Below the pieces are notes generated by a model. It was not told the origin of the DNA, did not search any database, and was given only the letters and a program-made list of their open reading frames with translations. The translations under genes and the position numbers were made by a program. DNA of 64,000 nt, taken from positions 2,946,710 through 3,010,709 of the forward strand of contig NZ_BOQE01000001.1 of assembly GCF_023705585.1 (NCBI RefSeq), read 5' to 3'. The DNA comes from Collibacillus ludicampi. GTDB taxonomy: Bacteria; Bacillota; Bacilli; Tumebacillales; BOQE01. Positions 1 through 64,000 of this stretch are shown here, one piece after another (within the stretch, counting starts at the first letter, position 1; every line of letters starts with the position of its first letter).

Positions 1-2
1 TC

Positions 3-308
3 GTTCATCTTCCGTCAAACGATGAAATGACAGATGAACAACTGGTAAGAAATACACAACAGATGGATCATATCGATTCCATTTCTGTTGTGCAACCGAT
101 AAAAGGATCCAAAACAGACTGGTATGTAATCAAAGGGCATATGGATGTTCAACTGGCGGATGAGCAAAACAACATGAATTCGTTGACCCATGAACTTTCA
201 AACCAAATCGTCTCGGTCATGCGCTCAACGGGTTACGATCATCTGAATGCCGACCCGGATCCTGAAGAAGATGAGATCGTCACTTGGAACACCGAAAAAA
301 CGGTATAA
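3..308 (+). CDS. Hypothetical protein, 5' end outside the window
   Basis: The frame is open from base 3 with no stop before the first ATG at 27, so the gene probably starts upstream of the window and only its C-terminal part (about 102 codons) is visible. The product is acidic and soluble, with no signal peptide or membrane segment, and ends in an Asp/Glu-rich tail (DPDPEEDE). I do not recognise a family. It is followed after 15 bases by a small CxxC protein and then a small membrane peptide, each with its own ribosome binding site, so the three may form one transcript ending at the terminator near 700. If the gene did start at 27 the protein would be 93 residues. Confidence 0.55.
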   Translation, partial: VHLPSNDEMTDEQLVRNTQQMDHIDSISVVQPIKGSKTDWYVIKGHMDVQLADEQNNMNSLTHELSNQIVSVMRSTGYDHLNADPDPEEDEIVTWNTEKTV

Positions 309-323
309 CAGGGAGGAAGCGAG

Positions 324-503
324 ATGGCTACCGCACAGTGCTCAAGGTGTGATACACGCATGGAATTGGACGGCACCTGTTTGTATGGAGACATCGTTCA
401 GGGTGTGATGTATTTTGTTTGCCCACTTTGCAGCCATTCGGAGCCCCTTCTCGCCAGTAATATTGATATCTTGGGCGATCACTGGATGGATGAGCGGGAA
501 TAG
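324..503 (+). CDS. Small cysteine-rich (zinc-ribbon-like) protein, 59 aa
   Basis: ATG at 324 follows a good Shine-Dalgarno (GGGAGGAAGC) and the frame runs 59 codons to TAG. Cysteines lie at residues 6, 9, 19, 33 and 36; the pairs C-x2-C at 6-9 and 33-36 are the pattern of a small zinc ribbon or rubredoxin-like knuckle. The rest is acidic and ends in MDERE. No enzyme motif is visible and I cannot name a family. It sits between a hypothetical gene and a small membrane peptide with gaps of about 15 bases, which suggests co-transcription. Metal binding is inferred only from the cysteine spacing. Confidence 0.6.
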   Translation: MATAQCSRCDTRMELDGTCLYGDIVQGVMYFVCPLCSHSEPLLASNIDILGDHWMDERE

Positions 504-515
504 GGGGTCTTACGT

Positions 516-662
516 TTGAAAAAATGGGTTATGATCGGTAGCATATACGTATGCTTGACGATCCTTGCACTTTCTGTCAGTGCGGAAGAGAAAGGAAAAT
601 CACACCCTGCCGGACAAAATCAGTGGAATAATTGGGTGCAATTGAAACGACTCTTCAGTTGA
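516..662 (+). CDS. Small membrane or secreted peptide, 48 aa
   Basis: A TTG start at 516 is preceded by AGGGGG with suitable spacing, 12 bases after the previous stop. The 48-residue product begins MKKW, has a hydrophobic stretch of about 18 residues and an SVSAEE sequence that could be a signal-peptidase site near residue 24, leaving a short polar tail with Asn, Gln and Trp. It could be a secreted peptide or an N-terminally anchored membrane peptide. No family is recognised. It is the last gene before a clear intrinsic terminator. Confidence 0.45.
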   Translation: MKKWVMIGSIYVCLTILALSVSAEEKGKSHPAGQNQWNNWVQLKRLFS

Positions 663-690
663 AAAGTATACTGAAAATAAACGAGGATGG

Positions 691-722
691 AGCCGTTTGC
701 TACAAAGCAGCGGCTTTTCTTT
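691..722 (+). terminator. Intrinsic terminator
   Basis: AGCCGTTTGCT pairs with AGCAGCGGCT across a short loop and is followed by TTTTCTTT. It closes the group of small genes before the NADH dehydrogenase gene. Confidence 0.7.
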
Positions 723-914
723 GTGAAAATAGTCTCTAGCGAATCGAACATTTTTCTGCCTTTAGAAATATAATATAGTAAGTGCATAATTTCACAATCT
801 AGCCAATAAATATTACACGATGCAATCGAATGTTGTATGTAACGGAATGAGACACTAAAACAAAAAACCGTCGCTGGAAACGCCTATACCATCAAAAGGA
901 AGGGTGTTTTATAC

Positions 915-2096
915 ATGACCAAGATTGTCGTGTTGGGAGCAGGATATGCAGGTATAGCCTGTGGGGTTCGCTTGCAAAAACTCGACATTCCATTTACTCT
1001 CATAAACAAACATCGGTATCATTATTTTACAACATTATTGCATGAATTGGCCGGTGGACGAAATGATGCGGAAGAGTATTATGTCGACTTAGAGGATGTC
1101 TTGAATGAAGATCAGGCGACGATTATTCAAGATGTTGTGACTGCTCTTCGTCCCCAAGAGAATAAGATCATCACCGAAAAAAGTGAATATGAATACGATT
1201 ATTTGGTCTTTGCGCTCGGGAATGCTCCGGAATTCTTCGGGATTCCCGGATTAAAGGAACACGCCTTGTTACTGCGCAGTTTGGATACCGCCAAGGAAAT
1301 CAGAGAACATGTCGAAGAGCAATTTCTTCTTTATAATCAAGATCAAGATTCAACACGTTTGCGTATCATCGTTGGCGGGGCAGGACTCACAGGAATCGAA
1401 TTGGTCGGGGAATTGGCCGAATGGCTACCACAATTAACAGCCGCTTATCGTGTACCTTCTCATCAAGTGGAAGTGATTAATATTGAAGCCGCACCTGTCA
1501 TACTTCCGATGCTTGATAAGAGTTTGCAAGAAACGGCGATGAACGTTTTGACGAAGAAAGGGATAAAAATCCGTACAGGAGAAAAGATTACGCGCGTTGG
1601 TGAACATGTCGTGGAACTTGCGAGCGGGGAAACCATCGAAGCGAAAACGATTATCTGGACGGGAGGAGTACGGGCGAATCCTTTGCTTGCGGAAGCCGGT
1701 TTTGAGACAGATCCGAGAGGACGGGCAAAGGTTAACGAATATCTACAATCAGTTGATTATGAGAACGTATTTGTTTTAGGGGATTCCTCCTGTTTCATCG
1801 GCCCAGATGGAAAACCCTTGCCTCCCACCGGTCAATTGGCTTCACAAATGGGGGAGCATTGTGCCAAAAATCTCAATGCTCTTTTGCGTCATCAAGAGCT
1901 GAGACCTTTCGAATTTCATTATATGGGTACATTGGCTTCTCTCGGTTCAGAAGTGGGGGTAGGGAACATCAAAGGATTTAAGACGAGCGGGGTGCCTGCC
2001 GGTTTTCTCAAGGAAATGACCAAAGTGAAATATCTCTATAATCTTGGCGGACTGCGAATGGTAGCTAAGAAGAGAGGTCAGTTTATGCACAGATAG
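915..2096 (+). CDS. ndh: Type II NADH:quinone oxidoreductase (NDH-2)
   Basis: A single-subunit, non-proton-pumping flavoprotein that passes electrons from NADH to quinone at the inner face of the membrane. The 393-residue length is typical. The FAD-binding Rossmann motif GAGYAG is at residues 8-13, a second dinucleotide fold has VGGAGLTGIELVGEL near residue 152, and the FAD motif FVLGD is near residue 288. The C-terminal part holds the usual amphipathic membrane-binding region. It resembles the YumB/YutJ group of Bacillus. The gene stands alone, with about 250 bases before it and a terminator after it. The ATG at 915 follows AAAGGAAGGGTG. The exact quinone partner (menaquinone is likely in this phylum) cannot be read from the sequence. 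Confidence 0.9.
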   Translation: MTKIVVLGAGYAGIACGVRLQKLDIPFTLINKHRYHYFTTLLHELAGGRNDAEEYYVDLEDVLNEDQATIIQDVVTALRPQENKIITEKSEYEYDYLVFALGNAPEFFGIPGLKEHALLLRSLDTAKEIREHVEEQFLLYNQDQDSTRLRIIVGGAGLTGIELVGELAEWLPQLTAAYRVPSHQVEVINIEAAPVILPMLDKSLQETAMNVLTKKGIKIRTGEKITRVGEHVVELASGETIEAKTIIWTGGVRANPLLAEAGFETDPRGRAKVNEYLQSVDYENVFVLGDSSCFIGPDGKPLPPTGQLASQMGEHCAKNLNALLRHQELRPFEFHYMGTLASLGSEVGVGNIKGFKTSGVPAGFLKEMTKVKYLYNLGGLRMVAKKRGQFMHR

Positions 2097-2125
2097 TCTA
2101 AACATAGGGAGTCCGCTGCCGTGAG

Positions 2126-2157
2126 AAAAGCCTTGTCCGTCAAGGCTTTTCATTTTT
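2126..2157 (+). terminator. Intrinsic terminator after ndh
   Basis: Perfect inverted repeat AAAAGCCTTG / CAAGGCTTTT with a five-base loop, followed by CATTTTT. Confidence 0.7.
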
Positions 2158-2345
2158 GGCGCGGCTGGCAGCTTACAAATTGTGTGATAGACTGTAAGTA
2201 ATACTTGCTTGGGGGGAAATACCCTTTTTGTTATTGAGCGATACGAAATGATCCAAAATAAGGATATGCTTGATCATGGATGAACGAATATCTGCTTCCA
2301 TTGAAGTATTTTTTGAAGAGAAGATCTTTACAAGGAGAGAGTCGG

Positions 2346-3407
2346 GTGCTGAAACATTATCGGGAATTGATGAGCAGCATTCAAAATGGGGATATTCTTC
2401 CCTTGTATTTGTTTTACGGGAGCGAACAGGTTTTGATGCAAGAGGTTGTCGAAGAATTGATCAAGCGGTTGGTGCCAGCCGATTCTTTCAATTGCTTACG
2501 CTTCCACTGTGATGAAACGCCTATTCAGGCAGTTGTACAGGAAGCGGATTCGATGCCCTTTATGGCTGAAAGGCGCCTGATCATCGTAGAGAATGCGTTT
2601 CTTTTTACAGGGACGAAAGGAACACGTGTTGAGCATGATTTAACCTCATTGGAAAAGTATTTGGAACAACCTGCCCCCTTTTCGACCGTCGTTTTTCTTG
2701 TCTATGCGGATAAACTGGATGAGCGTAAAAAAATTACAAAGTTAGCGATGAAACGGGCGAAAGTAGTAAGCTTCCACACGCTGAAAGAACATGAATGCCG
2801 CGATTGGATCGAAAAACAGGTGAAAAAACGGAGAGGTCGTATCACACCAGACGCGATCAATCGCTTGATTCTCTATGTAGGAACAAATTTGCAACTCCTG
2901 CAGACAGAAATCGATAAACTCTGTCTTTACACGGATGAATCGGAAGTGATCGATGAAGATGTGGTCGATCTACTCGCTGCGCGCACCATCGAACAAGATA
3001 TTTTCGTTTTTATCGACGAAGTCGTACGTGGACGTATGGAACGGGCTATACGCCTTTTCTATGATTTGCTCAAGCAGAAGGAAGCACCTGTGAAACTGCT
3101 TTTCATGATTACGCGCCAAGTTCGCATGATGCTTCAGGTGAAGCTGTATTCGCAGCGGGGCTTTGCCGTCCAACATATTGCCGGAATGATCGGTGCTCAT
3201 CCGTTTGTCTGCAAAAGAGCCTACGAACAGGCGAGAAGCTATTCGCTTCAACAGCTTGAATCAATGCTTTGCGAGTTGGCGGAAATGGATTACAAAATCA
3301 AGTCCGGTCAAATCGGAGATACGGAAGGGGTCGAAACGTTTTTGCTGCGCCTTCCTCAATTTCTTGGTAGTCCCCCATGCCACATGGGCGGCGCCATCAG
3401 AGGGTGA
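2346..3407 (+). CDS. holA: DNA polymerase III delta subunit
   Basis: Delta subunit of the clamp loader, which opens the beta sliding clamp. The product has the HolA layout: N-terminal P-loop-less AAA+ fold beginning LPLYLFYGSEQ, the region DSMPFMAERRLIIVENA, a lid domain and a helical C-terminal domain (LLFMITRQVRMMLQVK). I chose GTG at 2346 because AAGGAGAGAG lies 5-6 bases upstream; an ATG at 2280 in frame would add 22 residues but has no ribosome binding site. It precedes the SASP and rpsT genes, as yqeN does in Bacillus. The last 15 residues or so (ending CHMGGAIRG) are encoded by a dispersed repeat module and are not part of the normal HolA fold. Confidence 0.92.
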   Translation: MLKHYRELMSSIQNGDILPLYLFYGSEQVLMQEVVEELIKRLVPADSFNCLRFHCDETPIQAVVQEADSMPFMAERRLIIVENAFLFTGTKGTRVEHDLTSLEKYLEQPAPFSTVVFLVYADKLDERKKITKLAMKRAKVVSFHTLKEHECRDWIEKQVKKRRGRITPDAINRLILYVGTNLQLLQTEIDKLCLYTDESEVIDEDVVDLLAARTIEQDIFVFIDEVVRGRMERAIRLFYDLLKQKEAPVKLLFMITRQVRMMLQVKLYSQRGFAVQHIAGMIGAHPFVCKRAYEQARSYSLQQLESMLCELAEMDYKIKSGQIGDTEGVETFLLRLPQFLGSPPCHMGGAIRG

Positions 3408-3422
3408 AAAATTTCTTGTACA
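3366..3422 (+). repeat. Dispersed repeat, linker module copy 1
   Basis: Short hairpin followed by the conserved core GCCATCAGAGGGTGAAAA and TTTCTTGT. Related copies lie at 7298-7352, 34280-34320, 48748-48778 and, reversed, 57836-57890 and 58030-58090. This copy overlaps the 3' end of holA and supplies its stop codon (TGA at 3405). Confidence 0.8.
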
Positions 3423-3454
3423 GGATGAGAGATTTAAAGCTGCCAAATACAACG

Positions 3455-3590
3455 GAGTGGCTTTTGGGTGGGTGTTATCACTTTGCGGCGCAGAGGTGAG
3501 TTGAAGGTCGTTCCGCAACCTCTGTTAAGAATCCGGGCGGAACGACCTTCATCGAACCCAAGCGCAAAGCGATACACCCACCCAAGCACT
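3455..3590 (+). repeat. Dispersed repeat, type-1 element
   Basis: About 136 bp with imperfect terminal inverted repeats of about 30 bp (left end GAGTGGCTTTTGGGTGGGTG, right end reversed AGTGCTTGGGTGGGTGTATC) around a 14 bp hairpin at 3503-3516 / 3537-3550 (GAAGGTCGTTCCGC). A nearly identical reversed copy lies at 57891-58027 and a half copy at 7215-7292. No open reading frame of its own, so it resembles a MITE or REP-type element. Confidence 0.85.
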
Positions 3591-3646
3591 TGTTTCCAAG
3601 AAAGCGATTATGTCATTTGGGTACAATAAGTGTGGGAGGTGTTTCA

Positions 3647-3952
3647 ATGGCGAGAAGACGCAATCGCATTCTCGTTCCCGAGGCTCGACAAGTGCTGGAT
3701 CGTCTCAAATGCGAGTTGGTGCGTGAAGAACAGGGGTTAACGAATACAGTCACCTGTTCGACCAATCCCAATGACATCAAATATGAAGTAGCGGAGCAAT
3801 TAGGCGTTCCCCTTCTGCAAGGGGATAACGGTGATTTGACGACGCGTCAAGCAGGAAAAGTAGGCGGACAACTTGGCGGCTCCATGGTACGTAAATTGGT
3901 TGAGATCGCCCAGCAGAAGTTAGCTGAAGAAAACGGAAAAGAACCTATATAG
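3647..3952 (+). CDS. Alpha/beta-type small acid-soluble spore protein with an internal insertion
   Basis: SASPs coat and protect DNA in the dormant spore and are degraded at germination by Gpr, whose gene lies 0.6 kb downstream. ATG at 3647 follows GGGAGGTG; the frame extends upstream to 3590 without a ribosome site. The N-terminus (MARRRNRILVPEAR) resembles the SspF group, KYEVAEQLGV (residues 45-54) matches the segment holding the Gpr cleavage site, and TTRQAGKVGGQLGGSMVRKL is the conserved C-terminal DNA-binding part. At 101 residues it is longer than usual because about 24 residues, including VREEQGLTNTV and a cysteine, lie between the LDRLK helix and KYEVAEQ. The first half of the insert (LKCELVREEQGLT) looks like a diverged second copy of the KYEVA segment. 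Confidence 0.85.
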   Translation: MARRRNRILVPEARQVLDRLKCELVREEQGLTNTVTCSTNPNDIKYEVAEQLGVPLLQGDNGDLTTRQAGKVGGQLGGSMVRKLVEIAQQKLAEENGKEPI

Positions 3953-4053
3953 AGTAGACAAGACGAGAATGCGACGAGACAAATAAATGAAGAGTCATTT
4001 AGGGTGATTCTCCCGTAAAAAGTATCATGAGGTGGGAACTAGAGATACAATAG

Positions 4054-4082
4054 AAAAACGACCTTTGACAGGTCGTTTTCTT
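4054..4082. terminator. Bidirectional terminator between SASP gene and rpsT
   Basis: GAAAAACGACCT / AGGTCGTTTTC with a short loop and A/T runs on both sides, between two convergent genes. Confidence 0.75.
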
Positions 4083-4087
4083 TGTCA

Positions 4088-4360
4088 TTATGCACTCGCG
4101 TTTAACTGATTGAATTTACGCATCAAACGCGACTTTTTGCGAGCAGCTTTGTTTTTATGAATAATCCCTTTGGTTACCGCTTTATCGAGTGAGCGTGTAG
4201 CCTGGCGAAGAAGAACTTGTGCGTTCTCCTTGTCGTTATTTGCAAGCGCTGCCTCAAACTTTTTAATCGCTGTACGGAGGGCGGATTTCGCCGCAGCGTT
4301 ACGAAGAGTACGAGCGCGGGAAATTTTCACACGCTTAATGGCAGATTTAATATTCGGCAT
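4088..4360 (-). CDS. rpsT: Ribosomal protein S20
   Basis: Small, strongly basic 90-residue primary binder of 16S rRNA in the 30S subunit. The start [12 protein letters not shown] and the later [16 protein letters not shown] are diagnostic. The ATG at 4360 has AAGGAGGTG six bases upstream; an in-frame GTG at 4369 overlaps that ribosome site and is not the start. As in Bacillus, rpsT is transcribed against its neighbours between holA and gpr. S20 is often autoregulated, but no leader structure is evident here. Confidence 0.95.
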
Positions 4361-4523
4361 CCTTTTCACCTCCTTAAAAAAACCTTTTACGATCCATCAA
4401 GAGGACATTGGCTATTTTATCACGTGAAAACTGGAAAAGCAACTCATCGATTTGTATAGTGACGATTGTTTTTAAATATCCTAAAGGCTAAGAGTGTAGC
4501 TACCAGAAAGGGGATCCTTCCGT

Positions 4524-5510
4524 ATGGATTGGAACAGTTACTCGATTCGCACAGACCTTGCACTGGAAGCCCATCAGTTAGCCGGAGTCGAACAAGGGGG
4601 TACCGAAATCCCGGGAGTTGATGTGGAGCAGACAGACGAGAGTGGGATCCATATCTCGCGAATGCATATCAAAGATATGAACGGATCGCGGATCATGAAC
4701 AAAATGATGGGCCACTATTTGACATTTGATGTACCGGAGCTTCGTTATAAAGATCCCGAGTTGCAACACAAGGTAGCGGAAGTATTCGCTCGGGAATTAA
4801 AAGGATTTTTGCGACTGAGAGAAAAAGATTCGGTACTTGTCGTGGGCCTCGGAAACTGGAATGTAACTCCCGACGCACTGGGGCCGCTCGTTGTTGAAAA
4901 GCTATTTGTGACAAGACACTTGTTTTTACATATGCCTGATGTGGTGAAAGAAGGATTTCGTCCGGTTGCAGCCGTTGCTCCAGGTGTTCTGGGAATCACA
5001 GGTGTAGAGACCAGCGAGATCGTTAAAGGGATCGTCGAACATATTCAACCGGATCTGGTTATCGCAATTGATGCACTCGCATCCCGATCGCTTGAGAGAG
5101 TCAATACAACGATTCAGATAACAGATACAGGAATCACGCCGGGTGCAGGAGTTGGCAATCGCCGCAAAGGACTGAATATCCAGACGCTTGGGGTTCCGGT
5201 TGTTGCCATAGGAGTTCCTACAGTTGTGGACGCGGTGACGATCGCACACGATACGATCGATTTGTTAATTCAACGAATTGAAAGGGATGTCCCGGGAAAC
5301 ACTTGCGCCCAGCTTTTTGAGAATTTTACCGAACAAGAAAAGAAACAGTTAATTCATGAACTCTTGCAACCATTAGGACAAAACCTCATGGTCACACCAA
5401 AGGAAATCGATACGTTTATAGAAGATATCGCCTCGGTGGTAGCCAATGGCTTAAACGTAGCTTTACACGATGCGATTACCATGGAGGATGCGGCGATGTA
5501 TTTGCAGTGA
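4524..5510 (+). CDS. gpr: Germination protease Gpr
   Basis: Endopeptidase (peptidase family A25) that starts degradation of small acid-soluble spore proteins when the spore germinates. It is made as a zymogen that removes its own N-terminal segment late in sporulation; IRTDLALEA near residues 8-16 is the conserved pro-segment region. VVGLGNWNVTPDALGPLV (about residues 110-127) and AIDALASRS (about 190) are family hallmarks. The 328-residue length is shorter than Bacillus enzymes by a few tens of residues but all core motifs are present. ATG at 4524 follows GAAAGGGG. The gene ends at a strong terminator. Forespore (sigma G) control is expected from the family, but I did not find a convincing promoter match. 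Confidence 0.93.
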   Translation: MDWNSYSIRTDLALEAHQLAGVEQGGTEIPGVDVEQTDESGIHISRMHIKDMNGSRIMNKMMGHYLTFDVPELRYKDPELQHKVAEVFARELKGFLRLREKDSVLVVGLGNWNVTPDALGPLVVEKLFVTRHLFLHMPDVVKEGFRPVAAVAPGVLGITGVETSEIVKGIVEHIQPDLVIAIDALASRSLERVNTTIQITDTGITPGAGVGNRRKGLNIQTLGVPVVAIGVPTVVDAVTIAHDTIDLLIQRIERDVPGNTCAQLFENFTEQEKKQLIHELLQPLGQNLMVTPKEIDTFIEDIASVVANGLNVALHDAITMEDAAMYLQ

Positions 5511-5512
5511 AG

Positions 5513-5537
5513 GCGGCTCATAACGAGCCGCTTTTTT
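5513..5537 (+). terminator. Intrinsic terminator after gpr
   Basis: GCGGCTC / GAGCCGC hairpin followed by six T. Confidence 0.85.
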
Positions 5538-5644
5538 CAATACACTTGATCATTAGATGATTCGCGTTTCTTCAAATCTAGCATACGTTCTCTTCTTCTA
5601 TCATATCTTTTGATAAGAGATTCTGAGAGAGGATGAGAATCGCC

Positions 5645-6787
5645 ATGAACGGGAAAAACGTGAGAAGAAGAGGATTTCGTTCGTTCACTTTCCACATCGG
5701 AACGAAAAAGGCGCGAACGGCAATCGTGACGATGGGGCTGGCACTCTCCGTGATGTTTATTCTTCTTGGAACGGTCGCGGTACAGTTATTGATACCGAAT
5801 CATCAAAACAGTTTAGCCGGGCGCGTTCTACATTCGGTAAGCAGCCGATCATTGCTTTCCGTTTTTCATCACGAAATCCCTCTTTACGCATCAGCCGATC
5901 CGAATATACTTGATCCATCGAAAAATCAGCATGCAAGCTTCAAGTCACTGTTCGTCTATTTATTTACAAATATCGACATCGAGAATCCGATTACGATGTT
6001 GGGAGAACAAATTCCTGCATTAGCAGTGACAAAATTTGAGCCGTTAAGCAAAGACTTTCAGGAGCCGCCGGGTGAAGATCATCTGCCTCCGCGACCGTCT
6101 GATCAAACGGAACCATCGGCGCCGCAACAAGAACAGCCTGTAGAATCGGATGGTAAGCCGATCGTCTATATTTATCATACGCATAACCGTGAATCTTTTT
6201 TGCCGGAGCTTCATGGGGTTACGGATCCTAATCAGGCGTATGACAAGGATAAGAATATCACATTGGTCGGCGAACGTCTGCTCCAATCGTTAAAAGCAAA
6301 ACATATCTATGCTGTCCAGACGAAAAACGACTATTGGTTCAAAGGCGATGTGGAAAATGAATATGATTTGTCGAGAAAAACCGTACAAGAAGTATTAAAA
6401 AAATATGACAGCATCAAAATGGTATTTGACATCCATCGGGATTCTATGCCGCGCGATAAAACAACGGTCAAGATCAATGGGCAGGATGTAGCAAGAGTGT
6501 ATTTTATCATCGGAGGATCAAACAAAAATAAGGAGAAAAACGAAGAATTCGCCTTGAAGCTTCACAATAAACTGAATCAAATGTATCCGGGGGTCTCCAA
6601 AGGTGCACATGTGGCGATTCCCAATCCAGCATTTGACACCAGATACAACCAGGATCTTTTTTCAAATGCGGTACTTATCGAGATCGGCGGCCCGGAAAAT
6701 ACGTTAGAAGAAGAATATCGGGCGGCTGACATCCTCGCTGATGTCATAGCAAATGTGGGCAAAGACGAGCAAAAGGGTGGAAAATAA
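5645..6787 (+). CDS. spoIIP: Stage II sporulation protein P
   Basis: Cell-wall amidase/endopeptidase that with SpoIID and SpoIIM thins septal peptidoglycan so the mother cell can engulf the forespore. One N-terminal transmembrane segment (about residues 27-48) anchors an outside catalytic domain. The motifs IYHTHNRESF (metal-binding His and Glu), VFDIHRDS and LIEIGGPENTLEEE are those of the SpoIIP family. A Pro-rich linker (PPGEDHLPPRPSDQTEPS) separates anchor and enzyme. ATG at 5645 is preferred because GAGAGGATGAG fits as ribosome site; ATG at 5633 in frame adds four residues. It lies directly after gpr as in Bacillus, before a YqxA-like gene. CATACGTT at about 5580 resembles a sigma E -10 box, but no matching -35 is clear. 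Confidence 0.92.
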   Translation: MNGKNVRRRGFRSFTFHIGTKKARTAIVTMGLALSVMFILLGTVAVQLLIPNHQNSLAGRVLHSVSSRSLLSVFHHEIPLYASADPNILDPSKNQHASFKSLFVYLFTNIDIENPITMLGEQIPALAVTKFEPLSKDFQEPPGEDHLPPRPSDQTEPSAPQQEQPVESDGKPIVYIYHTHNRESFLPELHGVTDPNQAYDKDKNITLVGERLLQSLKAKHIYAVQTKNDYWFKGDVENEYDLSRKTVQEVLKKYDSIKMVFDIHRDSMPRDKTTVKINGQDVARVYFIIGGSNKNKEKNEEFALKLHNKLNQMYPGVSKGAHVAIPNPAFDTRYNQDLFSNAVLIEIGGPENTLEEEYRAADILADVIANVGKDEQKGGK

Positions 6788-6848
6788 GGGACAATGTTAC
6801 CAGGGGAATAGCATTTGAATCCCGGAAACTTGAGCAGGTGAGCTTACG

Positions 6849-7217
6849 ATGTGTCAAATCCTTGTGCGGGCGTTACGGTTGAGTGTTTACTCGATCCTAT
6901 TGATCACGTTGACGATCATCGGTTTCACTCTTGCGGAGAGGGGAATGGAAACCCTTATAGGAACGAACCATGTCCAACTTAACACTGCAGCGGGCATATC
7001 GGAGGACCAAGAGAAGAAACCGGTTATTCTTGGCAAAATTGGACAGCAACCAGGCCGACCCATGGGACAACGGATGAGCCGTAAACTGGATGCTTTACAT
7101 AGTCGGGTTACCGATTCGATCGATACAGCAAGTATACGAATCGGGAGGGGCATACAGGAATGTACCAGAGGGTTGATGCGATCGTTTGCGCAAGAGGGCC
7201 TCACCTCAGCGCGATGA
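6849..7217 (+). CDS. YqxA-like (DUF3679-like) membrane protein
   Basis: A 122-residue protein with one N-terminal membrane segment (about residues 10-29, SVYSILLITLTIIGFTLAE) followed by a polar, mostly charged domain. Its place right after spoIIP, the segment AERGMETLIG after the membrane helix and the size fit YqxA/DUF3679 of Bacillus; the match is by context and general shape rather than a strict motif, and the function of that family is unknown. ATG at 6849 follows AGGTGAG. The 3' end runs into a truncated dispersed repeat, so the last residues (TSAR) may come from repeat sequence. Confidence 0.6.
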   Translation: MCQILVRALRLSVYSILLITLTIIGFTLAERGMETLIGTNHVQLNTAAGISEDQEKKPVILGKIGQQPGRPMGQRMSRKLDALHSRVTDSIDTASIRIGRGIQECTRGLMRSFAQEGLTSAR

Positions 7218-7292
7218 TTGAGCGCAAAGCATATAACCAATGAACGACCTTCATCGAATCCAAGCGCAAAGCGAAACACCCACCCAAACAAT
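7215..7292 (+). repeat. Dispersed repeat, truncated type-1 element
   Basis: Only the right half of the type-1 element is recognisable: AACGACCTTCATCGAATCCA, GCGCAAAGCGAAACACCCA and CCCAAACA. It lacks the left hairpin arm. The gene-free stretch 7218-7645 is almost entirely repeat sequence plus the lepA promoter. Confidence 0.75.
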
Positions 7293-7297
7293 AGTTT

Positions 7298-7352
7298 TCA
7301 AAGTAGCCCACCATGCCGCAAGCGGCGCCATCAGAGGATGAAAAGTGTCTTC
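7298..7352 (+). repeat. Dispersed repeat, linker module copy 2
   Basis: TTTTCAAAGTAGCCCACCAT, the mini hairpin GCCGCAAGCGGC, then CATCAGAGGATGAAAAG. It joins a type-1 element on the left to a type-2 element on the right. Confidence 0.8.
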
Positions 7353-7480
7353 GAGTGGGCGTAATGCTTTGCGTGAGACAGCGACTTTGGAGGTCGTCTC
7401 GCGACATTTGATCATTGTTCCATGCGAGACGACCTCCACGGAGCGCGAACGCAAAGCATACGCCTACCAAACTACACTTT
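7352..7480 (+). repeat. Dispersed repeat, type-2 element
   Basis: About 129 bp: outer inverted ends (GAGTGGGCGTAATGCTTTGCG and, reversed, TTTGGTAGGCGTATGCTTTG) around the 14 bp hairpin GGAGGTCGTCTCGC / GCGAGACGACCTCC at 7389-7402 / 7424-7437. The reversed relative is at 57708-57836. Relative to type 1, the stem has TC changed to CT on one arm and the matching GA to AG on the other. Confidence 0.82.
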
Positions 7481-7481
7481 T

Positions 7482-7525
7482 TTCAAGGTAGCCACCCATT
7501 CCGCCACCGCAATGGATATGTCCAT
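7482..7525 (+). repeat. Dispersed repeat, partial linker module
   Basis: TTTTTTCAAGGTAGCCACCC resembles the start of the linker module (TTTTCAAAGTAGCCCACC); the core ATCAGAGG part is missing. Confidence 0.5.
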
Positions 7526-7538
7526 CCTCCAATATATG

Positions 7539-7571
7539 AAGAAGGCGTCAATTAAATCGTGACGCCTTCTT
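7539..7571 (+). terminator. Probable intrinsic terminator upstream of lepA
   Basis: Twelve-base perfect inverted repeat AAGAAGGCGTCA / TGACGCCTTCTT with a nine-base loop; the following sequence is T-rich but not a clean T run. It would end transcription from the spoIIP side. Confidence 0.5.
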
Positions 7572-7573
7572 AG

Positions 7574-7602
7574 TTGTCGTTTTGTTGCCGCAAATGTATA
7601 AT
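7574..7602 (+). promoter_or_regulatory. Probable sigma-A promoter of lepA
   Basis: -35 TTGTCG (7574-7579), 17-base spacer, -10 TATAAT (7597-7602), about 45 bases before the start codon. Confidence 0.6.
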
Positions 7603-7645
7603 GTACAATAGCATTCTTTTGGCATTTTAAAGGAGGATGGCGCCC

Positions 7646-9454
7646 ATGGACGCCAGAGAACGGCAGCAGTTCATTCGCAACTTTTCAATCATTGCACACA
7701 TCGACCATGGCAAATCCACACTGGCAGACCGAATTTTGGAATTTACAGGTGCACTCTCTTCCAGAGAGATGCAAGACCAAGTTTTGGATCAAATGGATCT
7801 CGAACGTGAACGCGGCATCACGATTAAGCTACAAGCGGTTCGCTTGAAATACAAAGCGAAAGATGGACAGACGTATATTCTCAATCTGATCGACACGCCG
7901 GGGCATGTGGACTTCACCTATGAAGTGTCGCGCAGTCTTGCCGCGTGTGAAGGAGCATTGCTCGTAGTAGATGCGGCACAGGGGATCGAGGCGCAGACAC
8001 TGGCAAACGTGTACTTGGCACTCGAAAATAACTTGGAGATTCTTCCGGTGGTCAATAAGATCGATCTTCCTTCCGCCGAGCCGGAACGGGTCAAACAGGA
8101 AATTGAAGATATTATTGGATTGGATGCTTCCGAAGCAGTCTTGGCTTCTGCAAAAGCGGGTATCGGGATCGAAGAGATACTGGAACAGATCGTCACGAAA
8201 GTGCCTGCACCGCAAGGGGATCCCGATGAACCCCTGCAAGCGTTGATTTTTGATTCCCATTACGACACGTATAAGGGCGTAATCGTTTACGTGCGTGTTG
8301 TCAACGGTTCGATCAAACCCGGAATGAAAATACGGATGATGGCGACAGGTGCCGAGCATGAAGTGATTGAAGTGGGAGCATTTACTCCGCGCATGACAAT
8401 CGTTGACGAATTGTCGGTAGGCGATGTCGGTTTTGTAGTTGCTGGTATCAAAAATGTCCGCGACACGCGCGTAGGGGATACGATTACAGATGCGAAACGT
8501 CCTGCGGCTGAGCCTTTGCCTGGCTATCGCAAGATCAACCCCATGGTGTTCTGCGGTCTCTATCCCGTAGATACAGCCGATTATAACGATCTACGGGAAG
8601 CGCTTGAGAAATTGGAGTTAAACGACGCTTCTCTAAAATATGAGCCTGAGACTTCCAATGCGCTTGGTTTCGGCTTTCGTTGTGGGTTCCTCGGATTGCT
8701 GCACATGGAGATCATTCAGGAGCGACTGGAGCGGGAATACGGTTTAACATTGATTACCACGGCGCCTTCGGTCGTCTATCATGTGTATACGACCTCAGGC
8801 GAAAAGCTCGAAATCGATAACCCAAGCAAGATGCCGGAAGCAGGCAAGATCGATCACGTGGAAGAACCGTTTGTCAAAGCGTCAATCATCGTACCCAAAG
8901 ACTTCGTGGGTCCTGTGATGGAACTCTGTCAGGAAAAACGCGGTGTATTTGGGGACATGCAGTATCTTGATGCGAACCGTGTCACATTGATCTATGAGCT
9001 TCCGTTAACGGAGATCGTGTACGATTTCTTCGATCGGCTGAAATCAAGCACAAGAGGCTATGCTTCATTCGATTACGAGCTGGCAGGTTATCGCGAGTCG
9101 AATTTGGTCAAGATGGATATTCTCCTCAACGGGGAGCCTGTGGACGCACTCTCTTTCATCGTGCATCGTGACAAGGCATACGAACGCGGTAAGGCTCTTT
9201 GCGAAAAATTAAAAGAACTGATCCCGAGACAGATGTTTGAAGTGCCCATTCAAGCGGCGATTGGTCATAAAGTTGTGGCTCGTGAAACGATCAAAGCGAT
9301 GCGTAAGAACGTCTTGGCCAAGTGTTACGGGGGAGACATTTCTAGGAAACGCAAGTTGCTTGAAAAACAAAAAGAAGGCAAGAAGCGCATGAAACAAGTG
9401 GGGTCAGTCGAAATTCCGCAAGAAGCGTTTATGGCTGTATTAAAAATGGATTGA
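7646..9454 (+). CDS. lepA: Elongation factor 4 (LepA), translational GTPase
   Basis: Ribosome-associated GTPase that can back-translocate or remodel stalled ribosomes. The G1 motif AHIDHGKST is at about residues 17-25, RERGITIK is the switch region, DTPGHVDF G3 and NKIDLP G4. Domain order is EF-G-like G, II, III and V plus the LepA-specific C-terminal domain ([18 protein letters not shown] and [17 protein letters not shown]), with 602 residues as usual. ATG at 7646 is preferred because AGGAGG lies nine bases upstream; the ATG at 7637 touches the ribosome site. Position before hemW and hrcA is as in Bacillus. Confidence 0.96.
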
Positions 9455-9459
9455 TCATC

Positions 9460-9485
9460 GGGATGCCCAGTCGGGTGTCCCTTTT
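9460..9485 (+). terminator. Weak terminator-like hairpin after lepA
   Basis: GGGATGCCC / GGGTGTCCC with two non-canonical pairs, followed by TTTT. Confidence 0.35.
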
Positions 9486-9596
9486 CAACATTCGAGCGAT
9501 TTCAATTTCGTTTTACGTTGAAGTTGCGGTACACTCTTTGTTTCATTGAATATGCTTCGATTACAGCTTTTTTTATCAATGAAAGGAACTAGAACA

Positions 9597-10886
9597 ATGA
9601 CTGATTCTGTTGAAGCAATACTTAAAGAAGTGGAACAGAAATTCGCTTCCGAACGATATAATGAGGGAATCCGCTTGTTAAATCGTGCGTTGCGTTTTCC
9701 CGAATACCGTCGTGAAGTGTATGAACGATACGCGTTCGCCCTTAGAATGTTAGGCAGACACCAAAGTGCAGATCTGTTTGAACAAGTGTTGCTCCAGCCG
9801 CGACGAGCAGACGCTTTTTTTCAATTGGGGAACCGATTTATTGATGAGGGGATGTTCGGGCTGGCGTTGGCACCTTTATACCGGTGTTATCAACTTGCCC
9901 CCAAAGAAGCGGTGGTAAACTATACCCTCGCTTACGCCCTCATGAAAGAATTTCAAATAGAAGCCGCTTTATCGTTCATGCGCAGAGCTTATGAAATAGA
10001 GCCCCTTATCCATGTGATTTATTCTATGGCTTATCTCCATCTTCTCTTGGGAAATCCTGAACAAGCAGATCCTTATTTGCTTGAATTGGATCATAAAGTT
10101 CGTCAGGAAGAAGAGGGAATGGAACGACTGAAATATTTGCGGGAATTTCGAAAACGTTTGCTCGCGCATCCTCCCAAGGATATTCGCGATTTCCATTTCG
10201 CCCAGTACGGAACGGTTCTGTTGCGTGTGTTTAAGGATGATTTTCCACACGTGCAGGAAGACCCTGCTCATGGCCGTTATGCGGTCGCATCGTTTAATTA
10301 CTATCAAGTAGCATCCGTTTTGAGGGCATTTCAATTATTGATTGAAACAGTTGTTACAAAACCCGCTTACTCCTATGTTGTATCTGTTTCGCAACAAGGA
10401 ACACCTTTGGCCCTCGCGCTTTCACGGATGTTGGCGATACCTATGATTGCTTTTTCCGATTCCCCCGAAAGAAGCCCGGGAATCATCGTGGCTGTTAATT
10501 CTGATGAAATCAATGAGATCGCACGCTTTTATATCGATCGGCCAGAACATCTCATCTTCGCTTTTTCTGTTGATTGGACTCGGGAAACCGCAATGTTGCC
10601 CGATGTGATCGGATATCTGGCGCAACTGGCATTTTTACCTTGGCAAGAGCGTCTCGAAATCGGAGAGAACGGGGAAGCAGTACGTCTGCCCGCAGATGAG
10701 CGAAGCCCTGTACAACTCGCCGATGAGATTATGAAACAGTTGGACCAAGTCGAGCAGTCGTATGTCTCAGCGTTGGCTCGATATTTCAAAGAACGCCAAG
10801 AGCTATGGAAGCTCGGGTTGAACACCGACCGTCCGCGCAAACGGTTCCTCGTGGAATCTCCGCTCGGTGGTGCCAGGTTTATGTAA
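9597..10886 (+). CDS. TPR-repeat protein with unassigned C-terminal domain
   Basis: A 429-residue soluble protein of unknown role. Residues 1 to about 180 look like tetratricopeptide repeats: repeated helix pairs such as ASERYNEGIRLLNRALRFP, ADAFFQLGNRFIDEGMFGLA and AVVNYTLAYALMKEFQIEAA. After about residue 200 comes an alpha/beta domain with YSYVVSVSQQGTPLALALSR and IIVAVNSDEINEIARFYIDR; its start vaguely recalls a phosphoribosyltransferase or thiamin-fold strand-loop-helix, but the PRPP-binding acidic motif is absent, so I do not assign it. ATG at 9597 follows AAAGGAAC; an upstream in-frame ATG at 9546 lacks a ribosome site. It lies between lepA and hemW, where Bacillus has no such gene. 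Confidence 0.7.
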   Translation: MTDSVEAILKEVEQKFASERYNEGIRLLNRALRFPEYRREVYERYAFALRMLGRHQSADLFEQVLLQPRRADAFFQLGNRFIDEGMFGLALAPLYRCYQLAPKEAVVNYTLAYALMKEFQIEAALSFMRRAYEIEPLIHVIYSMAYLHLLLGNPEQADPYLLELDHKVRQEEEGMERLKYLREFRKRLLAHPPKDIRDFHFAQYGTVLLRVFKDDFPHVQEDPAHGRYAVASFNYYQVASVLRAFQLLIETVVTKPAYSYVVSVSQQGTPLALALSRMLAIPMIAFSDSPERSPGIIVAVNSDEINEIARFYIDRPEHLIFAFSVDWTRETAMLPDVIGYLAQLAFLPWQERLEIGENGEAVRLPADERSPVQLADEIMKQLDQVEQSYVSALARYFKERQELWKLGLNTDRPRKRFLVESPLGGARFM

Positions 10887-10996
10887 AAACGCTGAGCCAA
10901 TCCAGGCCTGAACATGAGGAATGATTGCCGTCTGAGCAGGTGTCATTCATACGACCGCACAGAACCAATATTCACCATAGAAAGAAGGTGGTTCAC

Positions 10997-12142
10997 ATGG
11001 ATCTTATTCCTACGTCCCTTTATATACACATTCCTTTTTGTGCAAGCAAATGTTATTACTGCGATTTTAACTCGTATGTTTCCACGAGCGATGTGATGGA
11101 CCGCTACTTGGATGCTCTCGATAAAGAATTGTCGCTTTTAGCGAATGAATATAACTGGAAACCGCTGCGCACCGTCTTTTTCGGTGGAGGAACTCCGACG
11201 ATTTTCAATGCGAAACAAACGGAGCGCATGTTAACCATCCTGCACCGCTCATTCAAACTGCATGAAGATGCGGAAGTCACCGTTGAGGCAAATCCGGGGA
11301 CGGTAGATCTTGAAAAATTGCGTATTTTGCGCGAAGGAGGAGTGAACCGTCTTTCTTTCGGTGTACAGAGTTTCGACGATCAGCTTTTGAAGCGTTTGGG
11401 CCGCTTGCATGATCGCGAACAAGTCTATCAGTCTTATGAGTGGGCACGGAAGGCTGGTTTTTCTTCTATTAATTTAGATTTGATGTTCGGACTTCCCGGT
11501 CAGACGGTTGAGTTATTTCATGAAAGCCTGCAGCGTTTCCTGACGCTTGATCCTGAACACCTTTCCGCTTATTCGTTGAAAATTGAAGAAGGAACCCCTT
11601 TTGCCAATTGGTACGATCGTGGACAGTTGACCCTGCCGCCGGAAGAGGATGAAATAGAGATGTATACGTTACTGAGGGAAAAGACAATGCAACATGGATA
11701 CGAAATGTATGAGATTTCTAATTTCGCTAAAGAAGGGTTTGCCTGTGAGCATAACCAAGTGTATTGGCGCAATGAACCGTATCTGGCTGCCGGCTCCGGC
11801 GCGCATGGATATGTAGAGGGAACTCGCTACGTGATCGAAAAATCGGTACCCGATTATATTGATAAGACATTGCAGGGACGGCGGCCCGTAGTGGAAAGCG
11901 AGCGAATCAATGAGCGCATACAACAAGAAGATACGATGATTCTCGGTCTCCGTATGCGAGAAGGGGTTACGTATGATCGTTTTCGTGAGCGTCATCAAAT
12001 CGACATGCTCACCGTGTTTGGCGAGGAAATCAAGAAACTTCAGGATGCAGGATTGCTTGAAGCGGATCATCGGGGGGTACGCCTAACGGAACAAGCTCTT
12101 CTACTTGCAAATGAAGTTTTCGCCGCCTTTTTGGACACTTAG
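10997..12142 (+). CDS. hemW: Radical SAM heme chaperone HemW
   Basis: Radical SAM protein formerly called HemN-like, now regarded as a heme-binding insertase/chaperone rather than a coproporphyrinogen dehydrogenase. The cluster motif CASKCYYCDFNSY (C-x3-C-x2-C-x-F) is at residues 18-30, followed by the SAM-binding FFGGGTPT. The N-terminal extension and extra cysteine of true HemN are missing. I chose ATG at 10997, eight bases after GAAGGTGG; the frame extends upstream to 10925 without support. The gene ends just before the heat-shock promoter, the same place as in Bacillus. Confidence 0.9.
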   Translation: MDLIPTSLYIHIPFCASKCYYCDFNSYVSTSDVMDRYLDALDKELSLLANEYNWKPLRTVFFGGGTPTIFNAKQTERMLTILHRSFKLHEDAEVTVEANPGTVDLEKLRILREGGVNRLSFGVQSFDDQLLKRLGRLHDREQVYQSYEWARKAGFSSINLDLMFGLPGQTVELFHESLQRFLTLDPEHLSAYSLKIEEGTPFANWYDRGQLTLPPEEDEIEMYTLLREKTMQHGYEMYEISNFAKEGFACEHNQVYWRNEPYLAAGSGAHGYVEGTRYVIEKSVPDYIDKTLQGRRPVVESERINERIQQEDTMILGLRMREGVTYDRFRERHQIDMLTVFGEEIKKLQDAGLLEADHRGVRLTEQALLLANEVFAAFLDT

Positions 12143-12148
12143 GATATA

Positions 12149-12178
12149 TTGACAAGGACAAGAAAGCTCTGGTATCCT
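12149..12178 (+). promoter_or_regulatory. Sigma-A promoter of the hrcA-dnaK operon
   Basis: -35 TTGACA (12149-12154), 18-base spacer, -10 TATCCT (12173-12178). The predicted start is about seven bases before the CIRCE operator. Confidence 0.75.
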
Positions 12179-12189
12179 TCAACTGAAGA

Positions 12190-12216
12190 TTAGCACTCAA
12201 GTGTATGGAGTGCTAA
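12190..12216 (+). promoter_or_regulatory. CIRCE operator (HrcA binding site)
   Basis: Perfect TTAGCACTC, nine-base spacer, GAGTGCTAA. HrcA binds this inverted repeat and represses class I heat-shock genes until it is titrated by misfolded proteins. Here it controls the first gene hrcA and so the whole operon including the group III chaperonin. Confidence 0.97.
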
Positions 12217-12235
12217 CAACGGAGGCGACGATTCG

Positions 12236-13264
12236 ATGTTGACAGAGCGCCAACAATTGATCTTGCGTATCATTGTTGATGATTATGTACAATCGGCCGA
12301 GCCAGTAGGTTCCCGTTTGATTTCAAAACATATAGAAGTCTCTCTGTCTCCGGCGTCTATTCGGAATGTGATGGCTGATCTTGAAGAAATGGGTTATTTG
12401 GAACAGCCTCATATCTCATCCGGTCGTGTTCCTTCCGAAAAAGGATATCGATTCTATGTCGATCATCTTTTGCCACCCGTTTCTGTCAGTGAGGAAGAGG
12501 TCAGGGCCATCCGCAGACTGTTAATGGAGAGAATCGATGAGATGGAGCAGGTCGTCCAGCAGACAGCCCAGATTCTCTCATCATTGACGAACTATACGTC
12601 GATCGTTTTAGGACCTCAAATCTACGAACAAACCTTAAAACATTTGCAATTGATCCCTCTTCATGAGCGGTCGGCCGTGGCGATCATGGTCACGAATACA
12701 GGAAGAGTTGAAAACAAAAAGGTTACTGTTCCCGAAGGAATCTCGTTGGATGAAATTCGTAAACTCGTTGCGATTCTAAACGAGAAGTTGACAGGGACAC
12801 CGATTTATCAGATCAAGAAGCGCTTATATGATGAGATCGCTCACGAGTTGCGTCGATATATGGAACAGTTCGAAGGCGCGATGGATCTGTTCAATCAAAT
12901 CGTGAAGACAGATGCGAATGAGCGCATATACCTGGGAGGTACAGCGAAGATTCTGGATCAGCCAGAATTTCGCGATGTGGAAAAACTTCGTCCTCTGCTC
13001 GACATTCTAGAACAAAGCAAAACGGTCGTTCAGCTGTTGGGAGCCAATGAGGAACCAGGGATTCGCGTGCGCATCGGACAAGAAAACGATGTTGATGAGT
13101 TTAAAAATTGTTCCGTGATTTCTGCATCCTATGCGATTGACGGCAAACATGTCGGAGCTATCGGTGTGATTGGTCCTACGCGCATGGATTACGCCCGTGT
13201 GATCAAGATCATCAACCATCTCGCGGCAGGACTGTCTGCCGCATTAACCCGTTTGCATAAATAA
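12236..13264 (+). CDS. hrcA: Heat-inducible transcription repressor HrcA
   Basis: Repressor of class I heat-shock operons, 342 residues. The N-terminal winged-helix part begins LTERQQLILRIIVDDYVQSAEPVGSR and includes SPASIRNVMADLEEMGYL and the HISSGRVPSEKGYR wing, all typical. The C-terminal GAF-like part contains GVIGPTRMDYARVI. The start ATG follows GGAGGCGACG. It autoregulates through the CIRCE element 20 bases upstream. In most Bacillota the chaperonin needed to keep HrcA active is GroEL; whether the group III chaperonin next door also does this is unknown. Confidence 0.96.
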   Translation: MLTERQQLILRIIVDDYVQSAEPVGSRLISKHIEVSLSPASIRNVMADLEEMGYLEQPHISSGRVPSEKGYRFYVDHLLPPVSVSEEEVRAIRRLLMERIDEMEQVVQQTAQILSSLTNYTSIVLGPQIYEQTLKHLQLIPLHERSAVAIMVTNTGRVENKKVTVPEGISLDEIRKLVAILNEKLTGTPIYQIKKRLYDEIAHELRRYMEQFEGAMDLFNQIVKTDANERIYLGGTAKILDQPEFRDVEKLRPLLDILEQSKTVVQLLGANEEPGIRVRIGQENDVDEFKNCSVISASYAIDGKHVGAIGVIGPTRMDYARVIKIINHLAAGLSAALTRLHK

Positions 13265-13329
13265 GATCAGGTTGTTCATAATGCTTTGTGTACATGGTAA
13301 TGGAAACTTGTTACAAGGATTCGATGTAC

Positions 13330-14883
13330 ATGTCGAACAATAAACAAAAGTGGAGTGAACAAGAGGATCGCCACTCGACACTGCTGTCGAATGCTCAAGC
13401 GGTCCGTGCAGTGACTGCCGCCGTCGAAGGGACGTTGGGTCCCAAAGGGCTTGATACCATGCTGGTCAGTCGTAACGGCGATGTGATCGTCACAAACGAT
13501 GGGGTCACCATATTAGATTTAATGGAGATCACCCATCCCGCAGCGAAGATGCTGATCAACATTGCACGCGCGCAGCAGGATGAAATCGGTGACGGCACGA
13601 CGACCGCCACCTTGCTGGCGGGGGCTCTCGTGCAAGAAGCCTGTGCCCATGTGCAGACGGGTGTCCCCGTCACAAGGGTCATCGAAGGTATCCAGCAAGG
13701 AATTTCGCGCGCTTTGGAAGAAATACAAGCGCGCAGCCGCCCGCTAGAGCAAGTGGATGACCCTCGGCTTTTACAGGTGGCAAGAATCGCCGGAAGGGAA
13801 CATGGGGATATCGCTTCACTTGTCGTCAAAGCTGCACAACTGATGGGCTTGGAAAAATTGAGAGACCCATCTTTTCGTCTCTCCGAGATGATCGTGTCGT
13901 CCGTCGGTGCGACGAGCGAAGTGTTTCACGGTCTTCTGCTGAATAAGCAACGAATGAGCCCGCATATGCCGGAGAAAGTCGAAAAGACATGGGTCTTCTT
14001 GCTTGACGATGCGTTGGAAGCGGAAGGAATCGATGAAGAAGCATTGCGTACGGAAACTGGCTTTCAAACCTATTTGCAGTACAAAGAGGAATTTCGCCAA
14101 TCGGTACGGCGTTTGATTGATCTTGGTGTTCGCTTCATTTGTACGGGTCGTGGAGTATCTCCGGTTGCAGAGGAAATGCTCACGGAAGCCGGTGTATTTG
14201 TGGTACAGCGTGTTTCTTCACGCGATATGAGGCGACTTGCCGATTATACGGGTGCCCGACCTGTGAAACGCACAGGTTTGCACAAGTCTCCCGATGAACT
14301 GAAAAAAATGTTGGGCTGGTGTGCACACGTTTATCAAGATAAACGCATGGATATGATTCGGTTGGAAGGCGGTCATGGTAAACCCATGGCCACCATTTTG
14401 GTAGGAGCGACTACGGCCGAAGTTGTTGGCGAGAGGGCTCGCATTGCAAAAGATGCAGCGTCTTCAGTACAGGCGGCCGTACGCGGAGGTATTGTACCCG
14501 GCGGTGGCGCTCTGGAATTGTATATCAGCCGCGTCATTGAGAAATATCGCGAGAAGGTTCGCGGTATGGCGGCTTACGGTGTTGACGCCGTTGCTAAGGC
14601 TTTGCGTCGCCCGATTACACAAATCGTGTTGAATGCGGGCTTCAATCCGCTGGAAAAAATCGAAGATGCAAACGCCGGACAGATTCATACGAACTGCGAT
14701 TCGCTCGCGATCGATTGTGAAAGTGGCGAAGTTGTTGATATGATGAAGCGAGGGGTCTTAGATCCGACACTTGTGAAATATCACGCCCTCAAGGCTGCAG
14801 GCGAGGTTGCCGTTGCCGTTTTGCGAATTCAAACGATCGTTCGCATGCGGAGCGACGGGATGGAAGACCAAGGCGGATTCTAA
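13330..14883 (+). CDS. Group III (archaeal-type) chaperonin
   Basis: A TCP-1/thermosome-like Cpn60, not GroEL. Seen: GPKGLDTMLV near residue 36, VTNDGVTILDLMEITHPAAK near 56, the ATPase loop GDGTTTATLLAG at 87, ERARIAKDAASSV with the catalytic Asp near 375 and PGGGALEL near 392. The wording of these motifs follows archaeal group II chaperonins (thermosome: GPKGMDKML, NDGATIL, HPAAKM). Bacterial group III chaperonins of this kind are known from Carboxydothermus and other Bacillota inside dnaK operons, work without GroES and have a built-in lid. Here it lies between hrcA and grpE, 66 bases after hrcA, so it is under CIRCE control. Starts at 13288, 13324 and 13330 are in frame; ATG at 13330 has AAGGA nine bases upstream. 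517 residues. Confidence 0.9.
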   Translation: MSNNKQKWSEQEDRHSTLLSNAQAVRAVTAAVEGTLGPKGLDTMLVSRNGDVIVTNDGVTILDLMEITHPAAKMLINIARAQQDEIGDGTTTATLLAGALVQEACAHVQTGVPVTRVIEGIQQGISRALEEIQARSRPLEQVDDPRLLQVARIAGREHGDIASLVVKAAQLMGLEKLRDPSFRLSEMIVSSVGATSEVFHGLLLNKQRMSPHMPEKVEKTWVFLLDDALEAEGIDEEALRTETGFQTYLQYKEEFRQSVRRLIDLGVRFICTGRGVSPVAEEMLTEAGVFVVQRVSSRDMRRLADYTGARPVKRTGLHKSPDELKKMLGWCAHVYQDKRMDMIRLEGGHGKPMATILVGATTAEVVGERARIAKDAASSVQAAVRGGIVPGGGALELYISRVIEKYREKVRGMAAYGVDAVAKALRRPITQIVLNAGFNPLEKIEDANAGQIHTNCDSLAIDCESGEVVDMMKRGVLDPTLVKYHALKAAGEVAVAVLRIQTIVRMRSDGMEDQGGF

Positions 14884-14902
14884 GATCAAGGAGGGATCTT
14901 AT

Positions 14903-15481
14903 ATGAAACAAGAACAGGAACACGAGAAAAGTGAAAAGGAAACACCGGTAACCGAGGAAACGGCAGAAGCCACTGTCGAACAAAAGCCAGAGGAGACAGA
15001 AGATCAGGAACTGACGCAGGAAAACAATCCTGCAGAAGCGGAAATCGAACGATTACACGCGGAATTGCAGGATCTTCAGAACCGTTACCTGCGTGTGCAG
15101 GCCGATTTTGATAACTTCCGCAAACGTTCGCGGCAAGAGAAGGAAGAATTGAGCCAATACGCCACCATGCGTCTGGTACAGGAGTTGCTCCCTGTAATTG
15201 ATAATTTCCAATTGGCAATGAATGCACAAACAGATGATGTGGATACACTCAAAAAAGGCATTGACATGGTTTGGCGACAACTGCAACAGATATTGGAGAA
15301 AGAAGGCTTGTTTCGGATGGAAACCGTCGGTCAGCGATTTGATCCGAATGTGCACGAAGCGGTCATGCAAGTGGAAGCGACGGAAGAATTTCCATCAGGG
15401 ACTATTGTCGAAGAGCTTCGTTCCGGTTACAAATTGAAGGAGAAAGTTATTCGTGCAGCCATGGTAAAAGTTGCACAGTAA
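14903..15481 (+). CDS. grpE: DnaK nucleotide exchange factor GrpE
   Basis: Dimeric co-chaperone that releases ADP from DnaK. The first 50 residues are acidic and disordered, followed by the long coiled coil (AEIERLHAELQDLQNRYLRV), the conserved ADFDNFRKRSRQEKEE and the C-terminal beta-domain ending GYKLKEKVIRAAMVKVAQ. Length 192. ATG at 14903 has AAGGAGGGATC upstream; the frame reaches back into the chaperonin gene but without a ribosome site. Only 19 bases separate it from the chaperonin stop. Confidence 0.96.
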   Translation: MKQEQEHEKSEKETPVTEETAEATVEQKPEETEDQELTQENNPAEAEIERLHAELQDLQNRYLRVQADFDNFRKRSRQEKEELSQYATMRLVQELLPVIDNFQLAMNAQTDDVDTLKKGIDMVWRQLQQILEKEGLFRMETVGQRFDPNVHEAVMQVEATEEFPSGTIVEELRSGYKLKEKVIRAAMVKVAQ

Positions 15482-15511
15482 CACGATACGTACTTACAAA
15501 CATATTTGTAA

Positions 15512-17359
<1,848 letters not shown>

Positions 17360-17373
17360 GTCGGTGATCCCTT

Positions 17374-18507
17374 GTGAGTAAACGAGACTATTACGAAGTG
17401 CTGGGCGTCAGTCGAACGGCCAGCACAGACGAGATTAAAAAGGCGTACCGGAAGCTTGCGAGAAAATATCACCCGGATGTCAACAAAGATGACCCGCAAG
17501 CGGAAGAAAAGTTCAAAGAGATAACGGAAGCATATGAAGTGCTCTCCGACAACGAGAAGAGAGCTCGTTATGATCAGTTTGGTCACGAAGATCCCGGTGC
17601 CGCCGGATTCGGTGGGCAAGGGTTCAGTGGATTCGGAGACTTCGGCGGGTTCGGTGACATTTTTGATATGTTCTTTGGCGGGGGCGGGAGACCGCGCGGG
17701 CCTCGTCAGGGAGCGGATTTGCAGTATAATTTACAATTGGATTTCAAAGAAGCGGCTTTCGGTGTGGAGAAAGAATTGGAAGTTCCGCGGATGGAGGAAT
17801 GTCAAACCTGTCACGGAACGGGTTCTAAACCGGGCTTCTCTCCAGAGACTTGTAAGATCTGCCGAGGAACCGGGGTTCAAGAACAGATCATCAACACGCC
17901 GCTCGGGCGGATGGTGAATCGCCGAACCTGCCAAGCATGCGGCGGGGACGGGAAACGAATCACGCATCCATGCAGCGAATGTCACGGCGCTGGGCAAGTG
18001 CGCGTTCGTCGCAAAATCCATGTGAAAATCCCGGCTGGGGTGGACACAGGGAATCGCATACGCATCCCGGGTGCAGGCGAAGCGGGTGAGAAAGGAGCTA
18101 AGCCCGGCGATCTGTATGTGATCGTTCATGTGCGTGAGCATGAATTCTTCCGGCGCGAGGGACAGGATGTATATTGTGAAGTCCCGATTTCTTTTGTGCA
18201 AGCGGCTCTCGGCGATGAGATCGAGGTGGAGACGCTTGATGGCCGGGCGAGACTTCGGATTCCTGAGGGGACGCAAAGCGGTACGTTATTTCGCCTGCGC
18301 GGACGCGGCATTCCTTTTGTCCACAGCGACCGACGAGGCGATCAACACGTTCGCGTGAATGTCATTACCCCTCGTCAGTTGACAGAGAAACAAAAAGAAT
18401 TGTTGCGTCAATTAGGGAAAGAATTAGGAGTGAATCCTCAGGAACAAACGCGTTCCTTCTTTGAAAGAGTGCGCGATGGTGTAAAAGACGCTTTTAACTG
18501 GGATTGA
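17374..18507 (+). CDS. dnaJ: Chaperone DnaJ (Hsp40)
   Basis: Stimulates DnaK ATPase and delivers substrates. J domain at residues 1-70 with the HPD triad in KYHPDVN, a Gly/Phe-rich linker with repeated GFGG units, then four zinc-binding repeats ([32 protein letters not shown]) and the C-terminal peptide-binding domains. 377 residues. The start is GTG at 17374, 15 bases after dnaK. The operon terminator follows. Confidence 0.97.
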
Positions 18508-18520
18508 TCGTTTTGCAGGT

Positions 18521-18554
18521 GAGCCCACGGATTCATACCGTGGGCCTCTTATTT
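18521..18554 (+). terminator. Intrinsic terminator of the heat-shock operon
   Basis: GCCCACGG / CCGTGGGC with a seven-base loop followed by CTCTTATTT. Confidence 0.7.
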
Positions 18555-18577
18555 CATTCGTGAAGGGAATGGATCCT

Positions 18578-19513
18578 ATGAAATGGATGGAAGTCTCCAT
18601 CTTGACGACACATGAAGCACAAGAAGCAGTTTCTGAGATTTTACACCGGGCGGGAGCCGTGGGAGTTGTTATTGAAGATTCAAATGAGACAGAGATCGTG
18701 CATGAAGATCGTTATGGCGAAATCTATGCGTTAGATGAGGCAGACTTCCCTGAAGAAGGAATCCGTGTGAAAGGGTATTTTCCGCTAGAATCGAGCGATC
18801 CGGACATGATCCTTTCGATCCGTGATGAAGTATTGGGGCTCATTGAATTCGGACTGGATCCGGGTGCAGGGGAAATCCTTATGGAGGAACGGGACGAAGA
18901 AGAATGGGCGAATGCCTGGAAACAATATTATCATCCCGTTCGAATTTCCGAACGGATTACCGTCTGTCCGACTTGGGAAGCTTATGAACCGGGTCCCGGT
19001 GAAGAAATCATCCGCTTGGATCCGGGGATGGCGTTCGGCACAGGAACACATGCTACTACCGCACTTTGTCTTCGGTTATTGGAAAAACATTTGACAAAAG
19101 GTTGTGACGTAATTGATGTCGGTTGTGGGAGCGGGATTCTTTCGATCGCGGCAGCGAAGCTAGGTGCCAGAAGCGTGTTGGCTCTCGATCTCGACCCTGT
19201 AGCTATCGAAGTTTCACGAGAAAACGTGTTGACAAATCAAGTGGCAGAGCAAGTAGAAGTTCGCCAAAACGATTTATTGCAAGGGGTTATGGGCTCTTAT
19301 GATTTGATCGTTTCCAATATATTGGCTGAAGTCATCCTCATGTTTGTGGGTGACGCTTATCGATTGTTAAAAACGAACGGCAAATTCATCGTCTCCGGAA
19401 TCATTCAAGAGAAAGCGTCACAGGTACGTGAGGAACTGGTTGCGCAAGGGTTTTCCATCCTCGACGAATGGGATGAACAGGACTGGAAAGCATTTGCTGC
19501 CATCAAGAAATGA
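18578..19513 (+). CDS. prmA: Ribosomal protein L11 methyltransferase
   Basis: SAM-dependent methyltransferase that trimethylates several amino groups of L11. The N-terminal substrate domain starts MKWMEVSILTTHEAQEA, typical for PrmA, and the Rossmann domain has DVGCGSGILSIAAAKLGA (motif I) and DLIVSNILAEVI (the NPPF-like motif is replaced by SNIL as usual). 311 residues. ATG at 18578 is chosen because GAAGGGAATGG precedes it; ATG at 18560 lacks a site. It follows the heat-shock operon as in Bacillus and precedes rsmE by nine bases. Confidence 0.95.
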   Translation: MKWMEVSILTTHEAQEAVSEILHRAGAVGVVIEDSNETEIVHEDRYGEIYALDEADFPEEGIRVKGYFPLESSDPDMILSIRDEVLGLIEFGLDPGAGEILMEERDEEEWANAWKQYYHPVRISERITVCPTWEAYEPGPGEEIIRLDPGMAFGTGTHATTALCLRLLEKHLTKGCDVIDVGCGSGILSIAAAKLGARSVLALDLDPVAIEVSRENVLTNQVAEQVEVRQNDLLQGVMGSYDLIVSNILAEVILMFVGDAYRLLKTNGKFIVSGIIQEKASQVREELVAQGFSILDEWDEQDWKAFAAIKK

Positions 19514-19522
19514 GGGAGTTGT

Positions 19523-20272
19523 ATGCAACGATATTTTGTCCCCGTTGATCAAATACAGGAGAGAACAATAATGGTGATCGGTGAGGATGCCAAACATATC
19601 GCGCGCGTGATGCGCATGCGGGAAGGAGATGAAGTGATCTGTTGTGATGGGCAGGGACGTTCCTGGCTCGTTCGTCTGGTGGAGTTAGAGACGGATCGGG
19701 TGGTCGGTACGATCCTGAGGGAGTTGGACGAAAACGTCGAACCAACGGTAAAACTTACACTTGCACAGTCCCTTCCTAAAGGTGATAAAATGGATTTGAT
19801 TGTCCAGAAGGGAACGGAAGTGGGCATTACCGTTTTTCAGCCATTAGAAACAGCGAGGACAATCGTGGAATATGATGCAAAAAAACAAGCCAAAAGGCGC
19901 GAAAGATGGCAGAGAATCGCGAAGGAAGCGGCGGAACAGGCGCATCGTACGTTCATCCCGGAGATTCGTACAAGCCAATCGTTAGGCTTTTGGCTCTCTT
20001 CCATACAAGAATATGATCTTGTCTTGATGCCTTATGAAGGAGAAGAGCAGCGAGGAATTCGTGAAGTATTAACGCGGTTCCCGCAAGTGACTACGATAGC
20101 GATCGTTATTGGACCCGAAGGCGGTTTTGATAAGGAAGAAGTGGAACGCGCGAAAGCAGCGGGGGTTCAGACGGTAAGTCTGGGTCCGCGCATCTTACGC
20201 ACGGAAACGGCAGGGCTTGTAACGGCTTCTGCGATTTTATATCATTATGGAGAATTGGGAGGTGGAAAATGA
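19523..20272 (+). CDS. rsmE: 16S rRNA (uracil1498-N3)-methyltransferase
   Basis: SPOUT-class methyltransferase acting on 16S rRNA. The N-terminal PUA-like domain is followed by a knotted SAM-binding domain: LAQSLPKGDKMDLIVQKGTE, the GPEGGFDKEEVE loop and LGPRILRTETAGLVTASAIL are hallmark sequences. 249 residues. ATG follows GAGGGAG. Its stop overlaps the start of mtaB, indicating translational coupling. Confidence 0.95.
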   Translation: MQRYFVPVDQIQERTIMVIGEDAKHIARVMRMREGDEVICCDGQGRSWLVRLVELETDRVVGTILRELDENVEPTVKLTLAQSLPKGDKMDLIVQKGTEVGITVFQPLETARTIVEYDAKKQAKRRERWQRIAKEAAEQAHRTFIPEIRTSQSLGFWLSSIQEYDLVLMPYEGEEQRGIREVLTRFPQVTTIAIVIGPEGGFDKEEVERAKAAGVQTVSLGPRILRTETAGLVTASAILYHYGELGGGK

Positions 20273-21633
20273 TGAGCACTGTGGCATTTCATACGTTGGG
20301 ATGTAAAGTGAATGCGTATGATACCGAAGCGATTTGGAATTTGTTTAAACAACGCGGATATACGCAAGTCGATTTTAACGACATTGCGGATATCTATGTG
20401 ATCAATACATGCACGGTAACAGATACGGGTGATAAGAAATCCAGACAGATGATCCGCAGGGCGATCCGTCGTCACCCGGAGGCAACGGTAGTGGTAACCG
20501 GTTGTTATGCGCAGATGGCTCCTGATGAGATCCTGGAGATACCGGGTGTGGATCTGGTGATCGGAACGCAAAAACGCGATCAGATCGTCGACCTGACGGA
20601 GAAGGTCATGGAAGAGCAAAAACCGATGAAATTCGTCTCCAGCGTGCGCAGACAGCGTGAATTTGAGGAACTGGATGTGCCGGAATTTCAAGACCGGACA
20701 CGCGCATCGTTAAAAATCCAGGAAGGCTGCAACAATTTTTGCACGTTCTGTATCATCCCATATTCCCGCGGCTTCATTCGCAGCCGCAAGCCCGAAAACG
20801 TGATCCGTCAAGCGGAGAAACTCGTTAAAGCAGGTTATTATGAAATCGTGTTGACAGGGATTCATACGGGCGGATATGGCGATGATCTCGATGGTTACGG
20901 TCTTGCCGATCTGCTTGTTGATCTCGAAAAAGTGGAAGGACTCGAGCGCATCCGCATTTCATCGATTGAAGCATCCGAGATCGATGAGAAGATGATCGAC
21001 GTGTTAACACGCTCGGAAAAAGTTTGCCATCACCTGCATATCCCGTTGCAGTCAGGTTCCAACGCGATTCTGGATCGCATGAACCGTAAGTACACCGTTG
21101 AAGACTTTGCGAAAAAACTGGAAGAATTACGAGTCGCTCTGCCTGAGCTTGCGATCACCTCAGATGTGATCGTCGGTTTTCCGGGAGAAACGGAAGAACT
21201 CTTCATGGAAACGTATAACTTTGTAAAAGAGCAACATTTTGCCGACTTGCATGTCTTCCCGTATTCGAAACGCAAAGGAACTCCAGCGGCGAAATACCGT
21301 GATCAAGTACCCGAAGATGTGAAACACGAACGTGTCAATCGCTTGATCCAATTATCGAACGTGTTACAAAAAGAGTATGCGAAACAATTTGAAGGGCGCT
21401 CCCTGGAAGTAATTCCGGAAGAGATTAATGAAGAAGGCTTGCTTGTTGGCTATTCGGATAACTATATTAAAATTGCATTCCGGGGCCATCCGGATCTGAT
21501 CGGTGAAATTTGTCAAGTTCGCTTGACAGAACCGGGCATAACAGTATCCAAAGGATCATTTGAAAAGCAATTGACATTCGGGAAAAAGAACGCTACTCCA
21601 TTTCCCGAAGAGATACCTTTACAATTGGTGTAG
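20269..21633 (+). CDS. mtaB: tRNA threonylcarbamoyladenosine methylthiotransferase
   Basis: Radical SAM enzyme that adds a methylthio group to t6A37 of ANN-decoding tRNAs. Three parts are visible: the N-terminal MTTase domain with its own cysteines (HTLGCKVNAYD, INTCTVTD, VTGCYAQ), the radical SAM core with CNNFCTFCIIPYSRG, and a C-terminal TRAM domain. The wording TLGCKVNAYDTEAI separates MtaB (YqeV) from MiaB. 454 residues. It overlaps rsmE by four bases. GGGAGGTGG lies before two consecutive ATG codons, 20269 and 20272. Confidence 0.94.
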   Translation: MMSTVAFHTLGCKVNAYDTEAIWNLFKQRGYTQVDFNDIADIYVINTCTVTDTGDKKSRQMIRRAIRRHPEATVVVTGCYAQMAPDEILEIPGVDLVIGTQKRDQIVDLTEKVMEEQKPMKFVSSVRRQREFEELDVPEFQDRTRASLKIQEGCNNFCTFCIIPYSRGFIRSRKPENVIRQAEKLVKAGYYEIVLTGIHTGGYGDDLDGYGLADLLVDLEKVEGLERIRISSIEASEIDEKMIDVLTRSEKVCHHLHIPLQSGSNAILDRMNRKYTVEDFAKKLEELRVALPELAITSDVIVGFPGETEELFMETYNFVKEQHFADLHVFPYSKRKGTPAAKYRDQVPEDVKHERVNRLIQLSNVLQKEYAKQFEGRSLEVIPEEINEEGLLVGYSDNYIKIAFRGHPDLIGEICQVRLTEPGITVSKGSFEKQLTFGKKNATPFPEEIPLQLV

Positions 21634-21670
21634 TTCGGCGAGAAACAGATCTCGCGTATGTTTTCGGCTT

Positions 21671-21709
21671 AAGCCGGTTTTCTCCCGCAGAAAGCCGGCT
21701 TTGTTTATT
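21671..21709 (+). terminator. Intrinsic terminator after mtaB
   Basis: AAGCCGGTTTTCT / AGAAAGCCGGCTT hairpin with a short loop and TTGTTTATTT behind it. Confidence 0.8.
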
Positions 21710-21845
21710 TCTCGCGTTTTGGCAGCGATCATTCATTGTTGTTGCTCGTGTCGCTATCGTCACGTTCAAGCAGGAATGGGATGGGATTGTCTCTGCATTC
21801 CATTCAAATTTCGATTGGTGTAGAATATGTTGAGAGGTGATGAAT

Positions 21846-22271
21846 ATGGAGCAAACGGCGGGAGGCGTCGTTTACAGGATACAGAATGGACGACTTGAAG
21901 TCTTGTTGATTCATGACCGTTTCGGGTATATTTCTATACCAAAAGGACATTTAGAAGACGATGAAACGGTTGAAGAAGCCGCATTACGAGAAATAGAAGA
22001 AGAAACAGGTATACGCGGAAGGATCGTTGGGGAACCGTTGGGTGTCATTGAGTATGATTACCGCTTGGGAGGGCGGTCCGGTAGAAAACATGTAACATAC
22101 TTTCTCGTAGAGGCCGTCTCTGGAGAAACGGCCGCACAGCTTGAAGAGATTCGTGACGTGATGTGGTATCCTTTGGATACCGTAAGTGAGTTACATAAAA
22201 AACGAGGGTATGAAAATAACCAAGCGATTATTGAAGAAGCAGTGAATCGATTGAAAGGAATGATATCATGA
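21846..22271 (+). CDS. Nudix hydrolase
   Basis: Small pyrophosphohydrolase. The Nudix box is complete: [20 protein letters not shown], followed by TGI, with the catalytic REIEEE. The N-terminus TAGGVVYR and the SIPKGHLE context resemble bacterial Ap4A-hydrolase-like Nudix enzymes, but the substrate cannot be deduced. 141 residues. ATG at 21846 is chosen with GAGAGGTGA upstream; ATG at 21837 is too close. The last bases overlap the start of deoC (ATGA), so the two are translationally coupled. Confidence 0.9.
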
Positions 22272-23026
22272 AACAGTTGATTGAGAAAGTCAGAAAAGAA
22301 GTAGAAGCGGAGATTGGAACGATTCCCACGGAACAAGGCGTGTTTCTTTCATACTCCATGGACGCCCTCGCGGGATTAATCGATCATACTTTGTTAAAAC
22401 CGGAAGCTACCCCGGAAGCGATCCGCAAACTCTGTGCGGAGGCAAGAGAATACCAATTTTTCTCTGTCTGTGTAAATCCTTTATTTGTGCCGCTCGCCGC
22501 GGAAGAACTGAAGGATTCGAACGTGAAAGTCTGTACGGTTATAGGTTTTCCGCTCGGGGCGACGAGTACAGAAGTCAAAGTGTTCGAAACCCGAAAAGCA
22601 ATTGAACATGGTGCGGATGAAGTCGATATGGTCATTTCAATCGGTCTTTTAAAGGCTGGAAAGTTGCAAGCCGTACATGATGATATCAAGGCTGTTGTCG
22701 AAGCGGCCAAAGGCCAAGCTTTGGTTAAGGTGATCATCGAGAATTCTTTGTTGACAGATGAGGAGAAGATCAAGGCTTGTCTGCTGGCAAAAGCGGCTGG
22801 AGCCGATTTTGTAAAAACGTCTACAGGTTTTTCAAGCAGCGGAGCGAAAAAAGAAGATGTTGCGCTCATGCGGGAAACGGTTGGACCCAATATGGGGGTC
22901 AAGGCATCCGGTGGCGTTCGCTCGCGTGAAGATGCTGCGGCGATGCTGCAAGCGGGGGCTACACGAATTGGCGCGAGCGCTTCGATCGCGATCGTGGAAG
23001 GCGGTGCGACAAGGGAAACGTACTAG
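22268..23026 (+). CDS. deoC: Deoxyribose-phosphate aldolase
   Basis: Class I aldolase cleaving 2-deoxyribose-5-phosphate into acetaldehyde and glyceraldehyde-3-phosphate in deoxynucleoside catabolism. Signatures: [34 protein letters not shown], the Schiff-base lysine in DFVKTSTGF and VKASGGVRS. At 252 residues it carries about 30 residues more at the N-terminus than the usual DERA core ([20 protein letters not shown]). It is coupled to the Nudix gene rather than to nucleoside phosphorylase genes. Confidence 0.93.
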
Positions 23027-23062
23027 GAATCATCCCTTCATGAATACGACCATGTAAATCGT

Positions 23063-23989
23063 TTACCTCTTTTCGGGAATCAGACGTTCGATACATGTTG
23101 CGAACGGTTTGGATATCGGCCAGACGGCCAGAGAGGAGATCACATTAAATAACGTATGCGCAGTGGCTACTTGCATCGGAAGCGAATCTGAAAACCATCG
23201 CACGAACGTGGCGAAAGGAATGATCAAAGGCAAAAAAACGATCACTCCAGCTACGTTCAGAAACACGTGAGCGGCGGCTACCTGTTTCGCCGGTAACGAA
23301 TTTCCGATACTTGCGATGACCGAGGTGATACAGGAACCGATATTGTTTCCCAGCACGATGGCGATCGCCCCTGGGAGATCGATCAAACCATCAGCCGCCA
23401 GAGCGATCGTCAACGTTGTTGTTGCTGTCGAACTCTGGATAAGCGATGTCAGTAATGTACCTGCCAGTACTCCAAAAAAAGGACTTTGGGAGGAGAGGGT
23501 CAAAATGTGTCGGAACCATTGTGACTCTCCCAACGGCGTGAGAGCATAGGTCATCACTTCCAACGCGAACAGCATGACCCCGAAGCCAAAGACAGCTAAT
23601 CCTATATACCGTTTGGAATCGCGTAAGACGATGCTCAACAATACCCCAAGCAAGATGGCGGGAATAATCAATTGATCTAATTGTAATGCGAGCAGTTGTA
23701 CAGTCACGCTCGTTCCTACGTTGCTTCCCAGAATCACGCCGATACTGTCGGCGAACGACAGTTGTTTTGCTGCCACGAGACCGATCGTAATGAGCATGAC
23801 CGCTGCGCTTGACTGTAACAGCATCGTTACGATGATACCGGTGATCATCCCCCGCGTAGGTGTCTTGACAAATCGTTTCAAGATGAGCGGCAGACGGCCG
23901 ATCGCGAGATTTTCCAAACCGGTTCGCATCGTCCACATCCCAACGAGAAAACAGGTCATACCGATCGTCAAGAGAAGGAATGAATACAT
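23063..23989 (-). CDS. Na+/phosphate symporter family protein
   Basis: Polytopic membrane protein of the Na/Pi cotransporter II family (YqeW/NptA-like). The inverted-repeat signature appears twice: TMLLQSSAAVMLITIG with GSNVGTSVTVQLL, and TSLIQSSTATTTLTIA with GNNIGSCITSVIA. The QSS motifs bind substrate and sodium in characterised relatives. 308 residues, about eight membrane segments, and no PhoU-like cytoplasmic tail. Start ATG follows GAGGTGAG. It is convergent with deoC and divergent from the rRNA methyltransferase gene. Confidence 0.85.
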   Translation of the reverse strand: MYSFLLLTIGMTCFLVGMWTMRTGLENLAIGRLPLILKRFVKTPTRGMITGIIVTMLLQSSAAVMLITIGLVAAKQLSFADSIGVILGSNVGTSVTVQLLALQLDQLIIPAILLGVLLSIVLRDSKRYIGLAVFGFGVMLFALEVMTYALTPLGESQWFRHILTLSSQSPFFGVLAGTLLTSLIQSSTATTTLTIALAADGLIDLPGAIAIVLGNNIGSCITSVIASIGNSLPAKQVAAAHVFLNVAGVIVFLPLIIPFATFVRWFSDSLPMQVATAHTLFNVISSLAVWPISKPFATCIERLIPEKR

Positions 23990-24051
23990 AGATACTCACC
24001 TCATTCGGGGAACTACTATACATATATGCGGACAAGATAGGAGTCGATGCC

Positions 24052-25413
24052 ATGGTACGTATTTTCCTGCAACGTAAGCGAAAGAAACGATTGGAGCAAG
24101 GCCATCCTTGGGTCTTTCAAAGTGAAATCGATCATATAGAAGGTGAAGTCATACCGGGCGAAATCGCCGAAATTTGCAACCATAACGGTCATTTTCTTGC
24201 CAAAGGTTATATCAACCCAAACTCGCAAATATTCGCTCGGATACTCACATATAACCCGAAGGAAGAAATTGATACCGATTTCTTTATACGCCGTGTACAA
24301 GAAGCATGGGATTATCGCCGGAGATTTCTGGAGGATACGAACGCTTGCCGGGTGATCTATGGAGAGGCCGACTTCCTTCCGGGACTGATCGTTGATAAAT
24401 TCGCCGATTTTCTTGTGATTCAGGTGCTCTCTTTGGGAATGGAAGTTCGAAAGCAAGAGATCATCGCTGCATTGCAAACCTGTCTGCAACCAAAGGGCAT
24501 TTACGAACGCAGTGACGTACCTGTGCGCGAATTGGAAGGATTGGAACAGACGAAGGGCCTGTTGTGGGGAGAGGTTCCTCGGGAAGTCGAGATTCGTGAA
24601 AACGGTTTGAAGATGATCGTCGATCTGGAGGAAGGGCAGAAAACCGGTTATTTCTTTGACCAACGCGAAAACAGAGCAGCGATCGCACCTTTGATGAAAG
24701 GCTGGGGAGAGAAACACGGGATAACCCTTCAGCCAGTCGGTGAGGACGGTGAGCCTTTGCAGGACAGAGACGGACGGGAACGTACGGGTGTACGCCCGCT
24801 TCTGGATGAACAAGGGGAACCTGTACTCCGTCCGGTCGATAAACGGCATAAAATTGTGAAGAACCCTTTCTGGGACGGTGCCGAAGTTCTCGAATGCTTC
24901 AGCCACACCGGTTCCTTTACATTACACGCATGCAAATACGGAGCGAAGAAAGTCACCTGTCTGGATATCAGTGAACATGCGATTGAGACAGCCAAAAAAA
25001 ACGTTACCCTGAATGGCTTCCTTCACCGCGTGGAGTTCGTGGTTGCCAATGCGTTCGATTACCTGCGTGAGCAAGTGCAAGCGGGACGATTATGGGATGT
25101 CGTGATTCTGGATCCCCCGGCTTTCGCCAAAACGAAAAGCGCTCTTCTAGGAGCCTACAGAGGATATAAAGATATCAATTTGAACGGGATGAAACTGATA
25201 CGAGAAGGAGGATTCTTGGTTACTGCTTCCTGTTCGTATCATATGAGGCCGGAAATGTTCATGGAAGTGATCGCCGACGCAGCACTGGATGCAAAAAAGA
25301 TTCTGCGGTTGGTGGAATACCGAACAGCGGGGAAAGACCATCCGGTGATTCACGGGGCGGTTGAGAGCGAATACTTGAAGTTTGCCATCTTTGAGGTACG
25401 GAGTCGAAAGTAA
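24052..25413 (+). CDS. Class I SAM-dependent rRNA methyltransferase (RlmI/YwbD type) with internal insertion
   Basis: Probable 23S rRNA (cytosine-C5) methyltransferase. The N-terminal PUA domain (FLQRKRKKRLEQGHPWVFQS) is followed by YFFDQRENRAAIAPL, motif I CFSHTGSFTLHAC, DPPAFAKTK and the catalytic cysteine region TASCSYHM. Between DQRENRAAIAPLM and VLECFSHTGSF the usual family members have about ten residues, but here about 60 lie between them (residues 217-277), rich in Asp/Glu/Arg and Pro and containing two similar segments (VGEDGEPLQDRDGRER and LDEQGEPVLRPVDKR). The frame is intact, so this is an insertion, not a frameshift. 453 residues. The rRNA site is inferred from family only. Confidence 0.85.
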   Translation: MVRIFLQRKRKKRLEQGHPWVFQSEIDHIEGEVIPGEIAEICNHNGHFLAKGYINPNSQIFARILTYNPKEEIDTDFFIRRVQEAWDYRRRFLEDTNACRVIYGEADFLPGLIVDKFADFLVIQVLSLGMEVRKQEIIAALQTCLQPKGIYERSDVPVRELEGLEQTKGLLWGEVPREVEIRENGLKMIVDLEEGQKTGYFFDQRENRAAIAPLMKGWGEKHGITLQPVGEDGEPLQDRDGRERTGVRPLLDEQGEPVLRPVDKRHKIVKNPFWDGAEVLECFSHTGSFTLHACKYGAKKVTCLDISEHAIETAKKNVTLNGFLHRVEFVVANAFDYLREQVQAGRLWDVVILDPPAFAKTKSALLGAYRGYKDINLNGMKLIREGGFLVTASCSYHMRPEMFMEVIADAALDAKKILRLVEYRTAGKDHPVIHGAVESEYLKFAIFEVRSRK

Positions 25414-25423
25414 TCGACACACG

Positions 25424-25464
25424 ATGAACCTTGGGTCAAATAACTATTTTGGCCCAAGGTTCAT
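25424..25464. terminator. Long inverted repeat between convergent genes
   Basis: ATGAACCTTGGG / CCCAAGGTTCAT, extended by TCAAA/TTTGG, with an eight-base AT-rich loop. No clear T run on either side, so termination is only probable. Confidence 0.5.
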
Positions 25465-25514
25465 GTGTTCGTGACTGACTAAGAACCTGTGGCAAAGTCG
25501 TAACGTGCTGCCAT

Positions 25515-26210
25515 TCAATCTCTCTGAACACGATTTCCTTCGATCGATTTACCTCTTTGCATTTGTTCCCATTCCTCGCGAGCACGTTTCTTGATCGTGC
25601 GATAATACTCTTCATCATTGATACCGCGATCGTACCATTCAGGATCGTCGCGGTACCGCTGTTCCATCCACGGGTCTGCGTACAAGTGGTACCCGCGTTC
25701 TTCCCAGAACCCCGGCTTGTCCTCAGCAAGAAACTCGATTCCTCTCACCCATTTCGCGCTTTTCCAGAAATATAAATGAGGTACGACTAAACGCAGCGGC
25801 CATCCGTGATTTTTCGTCAAGGGTTTTCCGTCATGGCTGTGTGCAAAAATCACGTTGTCACGCATGAGATCTTCCAAGGGTACATTCGTGGTCCAACCTT
25901 CTTCCGCATGAACGAGGACGAATTTTGCTTCCGGTTGAATCTTGACAAGTTTGGCAACATCCTTGAACAGAACGCCATCCCACGTATTGTCAAGGCGGGA
26001 CCATGTGGTCACGCAATGAATATCACATACCACGCGGCTTTGCGGAAGGGCGTTGAATTCATCCCACGTCAGTGTTTTTTCTTCTTCCACCAAACCAAAA
26101 ATGCGAAAATTCCAACGGGACAGATCGATATTGGGCACAGTTCCTGCGTGAAGTACCGGAAAACGGTCTGTGACAAATTGCCCAGGTGGAATACGATCCT
26201 TATGTACCAT
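25515..26210 (-). CDS. Sulfite oxidase-like molybdopterin oxidoreductase
   Basis: Member of the sulfite oxidase/MsrP (YedY) fold, close to Bacillus YuiH in shape. The Mo-ligating cysteine is in CDIHCVTTWSRLD, and HAEEGWTTNVPLED, NHGWPLRLVVPHLYFWKSAKWVR are typical of the pterin-binding fold. No twin-arginine signal is visible, so it is probably cytoplasmic. After the fold (about residue 165) comes a charged C-terminal tail of about 65 residues. Substrate unknown. 231 residues. No molybdenum cofactor genes lie in this window. Confidence 0.85.
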   Translation of the reverse strand: MVHKDRIPPGQFVTDRFPVLHAGTVPNIDLSRWNFRIFGLVEEEKTLTWDEFNALPQSRVVCDIHCVTTWSRLDNTWDGVLFKDVAKLVKIQPEAKFVLVHAEEGWTTNVPLEDLMRDNVIFAHSHDGKPLTKNHGWPLRLVVPHLYFWKSAKWVRGIEFLAEDKPGFWEERGYHLYADPWMEQRYRDDPEWYDRGINDEEYYRTIKKRAREEWEQMQRGKSIEGNRVQRD

Positions 26211-26288
26211 GGTTATTCCGTTCCCCCTTCATCTTTCTTCAATTCCAGGATACATGAACCATTTCGCGAATGCAAAGTGTTCGACGTA

Positions 26289-26426
26289 ATGCTTATGGGG
26301 GTCATGTCCCCTGTTCTAGGAGCGGTATTTGACCGCTATGGTATACGTCCACTTGCCATCGTCGGTTTTACGACCACAACCATCGCCACATGGATGTTTA
26401 CAAAATTGAATTTGAACACATCTTAA
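26289..26426 (+). pseudogene. Remnant of a drug-efflux MFS (DHA2-type) transporter
   Basis: About 46 codons in one frame read MLMGVMSPVLGAVFDRYG, then IRPLAIVGFTTTTIATWM and FTKLNLNTS before a stop. This is the sequence around membrane helices of EmrB/QacA-type permeases (family wording: LMGLMSP, GRLFDRYGARPLAI, MFTKLDLNTS). There is no start codon or ribosome site suited to such a protein and the rest of the gene is missing on both sides: upstream begins the reverse gene for the molybdopterin enzyme, downstream is unrelated AT-rich sequence. I therefore call it a decayed fragment. Confidence 0.7.
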
Positions 26427-26595
26427 GGATAGATCTATACTTACGAATGATCATATGGATCAATATGGAAAGAAGCGATCGTATACGAACCCCAATCTTT
26501 ATCACATCATACAAAGTATGGGGCCGGTTTAGAGATACACCTTGGGCAACCTTTTCAGGCAGGTTCCAAAATCATGAATCAGAGGTGCAACAACG

Positions 26596-27144
26596 ATGCA
26601 AATCTATGTCGTGTATGACAGTGAAAACGGCCACACAGAAGCGTTGGCGAAAGCAGTGGCCGAAGGGGCGCGAGATGTGGATCAAGCGAATGTGCTCCTT
26701 CGTCATGTGAAAGAAGCGAAAGTGCATGAGCTGGAAGATGTGGATGCGATCATTTGGGGGTGTCCCGGACACTTTGGCACGATCAGCTCAGGTTTGAAAG
26801 AGTGGATCGATAAATTAGGATATTTATGGGCGGCAGGTAAATTGATCGGTAAGGTCGGAGCTGCTTTTTGTACGACGGCAACGATTCATGGCGGTGCGGA
26901 AATGACCCTATGGAACTTGATTACTCCTATGCTGCACAACGGTATGATCATTGTCGGCTTGCCGAGCAACATCCCCGAAAATGTTCTCTACGGTTCGTAT
27001 TACGGGGCGGCCGTAACCTGTCCGGTGGAACTTGATGAAGATGCACCGATAAACTTACCGTCCGAAGATGATCTCGCTTTGGGAAGAGCTCTCGGTCGCA
27101 GAGTCTCCGAAGTCACTTATAGACTCATTAAGGGCAGTCAATGA
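26596..27144 (+). CDS. Flavodoxin-fold NAD(P)H:quinone oxidoreductase-like protein
   Basis: 182-residue flavodoxin-like protein of the WrbA/NQO group. The FMN phosphate loop is [18 protein letters not shown] at residues 6-23, [21 protein letters not shown] lines the flavin and [20 protein letters not shown] follows as in WrbA. Likely a cytoplasmic two-electron quinone reductase against oxidative stress; the donor and acceptor are inferred from family. ATG at 26596 follows AGAGGTG. Confidence 0.85.
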
Positions 27145-27255
27145 AAAGGAAGGACTTTGACTGCTATGTGTATACTTTTCGGATATCAAAAAAACTTCCT
27201 CTAAACATGCAATGAGGTGCTTCTAACGGTGTTTTTTCATACGGGGTGAGCATTC

Positions 27256-27648
27256 ATGACTTTTATCATTATTTTTATTGTCGTCGGATTACTTGCAGGC
27301 GCCATTCTGATTCCATTGAATGTCTACCTGTTGAGAAATTCAAAGGAAAATCCTGAGGAAACACAACCGAAGAAAATGACTCAGGAGACGGATTTTCTTT
27401 TGAAGGATCAGTCTCCTTCTTCAAACCGTTTCACGCCTCCTTCTGTTTCAGAATCCAGGGATATCGGGTATGAAGATGTTCCCAGACAAACAGATGAAGA
27501 GTATAGAGAAGCTCTGCGCCGAGGACTTTACCCCCGAGCCCATTCTATTAAAGCAACAGTAGGTAAATACAAGGATGAACAGTATCGTTCCGCCCTCCGT
27601 TCGATGTACAAACAAGAGAAAAAAACGAATGATTCCGATCAAGGATAA
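27256..27648 (+). CDS. Hypothetical membrane-anchored protein
   Basis: 130 residues: one N-terminal transmembrane segment (about residues 2-24, IIIFIVVGLLAGAILIPLNVY) followed by a polar, probably disordered tail. The tail carries two similar motifs, TDEEYREALRRGLYPR (about residue 78) and KDEQYRSALRSMYKQ (about residue 105), suggesting a short repeated binding element. ATG follows GGGGTGAG. I do not recognise the family. A strong terminator ends the transcript. Confidence 0.65.
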   Translation: MTFIIIFIVVGLLAGAILIPLNVYLLRNSKENPEETQPKKMTQETDFLLKDQSPSSNRFTPPSVSESRDIGYEDVPRQTDEEYREALRRGLYPRAHSIKATVGKYKDEQYRSALRSMYKQEKKTNDSDQG

Positions 27649-27668
27649 TCATCCTCACTTGCAATGCA

Positions 27669-27715
27669 AATAACCGGTTCCTTCACCTTGGAAGAACCGG
27701 TTATTTTTGTTTTTC
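27669..27715. terminator. Strong intrinsic terminator
   Basis: AATAACCGGTTC / GAACCGGTTATT with a 13-base loop, followed by TTTTGTTTTT. Confidence 0.85.
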
Positions 27716-27841
27716 GTATCCCTCTACTCATCTATATATCCTGTAAATCCTCCGGAGAGTCTTCATTGATCGTCACAAATGTCTATGGAATATCCCGATG
27801 AACGGGCATACCATACAATGAAGATATAGGGAGGGGTCATC

Positions 27842-28573
27842 ATGAATTATCATGATGCACTGGCACAATTGGGAATTGGAAGTGCGCACCCGGGAGGATT
27901 TGCCGCTACCGTGGAACTGGTCGAAAAGATACCGCTCAATCGTAAAATGAAAGTTTTAGAAATCGGTTGCGGTTCGGGCCGAACCGCCTGTTATCTCGCT
28001 AAAGAACGGCAATGTGAAGTGATTGGCATCGACATTCGTCCCTTGATGATTGAAAAAGCGGAAAGACGTGCGGCAAAAGAAGGAGTGCAAGTGAAGTTTC
28101 TCTGTGCAGATGCGTGTCGTCTCCCTTTTTCCGATCAAACTTTCGACGTTGTTTTCGCGGAGTCGGTCACTGTCTTTCTTCCGATACGAGAGGCGCTGTC
28201 AGAATATTACCGCGTTTTGGCTCCTGGCGGTGTGCTCTATGATCGGGAAATGGTGGAGCTGAAACCGCATTCCCAGGACTTGCGAAAAAAAATCGCGCGG
28301 TTATACGGTGCGAAACTCGTGCCATCGTTTCATGGTTGGATCCGTGAATTGCAAAAGGCGGGATTCAAACAATGTGGGGTGCGCGATCCTTGCACCGTCG
28401 CGGCGGGACTGCATTCAATGGAAGACATGAATTATCCGGATTTTCATCAGGAAATATCGCCTGAAGTTTTTGCGAGCATGGACATTCAAAAGATCGTACA
28501 GGAAAACACGGAGATGATGACAATGTACGCCGAATACCTCGGTTATGGTGTCTTCCATGGAACGAAACAGTAG
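27842..28573 (+). CDS. Class I SAM-dependent methyltransferase
   Basis: 243-residue methyltransferase of the UbiE/small-molecule type. Motif I is VLEIGCGSGRTACYLAK (about residues 39-55), the acidic end of strand 2 is VIGIDI, motif II CADACRLPFSDQTFDVVFA and motif III RVLAPGGVL. The C-terminal half (WIRELQKAGFKQCGVRD) is like other Methyltransf_11 enzymes. Substrate unknown. ATG follows GGGAGGGG. It stands alone before the YuiB-like gene. Confidence 0.85.
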   Translation: MNYHDALAQLGIGSAHPGGFAATVELVEKIPLNRKMKVLEIGCGSGRTACYLAKERQCEVIGIDIRPLMIEKAERRAAKEGVQVKFLCADACRLPFSDQTFDVVFAESVTVFLPIREALSEYYRVLAPGGVLYDREMVELKPHSQDLRKKIARLYGAKLVPSFHGWIRELQKAGFKQCGVRDPCTVAAGLHSMEDMNYPDFHQEISPEVFASMDIQKIVQENTEMMTMYAEYLGYGVFHGTKQ

Positions 28574-28638
28574 GAATCCGGTAATATTACGGGGATATGG
28601 CACATACGGTAGGGAAGGAGAGGTGAGGTGACGGTCAT

Positions 28639-28905
28639 ATGATTTATCAACTCATCATAGCCGCATTGCTGTTTTTGATCGTTTCATTCGGTATCGGCTT
28701 TATTTTGAATCTGCTGGCGAAGACCTGGTGGGTCAGTCTTGGCGCTTACATGGTACTGGCAGGAATCGTGTTTTTCAAAACGACGAACGTCTCTTATCCG
28801 GTAGCGGAGATCTTATTGTACTATGTCACGCCAGGAATCGGTGCGATGGCTGCAGGATGGTCGTCATATGTCTTGAAACGAGTGGGTTACACGATGTTTC
28901 GATAA
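28639..28905 (+). CDS. YuiB-like small membrane protein
   Basis: 88 residues with three predicted membrane segments (LIIAALLFLIVSFGIGFIL, SLGAYMVLAGIVFF, ILLYYVTPGIGAMAAGW) and a short C-terminal VLKRVGYTMFR. The GIGFILN start and GYxMF end resemble Bacillus YuiB, a protein of unknown role encoded near an NDH-2 gene. The match is from memory of that family and moderately sure. ATG follows GGAGAGGTGAGG. Confidence 0.6.
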   Translation: MIYQLIIAALLFLIVSFGIGFILNLLAKTWWVSLGAYMVLAGIVFFKTTNVSYPVAEILLYYVTPGIGAMAAGWSSYVLKRVGYTMFR

Positions 28906-28907
28906 GA

Positions 28908-28947
28908 AGAGATTCCCTCCGGTCACTTTTGGGTTGAGGGAATCTCT
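28908..28947. terminator. Bidirectional terminator between convergent genes
   Basis: AGAGATTCCCTC / GAGGGAATCTCT with a 16-base loop between the YuiB-like gene and ppa. T runs are weak. Confidence 0.65.
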
Positions 28948-28955
28948 GACTCGGG

Positions 28956-29447
28956 TTATTTCGCAGCGCGTGCTCTCGCTTCCTCAAGAAGGCGAGAAGC
29001 GGTGTCAAGACCTTCCCAACCATCGATCGTAACTTTCTTTTTCTCCAGGTCTTTGTAAACGCTGAAGAAATGAGCGATTTCATCCAGAATATGCGGAGCA
29101 ACATCTTCCAAGGTATGGACGTGACGGAAACGCGGATCTTCGGTAGGAACACCGAGCAGTTTTTCATCTTTACCTTTATCGTCGGTCATGATCAATACTC
29201 CGATCACCCGCGTTTCAATGACACATCCCGGGAAGGTAGGAAAAGAGGTAAGAACGAGAATATCGAGAGGATCTCCATCTTCCGCTAATGTATTCTCAAT
29301 ATACCCGTATTCTGTCGGATAATGAAAAGGAGAGAATAACACCCGATCCAGTTTAAATTTGCCTGTTTCTTTATCAAACTCGTATTTGTTTTGGCTCCCT
29401 GTAGGAATTTCGATAAAAGCGTCGACTACCAACTTCTCTGCAGCCAT
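28956..29447 (-). CDS. ppa: Inorganic pyrophosphatase, family I
   Basis: Mg2+-dependent soluble pyrophosphatase that removes PPi made in biosynthesis. Family I signature DGDPLDILVL is at about residues 57-66, preceded by FIEIPTGSQNKYEFD and DRVLFSPFHYPTEYGYI. 163 residues. ATG at 29447 has AAGGAGG 11 bases upstream; the ATG at 29456 is too close. Many Bacilli use the family II enzyme instead, so family I here is a small lineage hint. Confidence 0.95.
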   Translation of the reverse strand: MAAEKLVVDAFIEIPTGSQNKYEFDKETGKFKLDRVLFSPFHYPTEYGYIENTLAEDGDPLDILVLTSFPTFPGCVIETRVIGVLIMTDDKGKDEKLLGVPTEDPRFRHVHTLEDVAPHILDEIAHFFSVYKDLEKKKVTIDGWEGLDTASRLLEEARARAAK

Positions 29448-29630
29448 GCGTCTCATTGCCTCCTTAAGCGATTAGATCGTACAAGCGTTATTATAGCAAG
29501 AAAGGAATCATGTGACAAACAAACCATTCATCGCAACTGTCCCTCAGACATATATATAAAGACACGTAGAAGGTTTCTAGTAAATATGCTATACTATTCA
29601 TATGTATAAATAGGTTTACGGGAGGTGTAT

Positions 29631-29661
29631 TCCTGTCTCACCCGTGTGTGAGGGTACAGGA
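29631..29661 (+). promoter_or_regulatory. Hairpin overlapping the ribosome binding site of the CNNM gene
   Basis: TCCTGT-CTCAC pairs with GTGAG-(GGT)-ACAGGA; the right arm contains most of the GGAG Shine-Dalgarno (29659-29662) for the TTG start at 29670. The structure could hide the ribosome site. It does not resemble the M-box or yybP-ykoY riboswitch. Confidence 0.45.
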
Positions 29662-29669
29662 GCCCAGAG

Positions 29670-31007
29670 TTGACAGACGACCCATTCAGTTTAGGGACAG
29701 GATTGTTTATCATCTTTCTTTTGATTTTCTTAAACGGTTTCTTTGTAGCAGCCGAATTTGCTATCGTTCGCGTACGACCGACTCGTATTGAACAATTGGT
29801 TCAAGAAGGGAACGCAAGAGCGCGATTGACGCAGCGAGTTATTGACGACTTGTATTCCTTTTTACCGGTTACCCAACTCGGTGTTACATTGGCTTCACTG
29901 GCATTAGGATGGGTTGGGGAACGAACGATGGCTTTACTTATGCATCGCATATTCGATCCTTTCCTAAATCTTCATGCTGCTACGATCAATGTTGTAGCAT
30001 CAGCCGCAGCATTCATCGCGATCACGTTTCTTCATATCGTACTTGGTGAGTTAGCTCCGAAGGCGTTCGCGATTCAAAAAGCGGAGCGGACGGCTCTCTT
30101 TTCTTCTTGGCCTTTGATCGTCTTCTCCAAGGTCATGTATCCGGCCATTTGGGTGCTTAATCTGGGAGCCAATCTGTTCCTTAAAGTGTTAGGGGTGAAA
30201 AATTCAACTCCTGAAGCGTTGGCACACAATGAAGACGAGTTGCGTATGGTCGTATCGCAGAGCCACCAGAACGGTATTATTGACGAAACCGAACGTACGC
30301 TTTTCGATAATATCTTTGATTTCACTACGCGAGTGGCAAGGGAAATCATGGTTCCGCGTACAGATATGGCATGTTTGTATGCGAATCGCTCCTTTCAGGA
30401 AAATCTCGAGAAAGCGGAACGAGAGAAACATACCCGTTACCCTCTGTGTATGGAAGACAAAGATCATATTATCGGGATCTTGCATATCAAGGATTTGTAT
30501 TCGGTTGCATTATCGGGTCGGACCGATATCGACCTTGTGAAATTGGCTCGCAAACCGGTGACCGTCCCGGAGGCAATGCCGATTAAGGATGTGCTGCATA
30601 TTCTTCAGAAGAGTCGCTCCGAAATCGCAATCGTGATCGACGAATACGGAGGTACAGCAGGGATCGTAACCACGGAAGATATACTTGAAGAACTTGTTGG
30701 TGAAATCCAGGACGAGTTCGACGAAGAACGGCCGTTCATCGAGAAAATTAATGAAGAAACTTTTTCTATAGATGCCCGTATGCTGATTGATGAGGTGAAC
30801 GATTATTTCAATCTCGATATCCGTACGGAGGAATTGGATACGATTGGAGGATGGGTGTTCACTCAATTTCAGAATCCGCCCAAAGTTGGCGCGTATGTTC
30901 AGGTGGGAACCTATAGCTTCCAAGTTGCTGAAATGGACAGTTTACGGATTACCCGCTTACACGTTACTAAAATTTCCGATGTAGAAGCGGAAACCGTGAC
31001 CGCCTAG
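29670..31007 (+). CDS. CNNM/CorC-type transporter (hemolysin family protein)
   Basis: Membrane protein with an N-terminal DUF21/CNNM transmembrane domain (FLNGFFVAAEFAIVRVRPTR; three to four helices), two CBS domains (REIMVPRTDMACL; VPEAMPIKDVLHILQKSRSE with DEYGGTAGIVTTEDILEE) and a C-terminal CorC_HlyC domain (DTIGGWVFTQFQ). Relatives such as MpfA/YhdP and PaeA export Mg2+ or other divalent ions, with nucleotide sensing by CBS; the ion here is inferred. Start is TTG at 29670 with GGAG at 29659. 445 residues. Close to corA, it suggests a small ion-homeostasis group. Confidence 0.88.
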   Translation: MTDDPFSLGTGLFIIFLLIFLNGFFVAAEFAIVRVRPTRIEQLVQEGNARARLTQRVIDDLYSFLPVTQLGVTLASLALGWVGERTMALLMHRIFDPFLNLHAATINVVASAAAFIAITFLHIVLGELAPKAFAIQKAERTALFSSWPLIVFSKVMYPAIWVLNLGANLFLKVLGVKNSTPEALAHNEDELRMVVSQSHQNGIIDETERTLFDNIFDFTTRVAREIMVPRTDMACLYANRSFQENLEKAEREKHTRYPLCMEDKDHIIGILHIKDLYSVALSGRTDIDLVKLARKPVTVPEAMPIKDVLHILQKSRSEIAIVIDEYGGTAGIVTTEDILEELVGEIQDEFDEERPFIEKINEETFSIDARMLIDEVNDYFNLDIRTEELDTIGGWVFTQFQNPPKVGAYVQVGTYSFQVAEMDSLRITRLHVTKISDVEAETVTA

Positions 31008-31029
31008 CACTCTGAGTACTGAATGACGA

Positions 31030-31068
31030 AGGCTCGCTTCTCCTCGAGAGGCGAGCCTCTATCTATTC
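31030..31068 (+). terminator. Probable terminator after the CNNM gene
   Basis: AGGCTCGC / GCGAGCCT hairpin followed by CTATCTATTC, with a weak T run. Confidence 0.55.
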
Positions 31069-31098
31069 CGAGACAAGAATTTTCGCTCCGAATGCAGA

Positions 31099-31128
31099 TT
31101 GACTGGGACACATGGTGAGGCATATAAT
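31099..31128 (+). promoter_or_regulatory. Probable sigma-A promoter of corA
   Basis: TTGACT (31099-31104), 18-base spacer, TATAAT (31123-31128). The leader of about 70 bases contains CCCCG..CGGGG but no recognisable M-box. Confidence 0.6.
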
Positions 31129-31206
31129 CCTGATAGACCCCGTATGCCGGGGGACGGCTAAATTGAATGAGCAATCAATGATTGGATCGGTAGTGAGGGA
31201 CGATCA

Positions 31207-32178
31207 ATGATAAAAACGTATATGTACAATGATGCCGATCAGAAGATGTATCATGACGTCGATTTGACCCGAAAATCCGAACTCCTGGAGAACGAGAAGA
31301 ATTTGCTGTGGATCGACCTCTACAACTGTACATTGGACGAGTTGAAATATATCGGTGCAGTCTTTAATTTCCACCCTTTGGCTATTGAGGATTGTTTGCA
31401 GGATTCCCCCCGCTCTAAAGTGGATAAGTATGATGGCTATTATTTTTTTGTGTTTCACGCGCTGCGTTATGACGAAGAGAGTGAAAGAGAAATCGCGACG
31501 GAAGAACTCAATGTATTTCTCGGGAAAAATTACATCGTAACCGTACACAAACATGCGTTGCAGTCGATCGGTCGTGTTGCCGCTTGTTCGTTACGGGACA
31601 GTTACTATATGAACAAGGGTCCGGATTTTCTTCTTTATTCACTCGTCGATGGGATTACTGATGAGTATTTTCCGATTATGGATCGATTGGGCACTCGGAT
31701 TGATGAACTAGAAGAAGAAATGTACGAGCACCCCGCCCAGGAGATCACAGAAGAATTTCTCGCTTTAAAACGGACGATCGTCTTTATTCGGCGGGTCATC
31801 CAGCCGCAAAAACGGATTTTCGCCAATGTGAACGGTAGATATTCTTTTGAGATCAATGAGAAAAATATTCCTTACTACAGTGACTTGGTGGATCACTTGG
31901 AACGTATTTCGGATACACTCGAAGTCTACCGCGACTTGGTTTCCAGCGCTCTTGAAACGTACTATTCGTTGGTGAGTGCACGGACAAACGATACGATGCG
32001 CGTTTTGACGATCATTTCTACAATCATGATGCCTTTGACGTTCGTTACTGGATTTTTCGGTATGAATGTTCCGTTGCCATTTCAAAACAATTATGCAACC
32101 ACCGTGGCTGTGACGATCGGCTTATTTATCATGACGTGGTGGATGCTGAAATTATTTAAAAATAAAAAATGGATATGA
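31207..32178 (+). CDS. corA: CorA-type magnesium/cobalt transporter
   Basis: Pentameric Mg2+ (also Co2+) channel. The large N-terminal cytoplasmic domain is followed by two C-terminal membrane helices with the selectivity motif GMN in TGFFGMNVPLPFQ (about residue 287) and the charged end LKLFKNKKWI. 323 residues, usual for the family. ATG at 31207. It precedes a ferredoxin and a Ca2+/H+ antiporter gene. CorA can also import cobalt, relevant to the cobalamin genes 2 kb away, but that link is inference. Confidence 0.93.
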   Translation: MIKTYMYNDADQKMYHDVDLTRKSELLENEKNLLWIDLYNCTLDELKYIGAVFNFHPLAIEDCLQDSPRSKVDKYDGYYFFVFHALRYDEESEREIATEELNVFLGKNYIVTVHKHALQSIGRVAACSLRDSYYMNKGPDFLLYSLVDGITDEYFPIMDRLGTRIDELEEEMYEHPAQEITEEFLALKRTIVFIRRVIQPQKRIFANVNGRYSFEINEKNIPYYSDLVDHLERISDTLEVYRDLVSSALETYYSLVSARTNDTMRVLTIISTIMMPLTFVTGFFGMNVPLPFQNNYATTVAVTIGLFIMTWWMLKLFKNKKWI

Positions 32179-32190
32179 TGAGACTTGATA

Positions 32191-32246
32191 AGGCTTCCTT
32201 GTTTACGCTCTTGTTTTGCGGGTGTGCTTCGATGGAGGCCTTTTTT
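32191..32246 (+). terminator. Terminator after corA
   Basis: AGGCTTCC pairs with GGAGGCCT across a loop of about 35 bases and is followed by six T. Confidence 0.5.
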
Positions 32247-32342
32247 GTATTCGGGAAAAGTTCGTTTTCATTGGAAAAGGGGAGTATGAAGTGGAGATTC
32301 GAATAGGATATAAAGGTACGATAAAAGAAAGGAAGATATCGA

Positions 32343-32687
32343 TTGAAGTCGAACATTCACTTTGAACCACATGGGAAAACGATCGAAGTCAAAAATGGCA
32401 CCTCATTTTTGGCGGCTGCCTTACTCGCTGAAATTTCCATTCCTCATAAATGCGGGGGCAAAGGGACATGTGGTACTTGTAAAGTAAGGATTCAAAGTGA
32501 ATCCCCGCTTGCTCCTGCGGGAAGGGCGGAAAAATGGAGACTTTCAACAAATATGCTAAAAGAAGGGTATCGCTTATCGTGTCAATGTAAAGTAACAGGA
32601 AACGCGATCGTAGAGGTGCCTGAAGACCCCCTCATGCGAGTCATCCGTTTACAGTTAGAAGCGAAAAGAAAAGAGAAAAGATCGTAG
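32343..32687 (+). CDS. [2Fe-2S] ferredoxin
   Basis: 114-residue plant-type ferredoxin domain. The cluster cysteines appear as CGGKGTCGTC (C-x5-C-x2-C) at about residues 37-46 and the fourth in YRLSCQCKV. A short basic tail (QLEAKRKEKRS) follows. Soluble electron carrier; its partners are not evident from the neighbours. The start is TTG at 32343 after AAAGGAAG. Confidence 0.9.
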   Translation: MKSNIHFEPHGKTIEVKNGTSFLAAALLAEISIPHKCGGKGTCGTCKVRIQSESPLAPAGRAEKWRLSTNMLKEGYRLSCQCKVTGNAIVEVPEDPLMRVIRLQLEAKRKEKRS

Positions 32688-32776
32688 ATCTCGTTATGGT
32701 TATGTGGGTTCACCTACATACTTCTCAGGGTTATGAGATACAGTAGTTACTACAGGCAAGAAAGGAGGATCTTTAC

Positions 32777-33820
32777 ATGCATCGGTTCATGTTGATTTTG
32801 TTAGCATTGGCTTTGCCCTTAACGATAGCCGGAAGTGTGTTTCACTGGAATGAGATCCTGCTTTTTGCACTGGCATGTCTGACGATTATCCCACTTGCGG
32901 GGATTATGGGGAGAGCCACGGAAAGCATCGCGATCCACAGCGGACCCCGGGTTGGAGGATTGTTGAATGCGACATTCGGAAACGCCGTCGAATTGATTAT
33001 CGGGATTCTCGCTTTAAAGAAAGGGTTGCATGAAGTGGTTCAAGCTTCCATAACCGGTTCCATTATCGGCAACCTTCTGCTTGTTCTGGGTTTAAGCTTT
33101 CTCGTGGGAGGGATCCGCCACCCTGTGCAACAGTTTAGCAGAATGATCGCGAGCACGAACGCTTCGATGATGATGCTTGGCGTGGTGATCGCTCTTGTAA
33201 TCCCGGCGATTTTTACGTTAAATAAACCAGGTATTGCCGGACCATTATCGGTAGGTGTGGCGTCAATCACACTGCTTTTGTATATCCTTGGCCTTTATTT
33301 CTCTCTTTTTACTCATCGGAAAATTTTTTCCTATACAGAAAGTATGGAAGAGGAAGAGGCTGAATGGACATTGGGTAAGGCGATCGGGATACTGGCAGTC
33401 TCTTCGCTCATTGTCGGTTACGTTTCTGAAATTCTGGTACGGACAATCGAAACTGTATCGGTGACACTCGGTTGGTCAGAAATCTTTATCGGGGTCATCA
33501 TCGTTGCGATTATCGGGAATGCGGCGGAACACAGTTCTGCGATCTTGATGGCGTGGAACAACAGGATGGATCTGTCATTGGAAATTGCTTTAGGGAGTTC
33601 TTTGCAGATTGCCATGTTTGTAGCGCCGGTCTTGGTGTTTGCGGGACTGGCGATGGGGCATCCGTTACAATTGATCTTCTCATGGCCGGAATTAGCCGCG
33701 ATGACGTTAGCAGTGATTTTGGTCACTCTTTTGGCCGGCGATGGCGAATCCAACTGGTTAGAGGGAGCGATGGCCCTAGGAGCGTATTTGATCTTGGGGA
33801 TCGGATTTTATTTTTTGTGA
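32777..33820 (+). CDS. cax: Calcium/proton exchanger
   Basis: CaCA-superfamily Ca2+/H+ antiporter, 347 residues with about 11 membrane segments. The two alpha repeats are GGLLNATFGNAVELIIG and VAIIGNAAEHSSAILMAW, holding the ion-binding acidic residues. GRATESIAIHSGPR near residue 53 is typical of Cax/ChaA. ATG follows AAAGGAGG. The gene lies directly upstream of the cobalamin riboswitch and is not part of that operon. Confidence 0.93.
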   Translation: MHRFMLILLALALPLTIAGSVFHWNEILLFALACLTIIPLAGIMGRATESIAIHSGPRVGGLLNATFGNAVELIIGILALKKGLHEVVQASITGSIIGNLLLVLGLSFLVGGIRHPVQQFSRMIASTNASMMMLGVVIALVIPAIFTLNKPGIAGPLSVGVASITLLLYILGLYFSLFTHRKIFSYTESMEEEEAEWTLGKAIGILAVSSLIVGYVSEILVRTIETVSVTLGWSEIFIGVIIVAIIGNAAEHSSAILMAWNNRMDLSLEIALGSSLQIAMFVAPVLVFAGLAMGHPLQLIFSWPELAAMTLAVILVTLLAGDGESNWLEGAMALGAYLILGIGFYFL

Positions 33821-33914
33821 ATGGTTGTCAAAGACAATATGCAGTTTCTTTGTAAAAGTCAAGACTAGACAAAGTTTCCTTTAACCCTGTATGCTGAAAT
33901 TACAATTGCATAGT

Positions 33915-34085
33915 GAACAACAGCAAGGTGCCCTAGCTTGCTAGGGGTAACAGGGAATCGGGTGAAAATCCCGAGCGGTCCCGCCACTGTAACCGGGGAA
34001 TTTTCTTTCGAGGATGCCACTCGTCACACGGGGAAGGTGAAAGAGAGTGATGATCCGGAAGCCAGGAGACCTACCTTGTTGTGTA
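33915..34085 (+). ncRNA. Adenosylcobalamin riboswitch
   Basis: The conserved parts occur in order: AACAGCAAGGTG closing strand, GGGAATCGGGTGAAAATCCC, GCGGTCCCGCCACTGTAA and the B12 box AGCCAGGAGACCTACCTT (34060-34077). The closing stem P1 pairs AACAGCAAGGT with ACCTTGTTGT. Downstream, GTGTACACATGA (about 34081-34092) can pair with TCATGTACAC (about 34169-34179), which overlaps the terminator's left arm and so forms an antiterminator competing with both P1 and the terminator. This implies termination when the coenzyme binds. It controls the cbi/cob operon. Confidence 0.95.
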
Positions 34086-34177
34086 CACATGAAACCCTCG
34101 AGGATAGGGAATTGTGTAGAATTGATCTTGACAATGGGAAGGAGATCCTGACTCCTTACTGTCATGTATCATGTACA

Positions 34178-34220
34178 CAAAACCTCCTGTATCGTTGAAG
34201 CATGGAGGTTTTCTTCGTTT
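34178..34220 (+). terminator. Riboswitch expression-platform terminator
   Basis: AAAACCTCC / GGAGGTTTT with a 15-base loop, followed by CTTCGTTT. Its left arm overlaps the proposed antiterminator. Confidence 0.8.
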
Positions 34221-34242
34221 CGCATGAAACGTCGTACTGACC

Positions 34243-34278
34243 TCTGCCACTCTGTCCGTCGCGGGCAGGGTTTTTTTA
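34243..34278 (+). terminator. Second terminator between riboswitch and first cob gene
   Basis: CTCTGCC / GGCAGGG (one wobble pair) followed by seven T. It has no obvious antiterminator of its own. Confidence 0.6.
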
Positions 34279-34279
34279 T

Positions 34280-34320
34280 TCCGCAGGTGCGGACCATCAG
34301 AGGATGTAAAGTTTCTTGGG
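34280..34320 (+). repeat. Dispersed repeat, linker module copy 3
   Basis: Mini hairpin CCGCAGGTGCGG then ACCATCAGAGGATG and TAAAGTTTCTTGGGG, matching the module at 3366 and 7298. It ends 14 bases before the cbiH60 start codon and contributes sequence next to its Shine-Dalgarno. Confidence 0.75.
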
Positions 34321-34333
34321 GCAGGTGAGAATC

Positions 34334-35953
34334 ATGAAACGAGGGAAATTACTGATCGTGGGTTTCGGCCCCGGTGATTTTGCCCATATCACGGAGCGTG
34401 CGCGTGAAGCGATTCAAGAAAGTGATGTAATTATAGGCTACAATACCTATGTCGATCTGATTCGCGGTCTTTTGACCGATCAGGAAATCGTACGTACGGG
34501 AATGACAGAAGAAGTCAGCCGTGCTCAGGAAGCGGTTCGCCAAGCGGAAATGGGGAAAACGGTAGCCGTGATTTCGAGCGGGGATGCCGGAGTATACGGC
34601 ATGGCGGGCCTGATCTATGAAGTGTTAATCGAAAAGGGATGGAAGGAAGAAGAGGGCGTATCCGTTGAAGTGATTCCGGGCATTTCCGCCATCAACTCTT
34701 GTGCGAGCTTACTGGGTGCACCAGTCATGCATGACGCATGTACGATCTCATTGAGCGATCACCTTACGCCTTGGGAGTTAATCGCACACAGGATTGAAGC
34801 GGCAGCAAGCGCCGATTTTGTGATCGCTCTCTATAATCCCAGAAGTGGGCGTAGAACGAGACAAATCGTGGAAGCTCAAAGAATTTTGCTCAAATATCGT
34901 TCCAAAGATACGCCGGTTGGGATCGTAAAGAGTGCATACCGTGAACGGCAAAAGGTAGTCATCACGACGCTGGATCGCATGCTGGAACATGAGATCGGCA
35001 TGTTAACCACCGTGATCATCGGTAATTCTTCGACGTTTATCTATGACGGGAAGATGATTACACCAAGAGGATATCAAAGGAAATATACGTTGGGGGAAAG
35101 CCACCAGCGGCTGAAACCGGGTGACCGTTTACGTCCGGAGAATGAACCGTGGGCCTTACATGACGAGACAAACGACAAAACAAATGATATCCCGGCTACG
35201 AATCAAGTATCTGCTCCGCCCAGTCCGTTGGAACTGGCAGAAGAGGCACTGCTCTTACTCGGGAAGGCGTCCCAATCACCTGAAGCGGTTTCACAATCAT
35301 TTCCAAAAGCTGTTTTCGAAGTGGCGCTCTCACCGGGTGTCGCCAATAAAAAATTCACTTCTGCACAAATGCGTTACCTTGCAGACATTGTGGAAGATGA
35401 CGGGGAATTGGAATACACGCCCAATCATTACATCATTCTGCGCAAACCGACCACAGACCCTTCACAGATGATTGAAAGGTTGCGTGCCAACGGGTTCTTG
35501 CTGAATCCTGTCGGTGCCGTTGTCAATGTCAAGGCTTGTGATTTTTGTGATGGTGAGAAAACGGAAGCGCTTCCCTATGCGGAAACGCTTGCGAAAAAGT
35601 TGTCCGGTCTTGCCGTTCCCAAAGAATTGCACATTGCAATCAATGGATGTGGTATGGCTTGTTATGGTGCAGCGCTTGAAGATATTGGGATTATCTATCG
35701 CCGCGGAAAATTTGACCTCATGCTTGGAGGAAAACGAACCGGGCGGAATGCGCATGCGGCCGAGATGGCAGCAGAAGGGATCGAACCGGAACGGATCATC
35801 GAGACAATCGAAGCGATCGTGGCTGCATACAAAGAAAAGGCGTTTCCGAATGAAGCGTTTCACAAATTTTTTAAAAGGATCGGGAATATCGAAGGATTTG
35901 TATATAAAGAAGAGCAAAAAGCGTTTGCTATCGACTCGGTCTGTGGGGATTAG
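34334..35953 (+). CDS. cbiH: Precorrin-3B C17-methyltransferase fused to a ferredoxin/Fe-S domain (CbiH60 type)
   Basis: Ring-contraction enzyme of anaerobic cobalamin synthesis. Residues 1 to about 240 are the tetrapyrrole methylase (GKLLIVGFGPGDFAHIT, SSGDAGVYGMAGL, IPGISAINSCASLLGAP, ALYNPRSG). A Pro/Gln-rich linker leads to a domain like half of nitrite/sulfite reductase, with CDFCDGEK (about residue 400) and NGCGMACYG (about 436) giving the C-x2-C...C-x3-C pattern for a 4Fe-4S cluster. This fusion is known as CbiH60 from Bacillus megaterium. 539 residues. ATG at 34334 follows GGCAGGTGAG; the frame is open to 34316. First gene of the operon. Confidence 0.93.
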   Translation: MKRGKLLIVGFGPGDFAHITERAREAIQESDVIIGYNTYVDLIRGLLTDQEIVRTGMTEEVSRAQEAVRQAEMGKTVAVISSGDAGVYGMAGLIYEVLIEKGWKEEEGVSVEVIPGISAINSCASLLGAPVMHDACTISLSDHLTPWELIAHRIEAAASADFVIALYNPRSGRRTRQIVEAQRILLKYRSKDTPVGIVKSAYRERQKVVITTLDRMLEHEIGMLTTVIIGNSSTFIYDGKMITPRGYQRKYTLGESHQRLKPGDRLRPENEPWALHDETNDKTNDIPATNQVSAPPSPLELAEEALLLLGKASQSPEAVSQSFPKAVFEVALSPGVANKKFTSAQMRYLADIVEDDGELEYTPNHYIILRKPTTDPSQMIERLRANGFLLNPVGAVVNVKACDFCDGEKTEALPYAETLAKKLSGLAVPKELHIAINGCGMACYGAALEDIGIIYRRGKFDLMLGGKRTGRNAHAAEMAAEGIEPERIIETIEAIVAAYKEKAFPNEAFHKFFKRIGNIEGFVYKEEQKAFAIDSVCGD

Positions 35954-35971
35954 CGTGAAGGGGGGATGCAG

Positions 35972-36865
35972 ATGGAAGCGATTCTGTTTATAGGTCACGG
36001 GAGCCGGGATCCCGAAGGAAATCAGCAATTGCTCCAATTTACGAATCAGGTGGCCAAACGTTTGACGGAACCGGTCATCGAAACATGTTTTCTGGAGTTG
36101 GCTTTGCCTGATATTCGTGACGGGATTCGTTCGTGTGTGAAGAGAGGTGCGACCCATATCACCGTTGTTCCATTGATGCTTTTTCCTGCAGGCCATTTCA
36201 AGACACATATTCCGCATGAACTTTTTCATGCGATGGAAGCGTACCCACATGTAACGTTTAGGTATGCGCAAGCACTGGGGGTCAATGCGTACACGCGATC
36301 CATTCTCGAAGATCGACTGTTCCAGGCGGGGTTTAAGCATGATGGAGAGGGCCGCAGCGAATCTGCCGTCCTCGTTGTAGGGCGGGGCAGTTCCGATGCG
36401 GATGCGAACAGCGAGTTGTATAAAATGAGCCGATTGCTCTATGAGCGTGCACCGGTTGCCATGGTGGAAACCGCTTTTATGGGAGTGACAGATCCGTTAT
36501 TTGCGCAAGGAATCGAAAGATGTGTGCGTTTAGGGGCTCGAGAGATTTATGTTCTGCCCTATTTTCTCTTTACCGGTATCTTGATCAAGCGAATGGAACA
36601 GGCAATCCCTTCTCTTGAAGAAATTTACGGCATCCGTATCGTTCTGGGGGAGTACTTCGGGTATCATTCACTGTTGGCCGACCTCGTCTTGGAACGAATC
36701 TCGGAAGCGAAGCAAGGGATTGGTGCGCCTCTTGATGAATTGATCATCCTGGCCAAGCATCACCATCATGAACATCATCATGAACATCATCATGAACATC
36801 ATCATGAACATCATCATGAACATCATCATGAACATGCGTTTGCGGTTAAGGAGGAAAGGCCATGA
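35972..36865 (+). CDS. cbiX: Sirohydrochlorin cobaltochelatase with histidine-rich tail
   Basis: Inserts Co2+ into sirohydrochlorin to start the cobalt-early pathway. Long (two-domain) CbiX: the first domain has FIGHGSRDPEGN and the metal-binding PAGHFKTHIP, the second VVGRGSSDADAN. The C-terminus from about residue 262 consists of HHHE repeats (about 26 residues, roughly four fifths His), then HAFAVKEERP. His-rich ends are known in Bacillus CbiX and probably store or buffer metal. The C-terminal CxxC iron-sulfur motif of the Bacillus megaterium enzyme is absent. ATG at 35972 follows GGGGGG; stop overlaps the next start. Confidence 0.93.
   Translation: MEAILFIGHGSRDPEGNQQLLQFTNQVAKRLTEPVIETCFLELALPDIRDGIRSCVKRGATHITVVPLMLFPAGHFKTHIPHELFHAMEAYPHVTFRYAQALGVNAYTRSILEDRLFQAGFKHDGEGRSESAVLVVGRGSSDADANSELYKMSRLLYERAPVAMVETAFMGVTDPLFAQGIERCVRLGAREIYVLPYFLFTGILIKRMEQAIPSLEEIYGIRIVLGEYFGYHSLLADLVLERISEAKQGIGAPLDELIILAKHHHHEHHHEHHHEHHHEHHHEHHHEHAFAVKEERP
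36759..36837 (+). repeat. 12-bp tandem repeat coding the His-rich tail of CbiX
   Basis: CATCATGAACAT repeated about six times without interruption. In frame it gives HHHE units; copy number changes by slippage would lengthen or shorten the tail by four residues without a frameshift. Confidence 0.9.
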
Positions 36866-37623
36866 AGCTCGTGTTAGCGGGAACGAGCGATGCGCGGGAA
36901 TTATGTGTGAAACTGAAGGAAGCGGGACACCTGCTAACGGCGACAGTGGTGACAGAAAGCGCGAAAGAAAGTCTGGAACAGAGTGGTATCCCTGTGCGTG
37001 TTGGGCGCTTGCCGGTTGAAGGTTTTGTTTCCTTAATCAAGGAGATCGACGCGAAGTGCATCATCGATGCGAGTCATCCGTTCGCGGAGGAAGCACACCG
37101 CACAGCAATGGAAGCGGCAAAACGAGTGAATATTCCTTATATTCGTTTTGAACGTCCCGGCCTCGTTTATGATAACCATCCTCTCATTACGATCGTTAAC
37201 AGCTATGAAGAAGCGGCACGCATTGCGAAAGAAAGAAAAGGAAACATCATGTTGACGACCGGTTCGAAGACACTAGAGGTGTTTGCCAAGTATCTTCTCG
37301 ATGATCCGGAGATCAATGTATGTTGCCGCATGTTACCGAGAAAAGACAATATGGAAAAATGTGAAGCGTTAGGTTTTCCGCAAAAAAACATCATCGCAAT
37401 GCAAGGACCCTTCATCAAAGAACTGAATGTGGCTTTGTATCGGCAATACCGTACGACCCTGATGATCACAAAGGAATCGGGAAAAGTCGGAGCGGTCGAT
37501 GAAAAAGTGACAGCTGCGATTGAACTGGGAATCGAAGTAATCATCATCAGCCGTCCGCAAATCGAATTTGGCGAGGTGTATACCGATTTTGAAGGGATCC
37601 TTGCAAGGATAGAAAGTGAGTGA
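36862..37623 (+). CDS. cbiJ: Cobalt-precorrin-6A reductase
   Basis: NAD(P)H-dependent reduction of the macrocycle in corrin synthesis (CobK/CbiJ family). The start MKLVLAGTSDARELCVKL, DASHPFAEEAHRTA and the end region are typical; LTTGSKTLEVF and MQGPFIKELNVAL are conserved family segments. 253 residues. ATG overlaps the cbiX stop (ATGA). It overlaps cbiL by eight bases. Confidence 0.93.
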   Translation: MKLVLAGTSDARELCVKLKEAGHLLTATVVTESAKESLEQSGIPVRVGRLPVEGFVSLIKEIDAKCIIDASHPFAEEAHRTAMEAAKRVNIPYIRFERPGLVYDNHPLITIVNSYEEAARIAKERKGNIMLTTGSKTLEVFAKYLLDDPEINVCCRMLPRKDNMEKCEALGFPQKNIIAMQGPFIKELNVALYRQYRTTLMITKESGKVGAVDEKVTAAIELGIEVIIISRPQIEFGEVYTDFEGILARIESE

Positions 37624-38344
37624 TTCAATCGTGACTGCGAAAATCGGTACATTGTACGGTCTCGGGGTAGGTCCTGGAGACCCGGAACTCATCACTGTGA
37701 AAGCGTACCGCATCATCCGTGACACACCTGTCATCGCTTACCCGCGTAAACGAATGGGGGATAAGAGTTACGCTTTGGCGATCGTCGAAACATTTATCGA
37801 CACATCGCGGAAAGAGATGGTCGGTCTCACCTTTCCGATGACTCGTGATGCGGAAACGCTCGCCCGCGAATGGAATAAGACGATAGCAACCGTCTACGAG
37901 TATCTGAAAACGGGAAGGGATGTCGCTTTTGTAACGGAAGGCGACCCTATGCTTTACAGCACATTTATTCACATGAAACGTCTGATGGAGTCATTGCATC
38001 CGGAAGTGCGAGTGGAAAGCGTGCCCGGAATTTCCAGCATCAATGCGAGTGCATCTCGTTTGGGGATTCCTTTGGCGGACGGTGACGAAATCGTTGCGAT
38101 CGTCCCCGCTACGGATGATCGGGAGCAAATGCGCAAAGCACTGATCGAGCATGATGCCGTTATTTTTATCAAAGTTGCAAAAGTGATCGATTTGATGATC
38201 GATGTATTGTTTGAACTCGATTTGATAAGCAAAGCGGCCGTCGTGCACAAAGTCACCGGACAGGAAGAAAGGATCTATACCGATGTTGCAAGCCTGCGCG
38301 GAAGTGATCTCGGATATTTGACATTGATGGTGGTGAGAAAATGA
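37616..38344 (+). CDS. cbiL: Cobalt-precorrin-2 C20-methyltransferase
   Basis: Tetrapyrrole methylase that methylates C20. GTLYGLGVGPGDPELITVKA near residue 10, YPRKRMGDKSYA, FVTEGDPMLYSTFIHM and VPGISSINASASRLGIP are the hallmarks of CobI/CbiL. 242 residues. GTG at 37616 is the likely start, overlapping cbiJ; another GTG at 37631 is possible. The stop overlaps cbiF (ATGA). Confidence 0.93.
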   Translation: MSDSIVTAKIGTLYGLGVGPGDPELITVKAYRIIRDTPVIAYPRKRMGDKSYALAIVETFIDTSRKEMVGLTFPMTRDAETLAREWNKTIATVYEYLKTGRDVAFVTEGDPMLYSTFIHMKRLMESLHPEVRVESVPGISSINASASRLGIPLADGDEIVAIVPATDDREQMRKALIEHDAVIFIKVAKVIDLMIDVLFELDLISKAAVVHKVTGQEERIYTDVASLRGSDLGYLTLMVVRK

Positions 38345-39126
38345 CGAAACCGAAGGTGTATATCGTAGGGGCAGGTCCCGGAGACCCAGATTTGATAACT
38401 GTCAAAGGGTTAAAGATTTTGCAAGAAGCCGATGTGATTCTCTATACAGATTCTCTCGTTTCCGACCAATTGATCGCGCGTGCCGGGAAACATGCGGAAA
38501 TTCTTAAAAGCTCGGGCATGGTGCTCGAAGAGATGGTCGAAATCATGTCACAACATGTTCGTCAAGGAAAGGTTGTCGCTCGCGTACATACGGGTGATCC
38601 TGCCGTTTATGGGGCCATACTTGAGCAAATGGTGCTCTTGAAGCGGGAAGGGATTCCCTTTGAAATCGTCCCTGGAGTCTCGAGCGTGTTTGCCGCGGCC
38701 GCCGCGTTGGAAGCGGAATTGACCGTACCAGAATTGACGCAAACCGTAATCCTAACGCGTGCAGAAGGAAGAACGCCTGTTCCTCCAAGAGAACAGCTTA
38801 GGGATCTCGCGCAACACCACTCGACGATCGCGTTATATCTATCAGCTACCTTGATAAAAAAAGTGGTTCATGAACTCAAGGAAGCCGGATGGGAAGATGA
38901 TGTACCGATTGCCGTCGTCCAACGGGTCACATGGCCTGAGCAGCGCATCGTTCGCTCTACGCTTGGCAAAGTCCTTGACGATCTTAAAGACGATCCCATA
39001 ACCAGTCATGCCATCATTCTTTGCGGATGGGCGCTAGATCCTACTCTAGTCGATAAGTCAGAACACCGCTCAAAACTGTATGACAAATCGTTTACTCATC
39101 GCTACCGTAAGGGGGTTAGCGTATGA
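38341..39126 (+). CDS. cbiF: Cobalt-precorrin-4 C11-methyltransferase
   Basis: Adds a methyl group at C11. VYIVGAGPGDPDLITVKGL at the N-terminus, RVHTGDPAVYGAILEQM and VPGVSSVFAAAAALEAELT are typical of CobM/CbiF, and WPEQRIVRSTLG is near the end. 261 residues. It overlaps both neighbours by four bases. Its product is the substrate of CbiG, the next (interrupted) gene. Confidence 0.94.
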   Translation: MTKPKVYIVGAGPGDPDLITVKGLKILQEADVILYTDSLVSDQLIARAGKHAEILKSSGMVLEEMVEIMSQHVRQGKVVARVHTGDPAVYGAILEQMVLLKREGIPFEIVPGVSSVFAAAAALEAELTVPELTQTVILTRAEGRTPVPPREQLRDLAQHHSTIALYLSATLIKKVVHELKEAGWEDDVPIAVVQRVTWPEQRIVRSTLGKVLDDLKDDPITSHAIILCGWALDPTLVDKSEHRSKLYDKSFTHRYRKGVSV

Positions 39127-39677
39127 AGCCCTACGCGCTCGTAGCGATCACCAAGCACGGGGTAGAAGTGGCACGCACTCTTCATGAGAAACTGCCGTGC
39201 GATCTTTACTATATGGAAAAATTTTCTTATGGAGATGAAAGCGAAAGGGAGATTCGTCTTTTTTCCGGATCACCGCGGGAACATATGCCACATTTGTTTC
39301 ACACGTATAAAGGGCTGGTCCTGTTTTTCTCATTGGGCGCCGTCGTGCGATTAATCGCGCCCTTGTTGAAAAGCAAACACACCGATCCCGCAGTCGTGGT
39401 CGTGGATGACCATGGGAAATACGCCATCTCCGTTCTTTCGGGACATTTGGGCGGGGCGAACATGTTGACGCGTGAGGTGGCAAGAATCCTGAATGCGGAA
39501 CCTGTCATTACCACCGCTTCGGAAGTCAATCAAACGATCCCCGTCGATTTACTGGGCAGAGAATTCGGTTGGGTGATCGAAGATTTTGCACACGTCACAC
39601 CTGTTTCTGCTGCGGTAGTCAATGAGGAACCTGTAGCCATCATCCAAGAGGCGGGCGAAAAAAATTGGTGGACGTAA
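39123..39677 (+). pseudogene. cbiG: CbiG, N-terminal part up to an in-frame stop
   Basis: CbiG opens the delta-lactone of cobalt-precorrin-5A. This part holds the N-terminal domain (LVLFFSLGAVVRLIAPLL, SVLSGHLGGANMLTREVA) and the start of the middle domain. The frame stops at TAA 39675-39677 directly after NWWT, and the same frame continues without a break as DKPLPENLFVYSS, which fits the family's usual NWW.xDxPLP sequence. So a single ochre codon splits the gene; no base is gained or lost. The start overlaps cbiF (ATGA). It may be a true nonsense mutation, a sequence error or a site of read-through. Confidence 0.85.
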
Positions 39678-40208
39678 GACAAACCATTACCGGAAAACCT
39701 GTTCGTTTATTCGTCCGCACAAGATGCTACCGTTAGAGAGCATCACGCTGTTTTGTATATCACGGACCGGCTGTTATCGGAAGAGGAAAAGAAACAATGG
39801 CTTTCCAACGGTGTCTTGTACCGGCCCAAAACGATCATTCTCGGTATCGGTTGCAATCGCGGAACCAGTGAAGAAGAAGTGGAACAGGTCATTCGCGAAA
39901 CATTGGATGAATTGTCATTATCCTTTTTAAGCGTTCGGGGGATCGCGACGATCGATCTCAAGAAAGATGAAGAAGCGCTCGTTTCGCTCACCCAAAAATA
40001 CGGCTGGACATTTCAGTATTACTCTCCTGAACAATTAAATCGCGTACCGATCGCTCATCCCTCGGAAACGGTCTTTAAGTACACGGGCGCATACGGTGTC
40101 AGTGAACCGGCAGCAAAACTTGCGGCAGGGACCGATTCGCTTTTGCTCACAAAGAAGAAAGACGGCAATGTGACGATCTCGGTTGCACGTGTAGGTGATG
40201 CGTCATGA
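39678..40208 (+). pseudogene. cbiG: CbiG, C-terminal part after the in-frame stop
   Basis: 176 codons in the same frame as the first part. It completes the middle domain and has the conserved CbiG_C domain: TIILGIGCNRGTSEEEVEQV and FKYTGAYGVSEPAAKLAAG. The first possible start after the stop is TTG at 39753, without a ribosome site, so separate translation would be poor. The 3' end overlaps cbiA (ATGA), so the operon structure is otherwise intact. Confidence 0.85.
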
Positions 40209-41635
40209 CAGCAAGAATTGTAATTAGCGGCACCAGTTCTGGAGTCGGCAAAACGACGGTAACGATCGGCCTCATGCGTGCACTCGCAAGGCGAGGACTT
40301 CGGGTTCAGGGCTTCAAAGCGGGTCCCGATTACATTGATCCCAGTTATCACTTCGCGGCAACAGGACGTAAATCGCGCAATCTTGACAGTTGGATGCTAC
40401 AGGAATCTGTCATGCGTGAAGTGCTGATACGAGGCTGCCATGATGCGGATATAGCTGTCATCGAAGGGGTCATGGGGCTCTATGACGGGAAGGATGCGAC
40501 AACGGACAAGGGGAGTACAGCGGAGATCGCACGTGTTCTGAAAACACCCGTAATCCTCTTAGTCAATGCAAAAGCGATGGCGCGTTCCGCTGCCGCTGTT
40601 GTTCTCGGTTTTCAAAAATTACACCCTGAAACGCCGATCGCCGGAGTCATTGTGAACCAAGTGGGAAGCGTACGCCACTATGAAATGGTGAAACAGGCGA
40701 TCGAAAGCGCGTGTGGAATTCCCGTACTCGGTTATCTTCTTGTCAACAAGGAACTTCAAATTCCCGAGCGGCATCTGGGGCTTGTTCCCGCGATTGAAAG
40801 AGGAGAATTGAACCCCATGATCGAACGTGCGGCCGATGTGATTGAAGAAGGGGTGGATCTCGATCGCCTCTTGTCGATTGCACAAACGGCGGGCGAACTG
40901 CCTCCCGTTGAAGTTCCGCTTTTCAATTTCTCAGATACCTGTACACGAAGTGGCATTTCATTGCAGTCAACCATGTTCCATGCGACGATTGCAGTGGCGA
41001 TGGATCGCTCGTTTAATTTTTATTATCCGGAGAATTTGGAGCTATTGGAAACTTACGGTGCAAAGATCGTCACATTCTCTCCTACAAACGGGGAATGTGT
41101 CCCTGATGAAGCAGACGCCCTTTATATAGGAGGGGGTTTTCCGGAAGAGTATGCGCAACTTCTCGCAGAACATGAACGAGTGCGTACAAACATCAGGCGC
41201 CTCATTGAGAAAGGCATGCCAACGTACGCGGAGTGCGGAGGTTATATGTTTTTGACGGAATCGATTACCGATCGTTCCGGTCGAACATTGCCGATGGTCG
41301 GAGTGATACCGGGACGCGTGGAAATGCAGGATCGTTTGGCCGCTCTCGGCTATCGTGAAGTGACAGCAAAAGAGGATACTCTTCTTCTGAAAAAAGGGGA
41401 GTCTGCACGCGGACATGAATTTCACTATTCGAGGATCACGACCACGGAGAACTTTCCGTATGCGTATGATGCAAAAGGGTTAAGAGGGACACACCCGGAA
41501 GGGTATGCCAAAGGAAACCTGCTCGCCGGTTATTGTCATCTTCATTTTGCCTCGAATCCTGCGATGGCCAAACGATTTGTGGAGGCGGCCGTTCGTTTTA
41601 AGGAGGATCGTCATGCAGACAAAAGCGCCAAGTAG
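40205..41635 (+). CDS. cbiA: Cobyrinic acid a,c-diamide synthase
   Basis: Glutamine- and ATP-dependent amidation of the a and c side chains. The N-terminal dethiobiotin-synthetase-like domain has the P-loop ISGTSSGVGKTTVT and FKAGPDYIDPSYH; the C-terminal glutaminase has YIGGGFPEEYA, the cysteine in YAECGGYMFL and HEFHYSRI. 476 residues. It overlaps cbiG by four bases and btuR by about 23 bases. Confidence 0.95.
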   Translation: MTARIVISGTSSGVGKTTVTIGLMRALARRGLRVQGFKAGPDYIDPSYHFAATGRKSRNLDSWMLQESVMREVLIRGCHDADIAVIEGVMGLYDGKDATTDKGSTAEIARVLKTPVILLVNAKAMARSAAAVVLGFQKLHPETPIAGVIVNQVGSVRHYEMVKQAIESACGIPVLGYLLVNKELQIPERHLGLVPAIERGELNPMIERAADVIEEGVDLDRLLSIAQTAGELPPVEVPLFNFSDTCTRSGISLQSTMFHATIAVAMDRSFNFYYPENLELLETYGAKIVTFSPTNGECVPDEADALYIGGGFPEEYAQLLAEHERVRTNIRRLIEKGMPTYAECGGYMFLTESITDRSGRTLPMVGVIPGRVEMQDRLAALGYREVTAKEDTLLLKKGESARGHEFHYSRITTTENFPYAYDAKGLRGTHPEGYAKGNLLAGYCHLHFASNPAMAKRFVEAAVRFKEDRHADKSAK

Positions 41636-42166
41636 GGAACGGGGGCTTCTGCTCGTTTATACGGGGAAGGAAAAGGAAAAACGACGGCAGCTCTCGGGCT
41701 TGTGATGCGCGCACTGGGCCGTGGGCTGCGACCGCTCGTCTTGCAATTTATCAAATCCCCAGAGCGTTCATATGGGGAAAGAGTCACGCTCGACCGCTTG
41801 GGAGTGGAGAATCATCAATTGGGAATCGGTTTCACCTGGACAAAGACGCCTGAAGAGCATCGTCGTTCGCTCGAAGCGGCTCTTCACTTTACAAAAGAAA
41901 AAGTGGCTTCAGAGGAGTACGACCTCATCGTCTTGGATGAGTTGAACAATGCCCTTGCGATCACGAGCTTTCCTATCGAGGATGTCTTTCCGCTGGAAGA
42001 GGTTCTTTCCATCATCGACAAGAGACCTTTCGGTCAACACATGGTGATCACAGGACGTCATGCTCATCCTTTGATCATCGAACGAGCCGATTTGGTGACG
42101 CAGATGGAAGCGGTAAAACATTATTATGACAAGGGCATTCCTGCGGTTAAGGGGTTGGAAGTATAA
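41613..42166 (+). pseudogene. btuR: Cob(I)alamin adenosyltransferase (CobO/BtuR type), frameshifted
   Basis: The enzyme transfers the adenosyl group of ATP to corrinoid cobalt. ATG at 41613 after AAGGAGG reads GLLLVYTG, then the frame is lost: one base is missing in or near the G run at 41663-41666. With one extra G the sequence reads TGEGKGKTTAALGLVMRALG, a perfect P-loop for this family, continuing in the frame seen from 41702 (LQFIKSPERSYGE, LIVLDELNNALA, VITGRHAHPLIIERAD). The repaired protein would have 184 residues, the normal size. Homopolymer sequencing error, a real mutation or a programmed shift cannot be told apart here. Confidence 0.88.
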
Positions 42167-43677
42167 TGCGTGCGATCATGATACAAGGCACGGCTTCCGA
42201 TGTCGGAAAAAGTGTATTATGTACGGCGCTCTGTCGCATTTTCTACGAAGATGGGATTCGCGTAGCCCCGTTTAAAAGCCAAAACATGGCGCTCAATTCC
42301 TACGTGACACAAGATGGCAGGGAGATTGGGCGTGCGCAGGGGGTGCAAGCGGAGGCGGCCGGGGTCATCGCTACCGTGGATATGAATCCGATCCTCTTAA
42401 AACCCAAAGGGAGCGGTCTCTCCGAGGTGATTGTTCACGGAAAGCGATTGAAAGATGTCAATTACCATTCCTATCGCGGTTCGTTTCATGAAGTCGCTCT
42501 TCGCTCGATTCAAGAGTCGATCGACCGATTGAAGCAACAGTTTGATCTGTTGGTGGTCGAAGGCGCCGGGAGTCCGGCGGAAGTGAATTTAAATGATCGC
42601 GAGGTCGTCAATATGCGCATCGCCCGCATGCTTGATGCTCCCGTACTGCTTGTGACTGATATCGATCGCGGGGGAGCGTTCGCTTCTCTCGTCGGCACGC
42701 TGGAGCTGCTGGAACCGGAAGACCGCAGGCGTGTCAAAGGCATGATCATTAACAAATTCCGTGGGGCGTATGATCTGCTTGAACCTGGGATTCGCTGGTT
42801 GGAAGAAAAAACGGGGATTCCCGTTGTGGGGGTAATCCCTTTTGTCGAACATTCCATTGAGGCGGAAGATTCATTGGCTCTCGGTTCACTCGAGTTAAAA
42901 AAAGGGGATGTTTCCCCGTGGGACCTTGATATCGCCGTCATTGAGATCCCTTTTATCTCGAATTTCACAGATTTGGATCCATTGCGGCAGGAACCGGGTG
43001 TTCATTTGCGTTTCGTTCGTTCGAGAAAAGAGTTTGGGCGGCCTCATCTTGTCATCCTTCCAGGTTCGAAAAATTCGATCGAAGATTTAAAATGGCTCTA
43101 CCAGACGGGAATCGGAGAACAGATTCTTCATGCCTATCAAAATGGTGCATGGGTTGTGGGAATTTGTGGCGGTTATCAAATGCTCGGCAGGGAATTGATC
43201 GATCCATTGCATGTAGAATCGAACGAGGATCGACTTCAAGGATTAGGATTACTTGATACTACGACGACATATATACCGACCAAAACCACTGTCCGCCGTA
43301 CAGCGATGGTCGTACACGGACCTTGTGCCGGGGAGGACGTCGAAGGTTTCGAGATCCATTTGGGGCAGACGGAACGCGGAAAAGATGTTGCGCCATTCCT
43401 TCAATATGATAATGTGTACGATGGGGCGGTTTCACCATGCGGAAGAGTGACGGGAACGTACCTGCACCATATTTTTCATAACCGCAGATTTACAAGGAGA
43501 TTTTTGAATCATATCCGCCAGACATTCGGCTTGTCTCCGGTCGATGAACAACTGATCAGCGATCAGGAATTGCGCGAACGGGAGTATACACGGATTGCGG
43601 CGCATGTACGAAAACATCTCGATATGGACGCTATCTATCAATTGATCGTTACAGACAAATTTTCATCTCAGGAGTGA
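42166..43677 (+). CDS. cbiP: Adenosylcobyric acid synthase
   Basis: Amidates side chains b, d, e and g. The N-terminal domain starts MIQGTASDVGKSVLCTALCR with FKSQNMALNSYVT; VEGAGSPAEVNL and DIDRGGAFAS follow; the glutaminase domain has GICGGYQMLGREL and TYLHHIFHN. 503 residues. The ATG overlaps the btuR stop by one base. Confidence 0.96.
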   Translation: MRAIMIQGTASDVGKSVLCTALCRIFYEDGIRVAPFKSQNMALNSYVTQDGREIGRAQGVQAEAAGVIATVDMNPILLKPKGSGLSEVIVHGKRLKDVNYHSYRGSFHEVALRSIQESIDRLKQQFDLLVVEGAGSPAEVNLNDREVVNMRIARMLDAPVLLVTDIDRGGAFASLVGTLELLEPEDRRRVKGMIINKFRGAYDLLEPGIRWLEEKTGIPVVGVIPFVEHSIEAEDSLALGSLELKKGDVSPWDLDIAVIEIPFISNFTDLDPLRQEPGVHLRFVRSRKEFGRPHLVILPGSKNSIEDLKWLYQTGIGEQILHAYQNGAWVVGICGGYQMLGRELIDPLHVESNEDRLQGLGLLDTTTTYIPTKTTVRRTAMVVHGPCAGEDVEGFEIHLGQTERGKDVAPFLQYDNVYDGAVSPCGRVTGTYLHHIFHNRRFTRRFLNHIRQTFGLSPVDEQLISDQELREREYTRIAAHVRKHLDMDAIYQLIVTDKFSSQE

Positions 43678-43683
43678 ACGAAC

Positions 43684-44742
43684 ATGTTGGAAGTGAAAAA
43701 TTGGACAGCGAAAATCCCCCCAGTCAGTGACGAAGCCCGCAGTCAAGCGGCGAAGAGGATGAACCAATTAACAAAACCGCCCGGAAGTTTGGGAAGGCTC
43801 GAATCATTGGCGATCGAACTTGCGGCTGTGACGGGAGAACCGCTTCCTCAATGTGACCCGGCAGCAGTTCTCATCATGGCTGCAGATCATGGAGTGACAG
43901 AAGAGGGTATTTCCGCTTACCCGCCTGATGTCACGGCACAGATGGTCTATAATTTCCTGCGAGGCGGGGCGGCGATTAACGCGCTAGCCAGACAGGCCAA
44001 TGCGGCCGTCCGCGTGGTGGACATCGGGGTAGCTTCCGAATTAGAGGCGGAATCTTTGCGAAAACGGAAAGTACGTCCAGGTACCGGAAATTTTGCGCAA
44101 ACGGAAGCCATGACGCGAGATGAAGTGTTAACCGCGCTACAAGTAGGCTGGGAAGAAGCGGCAGATCTCGCACGATCGGGAACCCGTTTGTTGGCGATCG
44201 GTGAGATGGGAATTGGCAACACAACGACGAGCGCTGCATTGGTTGCCGCCTTCACCGGTCGCTCACCGATGGAAGTGGTTGGACGCGGAACAGGCCTTGA
44301 TGATGAACGCCTCCTACATAAGGCTCGCGTGATTGAAAAAGCGTTGTCGTTTCACAGCATCGATCCGTCAGATCCGATCGATGTGCTTTCGAAAGTAGGA
44401 GGCCTTGAAGTGGCCGGGTTGGCAGGCGCCGTACTGGGAGCGGCAAGTCATCGCGTGCCGGTAATTATGGACGGGTATATCTCCACAGTAGCCGCTTGGA
44501 TTGCAGCTAAGATTGAGCCTGCGGTACATCCTTATCTTTTTGCTTCTCACCTTTCTGTGGAACCCGGTCATCGTGTGGTATTAAACGATTTGGGCAAAAC
44601 ACCGCTATTTTCGCTGGACATGCGTCTCGGTGAAGGTTCCGGTGCCGCACTTGCCATCCCGATTTTCCAGGCGGCGTGCCGTATTTTGCGAGAAATGGCC
44701 ACGTTCGCAGAGGCGGGTGTATCTGGTGCAACCCACGAGTGA
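43684..44742 (+). CDS. cobT: Nicotinate-nucleotide--dimethylbenzimidazole phosphoribosyltransferase
   Basis: Activates the lower ligand as alpha-ribazole phosphate. LTKPPGSLGRLESLAI, ADHGVTEEGISAYP, GEMGIGNTTTSAAL and the catalytic glutamate region near HLSVEPGH are diagnostic. 352 residues. ATG follows CAGGAGTGA. cbiZ starts inside its last codons. Confidence 0.96.
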   Translation: MLEVKNWTAKIPPVSDEARSQAAKRMNQLTKPPGSLGRLESLAIELAAVTGEPLPQCDPAAVLIMAADHGVTEEGISAYPPDVTAQMVYNFLRGGAAINALARQANAAVRVVDIGVASELEAESLRKRKVRPGTGNFAQTEAMTRDEVLTALQVGWEEAADLARSGTRLLAIGEMGIGNTTTSAALVAAFTGRSPMEVVGRGTGLDDERLLHKARVIEKALSFHSIDPSDPIDVLSKVGGLEVAGLAGAVLGAASHRVPVIMDGYISTVAAWIAAKIEPAVHPYLFASHLSVEPGHRVVLNDLGKTPLFSLDMRLGEGSGAALAIPIFQAACRILREMATFAEAGVSGATHE

Positions 44743-45412
44743 AACGTGGATACCGAGTCTTACTTGGGAGTGGTTTGACAATCGCTTTATCATTCATTCC
44801 TCACGCCCTTTGCATACGATATCATCCGCCGTTTATGGCGGGGGGATCCGCCGCGATGCTCGATTTATCATGAACATGACGGTGGATAAGCATTATTGTT
44901 CCGATGATCCGTGCTCCGATCTGCGTGAAGCGATCAAACGTTCGGGATTGTCCGATACCATGGAAGGGATTGGCTTGTTGACAGCCGTTGATGTAAAAAA
45001 GGTTCAAAATGCGTATGAAACGGTGGGGAATGCGTGTGTCATGGCGGCCGTAACAGCGGGGACGAGCAATGCCCTTCGAGCAGGTATGAACATCAACGCT
45101 TCAAACATGGGTACAGTAAACATCATCGTTTTCGTTTCCGGTTCCATGCCGGACAGTGCGATGGTGAACGCGATGATCACGGTCACCGAAGCGAAAGCGA
45201 CGATTTTTCAGGAGTACAACATTTTGTGTACATCCAGTGGCCTTGTCGCTACTGGAACCACAACGGACGCAGTTGTGATCGCCGCTTGTGGAGAAGGGCC
45301 CTATTTCCCCTATGCGGGACCGGGAACCGACGTTGGGATGGCGATCGCCCGGGCGGTTCGTCGTGCTCTCGCTGCCGCCATACGTGAGGAAATGAAAGGG
45401 GAACGTTTGTGA
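44726..45412 (+). CDS. cbiZ: Adenosylcobinamide amidohydrolase CbiZ
   Basis: Salvage enzyme that cuts the aminopropanol side chain from adenosylcobinamide (or pseudo-forms) to give adenosylcobyric acid. Family signatures: SSAVYGGGI, MTVDKHYCSDDP, GLLTAVDVKKVQ, MAAVTAGTSNALRAG and TEAKATIFQEYNI. I place the start at GTG 44726 with AGAGGCGGG eight bases upstream, overlapping cobT by 17 bases; no ATG fits. 228 residues. It is unusual to see it inside a full de novo operon. Confidence 0.88.
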   Translation: MQPTSETWIPSLTWEWFDNRFIIHSSRPLHTISSAVYGGGIRRDARFIMNMTVDKHYCSDDPCSDLREAIKRSGLSDTMEGIGLLTAVDVKKVQNAYETVGNACVMAAVTAGTSNALRAGMNINASNMGTVNIIVFVSGSMPDSAMVNAMITVTEAKATIFQEYNILCTSSGLVATGTTTDAVVIAACGEGPYFPYAGPGTDVGMAIARAVRRALAAAIREEMKGERL

Positions 45413-45996
45413 TGACATCGTTTTACCATGCGCATTTGACGCTTGTGATCGGCGGTACAAGGAGCGGAAAGAGCCGTTTCGCCGAGACCCTATGTTCTCG
45501 ATTGCAGGAGCAAACGGGATTGGCAGTGACCTATCTTGCGACAGCGCCAGAACTTGATGAGGAGATGAAAGCGCGCATCCACATTCACAGAGAGAGGCGT
45601 CCCGGCCATTGGATCACTGTGGAGGAAACTTCCCGTGTCGCCGAAACGATTCGTTCCCATCCGAATGTTCAAGGGATTCTCCTGATCGATTGTTTGACAC
45701 TGTTGGTAGGCAACTGGTTATATGAGGAACAAACTGTCGGTCAGGAATCTTCACTCGAAGAACGGATTCAGAAAAGGGCGGATGATTTGCTGGCAGCCTG
45801 TCAGGAATATCCGCATCCTGTCGTGATCGTATCGAGTGAAGTGGGTCTCGGGATCGTACCTGCGAGCAAAGAGGTAAGGGACTATCGGGACGCCCTCGGC
45901 CTTATGAATCAGCGTGTCGCTCGATGTGCGGACGCGGTGTATGCGGTCATCAGCGGTATCCCGATTGATCTTAAACAATGGGAGGTGCGTCTGTGA
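45412..45996 (+). CDS. cobU: Adenosylcobinamide kinase / guanylyltransferase
   Basis: Phosphorylates and guanylylates adenosylcobinamide for nucleotide-loop assembly. P-loop VIGGTRSGKSRFAE at about residues 11-24, the HRERRPGHWITVEE region with the GMP-accepting histidine and SSEVGLGIVP are typical. 194 residues. ATG at 45412 (or GTG at 45409) overlaps the cbiZ stop; its own stop overlaps cbiB. Confidence 0.94.
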   Translation: MTSFYHAHLTLVIGGTRSGKSRFAETLCSRLQEQTGLAVTYLATAPELDEEMKARIHIHRERRPGHWITVEETSRVAETIRSHPNVQGILLIDCLTLLVGNWLYEEQTVGQESSLEERIQKRADDLLAACQEYPHPVVIVSSEVGLGIVPASKEVRDYRDALGLMNQRVARCADAVYAVISGIPIDLKQWEVRL

Positions 45997-46952
45997 TTCT
46001 CGTCGCCTCTTGTGCCTTCCTTGTCGACCTGCTCGTCGGCGATCCGCGATGGCTGCCTCATCCGGTGATCGCTATCGGTCGGATGATACAAGCATTGGAA
46101 AAACGGTTGCGTTCTTCCCCGCTTACCCCTTCACAGGAACGCTTGCGCGGAGCCGTATTGGCATTGGCAGTGATTGCTGTCAGCGCAGGACTTACGGCGA
46201 TGATTCTCAAGCTGCTGTACATGGTTCACCCGTGGGTCGGCAAGGCTGCCGAAGTATGGCTGATTTCTACGACGATCGCGACCCGGGGGCTCGCCGCCGC
46301 AGGTTATCAAGTAGCGAAACAATTACGGGAAGAAAAAATCGAACAAGCCCGTTATGAAGTAGGCATGATCGTGAGCCGCGATACGAGCAAACTTTCACAA
46401 AAAGAGATCATTCGTGCCGCTGTAGAAAGTGTGGCGGAAAACATCGTCGATGCGGTCATAGCGCCTCTCTTTTATGCATGTATCGGCGGGGCACCACTGG
46501 CGATGGCGTATCGCGCGGCCAACACGCTCGATTCTATGGTTGGCTATAAGGACGAGCGTTATCTGCATTTCGGTTATGTTTCTGCCAAGTTGGATGATTG
46601 GTTAAACTGGGTTCCTGCGAGGATAACGGCGATTCTTATCGTACTCGCTTCCTGGCTCACAGGCGCATCGGGTGCGGGAGCATGGAAGATCATCCTTCGC
46701 GACGCGAAAAAACATCCGAGTCCGAACAGCGGTATTCCGGAAGCTGGTGTTGCCGGTGCGTTGGGGATTCGTTTAGGCGGCTATAATGTGTATCATAACC
46801 GAGTATCTTTTCGCGAGTATATGGGGGATGCAAAACAAGAGTTGAACATCGAACATATTGACCGGACGATACGGATTCTCTTTTTTTCTCCCTTTCTATT
46901 CTTGGTGGGTATATGGTTGATTTTTCTCACTTGGAAAGGGTGTTTTCAATGA
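45993..46952 (+). CDS. cbiB: Adenosylcobinamide-phosphate synthase
   Basis: Integral membrane enzyme that joins aminopropanol (phosphate) to cobyric acid. FLVDLLVGDPRWLPHPVIAIG, SRDTSKLSQKEIIRAAVESV, AENIVDAVIAPLFY and DSMVGYKDERY are family hallmarks; four to five membrane segments. 319 residues from GTG at 45993, which overlaps the cobU stop (GTGA) and has GGGAGGTG upstream. Confidence 0.94.
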   Translation: MILVASCAFLVDLLVGDPRWLPHPVIAIGRMIQALEKRLRSSPLTPSQERLRGAVLALAVIAVSAGLTAMILKLLYMVHPWVGKAAEVWLISTTIATRGLAAAGYQVAKQLREEKIEQARYEVGMIVSRDTSKLSQKEIIRAAVESVAENIVDAVIAPLFYACIGGAPLAMAYRAANTLDSMVGYKDERYLHFGYVSAKLDDWLNWVPARITAILIVLASWLTGASGAGAWKIILRDAKKHPSPNSGIPEAGVAGALGIRLGGYNVYHNRVSFREYMGDAKQELNIEHIDRTIRILFFSPFLFLVGIWLIFLTWKGCFQ

Positions 46953-47683
46953 AACCGTTTCTACTGGCTGTACAATTCTTGACACGGATTCCCGTCCGGA
47001 TAACGATAGTCAATGAGAGGGATCTTGTCAGAAGCGTTGCCTTTTATCCCTATGTAGGCCTTATGCTGGGGATTATTTATGCTTGCCTTTCATTTTTGAT
47101 GTTTACATGGTTTCAGGGACACATCGCTGCTCTTTTCATGGTGATCGTATCGATCATCCTCACGGGCGGGCTTCATTTGGATGGCCTGATGGACACGGCG
47201 GACGGGTTGCTTTCGGGGCGTTCGCGCGAACGGATGTTAGAGATTATGAAGGACAGCCGTATCGGGGCGATGGGTGCCATTGCGCTCTTGATCGTGTTTT
47301 CCCTCAAATGGGCGTTTTTCGAACAATTGGGGGCGAATACTCATTGGATCTGGATTCTGATGCCAGCGTTTGGCCGATATGCGATGGTTCTCTTAATCGC
47401 CTGGTTTCCCTATGCGAGGGAAGAAGGGATGGGAAAAGTATTCGCCGGAAAGGTCGGAACCTTTCACATCATCGGTGGCGGCTTGTTTCTGATCTTGCCG
47501 ATATACGTATGGAAAGGGCTTGGGGCGGCTATGATCCCGCTTTTTTTTGTGACCGTATATGGAATCGGACGTTTATGGGTGAAGAAATTAGGCGGGCTGA
47601 CGGGAGACACGTACGGAGCGATGTGTGAAATCCAAGAATTGGTTGTACTCATAGCGATGGAGGTGATTCGAAGGTGGATGTGA
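46949..47683 (+). CDS. cobS: Adenosylcobinamide-GDP ribazoletransferase
   Basis: Membrane-bound cobalamin synthase that joins alpha-ribazole to the activated cobinamide. FLTRIPVRI at the N-terminus, the Asp-rich GGLHLDGLMDTADGLLSGRSRERMLEIMKDS motif (positions about 73-103) and GLTGDTYGAMCEIQE are diagnostic. 244 residues with about seven membrane segments. ATG at 46949 overlaps the cbiB stop (ATGA); it overlaps cobD by ten bases. Confidence 0.95.
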   Translation: MKPFLLAVQFLTRIPVRITIVNERDLVRSVAFYPYVGLMLGIIYACLSFLMFTWFQGHIAALFMVIVSIILTGGLHLDGLMDTADGLLSGRSRERMLEIMKDSRIGAMGAIALLIVFSLKWAFFEQLGANTHWIWILMPAFGRYAMVLLIAWFPYAREEGMGKVFAGKVGTFHIIGGGLFLILPIYVWKGLGAAMIPLFFVTVYGIGRLWVKKLGGLTGDTYGAMCEIQELVVLIAMEVIRRWM

Positions 47684-48777
47684 TGAAACACGGCGGAGAT
47701 GTGTTTCGCTATTGCAAGGAATCCGGCTTGAAGCGAGAGGAAATAGTTGATTTCAGCGCGAATATTAATCCTCTTGGCCCGCCGCCTCTTGTGATGCGTG
47801 TGTTGCAAGAAAGACTGTTTAGCATTTATGATTATCCTGATCCACATTGCCGAGAATTGCGCCATATCATATCCCGCCGCTGGGAGATTTCGGACGAATG
47901 TATCTGTATAGGTAACGGTGCGGCTGAACTGATCTTTCTCGTGATGCGTGTGTTGCAACCAAAACGGCTCTTAACGGTGGCTCCAACGTTTCGTGAATAC
48001 GAGCAGGCGGCGCGACTGGAAGGTGCGGTGATTGAGAAGGTTCATTTGCTCATGGAAGAAGGAGCAGACTTCCCTCTCGATGAATTTGTGCAAAAGATCG
48101 CCGATGTACATATGGTCGTTCTCGCGAATCCCAATAACCCTACAGGACAATGTATCAAGAAAGAGGCCCTGGATGCGATTTTGGAAACAGCGGCGGTGCA
48201 CGGCGTCTATGTGCTGCTTGATGAAGCTTTTCTCGATTTCGTAGCGGATGAGTCGGAACGCACACAGATTCGCCATGTGGAATCGTATCCCAATCTCATT
48301 GTGATCCGTTCAATGACCAAGTTCTATGCGATTCCCGGGCTCCGTGTCGGTTATGCCTGTGCGACTCGAGAAATGATTCGCAAGATGAGGGAACACCAAG
48401 TCCCCTGGTCGGTCAATTCGTTGGCGCAGATTGCTGCAATCTCGGCGTTTTCCGATGAAAGCTTTCATGAGAAGACTCTGAGATGGCTGCAAGAGGAAAG
48501 AGAATTAATGCAATCTGAATTGAGTGTGCGCGGATATGATGTATTTCCCAGCGATACAAACTTTTTGCTCGTTCGTCATTCATGCTTCGACATTGAAAAA
48601 GAATGGAAACGACTGGCAGAAAAAGGGATATTCATTCGCGATTGTCGATCCTTTACTGGACTCGATTCTCGATATTTTCGCATCGCCATCCGTACACGTG
48701 AGGAAAATCTGCAACTATTGCGTTACTTGCCTGTTTTTCGTTCCTCATGCTGTATGGGCGGCACGATCAGAGGATGA
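47674..48777 (+). CDS. cobD: L-threonine-O-3-phosphate decarboxylase
   Basis: PLP enzyme of aminotransferase fold that makes aminopropanol phosphate. KHGGDVFRY, VDFSANINPLGPP, LANPNNPTGQ, LDEAFLDF and the PLP lysine in SMTKFYAIPGLRVGY are clear. GTG at 47674 follows GGAGGTGA. 367 residues. The last dozen residues (SSCCMGGTIRG) are encoded by a dispersed repeat module, the same that ends holA, so the natural C-terminus was replaced or extended. A HisC relative, but the context makes CobD much more likely. Confidence 0.92.
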   Translation: MDVMKHGGDVFRYCKESGLKREEIVDFSANINPLGPPPLVMRVLQERLFSIYDYPDPHCRELRHIISRRWEISDECICIGNGAAELIFLVMRVLQPKRLLTVAPTFREYEQAARLEGAVIEKVHLLMEEGADFPLDEFVQKIADVHMVVLANPNNPTGQCIKKEALDAILETAAVHGVYVLLDEAFLDFVADESERTQIRHVESYPNLIVIRSMTKFYAIPGLRVGYACATREMIRKMREHQVPWSVNSLAQIAAISAFSDESFHEKTLRWLQEERELMQSELSVRGYDVFPSDTNFLLVRHSCFDIEKEWKRLAEKGIFIRDCRSFTGLDSRYFRIAIRTREENLQLLRYLPVFRSSCCMGGTIRG

Positions 48778-48778
48778 A
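48748..48778 (+). repeat. Dispersed repeat, linker module copy 4
   Basis: CATGCTGTATGGGCGGCACG followed by ATCAGAGGATGA, as at 3376-3406 (CATGCCACATGGGCGGCGCC, ATCAGAGGGTGA). It forms the 3' end and stop codon of cobD. Confidence 0.75.
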
Positions 48779-48818
48779 TGTGTATATCCATAAAATTGTA
48801 CAAGGGGGTTCAGCTTCC

Positions 48819-49790
48819 ATGAAGAATAAAAAACGGTTGACTGCCTGGATGGCATCAACTGCCATTGTCATGAGTGTTCTCTTAACCGCATGCGGACAAG
48901 TGAATCAGAACACCGATTCCGCTCCGAAGAAAGATGCCGATACACAGAAACCGGCTGCTACTGTTTATCCATTGACAATCACGGATGCCACGGGCAAGAA
49001 AATCACGATTCAAGAAGAACCAAAACGCATCGTTTCATTGATTCCCAGCAATACAGAGATTCTTTATGCTCTCGGCCTCGGTGACAAGGTGGTCGGCGTG
49101 ACCAAGTGGGATGATTATCCGCCGGAGGTTAAGAAAAAACCGGTGATCGGCGATCTGAAACCGAATGCGGAGGCGATTGTCGCCCAGAAACCTGATCTCG
49201 TCTTGGCTGGCGCTTCTGCAAATGGGAAGGATCTCGATGCATTGCGCTCGCTCGGATTGAACGTGGTAGCATTTGAGCCGAAGACGATCAAAGATGTGGA
49301 AGAGACGATCCGCGAAGTAGGCAAAATCACAAACACGGAAGCCAAAGCGGAGGAAGTCGTGAATGGGATGGAAGCGAAAATCAAGACAGTCACCGACAAA
49401 ACCCAAGGGCTGAGTGATGACAAAAAGCCGCGCGTCTATGTGGAGGTTTCCCCGGCGCCCGATATATTCACAGCCGGAGAAGGTACTTTTATGGACGAAA
49501 TGGTGACACTCGCCGGCGGCAAAAATATTGCGGGTGATCTGAAAGGCTGGGCGAAGATTTCAGGAGAACAGGTGATCGCCAAAAACCCGCAAGTGATCAT
49601 TGCCACATATGGTCTTACGCCCGATGCGGAAAAAAGTGTAGTTGAGCGTTCCGGCTGGTCGGGACTTGATGCTGTAAAAAATCATCGGATTGTCTCGGTC
49701 GATACGAATCTGGTTTCTCGTCCGGGACCACGGATTGTGGATGGGCTCGCTGAATTTGCCAAAGCGATCCATCCGGAATTGTTCAAATGA
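48819..49790 (+). CDS. btuF: Vitamin B12 ABC transporter, substrate-binding lipoprotein
   Basis: Class III extracytoplasmic binding protein that delivers corrinoids to BtuCD. Lipobox LLTACG near residue 26 after a basic, hydrophobic signal peptide; then ITIQEEPKRIVSLIPSNTEILYALGLGDKVVG, VGVTKWDDYPPEV and KPDLVLAG. 323 residues. ATG at 48819 follows AAGGGGG. Iron-siderophore binding proteins look similar; the cobalamin assignment rests on context and the SIPSNTE-type wording. Confidence 0.9.
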   Translation: MKNKKRLTAWMASTAIVMSVLLTACGQVNQNTDSAPKKDADTQKPAATVYPLTITDATGKKITIQEEPKRIVSLIPSNTEILYALGLGDKVVGVTKWDDYPPEVKKKPVIGDLKPNAEAIVAQKPDLVLAGASANGKDLDALRSLGLNVVAFEPKTIKDVEETIREVGKITNTEAKAEEVVNGMEAKIKTVTDKTQGLSDDKKPRVYVEVSPAPDIFTAGEGTFMDEMVTLAGGKNIAGDLKGWAKISGEQVIAKNPQVIIATYGLTPDAEKSVVERSGWSGLDAVKNHRIVSVDTNLVSRPGPRIVDGLAEFAKAIHPELFK

Positions 49791-50824
49791 AAACGAAAGG
49801 GTTTCTCGTGCTGCTTACAGCAGCACTCTTCTTTTTCGTCTTATTGCTCGCAATTGCTGTCGGCAGTATATCCATTCCGTTCTCGCATGTCGTCTCTTAT
49901 CTCCTCTATCATGTACCTTTTGGTGATCGTTTCGTGACACCGAACTGGAGCCAGACGGAAGAGGTTATTTTGTCTCATATTCGTATTCCGCGCACCTTCT
50001 TGGGATTAATCGTCGGTGCTTCTCTTTCGGTAGCCGGTGTGGGATATCAAGGAGTCTTGCGCAATCCGCTTGCGGATCCTTATATATTGGGGGTTTCTGC
50101 AGGAGCTTCGGTTGGAGCCGCGAGCGTGATCGGTTTGGGGATCGAAGGGAATGCTCTTGGGTTGTTTGCCGTTCCTGTCGCGGCTTTTCTCGGTGCATGT
50201 GCCGCGTTGTGGCTCGTGTTGACGCTAGGCCGTATCGGACCTACTCTCCGCATGGAAACATTGATTCTCGCCGGTGTTGTGGTCAACGCCCTTTTTGGAG
50301 CTGTCCTTACGTTGATCCTTTGGTTGACACCCGGGAATGCCGCACAACAGATCATCTGGTGGATGATTGGGAGTTTGTCTCTGCGTGATTGGCATTATAC
50401 GTGGATCTCCTTGCCTCTTCTCCTTGTCGCGTGGATGTGGATCGCATCCTATTCACGTGACCTGAATGCATTGGCTTTGGGGGATTTACAGGCGGAATCG
50501 CTGGGAATTCGTGTGGAACGGACAAAGTGGACGTTGTTGATCATCAGTTCGTTACTTGCTGCCAGCGCCGTCGCAGTCTCTGGGATCATCGGTTTCGTCG
50601 GACTGGTGGTTCCCCATATGATCCGCCTGATTTTCGGGGCAGATCACCGCATGCTCGTCATTTTAGCGGGGATCGGAGGGGGAATCTTTCTCGTGTTATG
50701 TGATCTAGTTGCGCGGGTGATTTTTTCTCCCGTTGAACTATCCATCGGTGTCGTTACTGCTCTGCTCGGCGCCCCTTTCTTTGCGTATCTGCTCCGTGCA
50801 CGAAAACAAGGGGGTATTCTGTGA
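49787..50824 (+). CDS. btuC: Vitamin B12 ABC transporter, permease
   Basis: FecCD-family permease with about ten membrane segments. RIPRTFLGLIVGASLSVAGVGYQGVLRNPLADPYILG and GFVGLVVPHMIRLIFG (coupling region) are typical; listed positions about residues 66-102 and 265-280. 345 residues. The start overlaps the btuF stop (ATGA). Confidence 0.93.
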   Translation: MKTKGFLVLLTAALFFFVLLLAIAVGSISIPFSHVVSYLLYHVPFGDRFVTPNWSQTEEVILSHIRIPRTFLGLIVGASLSVAGVGYQGVLRNPLADPYILGVSAGASVGAASVIGLGIEGNALGLFAVPVAAFLGACAALWLVLTLGRIGPTLRMETLILAGVVVNALFGAVLTLILWLTPGNAAQQIIWWMIGSLSLRDWHYTWISLPLLLVAWMWIASYSRDLNALALGDLQAESLGIRVERTKWTLLIISSLLAASAVAVSGIIGFVGLVVPHMIRLIFGADHRMLVILAGIGGGIFLVLCDLVARVIFSPVELSIGVVTALLGAPFFAYLLRARKQGGIL

Positions 50825-51618
50825 TATCGGCCGAACATATCTCTTCATATGTAGACGAACGACAGATTTTGCGTGATATTTCTTTTACCGTGCAGAAAGG
50901 GGAAGCTGTTGCCATTCTGGGTCCGAACGGAGCGGGAAAATCGACGCTGCTCCGTCATCTTGCAGGGCTTAAAAAACCGGACGCAGGAGTCGTCTACTAT
51001 AACGGAGAGCCTGTACATCTGCTTGCAAATAAAGAGCGCGCGCGAAAGATGGCTTTGCTTGTACAGAATCCGGAGGTCGCTTTTCAATTTACGGCGCTCG
51101 AAATCGTGCGTATGGCGCGATATCCTTATCTGCGCCGTTTTCAAACCGAAAATCAAAAGGATCATGCAATTGTTCGGGAAATGATGGAAAAGACATGTAC
51201 ATGGCATCTGCGTGACCGCACTTTGGATGAAATGAGCGGAGGAGAGAGGCAACGCGTGTTTTTGGCACGTGCCTTGGCACAAGAACCGGAGATCCTCTTG
51301 CTTGATGAACCGACTACATATTTGGATGTTTTCCATCAGCATGAATTACTGGACTTGTTGCAAAGGGCCAAACAGCAAATGGGTTTGACTTGGGTGGCCG
51401 TTTTGCATGATCTGAACCTTGCCGTGCAATATTGCGACCGTATTCTCCTTCTTGCGAAAGGGCAACTTGTCTCTTATGGGAAGCCCAGTGAAGTACTGCG
51501 ACCGGACATGTTGGCGGACGTATATGGGGTGGATGTGATGGTCATGAAAGTGAAGGAAATCCCATTTCCGCAATTTGTATTTCTTCCGCGAAATAATATG
51601 CAGGGTGAACAAAATTAA
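50821..51618 (+). CDS. btuD: Vitamin B12 ABC transporter, ATPase
   Basis: ABC ATPase energising import. Walker A GPNGAGKSTLL, signature MSGGERQRVFLARAL, Walker B ILLLDEPTTYLD and the switch histidine in AVLHDLNLA. 265 residues. The GTG start at 50821 overlaps the btuC stop (GTGA). Last gene of the cobalamin operon. Confidence 0.94.
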   Translation: MISAEHISSYVDERQILRDISFTVQKGEAVAILGPNGAGKSTLLRHLAGLKKPDAGVVYYNGEPVHLLANKERARKMALLVQNPEVAFQFTALEIVRMARYPYLRRFQTENQKDHAIVREMMEKTCTWHLRDRTLDEMSGGERQRVFLARALAQEPEILLLDEPTTYLDVFHQHELLDLLQRAKQQMGLTWVAVLHDLNLAVQYCDRILLLAKGQLVSYGKPSEVLRPDMLADVYGVDVMVMKVKEIPFPQFVFLPRNNMQGEQN

Positions 51619-51655
51619 CCACTCGCCTTCAGGGGGAGTGGTTACATATTTTTTG
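51617..51655. terminator. Bidirectional terminator of the cobalamin operon
   Basis: AACCACTC / GAGTGGTT with an 11-base loop, followed by ACATATTTTTTG on the plus strand. It also overlaps the stop of the convergent transglycosylase gene. Confidence 0.75.
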
Positions 51656-52271
51656 TTTGGTATTGCTTTGCATAAGCTTCCACTTTACGCACATAATCCT
51701 GTGTTTCTTTGAAAGGGGGGATCCCGTTAAACTTTTCAACGTTTCCGGGACCTGCGTTGTATGCAGAAAGCGCAAGAGATGTGACACCATGGAAACGATC
51801 GAGTAAACTCCTGAGATAACGAGTACCCGCGTCAATATTTTCGGCAGGGTCGTACGCGTTTTGTACACCGAGTGATCGGGCTGTGGACGGCAGAAGCTGC
51901 ATCAGTCCCATCGCTCCTGCGGGCGAAGTGGCGTAAGGATTAAAGTTCGATTCTTGACGGATGACCGCTCGAATCAAGGCAGCATCGATCCCGTACCGAC
52001 GCGATGCCTGTTCGATGATAGGATCAATCGACTGACTCTGATCATGATCCAGCATTGGTTCATTCGGGGGTATACTTGCCGAAAGCGGCATCGTCTGTGA
52101 TTGGACGGAGGAAGGATTCCTTTCGGTCTGTTTTTCCTCAAGCAAACTGAGGAGGAGAGTTGCGAAATCGAAATCGGTAGTTGGAGAGCTTGAATCTGAA
52201 TTCCCGTCCATATCAGGAAATAAACGACTTACCTGCATTTGTGTGTAAGCTGATAAAAGCCGCACATCCAA
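51642..52271 (-). CDS. Lytic transglycosylase (SLT domain)
   Basis: Peptidoglycan-cleaving enzyme of the Slt/GH23 fold, like Bacillus YjbJ (CwlQ). The catalytic glutamate is in [13 protein letters not shown], followed by [29 protein letters not shown] and [12 protein letters not shown]. The first 90 residues are Ser/Gln-rich and of low complexity with no signal peptide visible, so export must be by another route or the protein is associated with a larger machine. TTG start at 52271 is preceded by GAGGTG. 209 residues. Confidence 0.88.
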
Positions 52272-52384
52272 TTGAAACACCTCTAATCATGGTTAAACAT
52301 TCCCTTCTAAAGTTTACTAAAAATATAGGGCCGGGTAAACTGAAAAACAAGGGAGTAGTTTTTGAGGAAAGGTGAGATCCGGGA

Positions 52385-52978
52385 TTGAAGCGATTGGTTA
52401 AATATTTTGTGAACGGAATTATCACGATTGTGCCGATTGGACTTGTCATTTACGTGATCGTACAAGTCTTTCAATTTCTCGACAATCTGCTAGGGCGCTT
52501 CTTGCGGCAAGAAATGAAAAGTTACATACCGGGGCTCGGCCTGCTTCTATCGATCATTCTGATTACATGTATTGGAATTTTGGCCACAAACTACGTATCG
52601 CGCAGGATTTTTGATTTGGCTGACCAAATTCTCAAGAAAATTCCCTTTGTCAAGAGCCTCTACGCGATCGTGAAAGAAACGATTGAATCACTGATCGGTA
52701 AGAAACGTTCCTTCTCTCAAGTTGCTTTAATTACCATTCCAGGAACTTCTATGAAAATGGTCGGTTTCTTGACTTCGGATGACGCTGGCGCACTTACAGA
52801 TTCTTTATCCGGATATGTCACTGTCTATGTTCCCCAGTCGTTTCAGATGGCGGGTCTGACCTTGCTTGTTCCGCGAGAAGATGTGGAATTGCTTCCGATC
52901 ACAGCGGAAGAGGCAATGCGCTTTATCTTGTCGGCGGGTGTGGCAGGATACCGGAAAGAGAGTGTGAGCACGGACTAA
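52385..52978 (+). CDS. DUF502 family membrane protein
   Basis: 197 residues with two N-terminal membrane helices (GIITIVPIGLVIYVIVQVF and GLGLLLSIILITCIGILATN) and a cytoplasmic domain with PFVKSLYAIVKETIE, VALITIPG and GYVTVYVPQSFQMAG, typical of DUF502. Function not established in bacteria. TTG at 52385 follows AAAGGTGAG. Confidence 0.82.
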   Translation: MKRLVKYFVNGIITIVPIGLVIYVIVQVFQFLDNLLGRFLRQEMKSYIPGLGLLLSIILITCIGILATNYVSRRIFDLADQILKKIPFVKSLYAIVKETIESLIGKKRSFSQVALITIPGTSMKMVGFLTSDDAGALTDSLSGYVTVYVPQSFQMAGLTLLVPREDVELLPITAEEAMRFILSAGVAGYRKESVSTD

Positions 52979-53003
52979 TCGGTGTTCGCTAACATCCCTG
53001 TGA

Positions 53004-53040
53004 TTGACGATCAGACTTATAGCATTTAAAATAATGATAA
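53004..53040 (+). promoter_or_regulatory. perR promoter with overlapping Per box
   Basis: -35 TTGACG (53004-53009), 17 bases, -10 TAAAAT (53027-53032). The 15-mer TTAAAATAATGATAA at 53026-53040 matches the Per box consensus TTATAATNATTATAA at 12 of 14 defined positions and covers the -10, so autorepression is likely. Confidence 0.65.
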
Positions 53041-53119
53041 TATCATGTCATCCATTAATGGAGGTTTCGCTTTCACTTTGTGAAAAGCAAGCATAGGGAA
53101 GTACCGGGTGGTGTTAACC

Positions 53120-53551
53120 ATGCAAAGCGCGAGTTATGAGGAAGCGCTGGAGACACTGAGGGCGAAGGGGATTCGTTTGACCTCACAGCGCCAATTGATC
53201 CTCAAATATTTGAAGAATACGCACAAACATCCGACAGCGGAAGACATTCACCGGGAGATCTCGCAAACGTTGAGCGGGATTTCGTTAGCCACCGTTTATA
53301 ATACATTAAATACTCTTAAGGAATATGGTGTCATCCGTGAACTTTCTTACGGAGATATGGCCAGCCGCTATGACGGGAACGAAACACTGCACGCTCATCT
53401 TGTATGCGAGAAGTGCGGCGACGTCTACGATATCCCCAGTCCGCCGGTTAATGAAATCTATCCGTCGGCTGCGCGGGAGAGTGGTTTCATCGTCTCATCC
53501 TATCGATTGGAATATTATGGACTTTGTAAGAAATGTCAGTCACCCGCCTGA
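53120..53551 (+). CDS. perR: Peroxide-responsive repressor PerR (Fur family)
   Basis: Metal-dependent repressor of oxidative stress genes. The regulatory-site ligands of Bacillus PerR all have counterparts: His in KHPTAEDI, Asp in ASRYDG, two His in LHAHLVCEKCG and Asp in CGDVYDI. The structural zinc site has CEKC and CKKC. The helix-turn-helix is ISLATVYNTLNTLKEYGVI. 143 residues. ATG at 53120 (SD GGGTGGTG); a GTG at 53108 is also in frame. Assignment to PerR rather than Fur or Zur rests on ASRYD and the conserved Asp ligands. Confidence 0.88.
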   Translation: MQSASYEEALETLRAKGIRLTSQRQLILKYLKNTHKHPTAEDIHREISQTLSGISLATVYNTLNTLKEYGVIRELSYGDMASRYDGNETLHAHLVCEKCGDVYDIPSPPVNEIYPSAARESGFIVSSYRLEYYGLCKKCQSPA

Positions 53552-53566
53552 ACAGGCGGGTTTTTT
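53542..53566 (+). terminator. Intrinsic terminator after perR
   Basis: ACCCGCCT / AGGCGGGT with a four-base loop, then six T; overlaps the stop codon. Confidence 0.85.
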
Positions 53567-53751
53567 GGTGAAAACGGGAGTGAATCATAAAGACTCTCTA
53601 AATCTTTAGGTTTTCGTGTATTGTCAGGAAAAGGGGTCTGTAGTACAATACGAGCAATATAGTTATAAAGCTCGTGAAGCGTAAAAGAGATCACGGGATA
53701 TCAGTTCGACAACAATCCATGCAGAAAATTTGATGATCAGGAGTGTCGGGA

Positions 53752-54879
53752 ATGTCACAGGAGATTCTGAAGAACGTCCGAGGAACGCTTGAACGAATCA
53801 AACCATACTCTCCAGGCAAGCCGATCGCGGAAGTTCAACGCGAGTATGCATTAACCGATGTGATCAAGCTTGCTTCCAATGAGAACCCTATCGGCGCTTC
53901 GCATAAAGCACAGGAGGCGATCCGAGAAGCACTCTCGGAATTGCATTTGTATCCTGATGGGGGACAGACGCTGTTAAAACAAGCGTTGGCGAAACGATTT
54001 TCTGTTTCTGAAGATATGATCGTTATCGGGAATGGTTCTGATGAAGTGATCACATTTATCTGCCAGACGTTTTTGGAACCAGGCGACGAAGTAGTTGTCC
54101 CTACACCGTCCTTTTCGGAGTATGACTTTGGTACCATTCTTATGGGAGCGAATGTTGTTCCAGTACCCTTGAATTCTGATTTTTCGTATGATCTAAACTC
54201 ATTTTTGGATGCGATTACGGAAAAGACGAAAATCGTCTTTCTCTGTTCACCCAATAACCCAACGGGAACCTATATACGAAAGCAGGAATTCCGGCAGTTT
54301 ATCGAAAATCTTCCGCCTCACGTACTGGTTATCGTTGATGAGGCCTATAACGAGTATGTAGAGGCTTCTGACTATGCGCAAGGGCTCGATTTTCTGAAAG
54401 AAGGATTCAATATCGTTGTCATGCGCACATTTTCGAAGCTGTTCGGTTTGGCCGCTCTCCGTGTGGGATATGCAATCGGCCCGGCTGATATCATCGGCTA
54501 CATTAGCCGTACGCGTGAACCATTTAATGTCAACCATCTGGCGCAAGTGGCAGCTTTAGCCGCTCTGGAAGATGTGGAACATATGAAAGAGAGCCTTCGT
54601 GTGAACCGGGAAGGAAAGCAGCAAATTTACGAAGGGCTCGCCGCACTCAATCTTTCCTATATTCCTACTGAAACAAACTTCATCTTATTTGATACAAAGG
54701 TAGATGCGAAGCAGGTTTTCCAATCGTTGCTGAAAAAAGGTGTCATCGTTCGCGATGGAGGGATCTTCGGACTCCCCACGTATATTCGCGTTTCCATCGG
54801 AACCGCAGAGCAAAACGAACGCTTTTTGCGTGAGCTGGCAGAAGTTTTGGCTGAACTCAAGACAAATGCGACCGTGTGA
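53752..54879 (+). CDS. hisC: Histidinol-phosphate (or aromatic) aminotransferase
   Basis: PLP-dependent aminotransferase, family HisC. LASNENPIGAS, YPDGGQTLL, IGNGSDEVI, LCSPNNPTGTYI, VDEAYNEY and the PLP lysine in RTFSKLFGLAALRVGYA are present. 375 residues. ATG at 53752 has CAGGAG eight bases upstream. Its neighbour is the chorismate mutase/DAHP synthase, so as in Bacillus it probably also transaminates prephenate or aromatic 2-oxo acids. Confidence 0.9.
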   Translation: MSQEILKNVRGTLERIKPYSPGKPIAEVQREYALTDVIKLASNENPIGASHKAQEAIREALSELHLYPDGGQTLLKQALAKRFSVSEDMIVIGNGSDEVITFICQTFLEPGDEVVVPTPSFSEYDFGTILMGANVVPVPLNSDFSYDLNSFLDAITEKTKIVFLCSPNNPTGTYIRKQEFRQFIENLPPHVLVIVDEAYNEYVEASDYAQGLDFLKEGFNIVVMRTFSKLFGLAALRVGYAIGPADIIGYISRTREPFNVNHLAQVAALAALEDVEHMKESLRVNREGKQQIYEGLAALNLSYIPTETNFILFDTKVDAKQVFQSLLKKGVIVRDGGIFGLPTYIRVSIGTAEQNERFLRELAEVLAELKTNATV

Positions 54880-54915
54880 TGGAACGTTATTGTTTTGATG
54901 GAAGGAGAGAGTGTG

Positions 54916-55044
54916 TTGAGTGCGGATAAGATGCAGGAATTGCGCAATCAATTGGATGAAATCAACCTGGAGATCCTGGAGCTATTAAATAAACGCGCTG
55001 ATCTCGTTCAACAGATCGGTGAATTGAAAAATCAAAGGGACTGA
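54916..55044 (+). pseudogene. Chorismate mutase (AroQ) domain, cut off by a frameshift
   Basis: TTG at 54916 after GAAGGAGAGAG starts MSADKMQELRNQLDEINLEI and continues [21 protein letters not shown], the AroQ-type helix that is normally the N-terminal domain of Bacillus-type DAHP synthase. The frame ends at TGA 55042. An extra A in AATCAAAGGG (55030-55039) causes this: without it the sequence reads [17 protein letters not shown], which joins the following frame exactly as in the family. So this is the first part of a single bifunctional gene broken by one inserted base. Confidence 0.85.
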
Positions 55045-55072
55045 TCGTTTCGATCCGATTCGTGAAAAAGAG

Positions 55073-56008
55073 ATGCTCGATAAGCTGGTGGCAGCGAATC
55101 CCGGCCCGTTTGATGACAATACGATCCGTCACTTGTTTAAACAGATTTTCCAAGCATCTCTGGGATTGATGGAAGAGAAGAAAAAAGAATTGCTGGTCTC
55201 GCGGAAACGACGGGCGGAAGATACGGTCATCGAACTTGGAAATGTGCGCATCGGTGGCGGTCAACCTGTTGTCGTAGCCGGCCCTTGTTCGGTGGAAACA
55301 CGCGCGCAGATGGATACGGTCGCCAAAGGTTTGCAGCAGCAAGGAATCGTTCTGCTGCGCGGAGGTGCTTATAAACCGCGGACTTCCCCTTATGATTTTC
55401 AGGGATTAGGAGTTCGAGGGCTTGAGATCTTACGTGAAACGGCTGATAAATACGGAATGGTGGCTATTTCCGAGATCGTGACTCCAGCCGATATCGAATT
55501 GGCGCTCGATTATGTGGATGTGATCCAAATCGGTGCCCGTAACATGCAGAATTTTGAATTGTTGAAAGCAGCCGGCTCCGTCAACAAACCCATTCTTCTG
55601 AAACGCGGTTTGTCTGCAACGATTGAAGAATTGTTATTTGCTGCCGAATATATTATGTCTCGAGGTAATGAGCAAATCATTCTCTGTGAACGCGGCATTC
55701 GTACGTATGAGAAAGCGACAAGAAATACACTGGATATCTCTGCCGTTCCGATTTTGAAACAAGAAAGCCATCTTCCCGTTATGGTGGATATTTCTCATTC
55801 AACAGGGCGTAAGGACATTCTGCTTCCAGTTGCGAAAGCAGCTCTCGCGGTCGGAGCGGATGGTATCATGGTCGAGGTTCATCCGGAGCCGAGTGTTGCT
55901 TTGTCGGATGCGAAACAACAAATCGATCTGCAACAGTTTGCCGATTTGATGAAAGGCTTGCTGGAATCAGGATTTCTTCCCAAGAACCATACGGTTTCTG
56001 TGAAATAG
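55073..56008 (+). CDS. 3-deoxy-7-phosphoheptulonate (DAHP) synthase, after the frameshift
   Basis: First enzyme of the shikimate pathway, type I beta group. [69 protein letters not shown] and [13 protein letters not shown] are all conserved catalytic regions. The first 50 residues are the rest of the chorismate mutase domain ([19 protein letters not shown]), open in this frame back to about 55034. In intact homologues the mutase domain mediates feedback inhibition by chorismate or prephenate. The full gene would run 54916-56008. Whether this part is translated alone is unknown; ATG at 55073 lacks a ribosome site. Confidence 0.85.
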
Positions 56009-56072
56009 AGATGGAAACGTATGCGCATGCAGGAGGTTCAACTCCTGCTTTTCTTGTGTAGGAGGTATCTGT

Positions 56073-56354
56073 ATGCCGGTAATCACGTGGCTATTGGTTC
56101 TCGAAGTGGCCTATTTTTTTCTCCTGCTGAGTGTTGGCTATATTGTGGGTCGCATGATGAAAAAAAGGATGAACAAACGGACGGATGATGCGCCGAGTGC
56201 CCGTGATGAGAAAATCTACGGGCTCCTTTCGGTTCTGTTTATCCTCGTATCGCTTTTTTATATGATTTTTGGATATATTCCGGGATGGATCGGAAGAAAC
56301 ATCATTTTTTTCGGGGGTTACTATTGGGGAATGACGAGAAGGTTGCATCGCTGA
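56073..56354 (+). CDS. Hypothetical membrane protein
   Basis: 93 residues with two or three membrane segments (ITWLLVLEVAYFFLLLSVGYI, GLLSVLFILVSLFYMIFGYI) and a basic, charged loop between them (MMKKRMNKRTDDAPSARDEK). Not recognised. ATG follows GGAGGTATCTGT. Separated from rplT by a bidirectional terminator. Confidence 0.6.
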   Translation: MPVITWLLVLEVAYFFLLLSVGYIVGRMMKKRMNKRTDDAPSARDEKIYGLLSVLFILVSLFYMIFGYIPGWIGRNIIFFGGYYWGMTRRLHR

Positions 56355-56380
56355 AACCGTTGCACCGGTCAATCGACAAC

Positions 56381-56417
56381 AAAAACCCCGCAGTGATTTC
56401 ACACTGTGGGGTTTTTG
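56381..56417. terminator. Bidirectional terminator
   Basis: AAAAACCCCGCAGTG / CACTGTGGGGTTTTT; near-perfect stem with A and T runs at the ends. Ends the infC-rpmI-rplT operon on the minus strand and the membrane-protein gene on the plus strand. Confidence 0.88.
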
Positions 56418-56419
56418 AA

Positions 56420-56776
56420 TTAAGCAAGCTTCGCTTTTGCTTGTTCACATAAGTGAGCGAAAGCTTGTTTATCGTTGACGGCAAGATCAGCAAGCATCTT
56501 GCGATTGATTTCCACACCTGCAAGTTTCAAACCATGCATGAGCTTATTGTAGGACAACCCGTTCGCACGAGCTTGTGCATTGATACGAGTGATCCAGAGT
56601 TTACGGAAGTCGCGTTTGCGTTGGCGACGATCCCGGAATGCATAAAGCAGGGATTTCATCACTTGGGCATTCGCAGTCTTAAACAGACGATGTTTGGAAC
56701 CGCGATAGCCACGAGCGAGTTTCAAAATTTTCTTATGACGACGACGTGTAACGATACCACCTTTAACACGCGGCAT
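56420..56776 (-). CDS. rplT: Ribosomal protein L20
   Basis: Basic 118-residue primary 23S rRNA binder needed for 50S assembly. [24 protein letters not shown], then [17 protein letters not shown] and [11 protein letters not shown], are typical; listed segments span residues 1-24 and about 43-70. In Bacillus L20 represses its own operon by binding the infC leader; a leader with attenuator is present here. Confidence 0.97.
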
Positions 56777-56789
56777 GTTGTTTCACTCC

Positions 56790-56987
56790 TTAGAGGTAAG
56801 TAACAAGTTGTTTGATTCGTTTCTGATCGCCTTTGGAAACCAAAGCAGGTTTGTTTAAATGACGTTTTACTTTTTCAGATTTGTTCGCAAAAAGGTGACT
56901 GGTGTAGGCGTGTGAACGTTTCAGCTTACCGGAACCGGTGCGAGAAAAGCGTTTTGCAGCACCGCGGTGAGTTTTCATCTTTGGCAT
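56790..56987 (-). CDS. rpmI: Ribosomal protein L35
   Basis: 65-residue basic protein, [20 protein letters not shown] at the start. ATG at 56987 has AAGAAAGGG upstream; the frame extends nine bases further without support. Lies five bases after infC and 13 before rplT on the minus strand. Confidence 0.96.
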
Positions 56988-56992
56988 GCTGT

Positions 56993-57511
56993 TCAACCCT
57001 TTCTTGGTGAGAGAATCATGATCATTTGACGCCCCTCGAGGAGCGGGGCACGTTCGATGGTAGCGAGTTCACCACAATGTTCAGCTAAGCGATCAAGTAC
57101 TTGCTTGCCGATTTCGGTATGAGTGATCTGGCGACCCCTGAAGCGAACACTCACTTTCACCTTATCACCGCTTTGGAGGAACTTGACCACATTGCGGAGC
57201 TTTGTTTGGAAATCGTGCTCATCAATGGTGGGGGACAAGCGTATCTCCTTGATGCTGACCACCTTTTGATTCTTGCGAGCCTCTTTTTCCTTCTTTTGTT
57301 GCTCGTACTTGTATTTCCCGTAATTCATGATCTTGCATACGGGGGGCTTAGCGTTAGGTGCGACGTTGACAAGATCGAGTTTGCGCTCCTCGGCAATTTC
57401 AAGCGCCTTTTGAAGCGGAACAATTCCAAGCTGATCGCCGTTGGAGTCAATCAATCGCACTTCACGCGCTCGAATCTTCTCGTTGATCTGCGTTTCGTGT
57501 TCGCGGCTAAT
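56993..57511 (-). CDS. infC: Translation initiation factor IF-3, AUU start
   Basis: IF-3 checks the start codon and keeps subunits apart. The first ATG/GTG-type start in frame (57460) would remove the conserved N-terminus, but the frame continues upstream as [17 protein letters not shown] with ATT at 57509-57511, and GGAGGTGA lies six bases before that ATT. The rare AUU start is a known hallmark of infC that lets IF-3 limit its own synthesis. 172 residues, the usual length. C-terminal motifs [17 protein letters not shown] and [10 protein letters not shown] are present (as [14 protein letters not shown] and [12 protein letters not shown]). Confidence 0.93.
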
Positions 57512-57642
57512 CGTGAGTCACCTCCAGGTAAAATAAAAAGCGGACGTAGAATGACGTCCGCAATGATCACGCAGTTTGACATGAACCATCATGAACCCGT
57601 TCGCTACCTCGCTAGGGGTGAGAGACGGACGCCTCTGCTTAC
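57512..57642 (-). ncRNA. infC-rpmI-rplT leader (L20-type attenuator)
   Basis: About 130 bases between the predicted start of transcription and the ATT start codon. It contains several stems (AGAG..CTCT near the 5' end) and ends in an intrinsic terminator just before the ribosome site. Leaders of this design in Bacillota bind L20 and terminate early when L20 is in excess. The L20 contact site itself I cannot demonstrate by eye. Confidence 0.7.
57529..57561 (-). terminator. Leader attenuator terminator of infC
   Basis: On the minus strand GCGGACGT / ACGTCCGC with a six-base loop followed by TTTTTATTTT, 15 bases before the Shine-Dalgarno. Confidence 0.85.
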
Positions 57643-57648
57643 TCTGTA

Positions 57649-57677
57649 AATATATCAGACGGTCAAAAGTTTGTCAA
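57649..57677 (-). promoter_or_regulatory. Sigma-A promoter of the infC operon
   Basis: On the minus strand TTGACA (57672-57677), 17-base spacer, TATATT (57649-57654). Confidence 0.75.
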
Positions 57678-57707
57678 ACACCATTTGAAAATTACTTAGA
57701 AAATCTG

Positions 57708-57836
57708 TGGGGGCGGGCGTATGCTTTGTGCTTATACTTCGTGAAGGTCGTCTCGCATGGAATCATAATCAAATGTTGCGAGACGACCTTCAAAGTCGCT
57801 ATTACGCGCAAAAGCATTACGCCCACCTAAAGGCAC
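57708..57836 (-). repeat. Dispersed repeat, type-2 element (reverse)
   Basis: 15 bp hairpin GAAGGTCGTCTCGCA / TGCGAGACGACCTTC at 57743-57757 / 57777-57791 within inverted ends (GGGCGTATGCTTTGTG; reversed AGGTGGGCGTAATGCTTTTG). Matches the element at 7352-7480 in the opposite orientation. The gene-free stretch 57680-58100 is entirely repeats. Confidence 0.83.
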
Positions 57837-57890
57837 TTTTCACCCTTTGATTACACTATAGCTAGCGGCAAGAGTGGCTATCTTGAAAAT
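57836..57890 (-). repeat. Dispersed repeat, linker module (reverse, diverged)
   Basis: Reversed it reads TTTTCAAGATAGCCACTC, GCCGCTAGC and CAAAGGGTGAAAAGTGCCTT, corresponding to the module at 7298-7352. Confidence 0.65.
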
Positions 57891-58027
57891 GAGTGCTTGG
57901 GTGGGTGTATCGCTTTGCGCTTGGGTTCGATGAAGGTCGTCCCGCCCGGATTCTTAATAGAGGTTGCGGAACGACCTTCAACTCACCTCTGCGCCGCAAA
58001 GCGATACACCCCACCCAAAAGCCACTC
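57891..58027 (-). repeat. Dispersed repeat, type-1 element (reverse)
   Basis: Nearly identical to the reverse complement of 3455-3590 over its whole length, including both ends and the hairpin (57932-57945 / 57966-57979, with one mismatch). The best evidence that the element is a defined unit of about 136 bp. Confidence 0.85.
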
Positions 58028-58029
58028 CT

Positions 58030-58090
58030 TTGCTTGTAGTAGACTTATCCTTTCTCCCGGACAAGAAACTTTTCATTCTCTATCGGAAGC
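58030..58090 (-). repeat. Dispersed repeat, linker module remnant (reverse)
   Basis: Reversed it reads CCGATAGAGAATGAAAAG and TTTCTTGT followed by about 45 bases to the type-1 element, the same arrangement as at 3380-3455. Confidence 0.6.
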
Positions 58091-58102
58091 AATCTGTTTA
58101 TG

Positions 58103-58423
58103 TTAATGGAGAAAAGGTGTTTCCTTTAAAGCTTTGTGCAAGGTCATTCTGTTTTTCTCCTCAATTTCTTTGCGCCTCGGAATCGGTTGAAAAAGTTCGT
58201 CGGGATCGATAAAGCGCTCGGGAAGAGAAAATGGAGAATCGCTTTTCCACTTTTCCCGCCATTTAGAAGGGAGCATGTCCGGTAAAGGCTGCTCTGACAA
58301 CTCTGCCCATAAAAGCGTCCATGCACGGGGAACTACTCTCCATATATCGTAACCGCCTCCACCGACAGCAACCAGGCGCTTCCATAAAATTTCAGGATGA
58401 AGCGGTTTCTGCTTGTCTCCGTT
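58103..58423 (-). pseudogene. acuC: acuC remnant (C-terminal end of histone-deacetylase-like acetoin utilisation protein)
   Basis: 106 codons on the minus strand read KRLVAVGGGGYDIWRVVPRA, then WTLLWAEL and a basic tail ending KALKETPFLH. VAVGGGGYD and RAWTLLWAEL are hallmarks of the AcuC class I deacetylase family near its C-terminus. About 250 upstream residues with the catalytic histidines are missing. The frame is the same as that of the TlpA-like gene and starts directly after its TGA (58424-58426), with no ribosome site, so the 5' part of acuC has been deleted or lost at a junction. Confidence 0.82.
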
Positions 58424-58888
58424 TCATGCCTGACTGCTCAAATAGTCTTGCATCATGGAATCAAGCTTCGGTTTGAGACGTTCGAATCCTTTATCTCCCG
58501 CTGCGCGAAAATACAAGTTTCCGTTGTGGTCGAAAAGGAAGAACGCCGGTACATATTCGTTTTGGAACGCACTCGCTACGGTGTGACGGTTGTCTACACC
58601 TACGAGATGCGTAATCCCGTATGTGTTAATATCCTGTTTTACTTTCTCTATGTCCGTATCCGATTCCTGACGCGGCATATGAACGCCTACGATCTTCAGT
58701 CCTTGACCGATCCATTCATCGCGATAGCGAATGAGATCCGGCATGGTCTCGTGACAGATATGGCAGGAAACCGCCCAGAAATGAACGAGTGTGGGAGCTC
58801 CCTTGAACTCCTCAGGCTGCAAGGAACCGTTAAGCCATTCCGTAGCGCCTGATAGGTCAGGCATGGGAGTTCCTAAGCGCATAGGCAT
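58424..58888 (-). CDS. Thioredoxin-fold (TlpA/AhpC-TSA) redox protein
   Basis: 154 residues, thioredoxin fold with a CxxC active site in FWAVSCHICHETMPDL (about residues 38-53) and the cis-Pro region EYVPAFFLFDHNGNLYF. No signal peptide is visible, so it is probably cytoplasmic, unlike exported TlpA. ATG follows GGGAGG. It is 19 bases downstream of the peroxiredoxin gene and likely co-transcribed, which suggests a role in thiol redox balance or as reductant of the peroxiredoxin. Confidence 0.85.
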   Translation of the reverse strand: MPMRLGTPMPDLSGATEWLNGSLQPEEFKGAPTLVHFWAVSCHICHETMPDLIRYRDEWIGQGLKIVGVHMPRQESDTDIEKVKQDINTYGITHLVGVDNRHTVASAFQNEYVPAFFLFDHNGNLYFRAAGDKGFERLKPKLDSMMQDYLSSQA

Positions 58889-58907
58889 GGGAGAAACCTC
58901 CCTTCAA

Positions 58908-59447
58908 TTAAGGTTGGAGCAAAGCTTCACCGGGCTTCCAGTTTGCCGGGCACATGCCACCCGCTTGAAGTGCTTCCAGGATACGCAGGGTTTCATCAAC
59001 ACTGCGACCAACGTTCAGTTCATGTACAGTTTGGTAACGAATGATACCTTCCGGATCGATGATAAAGAGTCCGCGAAGAGCGATACCTTTTTCTTCAATG
59101 AGAACATCGTATGCGCGAGCAACTTCTTTCGTAATGTCAGAAGCGAGCGGATATTCGAGATGACCGAGACCGTTTTGCTCGCGAGGAGTTTTGATCCATG
59201 CGCGATGGCTATGAACGCTGTCAACACTCACACCGAGTACTTCTGCATCAAGGTCACGGAACTCGGAAATACGCTCGTTCATCGCCAGGATTTCTGTCGG
59301 ACATACAAACGTGAAGTCGAGCGGATAGAAGAAGAGTACGAGCCATTTGCCTTTGTAATCGGACAGCTTCACATTTTCGGCGAGCGTCTCAAGATTCTTG
59401 GTACTTGGCATGTTAAAATCTGGAGCTGGTTTACCAACCAACGGCAT
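58908..59447 (-). CDS. Peroxiredoxin (AhpC/Prx type)
   Basis: 2-Cys peroxiredoxin reducing hydrogen and organic peroxides. The peroxidatic cysteine is in FYPLDFTFVCPTE, the arginine in SDITKEVARAYDV context, the resolving cysteine in GGMCPANWKPGE. 179 residues. ATG follows GGAGAGATC. No Per box was evident upstream, although perR lies 6 kb away. Confidence 0.94.
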   Translation of the reverse strand: MPLVGKPAPDFNMPSTKNLETLAENVKLSDYKGKWLVLFFYPLDFTFVCPTEILAMNERISEFRDLDAEVLGVSVDSVHSHRAWIKTPREQNGLGHLEYPLASDITKEVARAYDVLIEEKGIALRGLFIIDPEGIIRYQTVHELNVGRSVDETLRILEALQAGGMCPANWKPGEALLQP

Positions 59448-59678
59448 GATTGATCTCTCCTTTTTTTAGATAGATTTGTGGCATTTCCAACTTCACATGG
59501 GAATGCTCACCAAGTTCTATTATATCGCTCCTTCCCAATAAATAAAAGCATCTCTAATTTAAAAATGCTTCTAAAAGTATCCTTATACAAACTCAGGAAC
59601 AGCATTATTATCACCCGTTTACCCTCTCTTATGAAAGGAAAGAATAACAACGATCAGATACAGATACGAGGAGGACTC

Positions 59679-60995
59679 ATGATGTTTACATTGATTCAGG
59701 GGGCGGATATCTATTCCCCTAAACATTTGGGAGTGAAAGACGTAATCTTGTGCTTTGACCGCATCCTGGCGGTTGGTGATGATTTATCCCATTTTTTACA
59801 TCTTCCGGATGTCACACACATCGATGCACGCGGCATGTATCTGTTCCCGGGTTTGATCGATCAGCATGTCCATATCACAGGGGGAGGCGGGGAAGGGGGA
59901 TTTCATTATCGCACGCCGGAGATTTCGTTGTCCCACATTACGGCCGCCGGAGTCACCACGGTTGTCGGTGTTTTGGGGACGGACGGAGTGACGCGCAGCA
60001 CATCCGAATTGCTCGCCAAAGCGAAAGCGTTGGATAATGAAGGAATCACCGCATATATTTATTGTGGGGCATATCAAGTGCCTACGCGAACGATCACAGG
60101 GTCTCCTCGTTCCGACCTTGTGTTTATCGACAAAGTGATCGGTGTGGGGGAAATTGCGATTGCGGACACGCGATCGAGCCACCCAAGCGAACAGCAGCTC
60201 GTCCAATTGGCGAGTGAGGCGCGTGTAGGCGGTTTGTTGGCAGGAAAAGCGGGAGTTCTTCATATCCATGTGGGAGACGACGACTCGAAATTAAGCAAGT
60301 TGTTTGACGTCATCAATAAAACGGAATTACCCAAATCTGTATTTGTTCCAACACATTTGAACCGAAACCCCGATCTTCTGCAAGATGCGATCCGTTATGC
60401 ACAGGAAGGGGGATTTGTCGATATCACTTCCGGCATTCGACCGGATGAACATGATCATATCTCCGTGAAACCTTCGAAGGCGATCCGTCAACTACTCGAT
60501 GGGGGCGTCGATCCCTGGCAGATCACGATGAGCTCAGACAGCAACGGGAGCTCCCCTATATTTGACGATCAAGGGAAATTGGTGGCAATGGGGATCGGAT
60601 CGATTGCCACGTTATGGGAAGAAACGCGGGATGCCATTGTTGAAGAAGGGGTTCCGATTGAAACGGCGGTTGGAATCGTGACCCGCCATGTCGCGCGTGT
60701 GTTGAAACTGAATGACAAAGGAATCATACAAGCCGGAGCTGCGGGGGACGTCATATTGACCGACAAAGAGTTTCGCATCGTGCACGTTTTCGCGAAAGGA
60801 AGGCATATGGTAGAGAACGGGGTACCGATCGTATTCGGTATGTATGAAGATCGCATCATTCCGGGTTCACCGGAAGCGAGTGCACATACGGGCCGTAAAG
60901 ACCTTAAGCGCGGACGCGCAATGATTGAACATGATCCTCGCGATCCAGATGATTTTCCCAAGCCTCCGAACAATGGAAGAAGATATTGCTGTTAA
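59679..60995 (+). CDS. iadA: Isoaspartyl dipeptidase
   Basis: Zinc amidohydrolase that cleaves beta-aspartyl dipeptides formed by protein damage or cyanophycin breakdown. The metal motif is GLIDQHVHITGGGGEGGF (about residues 60-77); ISLSHITAAGVTTVVGVLGTD, VGEIAIADTRSSHPS, HIHVGDDDSKL and SSDSNGSSPIF are typical of IadA. 438 residues from ATG at 59679 (SD GAGGAGG); an earlier in-frame ATG at 59478 lacks a site. The C-terminus has about 45 extra residues beyond the usual end. No cyanophycinase gene is adjacent. Confidence 0.93.
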   Translation: MMFTLIQGADIYSPKHLGVKDVILCFDRILAVGDDLSHFLHLPDVTHIDARGMYLFPGLIDQHVHITGGGGEGGFHYRTPEISLSHITAAGVTTVVGVLGTDGVTRSTSELLAKAKALDNEGITAYIYCGAYQVPTRTITGSPRSDLVFIDKVIGVGEIAIADTRSSHPSEQQLVQLASEARVGGLLAGKAGVLHIHVGDDDSKLSKLFDVINKTELPKSVFVPTHLNRNPDLLQDAIRYAQEGGFVDITSGIRPDEHDHISVKPSKAIRQLLDGGVDPWQITMSSDSNGSSPIFDDQGKLVAMGIGSIATLWEETRDAIVEEGVPIETAVGIVTRHVARVLKLNDKGIIQAGAAGDVILTDKEFRIVHVFAKGRHMVENGVPIVFGMYEDRIIPGSPEASAHTGRKDLKRGRAMIEHDPRDPDDFPKPPNNGRRYCC

Positions 60996-61097
60996 AACGG
61001 ACGATTTATGAATATGGGAGGATGTCTCCCTCTTTTTTTCTTTTTAAAAACGAAATATTATTAATGGTGAATAATTGTCAGATAAAGGGGTTCGTTT

Positions 61098-62246
61098 ATG
61101 AAAATTTTACAAGCTTTATTTTTTCCTCCGGAACAACCAGGGGGGGTATCGAGCATGATACCCAATGTTTGGAACCGTATGGTTCAGGAACGATGGGACA
61201 TGGATTTATTCTATCTGCCAAAACGCGTCCGCAATAAAGGAAAAGAACCTGTACCCTTTGAGACGATGGATGTCGATCGTTTTGGCGAAAGTAAGGTCAT
61301 TTCGAAATATATCCAGACATTGCAAGATTACGTTTGGTGGATTTCCTTGCAGATCAAACAAACGTACGACTTGATACACTGCCATCATCCATTGGTCGCT
61401 CTAGCGTTTAAACATTGTTATCCTCAAATACCAGTGATTTTGACGATCCATTCGTCTTATGAAACGGAACTGATGTTGAATGATCAGATTACACGATCAG
61501 GTCCTGAAAAGGAGTTTTTGACATCCATTTATCGCGAGGTTGAGAAAAAAGTCGAGGTGATCACGACTGTTTCCCATTCATTCAAACGATATTTGAGCCA
61601 ATTCGTGATGAATCCTGAGCGGATTCGCGTGATTTATAACGGGTTTGACCAAACGATATTTCGCCCGAGTGAGCATAAAAACGGAGTTCCTCAGTTAGTC
61701 TCTTTATCCCGGCTGGTACCCGCGAAGGGGATCGATGTATTGATTCGGGCCTGTGCCGAACTCAAACGACGAGGAAAAAATTTTGTTCTTCACGTCATTG
61801 GCGACGGGATGGCACGGGAAGAATTACACCAGTTGTGCAAGCAATTGAATGTGCAAGAAGAAACGATCTTTTACGGTTATGTTCTTCATCCCCATGAATT
61901 CATGTCCTTTTTTGATATTTTCGTACTACCGTCACGGGCAGAGGCGTTCGGATCCGTTTTTGCCGAAGCAGCATTGTCAGGTTTGGCCTGTGTGGGTACG
62001 CAAGTTGGCGGGATTGCGGAACAGATCGTTCACGGGGAGACGGGACTGCTCGTTCCTGTAGATGATGCGATCGCATTGAGTGACGCGTTGCAAAAGTTGA
62101 TCGATGATGAAGAATATCGGCAAAAACTTGCCAACGCGGGACGTGAATATGCGTTGAAACATTTCTCTTTGGACCGTGTGGTCAAGGAGTACGGTGAATT
62201 GTATAGATCGGTTCTTGAGGGAAATAAAACACGGCAGTCGAATTGA
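61098..62246 (+). CDS. Family 4 glycosyltransferase
   Basis: Retaining GT-B glycosyltransferase. PGGVSSMIPNVWNRM at the acceptor-side N-terminus, VIYNGFDQTIFRP at the domain border, LSRLVPAKGIDVLI and the nucleotide-sugar motif LPSRAEAFGSVFAEAALSG (EX7E) near residue 275. 382 residues. ATG follows AAAGGGG. Sugar and acceptor unknown; single gene between iadA and a PAP2-like gene. Confidence 0.9.
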   Translation: MKILQALFFPPEQPGGVSSMIPNVWNRMVQERWDMDLFYLPKRVRNKGKEPVPFETMDVDRFGESKVISKYIQTLQDYVWWISLQIKQTYDLIHCHHPLVALAFKHCYPQIPVILTIHSSYETELMLNDQITRSGPEKEFLTSIYREVEKKVEVITTVSHSFKRYLSQFVMNPERIRVIYNGFDQTIFRPSEHKNGVPQLVSLSRLVPAKGIDVLIRACAELKRRGKNFVLHVIGDGMAREELHQLCKQLNVQEETIFYGYVLHPHEFMSFFDIFVLPSRAEAFGSVFAEAALSGLACVGTQVGGIAEQIVHGETGLLVPVDDAIALSDALQKLIDDEEYRQKLANAGREYALKHFSLDRVVKEYGELYRSVLEGNKTRQSN

Positions 62247-62260
62247 CTGTCTTTTTTTTT
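62233..62260 (+). terminator. Intrinsic terminator after the glycosyltransferase gene
   Basis: GGCAGTC / GACTGTC (one wobble) followed by nine T. Confidence 0.8.
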
Positions 62261-62290
62261 ATGATTCAATATGATTCCTTCAGTCTATCA

Positions 62291-62319
62291 TTGATAGATT
62301 ACAGCTTGGTTGCTATAAT
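62291..62319 (+). promoter_or_regulatory. Probable sigma-A promoter of the PAP2-like gene
   Basis: TTGATA (62291-62296), 17 bases, TATAAT (62314-62319), 31 bases before the ATG. Confidence 0.65.
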
Positions 62320-62349
62320 GTTACCATTGTGTAACGAAAGAGGTGTACT

Positions 62350-63249
62350 ATGCTGCGGCGTTTCTATCTCGGATTATTGGCCATTGTCGTCGTTGCAATT
62401 GTCATTGCCATATCGAGAGTAGAAGCTTGGGTTTGGTACAATTGGCTGTTTCTTGCCATTCTCATGCTTGATTATAAAAAAGATCAACGAGAAATCGACT
62501 GGAGTCAGTTTCTTCCCAAGGGGATTTTGCTTTTGGGGATTCCTTATCTTGTATATAAATATGCCCCAGCTTTCTGGTACATGGTAGCGAAATGGGAGTT
62601 TCATAACGTTCATCATCTATGGAACTGGAACGGAGTATTCCGAAAAATTCCATTCAATAATGGCGCGATCTTTCGCGTGTACCACCCTGAATGGCTAACA
62701 GCATTTCTTCGCTGGGTTTACCGTTATGGATTTGCTCTCGCTTTATGGGTTGCGGTCATCCGCAGTTTTTTGGCGAAGGACGGGAGGAAGATGTTGCGCT
62801 ATGTGCTTTCCGGACATACGCTCCAGCTTCCCCTAATTATTCCTTTCTATATGACGATCATGCTGCAGGAAGTCTGGTACGTTTCAGGCGATCCTGATGG
62901 AATGGCGAGGAACTTTACACCTGAACAAGCAGACTATTACACACAAAATTGTTTCCCAAGCATGCATACTTCGATTTCTGTAGCCGTCTTGCTCCTCGCT
63001 CTGAGGGAGAAGGGAAAACTGTTCAAATGGACGATGGTGACCTACTGCAGCTTGATCGTCTATTCGACCCTCTATCTCGAGATCCATTGGGTGCTCGACG
63101 TCATCGGAGGAATCATTCTGGGTTACGTCACTGTTAAGCTTAGCGATCTCTTGTTGGGCAAGATCTGGCCGGAGGCGGAGCAAGTGTCCGGAAAAAGTGC
63201 TCCCGTGGTTCTTCAATCAAAACCGCAAACGCAACAAATGCCCTCTTAG
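62350..63249 (+). CDS. PAP2-like (inositolphosphotransferase/phosphatase-type) membrane protein
   Basis: 299 residues, about six membrane segments. The phosphatase motifs are NCFPSMHTSISVAV (about residue 197) and EIHWVLDVIGGIILGY (about residue 232), i.e. the SxxH and HxxxD parts of PAP2/Aur1-type enzymes, likely acting on a lipid phosphate at the outer membrane face. The first half is not similar to a known enzyme to me. ATG follows AAAGAGGTG. Confidence 0.8.
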   Translation: MLRRFYLGLLAIVVVAIVIAISRVEAWVWYNWLFLAILMLDYKKDQREIDWSQFLPKGILLLGIPYLVYKYAPAFWYMVAKWEFHNVHHLWNWNGVFRKIPFNNGAIFRVYHPEWLTAFLRWVYRYGFALALWVAVIRSFLAKDGRKMLRYVLSGHTLQLPLIIPFYMTIMLQEVWYVSGDPDGMARNFTPEQADYYTQNCFPSMHTSISVAVLLLALREKGKLFKWTMVTYCSLIVYSTLYLEIHWVLDVIGGIILGYVTVKLSDLLLGKIWPEAEQVSGKSAPVVLQSKPQTQQMPS

Positions 63250-63265
63250 CTCGAGGCATAGTCAT

Positions 63266-63293
63266 GCCAACCATAGAAAATGGTTGGCTTTTT
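63266..63293 (+). terminator. Intrinsic terminator
   Basis: GCCAACCAT / ATGGTTGGC followed by TTTTT. Confidence 0.8.
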
Positions 63294-63409
63294 CAATGTA
63301 TAGGGAAAATGCCTTTTTTATAGGTTGTAGTTACCCGTCTATACGAATTGGGAGACTTTTGCATTCAATAAGAGTGTGGATGATTCCACCGCAGAAAGGA
63401 GTGCCTGCC

Positions 63410-63502
63410 ATGTACGATATCTTTGGAGGATATACTCGTTGGGCGGTTGTTTTTCTGATTATCTTTGTACTTTTCATCTTGCTGGTACCCGGAAACTATT
63501 AA
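63410..63502 (+). CDS. YjcZ-like small hydrophobic protein, 30 aa
   Basis: ATG at 63410 follows AGAAAGGAGTG. The peptide starts MYDIFGGYTRWAVVFLIIFV and ends LFILLVPGNY: one membrane helix with a short glycine/tyrosine start. This shape resembles the YjcZ/YczN-type sporulation peptides (wording VVLFILLIIVG). A terminator follows at once. It is too short for function prediction; the family call is tentative. Confidence 0.6.
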   Translation: MYDIFGGYTRWAVVFLIIFVLFILLVPGNY

Positions 63503-63514
63503 TCGTATGAAGGG

Positions 63515-63541
63515 TCCGCCTTCACAGGCGGATTTTTTATT
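63515..63541 (+). terminator. Intrinsic terminator
   Basis: TCCGCC / GGCGGA with a six-base loop and a T-rich tail (TTTTTTATTTT). Confidence 0.85.
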
Positions 63542-63638
63542 TTCCGCATTTTCCCGATAATCAAGCGCTTAAACGGGGGAAGATCATGTATAATATACAA
63601 ATCCATATGCAAACAAGTATACATCTGGAGGAAAACGT

Positions 63639-64000
63639 ATGGGACAATGGATACGGATCATCAATCTCCCTCAAAATCTGATCCTGCTGATGATCATAAA
63701 CGCTCTGGGCACCCTATACGGGTATTATTGGTATGCGGACCAGCTCAAGGCAACGCCCCTGATTTTCTGGCCTGTCGTTCCGGACAGTCCCACATCAAGT
63801 CTCTTCTTTACTTGGGCATTGATCGTATTCTTACGAAAGAAACATTCGCCTTACATCGAATCGTTCGGTGCATTGCTATCCGTTAAATACGGCGTCTGGG
63901 CGGTTGCCATTATTCTTTTTTTCGACAGTCAATCAGGTATGATCAATTCCGCTGATTGGATGCTCATGGTCTCTCATTTTAGTATGGCGGTCGAATCGTT
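63639..64000 (+). CDS. YpjA-like (DUF1405) membrane protein, 3' end outside the window
   Basis: ATG at 63639 after TGGAGGAAAAC; 120 codons visible and still open at the window end. LINALGTLYGYYWYADQL is close to INALGTLYGYYWY.. here, and TPLIFWPVVPDSPTSSLFF matches the DUF1405/YpjA family (wording TPLYFWPFVPDSPTASLFF). Several membrane helices. In Bacillus ypjA follows the qcrABC genes; those are not upstream here. Confidence 0.82.
   Translation, partial: MGQWIRIINLPQNLILLMIINALGTLYGYYWYADQLKATPLIFWPVVPDSPTSSLFFTWALIVFLRKKHSPYIESFGALLSVKYGVWAVAIILFFDSQSGMINSADWMLMVSHFSMAVES

Follow-up and report, generated by a model that had tools for sequence, protein, structure and literature searches.

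A 64,000-nt stretch of Collibacillus ludicampi DNA (the window) carries a gene of the Cpn60/TCP-1 family between hrcA and grpE, and this position raises two questions: to which chaperonin group does the gene belong, and did it enter the operon recently or descend with it? The following features were identified around the gene.

Gene, operon and control sites

12149-12178 (+): sigma-A-like promoter, TTGACA-18-TATCCT, the second hexamer preceded by TG, called by consensus match only
12190-12216 (no strand): perfect CIRCE operator, TTAGCACTC-N9-GAGTGCTAA (0 mismatches, 0 expected by chance)
12236-13264 (+): hrcA, heat-inducible repressor (TIGR00331, 378.6 bits, above cut-off)
13330-14883 (+): Group III chaperonin (Cpn60/TCP-1 family), 517 aa (profile, tree, alignment, model)
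14903-15481 (+): grpE (PF01025, 176 bits), beginning 19 nt past the chaperonin stop
15533-17359 (+): dnaK (NF001413, 1004.5 bits)
17374-18507 (+): dnaJ (TIGR02349, 474.8 bits)
18523-18545 (+): terminator-like hairpin 3' of dnaJ (8 pairs, 7 GC)

The gene order was HemW, CIRCE, HrcA, chaperonin, GrpE, DnaK, DnaJ and PrmA, with intergenic gaps of 65, 19, 51 and 14 nt from hrcA through dnaJ, and profile matches and coordinates thus confirmed a preliminary description that had placed the chaperonin between hrcA and grpE of an hrcA-grpE-dnaK-dnaJ operon headed by CIRCE. The only CIRCE of the window is the perfect site at 12190-12216, located just after the sigma-A-like promoter, and it lies upstream of the operon and close to the promoter, as in the HrcA/CIRCE regulon layout. 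Sigma-A-like sites numbered 14 in the region against 10.7 expected by chance, and the call at 12149-12178 is strengthened by its placement before the CIRCE. The hairpin after dnaJ is the strongest terminator-like hairpin of the + strand, and no + strand terminator-like site was found between 12312 and 18295.

The chaperonin frame is intact and free of internal stops, ends with TAA at 14881-14883, and stays open further 5' as far as GTG 13288. We took ATG 13330 as the probable start because homologues align from it; an RBS-like AAGGA (13315-13319) lies 10 nt before this codon, and the start and stop proposed in the preliminary description agree with the homologue alignment, the AAGGA and the TAA. 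The protein matched Pfam Cpn60_TCP1 with 391 bits, and the ATPase residues described earlier as intact were all found in the alignment (TND57G, GD88GTT and D375), so that the three catalytic aspartates D57, D88 and D375 are retained.

Upstream of the operon, the protein encoded at 9546-10886, between lepA and hemW, gave weak tetratricopeptide-repeat matches and no further family; lepA and hemW are close neighbours in several relatives.

Assignment of the chaperonin to a group

Sequence, predicted structure and phylogeny support the assignment of the window chaperonin to Group III. The best PDB sequence match was 9rwq (620 bits, alignment nearly gapless), which has the highest score but is a resurrected ancestral protein and no natural gene; it was deposited as 'ACII', and its sequence is plainly Group III-like (compare PMC12696368). 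Ch-CPN of Carboxydothermus hydrogenoformans (5x9u) scored 471 bits, and natural thermosomes 237 bits or less. An AlphaFold model built from 36 homologues reached a mean pLDDT of 91.8, and its best PDB folds were 5x9v and 5x9u ('group III chaperonin', closed and open), above all thermosomes.

Taking the defining features of Group III from An et al. 2017 (PMC5635000), we aligned the window chaperonin with Ch-CPN, two solved thermosomes and the genome's own GroEL. The nucleotide-sensing loop is missing (a gap in the alignment), R156 is the equivalent of Ch-CPN Arg155, at the position where Group II has Lys, and is invariant among the 36 homologues, and the lid is shortened by 3+1 residues, a deletion identical to that of Ch-CPN; the gene also lies inside a bacterial DnaK operon, as is characteristic of Group III. 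The window protein resembles Ch-CPN (5x9u/5x9v; PMC5635000) in fold, in lacking the loop, in its equivalent of Arg155, in the shortened lid, in the catalytic Asp residues and in gene slot, although sequence identity is 44-45% and Ch-CPN comes from another class of the phylum. Archaeal thermosomes (Group II) likewise have the fold, the built-in lid and the Cpn60_TCP1 family in common, but they differ in the longer lid, the separate clade, the lower PDB scores and the nucleotide-sensing loop with its Lys, the Group II feature that the window protein lacks. NCBIfam thermosome models scored about 303 bits, under their cut-offs of 400-671 (thermosome equivalog: 303 against 450), which is as expected for Group III, yet no positive test by itself. 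In a tree of 72 chaperonins, Groups I, II and III were cleanly apart, and the window protein fell with Ch-CPN in a Group III clade of 48 rows (support 95), within which the deep branching order is weakly resolved.

A divergent paralogue of GroEL (Group I) would account for the common Pfam family and for matches to GroEL models, which are of lower score; this reading is practically untenable, for the same tree places the protein outside Group I with full support, the fold search puts Group III and thermosomes first, the protein possesses a built-in lid region but lacks the GGM tail of GroEL, and the genome's own GroEL is a separate locus. We rejected it on tree placement and fold. The Group III identity given in the preliminary description is thus borne out by the missing loop, R156, the lid deletion, the fold search and the tree, in which the protein sits in Group III and not inside GroEL.

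Distribution and descent of the gene

At a homologue threshold of E <= 1e-80 in even samples of genomes, the gene was carried by 8/14 genomes of the order, 60/399 genomes of the class (37/145 genera) and 127/398 genomes of the phylum (85/267 genera). Reading 'Bacilli' as the window's class, the earlier remark that such genes are uncommon in the Bacilli holds in that carriers are a minority, but about 15% of class genomes and a quarter of genera carry one.

Besides the window, 49 carrier loci were inspected (including L131, which has an internally deleted copy), and all 49 showed the order CIRCE-hrcA-chaperonin-grpE-dnaK with a perfect CIRCE. At 35 non-carrier loci grpE came next after hrcA, and the interval gave no chaperonin match. 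The chaperonin of locus L149 has zero branch length to Ch-CPN 5x9u and its locus reads CIRCE-hrcA-cpn-grpE-dnaK-dnaJ, so the window has the same arrangement as the prototype, in line with the Carboxydothermus-type dnaK operon invoked in the preliminary description. The arrangement is the standard Group III layout and no oddity of this genome: of the 195 Group III chaperonins tallied by An et al. 2017 (PMC5635000), a single one lay outside a DnaK operon. Such genes in dnaK operons have already been described and ours adds one member, so rarity and arrangement deserve less weight than they were first given; the gene does add a well-resolved Group III member, in a class of which only a minority of genomes has one. 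Searching the literature for descriptions specific to the Bacilli returned nothing relevant, and scans of genome contigs and viral contigs with exact peptide patterns of the window protein, which were too specific, returned no bacterial Group III relative.

Several carriers deviate in detail. Between chaperonin and grpE, locus L147 has a further CIRCE-like site (4425-4451, gene orientation; 3 mismatches). TNAG replaces TNDG in the chaperonins of L147 (2806-4371, genome G699) and L130 (4804-6357, G329), a loss of the Asp equivalent to GroEL D52; the L130 protein is, in addition, missing a portion of the lid region and forms a long branch, and judging from these sequences both proteins may be slow or inactive ATPases. 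In L120 and L052 (G191 and G122) the chaperonin alignments continue beyond a TAG stop at the extreme C-terminus; the slightly shortened protein is probably still functional.

The split between the class and the rest of the phylum was recovered both in the chaperonin tree (support 100/98) and in a tree of the HrcA+GrpE+DnaK+DnaJ operon (support 100). On the operon tree carriers and non-carriers are interleaved, and constraining the order's carriers to one clade was rejected (p-AU 0.0036). Carriage changed at least 8 times in a 70-row class tree, 4 of the changes being forced by well-supported branches, although parsimony counts alone cannot separate gain from loss. Two loci hold decayed copies between hrcA and grpE: a 49-residue C-terminal chaperonin remnant in L205 (1585-1728), whose operon-tree sister is one carrier, and the internally deleted copy in L131 (3540-4759), whose sisters are three non-carriers. 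To judge by their sequences, both appear to be losses in progress. Because of these decayed copies and the interleaving of non-carriers with carriers, we favour an old, vertically inherited gene that was repeatedly lost, the direction of change (loss and not gain) being our inference; some exchange between close relatives may also have occurred. We further consider it likely that the Group III gene already stood in the hrcA-grpE slot in the ancestor of the phylum's sampled classes and was lost many times independently. If so, its sporadic presence would reflect dispensability beside GroEL and DnaK, not repeated archaeal acquisition.

Two other accounts of the gene's presence were weighed against vertical inheritance. 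The genome is in 7 contigs, as an assembly artefact or contamination might have it, but the gene lies within a 3.99-Mb contig and is free of stops, and seven same-order genomes carry it in the identical slot at 62-64% identity; misassembly, which absence of the gene from other isolates with this locus would have suggested, was rejected since independent genomes of the order share both gene and slot, and is scarcely conceivable. The other account, that the gene came recently by horizontal transfer from an archaeon or some other carrier and landed between hrcA and grpE in this lineage, would fit one discordance: the operon tree joins the window organism with the non-carrier families f3 and f4 (100/99), and the chaperonin joins the carrier family f2 (100). 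The chaperonin, however, is 63% identical to that of f2, no higher than the operon neighbours predict (HrcA 57.5%, DnaJ 63%, DnaK 82%), and this agreement in divergence argues against recent transfer; the protein also lies inside its own class's clade, every carrier locus has the identical slot, and two relatives retain decayed copies there. We rejected recent transfer as very unlikely. Under vertical inheritance with repeated loss, the invariant slot and the losses bear on whether Group III is old in bacteria or horizontally scattered, and sister lineages that differ in carriage of the gene offer natural comparisons of the chaperonin's role.

Predicted function and the other CIRCE sites of the genome

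The explanation as a whole, a Group III chaperonin working as a GroES-independent hexadecamer, co-induced with Hsp70 through HrcA/CIRCE, and encoded in an old slot from which it was repeatedly lost, is in our judgement very probably correct. HrcA acts at CIRCE. We presume that hrcA, the chaperonin gene, grpE, dnaK and dnaJ are transcribed together from one promoter that HrcA would repress through the CIRCE, so that by analogy heat or unfolding stress would induce the chaperonin along with DnaK-DnaJ-GrpE. Ch-CPN is a hexadecamer with a built-in lid and no co-chaperonin (PMC5635000); like it, the window protein most likely forms a homo-hexadecamer of two eight-membered rings, and it would fold its substrates through ATP-driven closure of the lid, with no need of GroES. 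DnaK may pass clients to it, a delivery proposed by others (PMC5635000, PMC5220055). Slot and gene would have come down from an early representative of the phylum, with relatives losing the gene repeatedly.

The genome contains two Cpn60_TCP1 genes, the single-copy Group III gene and GroEL at C1:1930485. GroEL is likewise CIRCE-linked, but it belongs to another clade, depends on GroES and occupies another locus. Both groES and groEL, whose presence the preliminary description had left to be checked, are there with a perfect CIRCE of their own, so the Group III chaperonin is extra to an ordinary GroES-GroEL, as is generally reported for such bacteria (PMC5220055). Perfect CIRCE sites number three in the genome: before hrcA, before groES-groEL, and at C1:1402140. 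The third (G000:C1:1402140-1402166; 1501-1527 of locus L003) lies in a gap without an obvious heat-shock gene; on its minus strand an RBS-like site leads to ATG AAT TTA CAG TAA and then to about 50 more open codons, a stretch that resembles a small gene, either broken or unrecognised.
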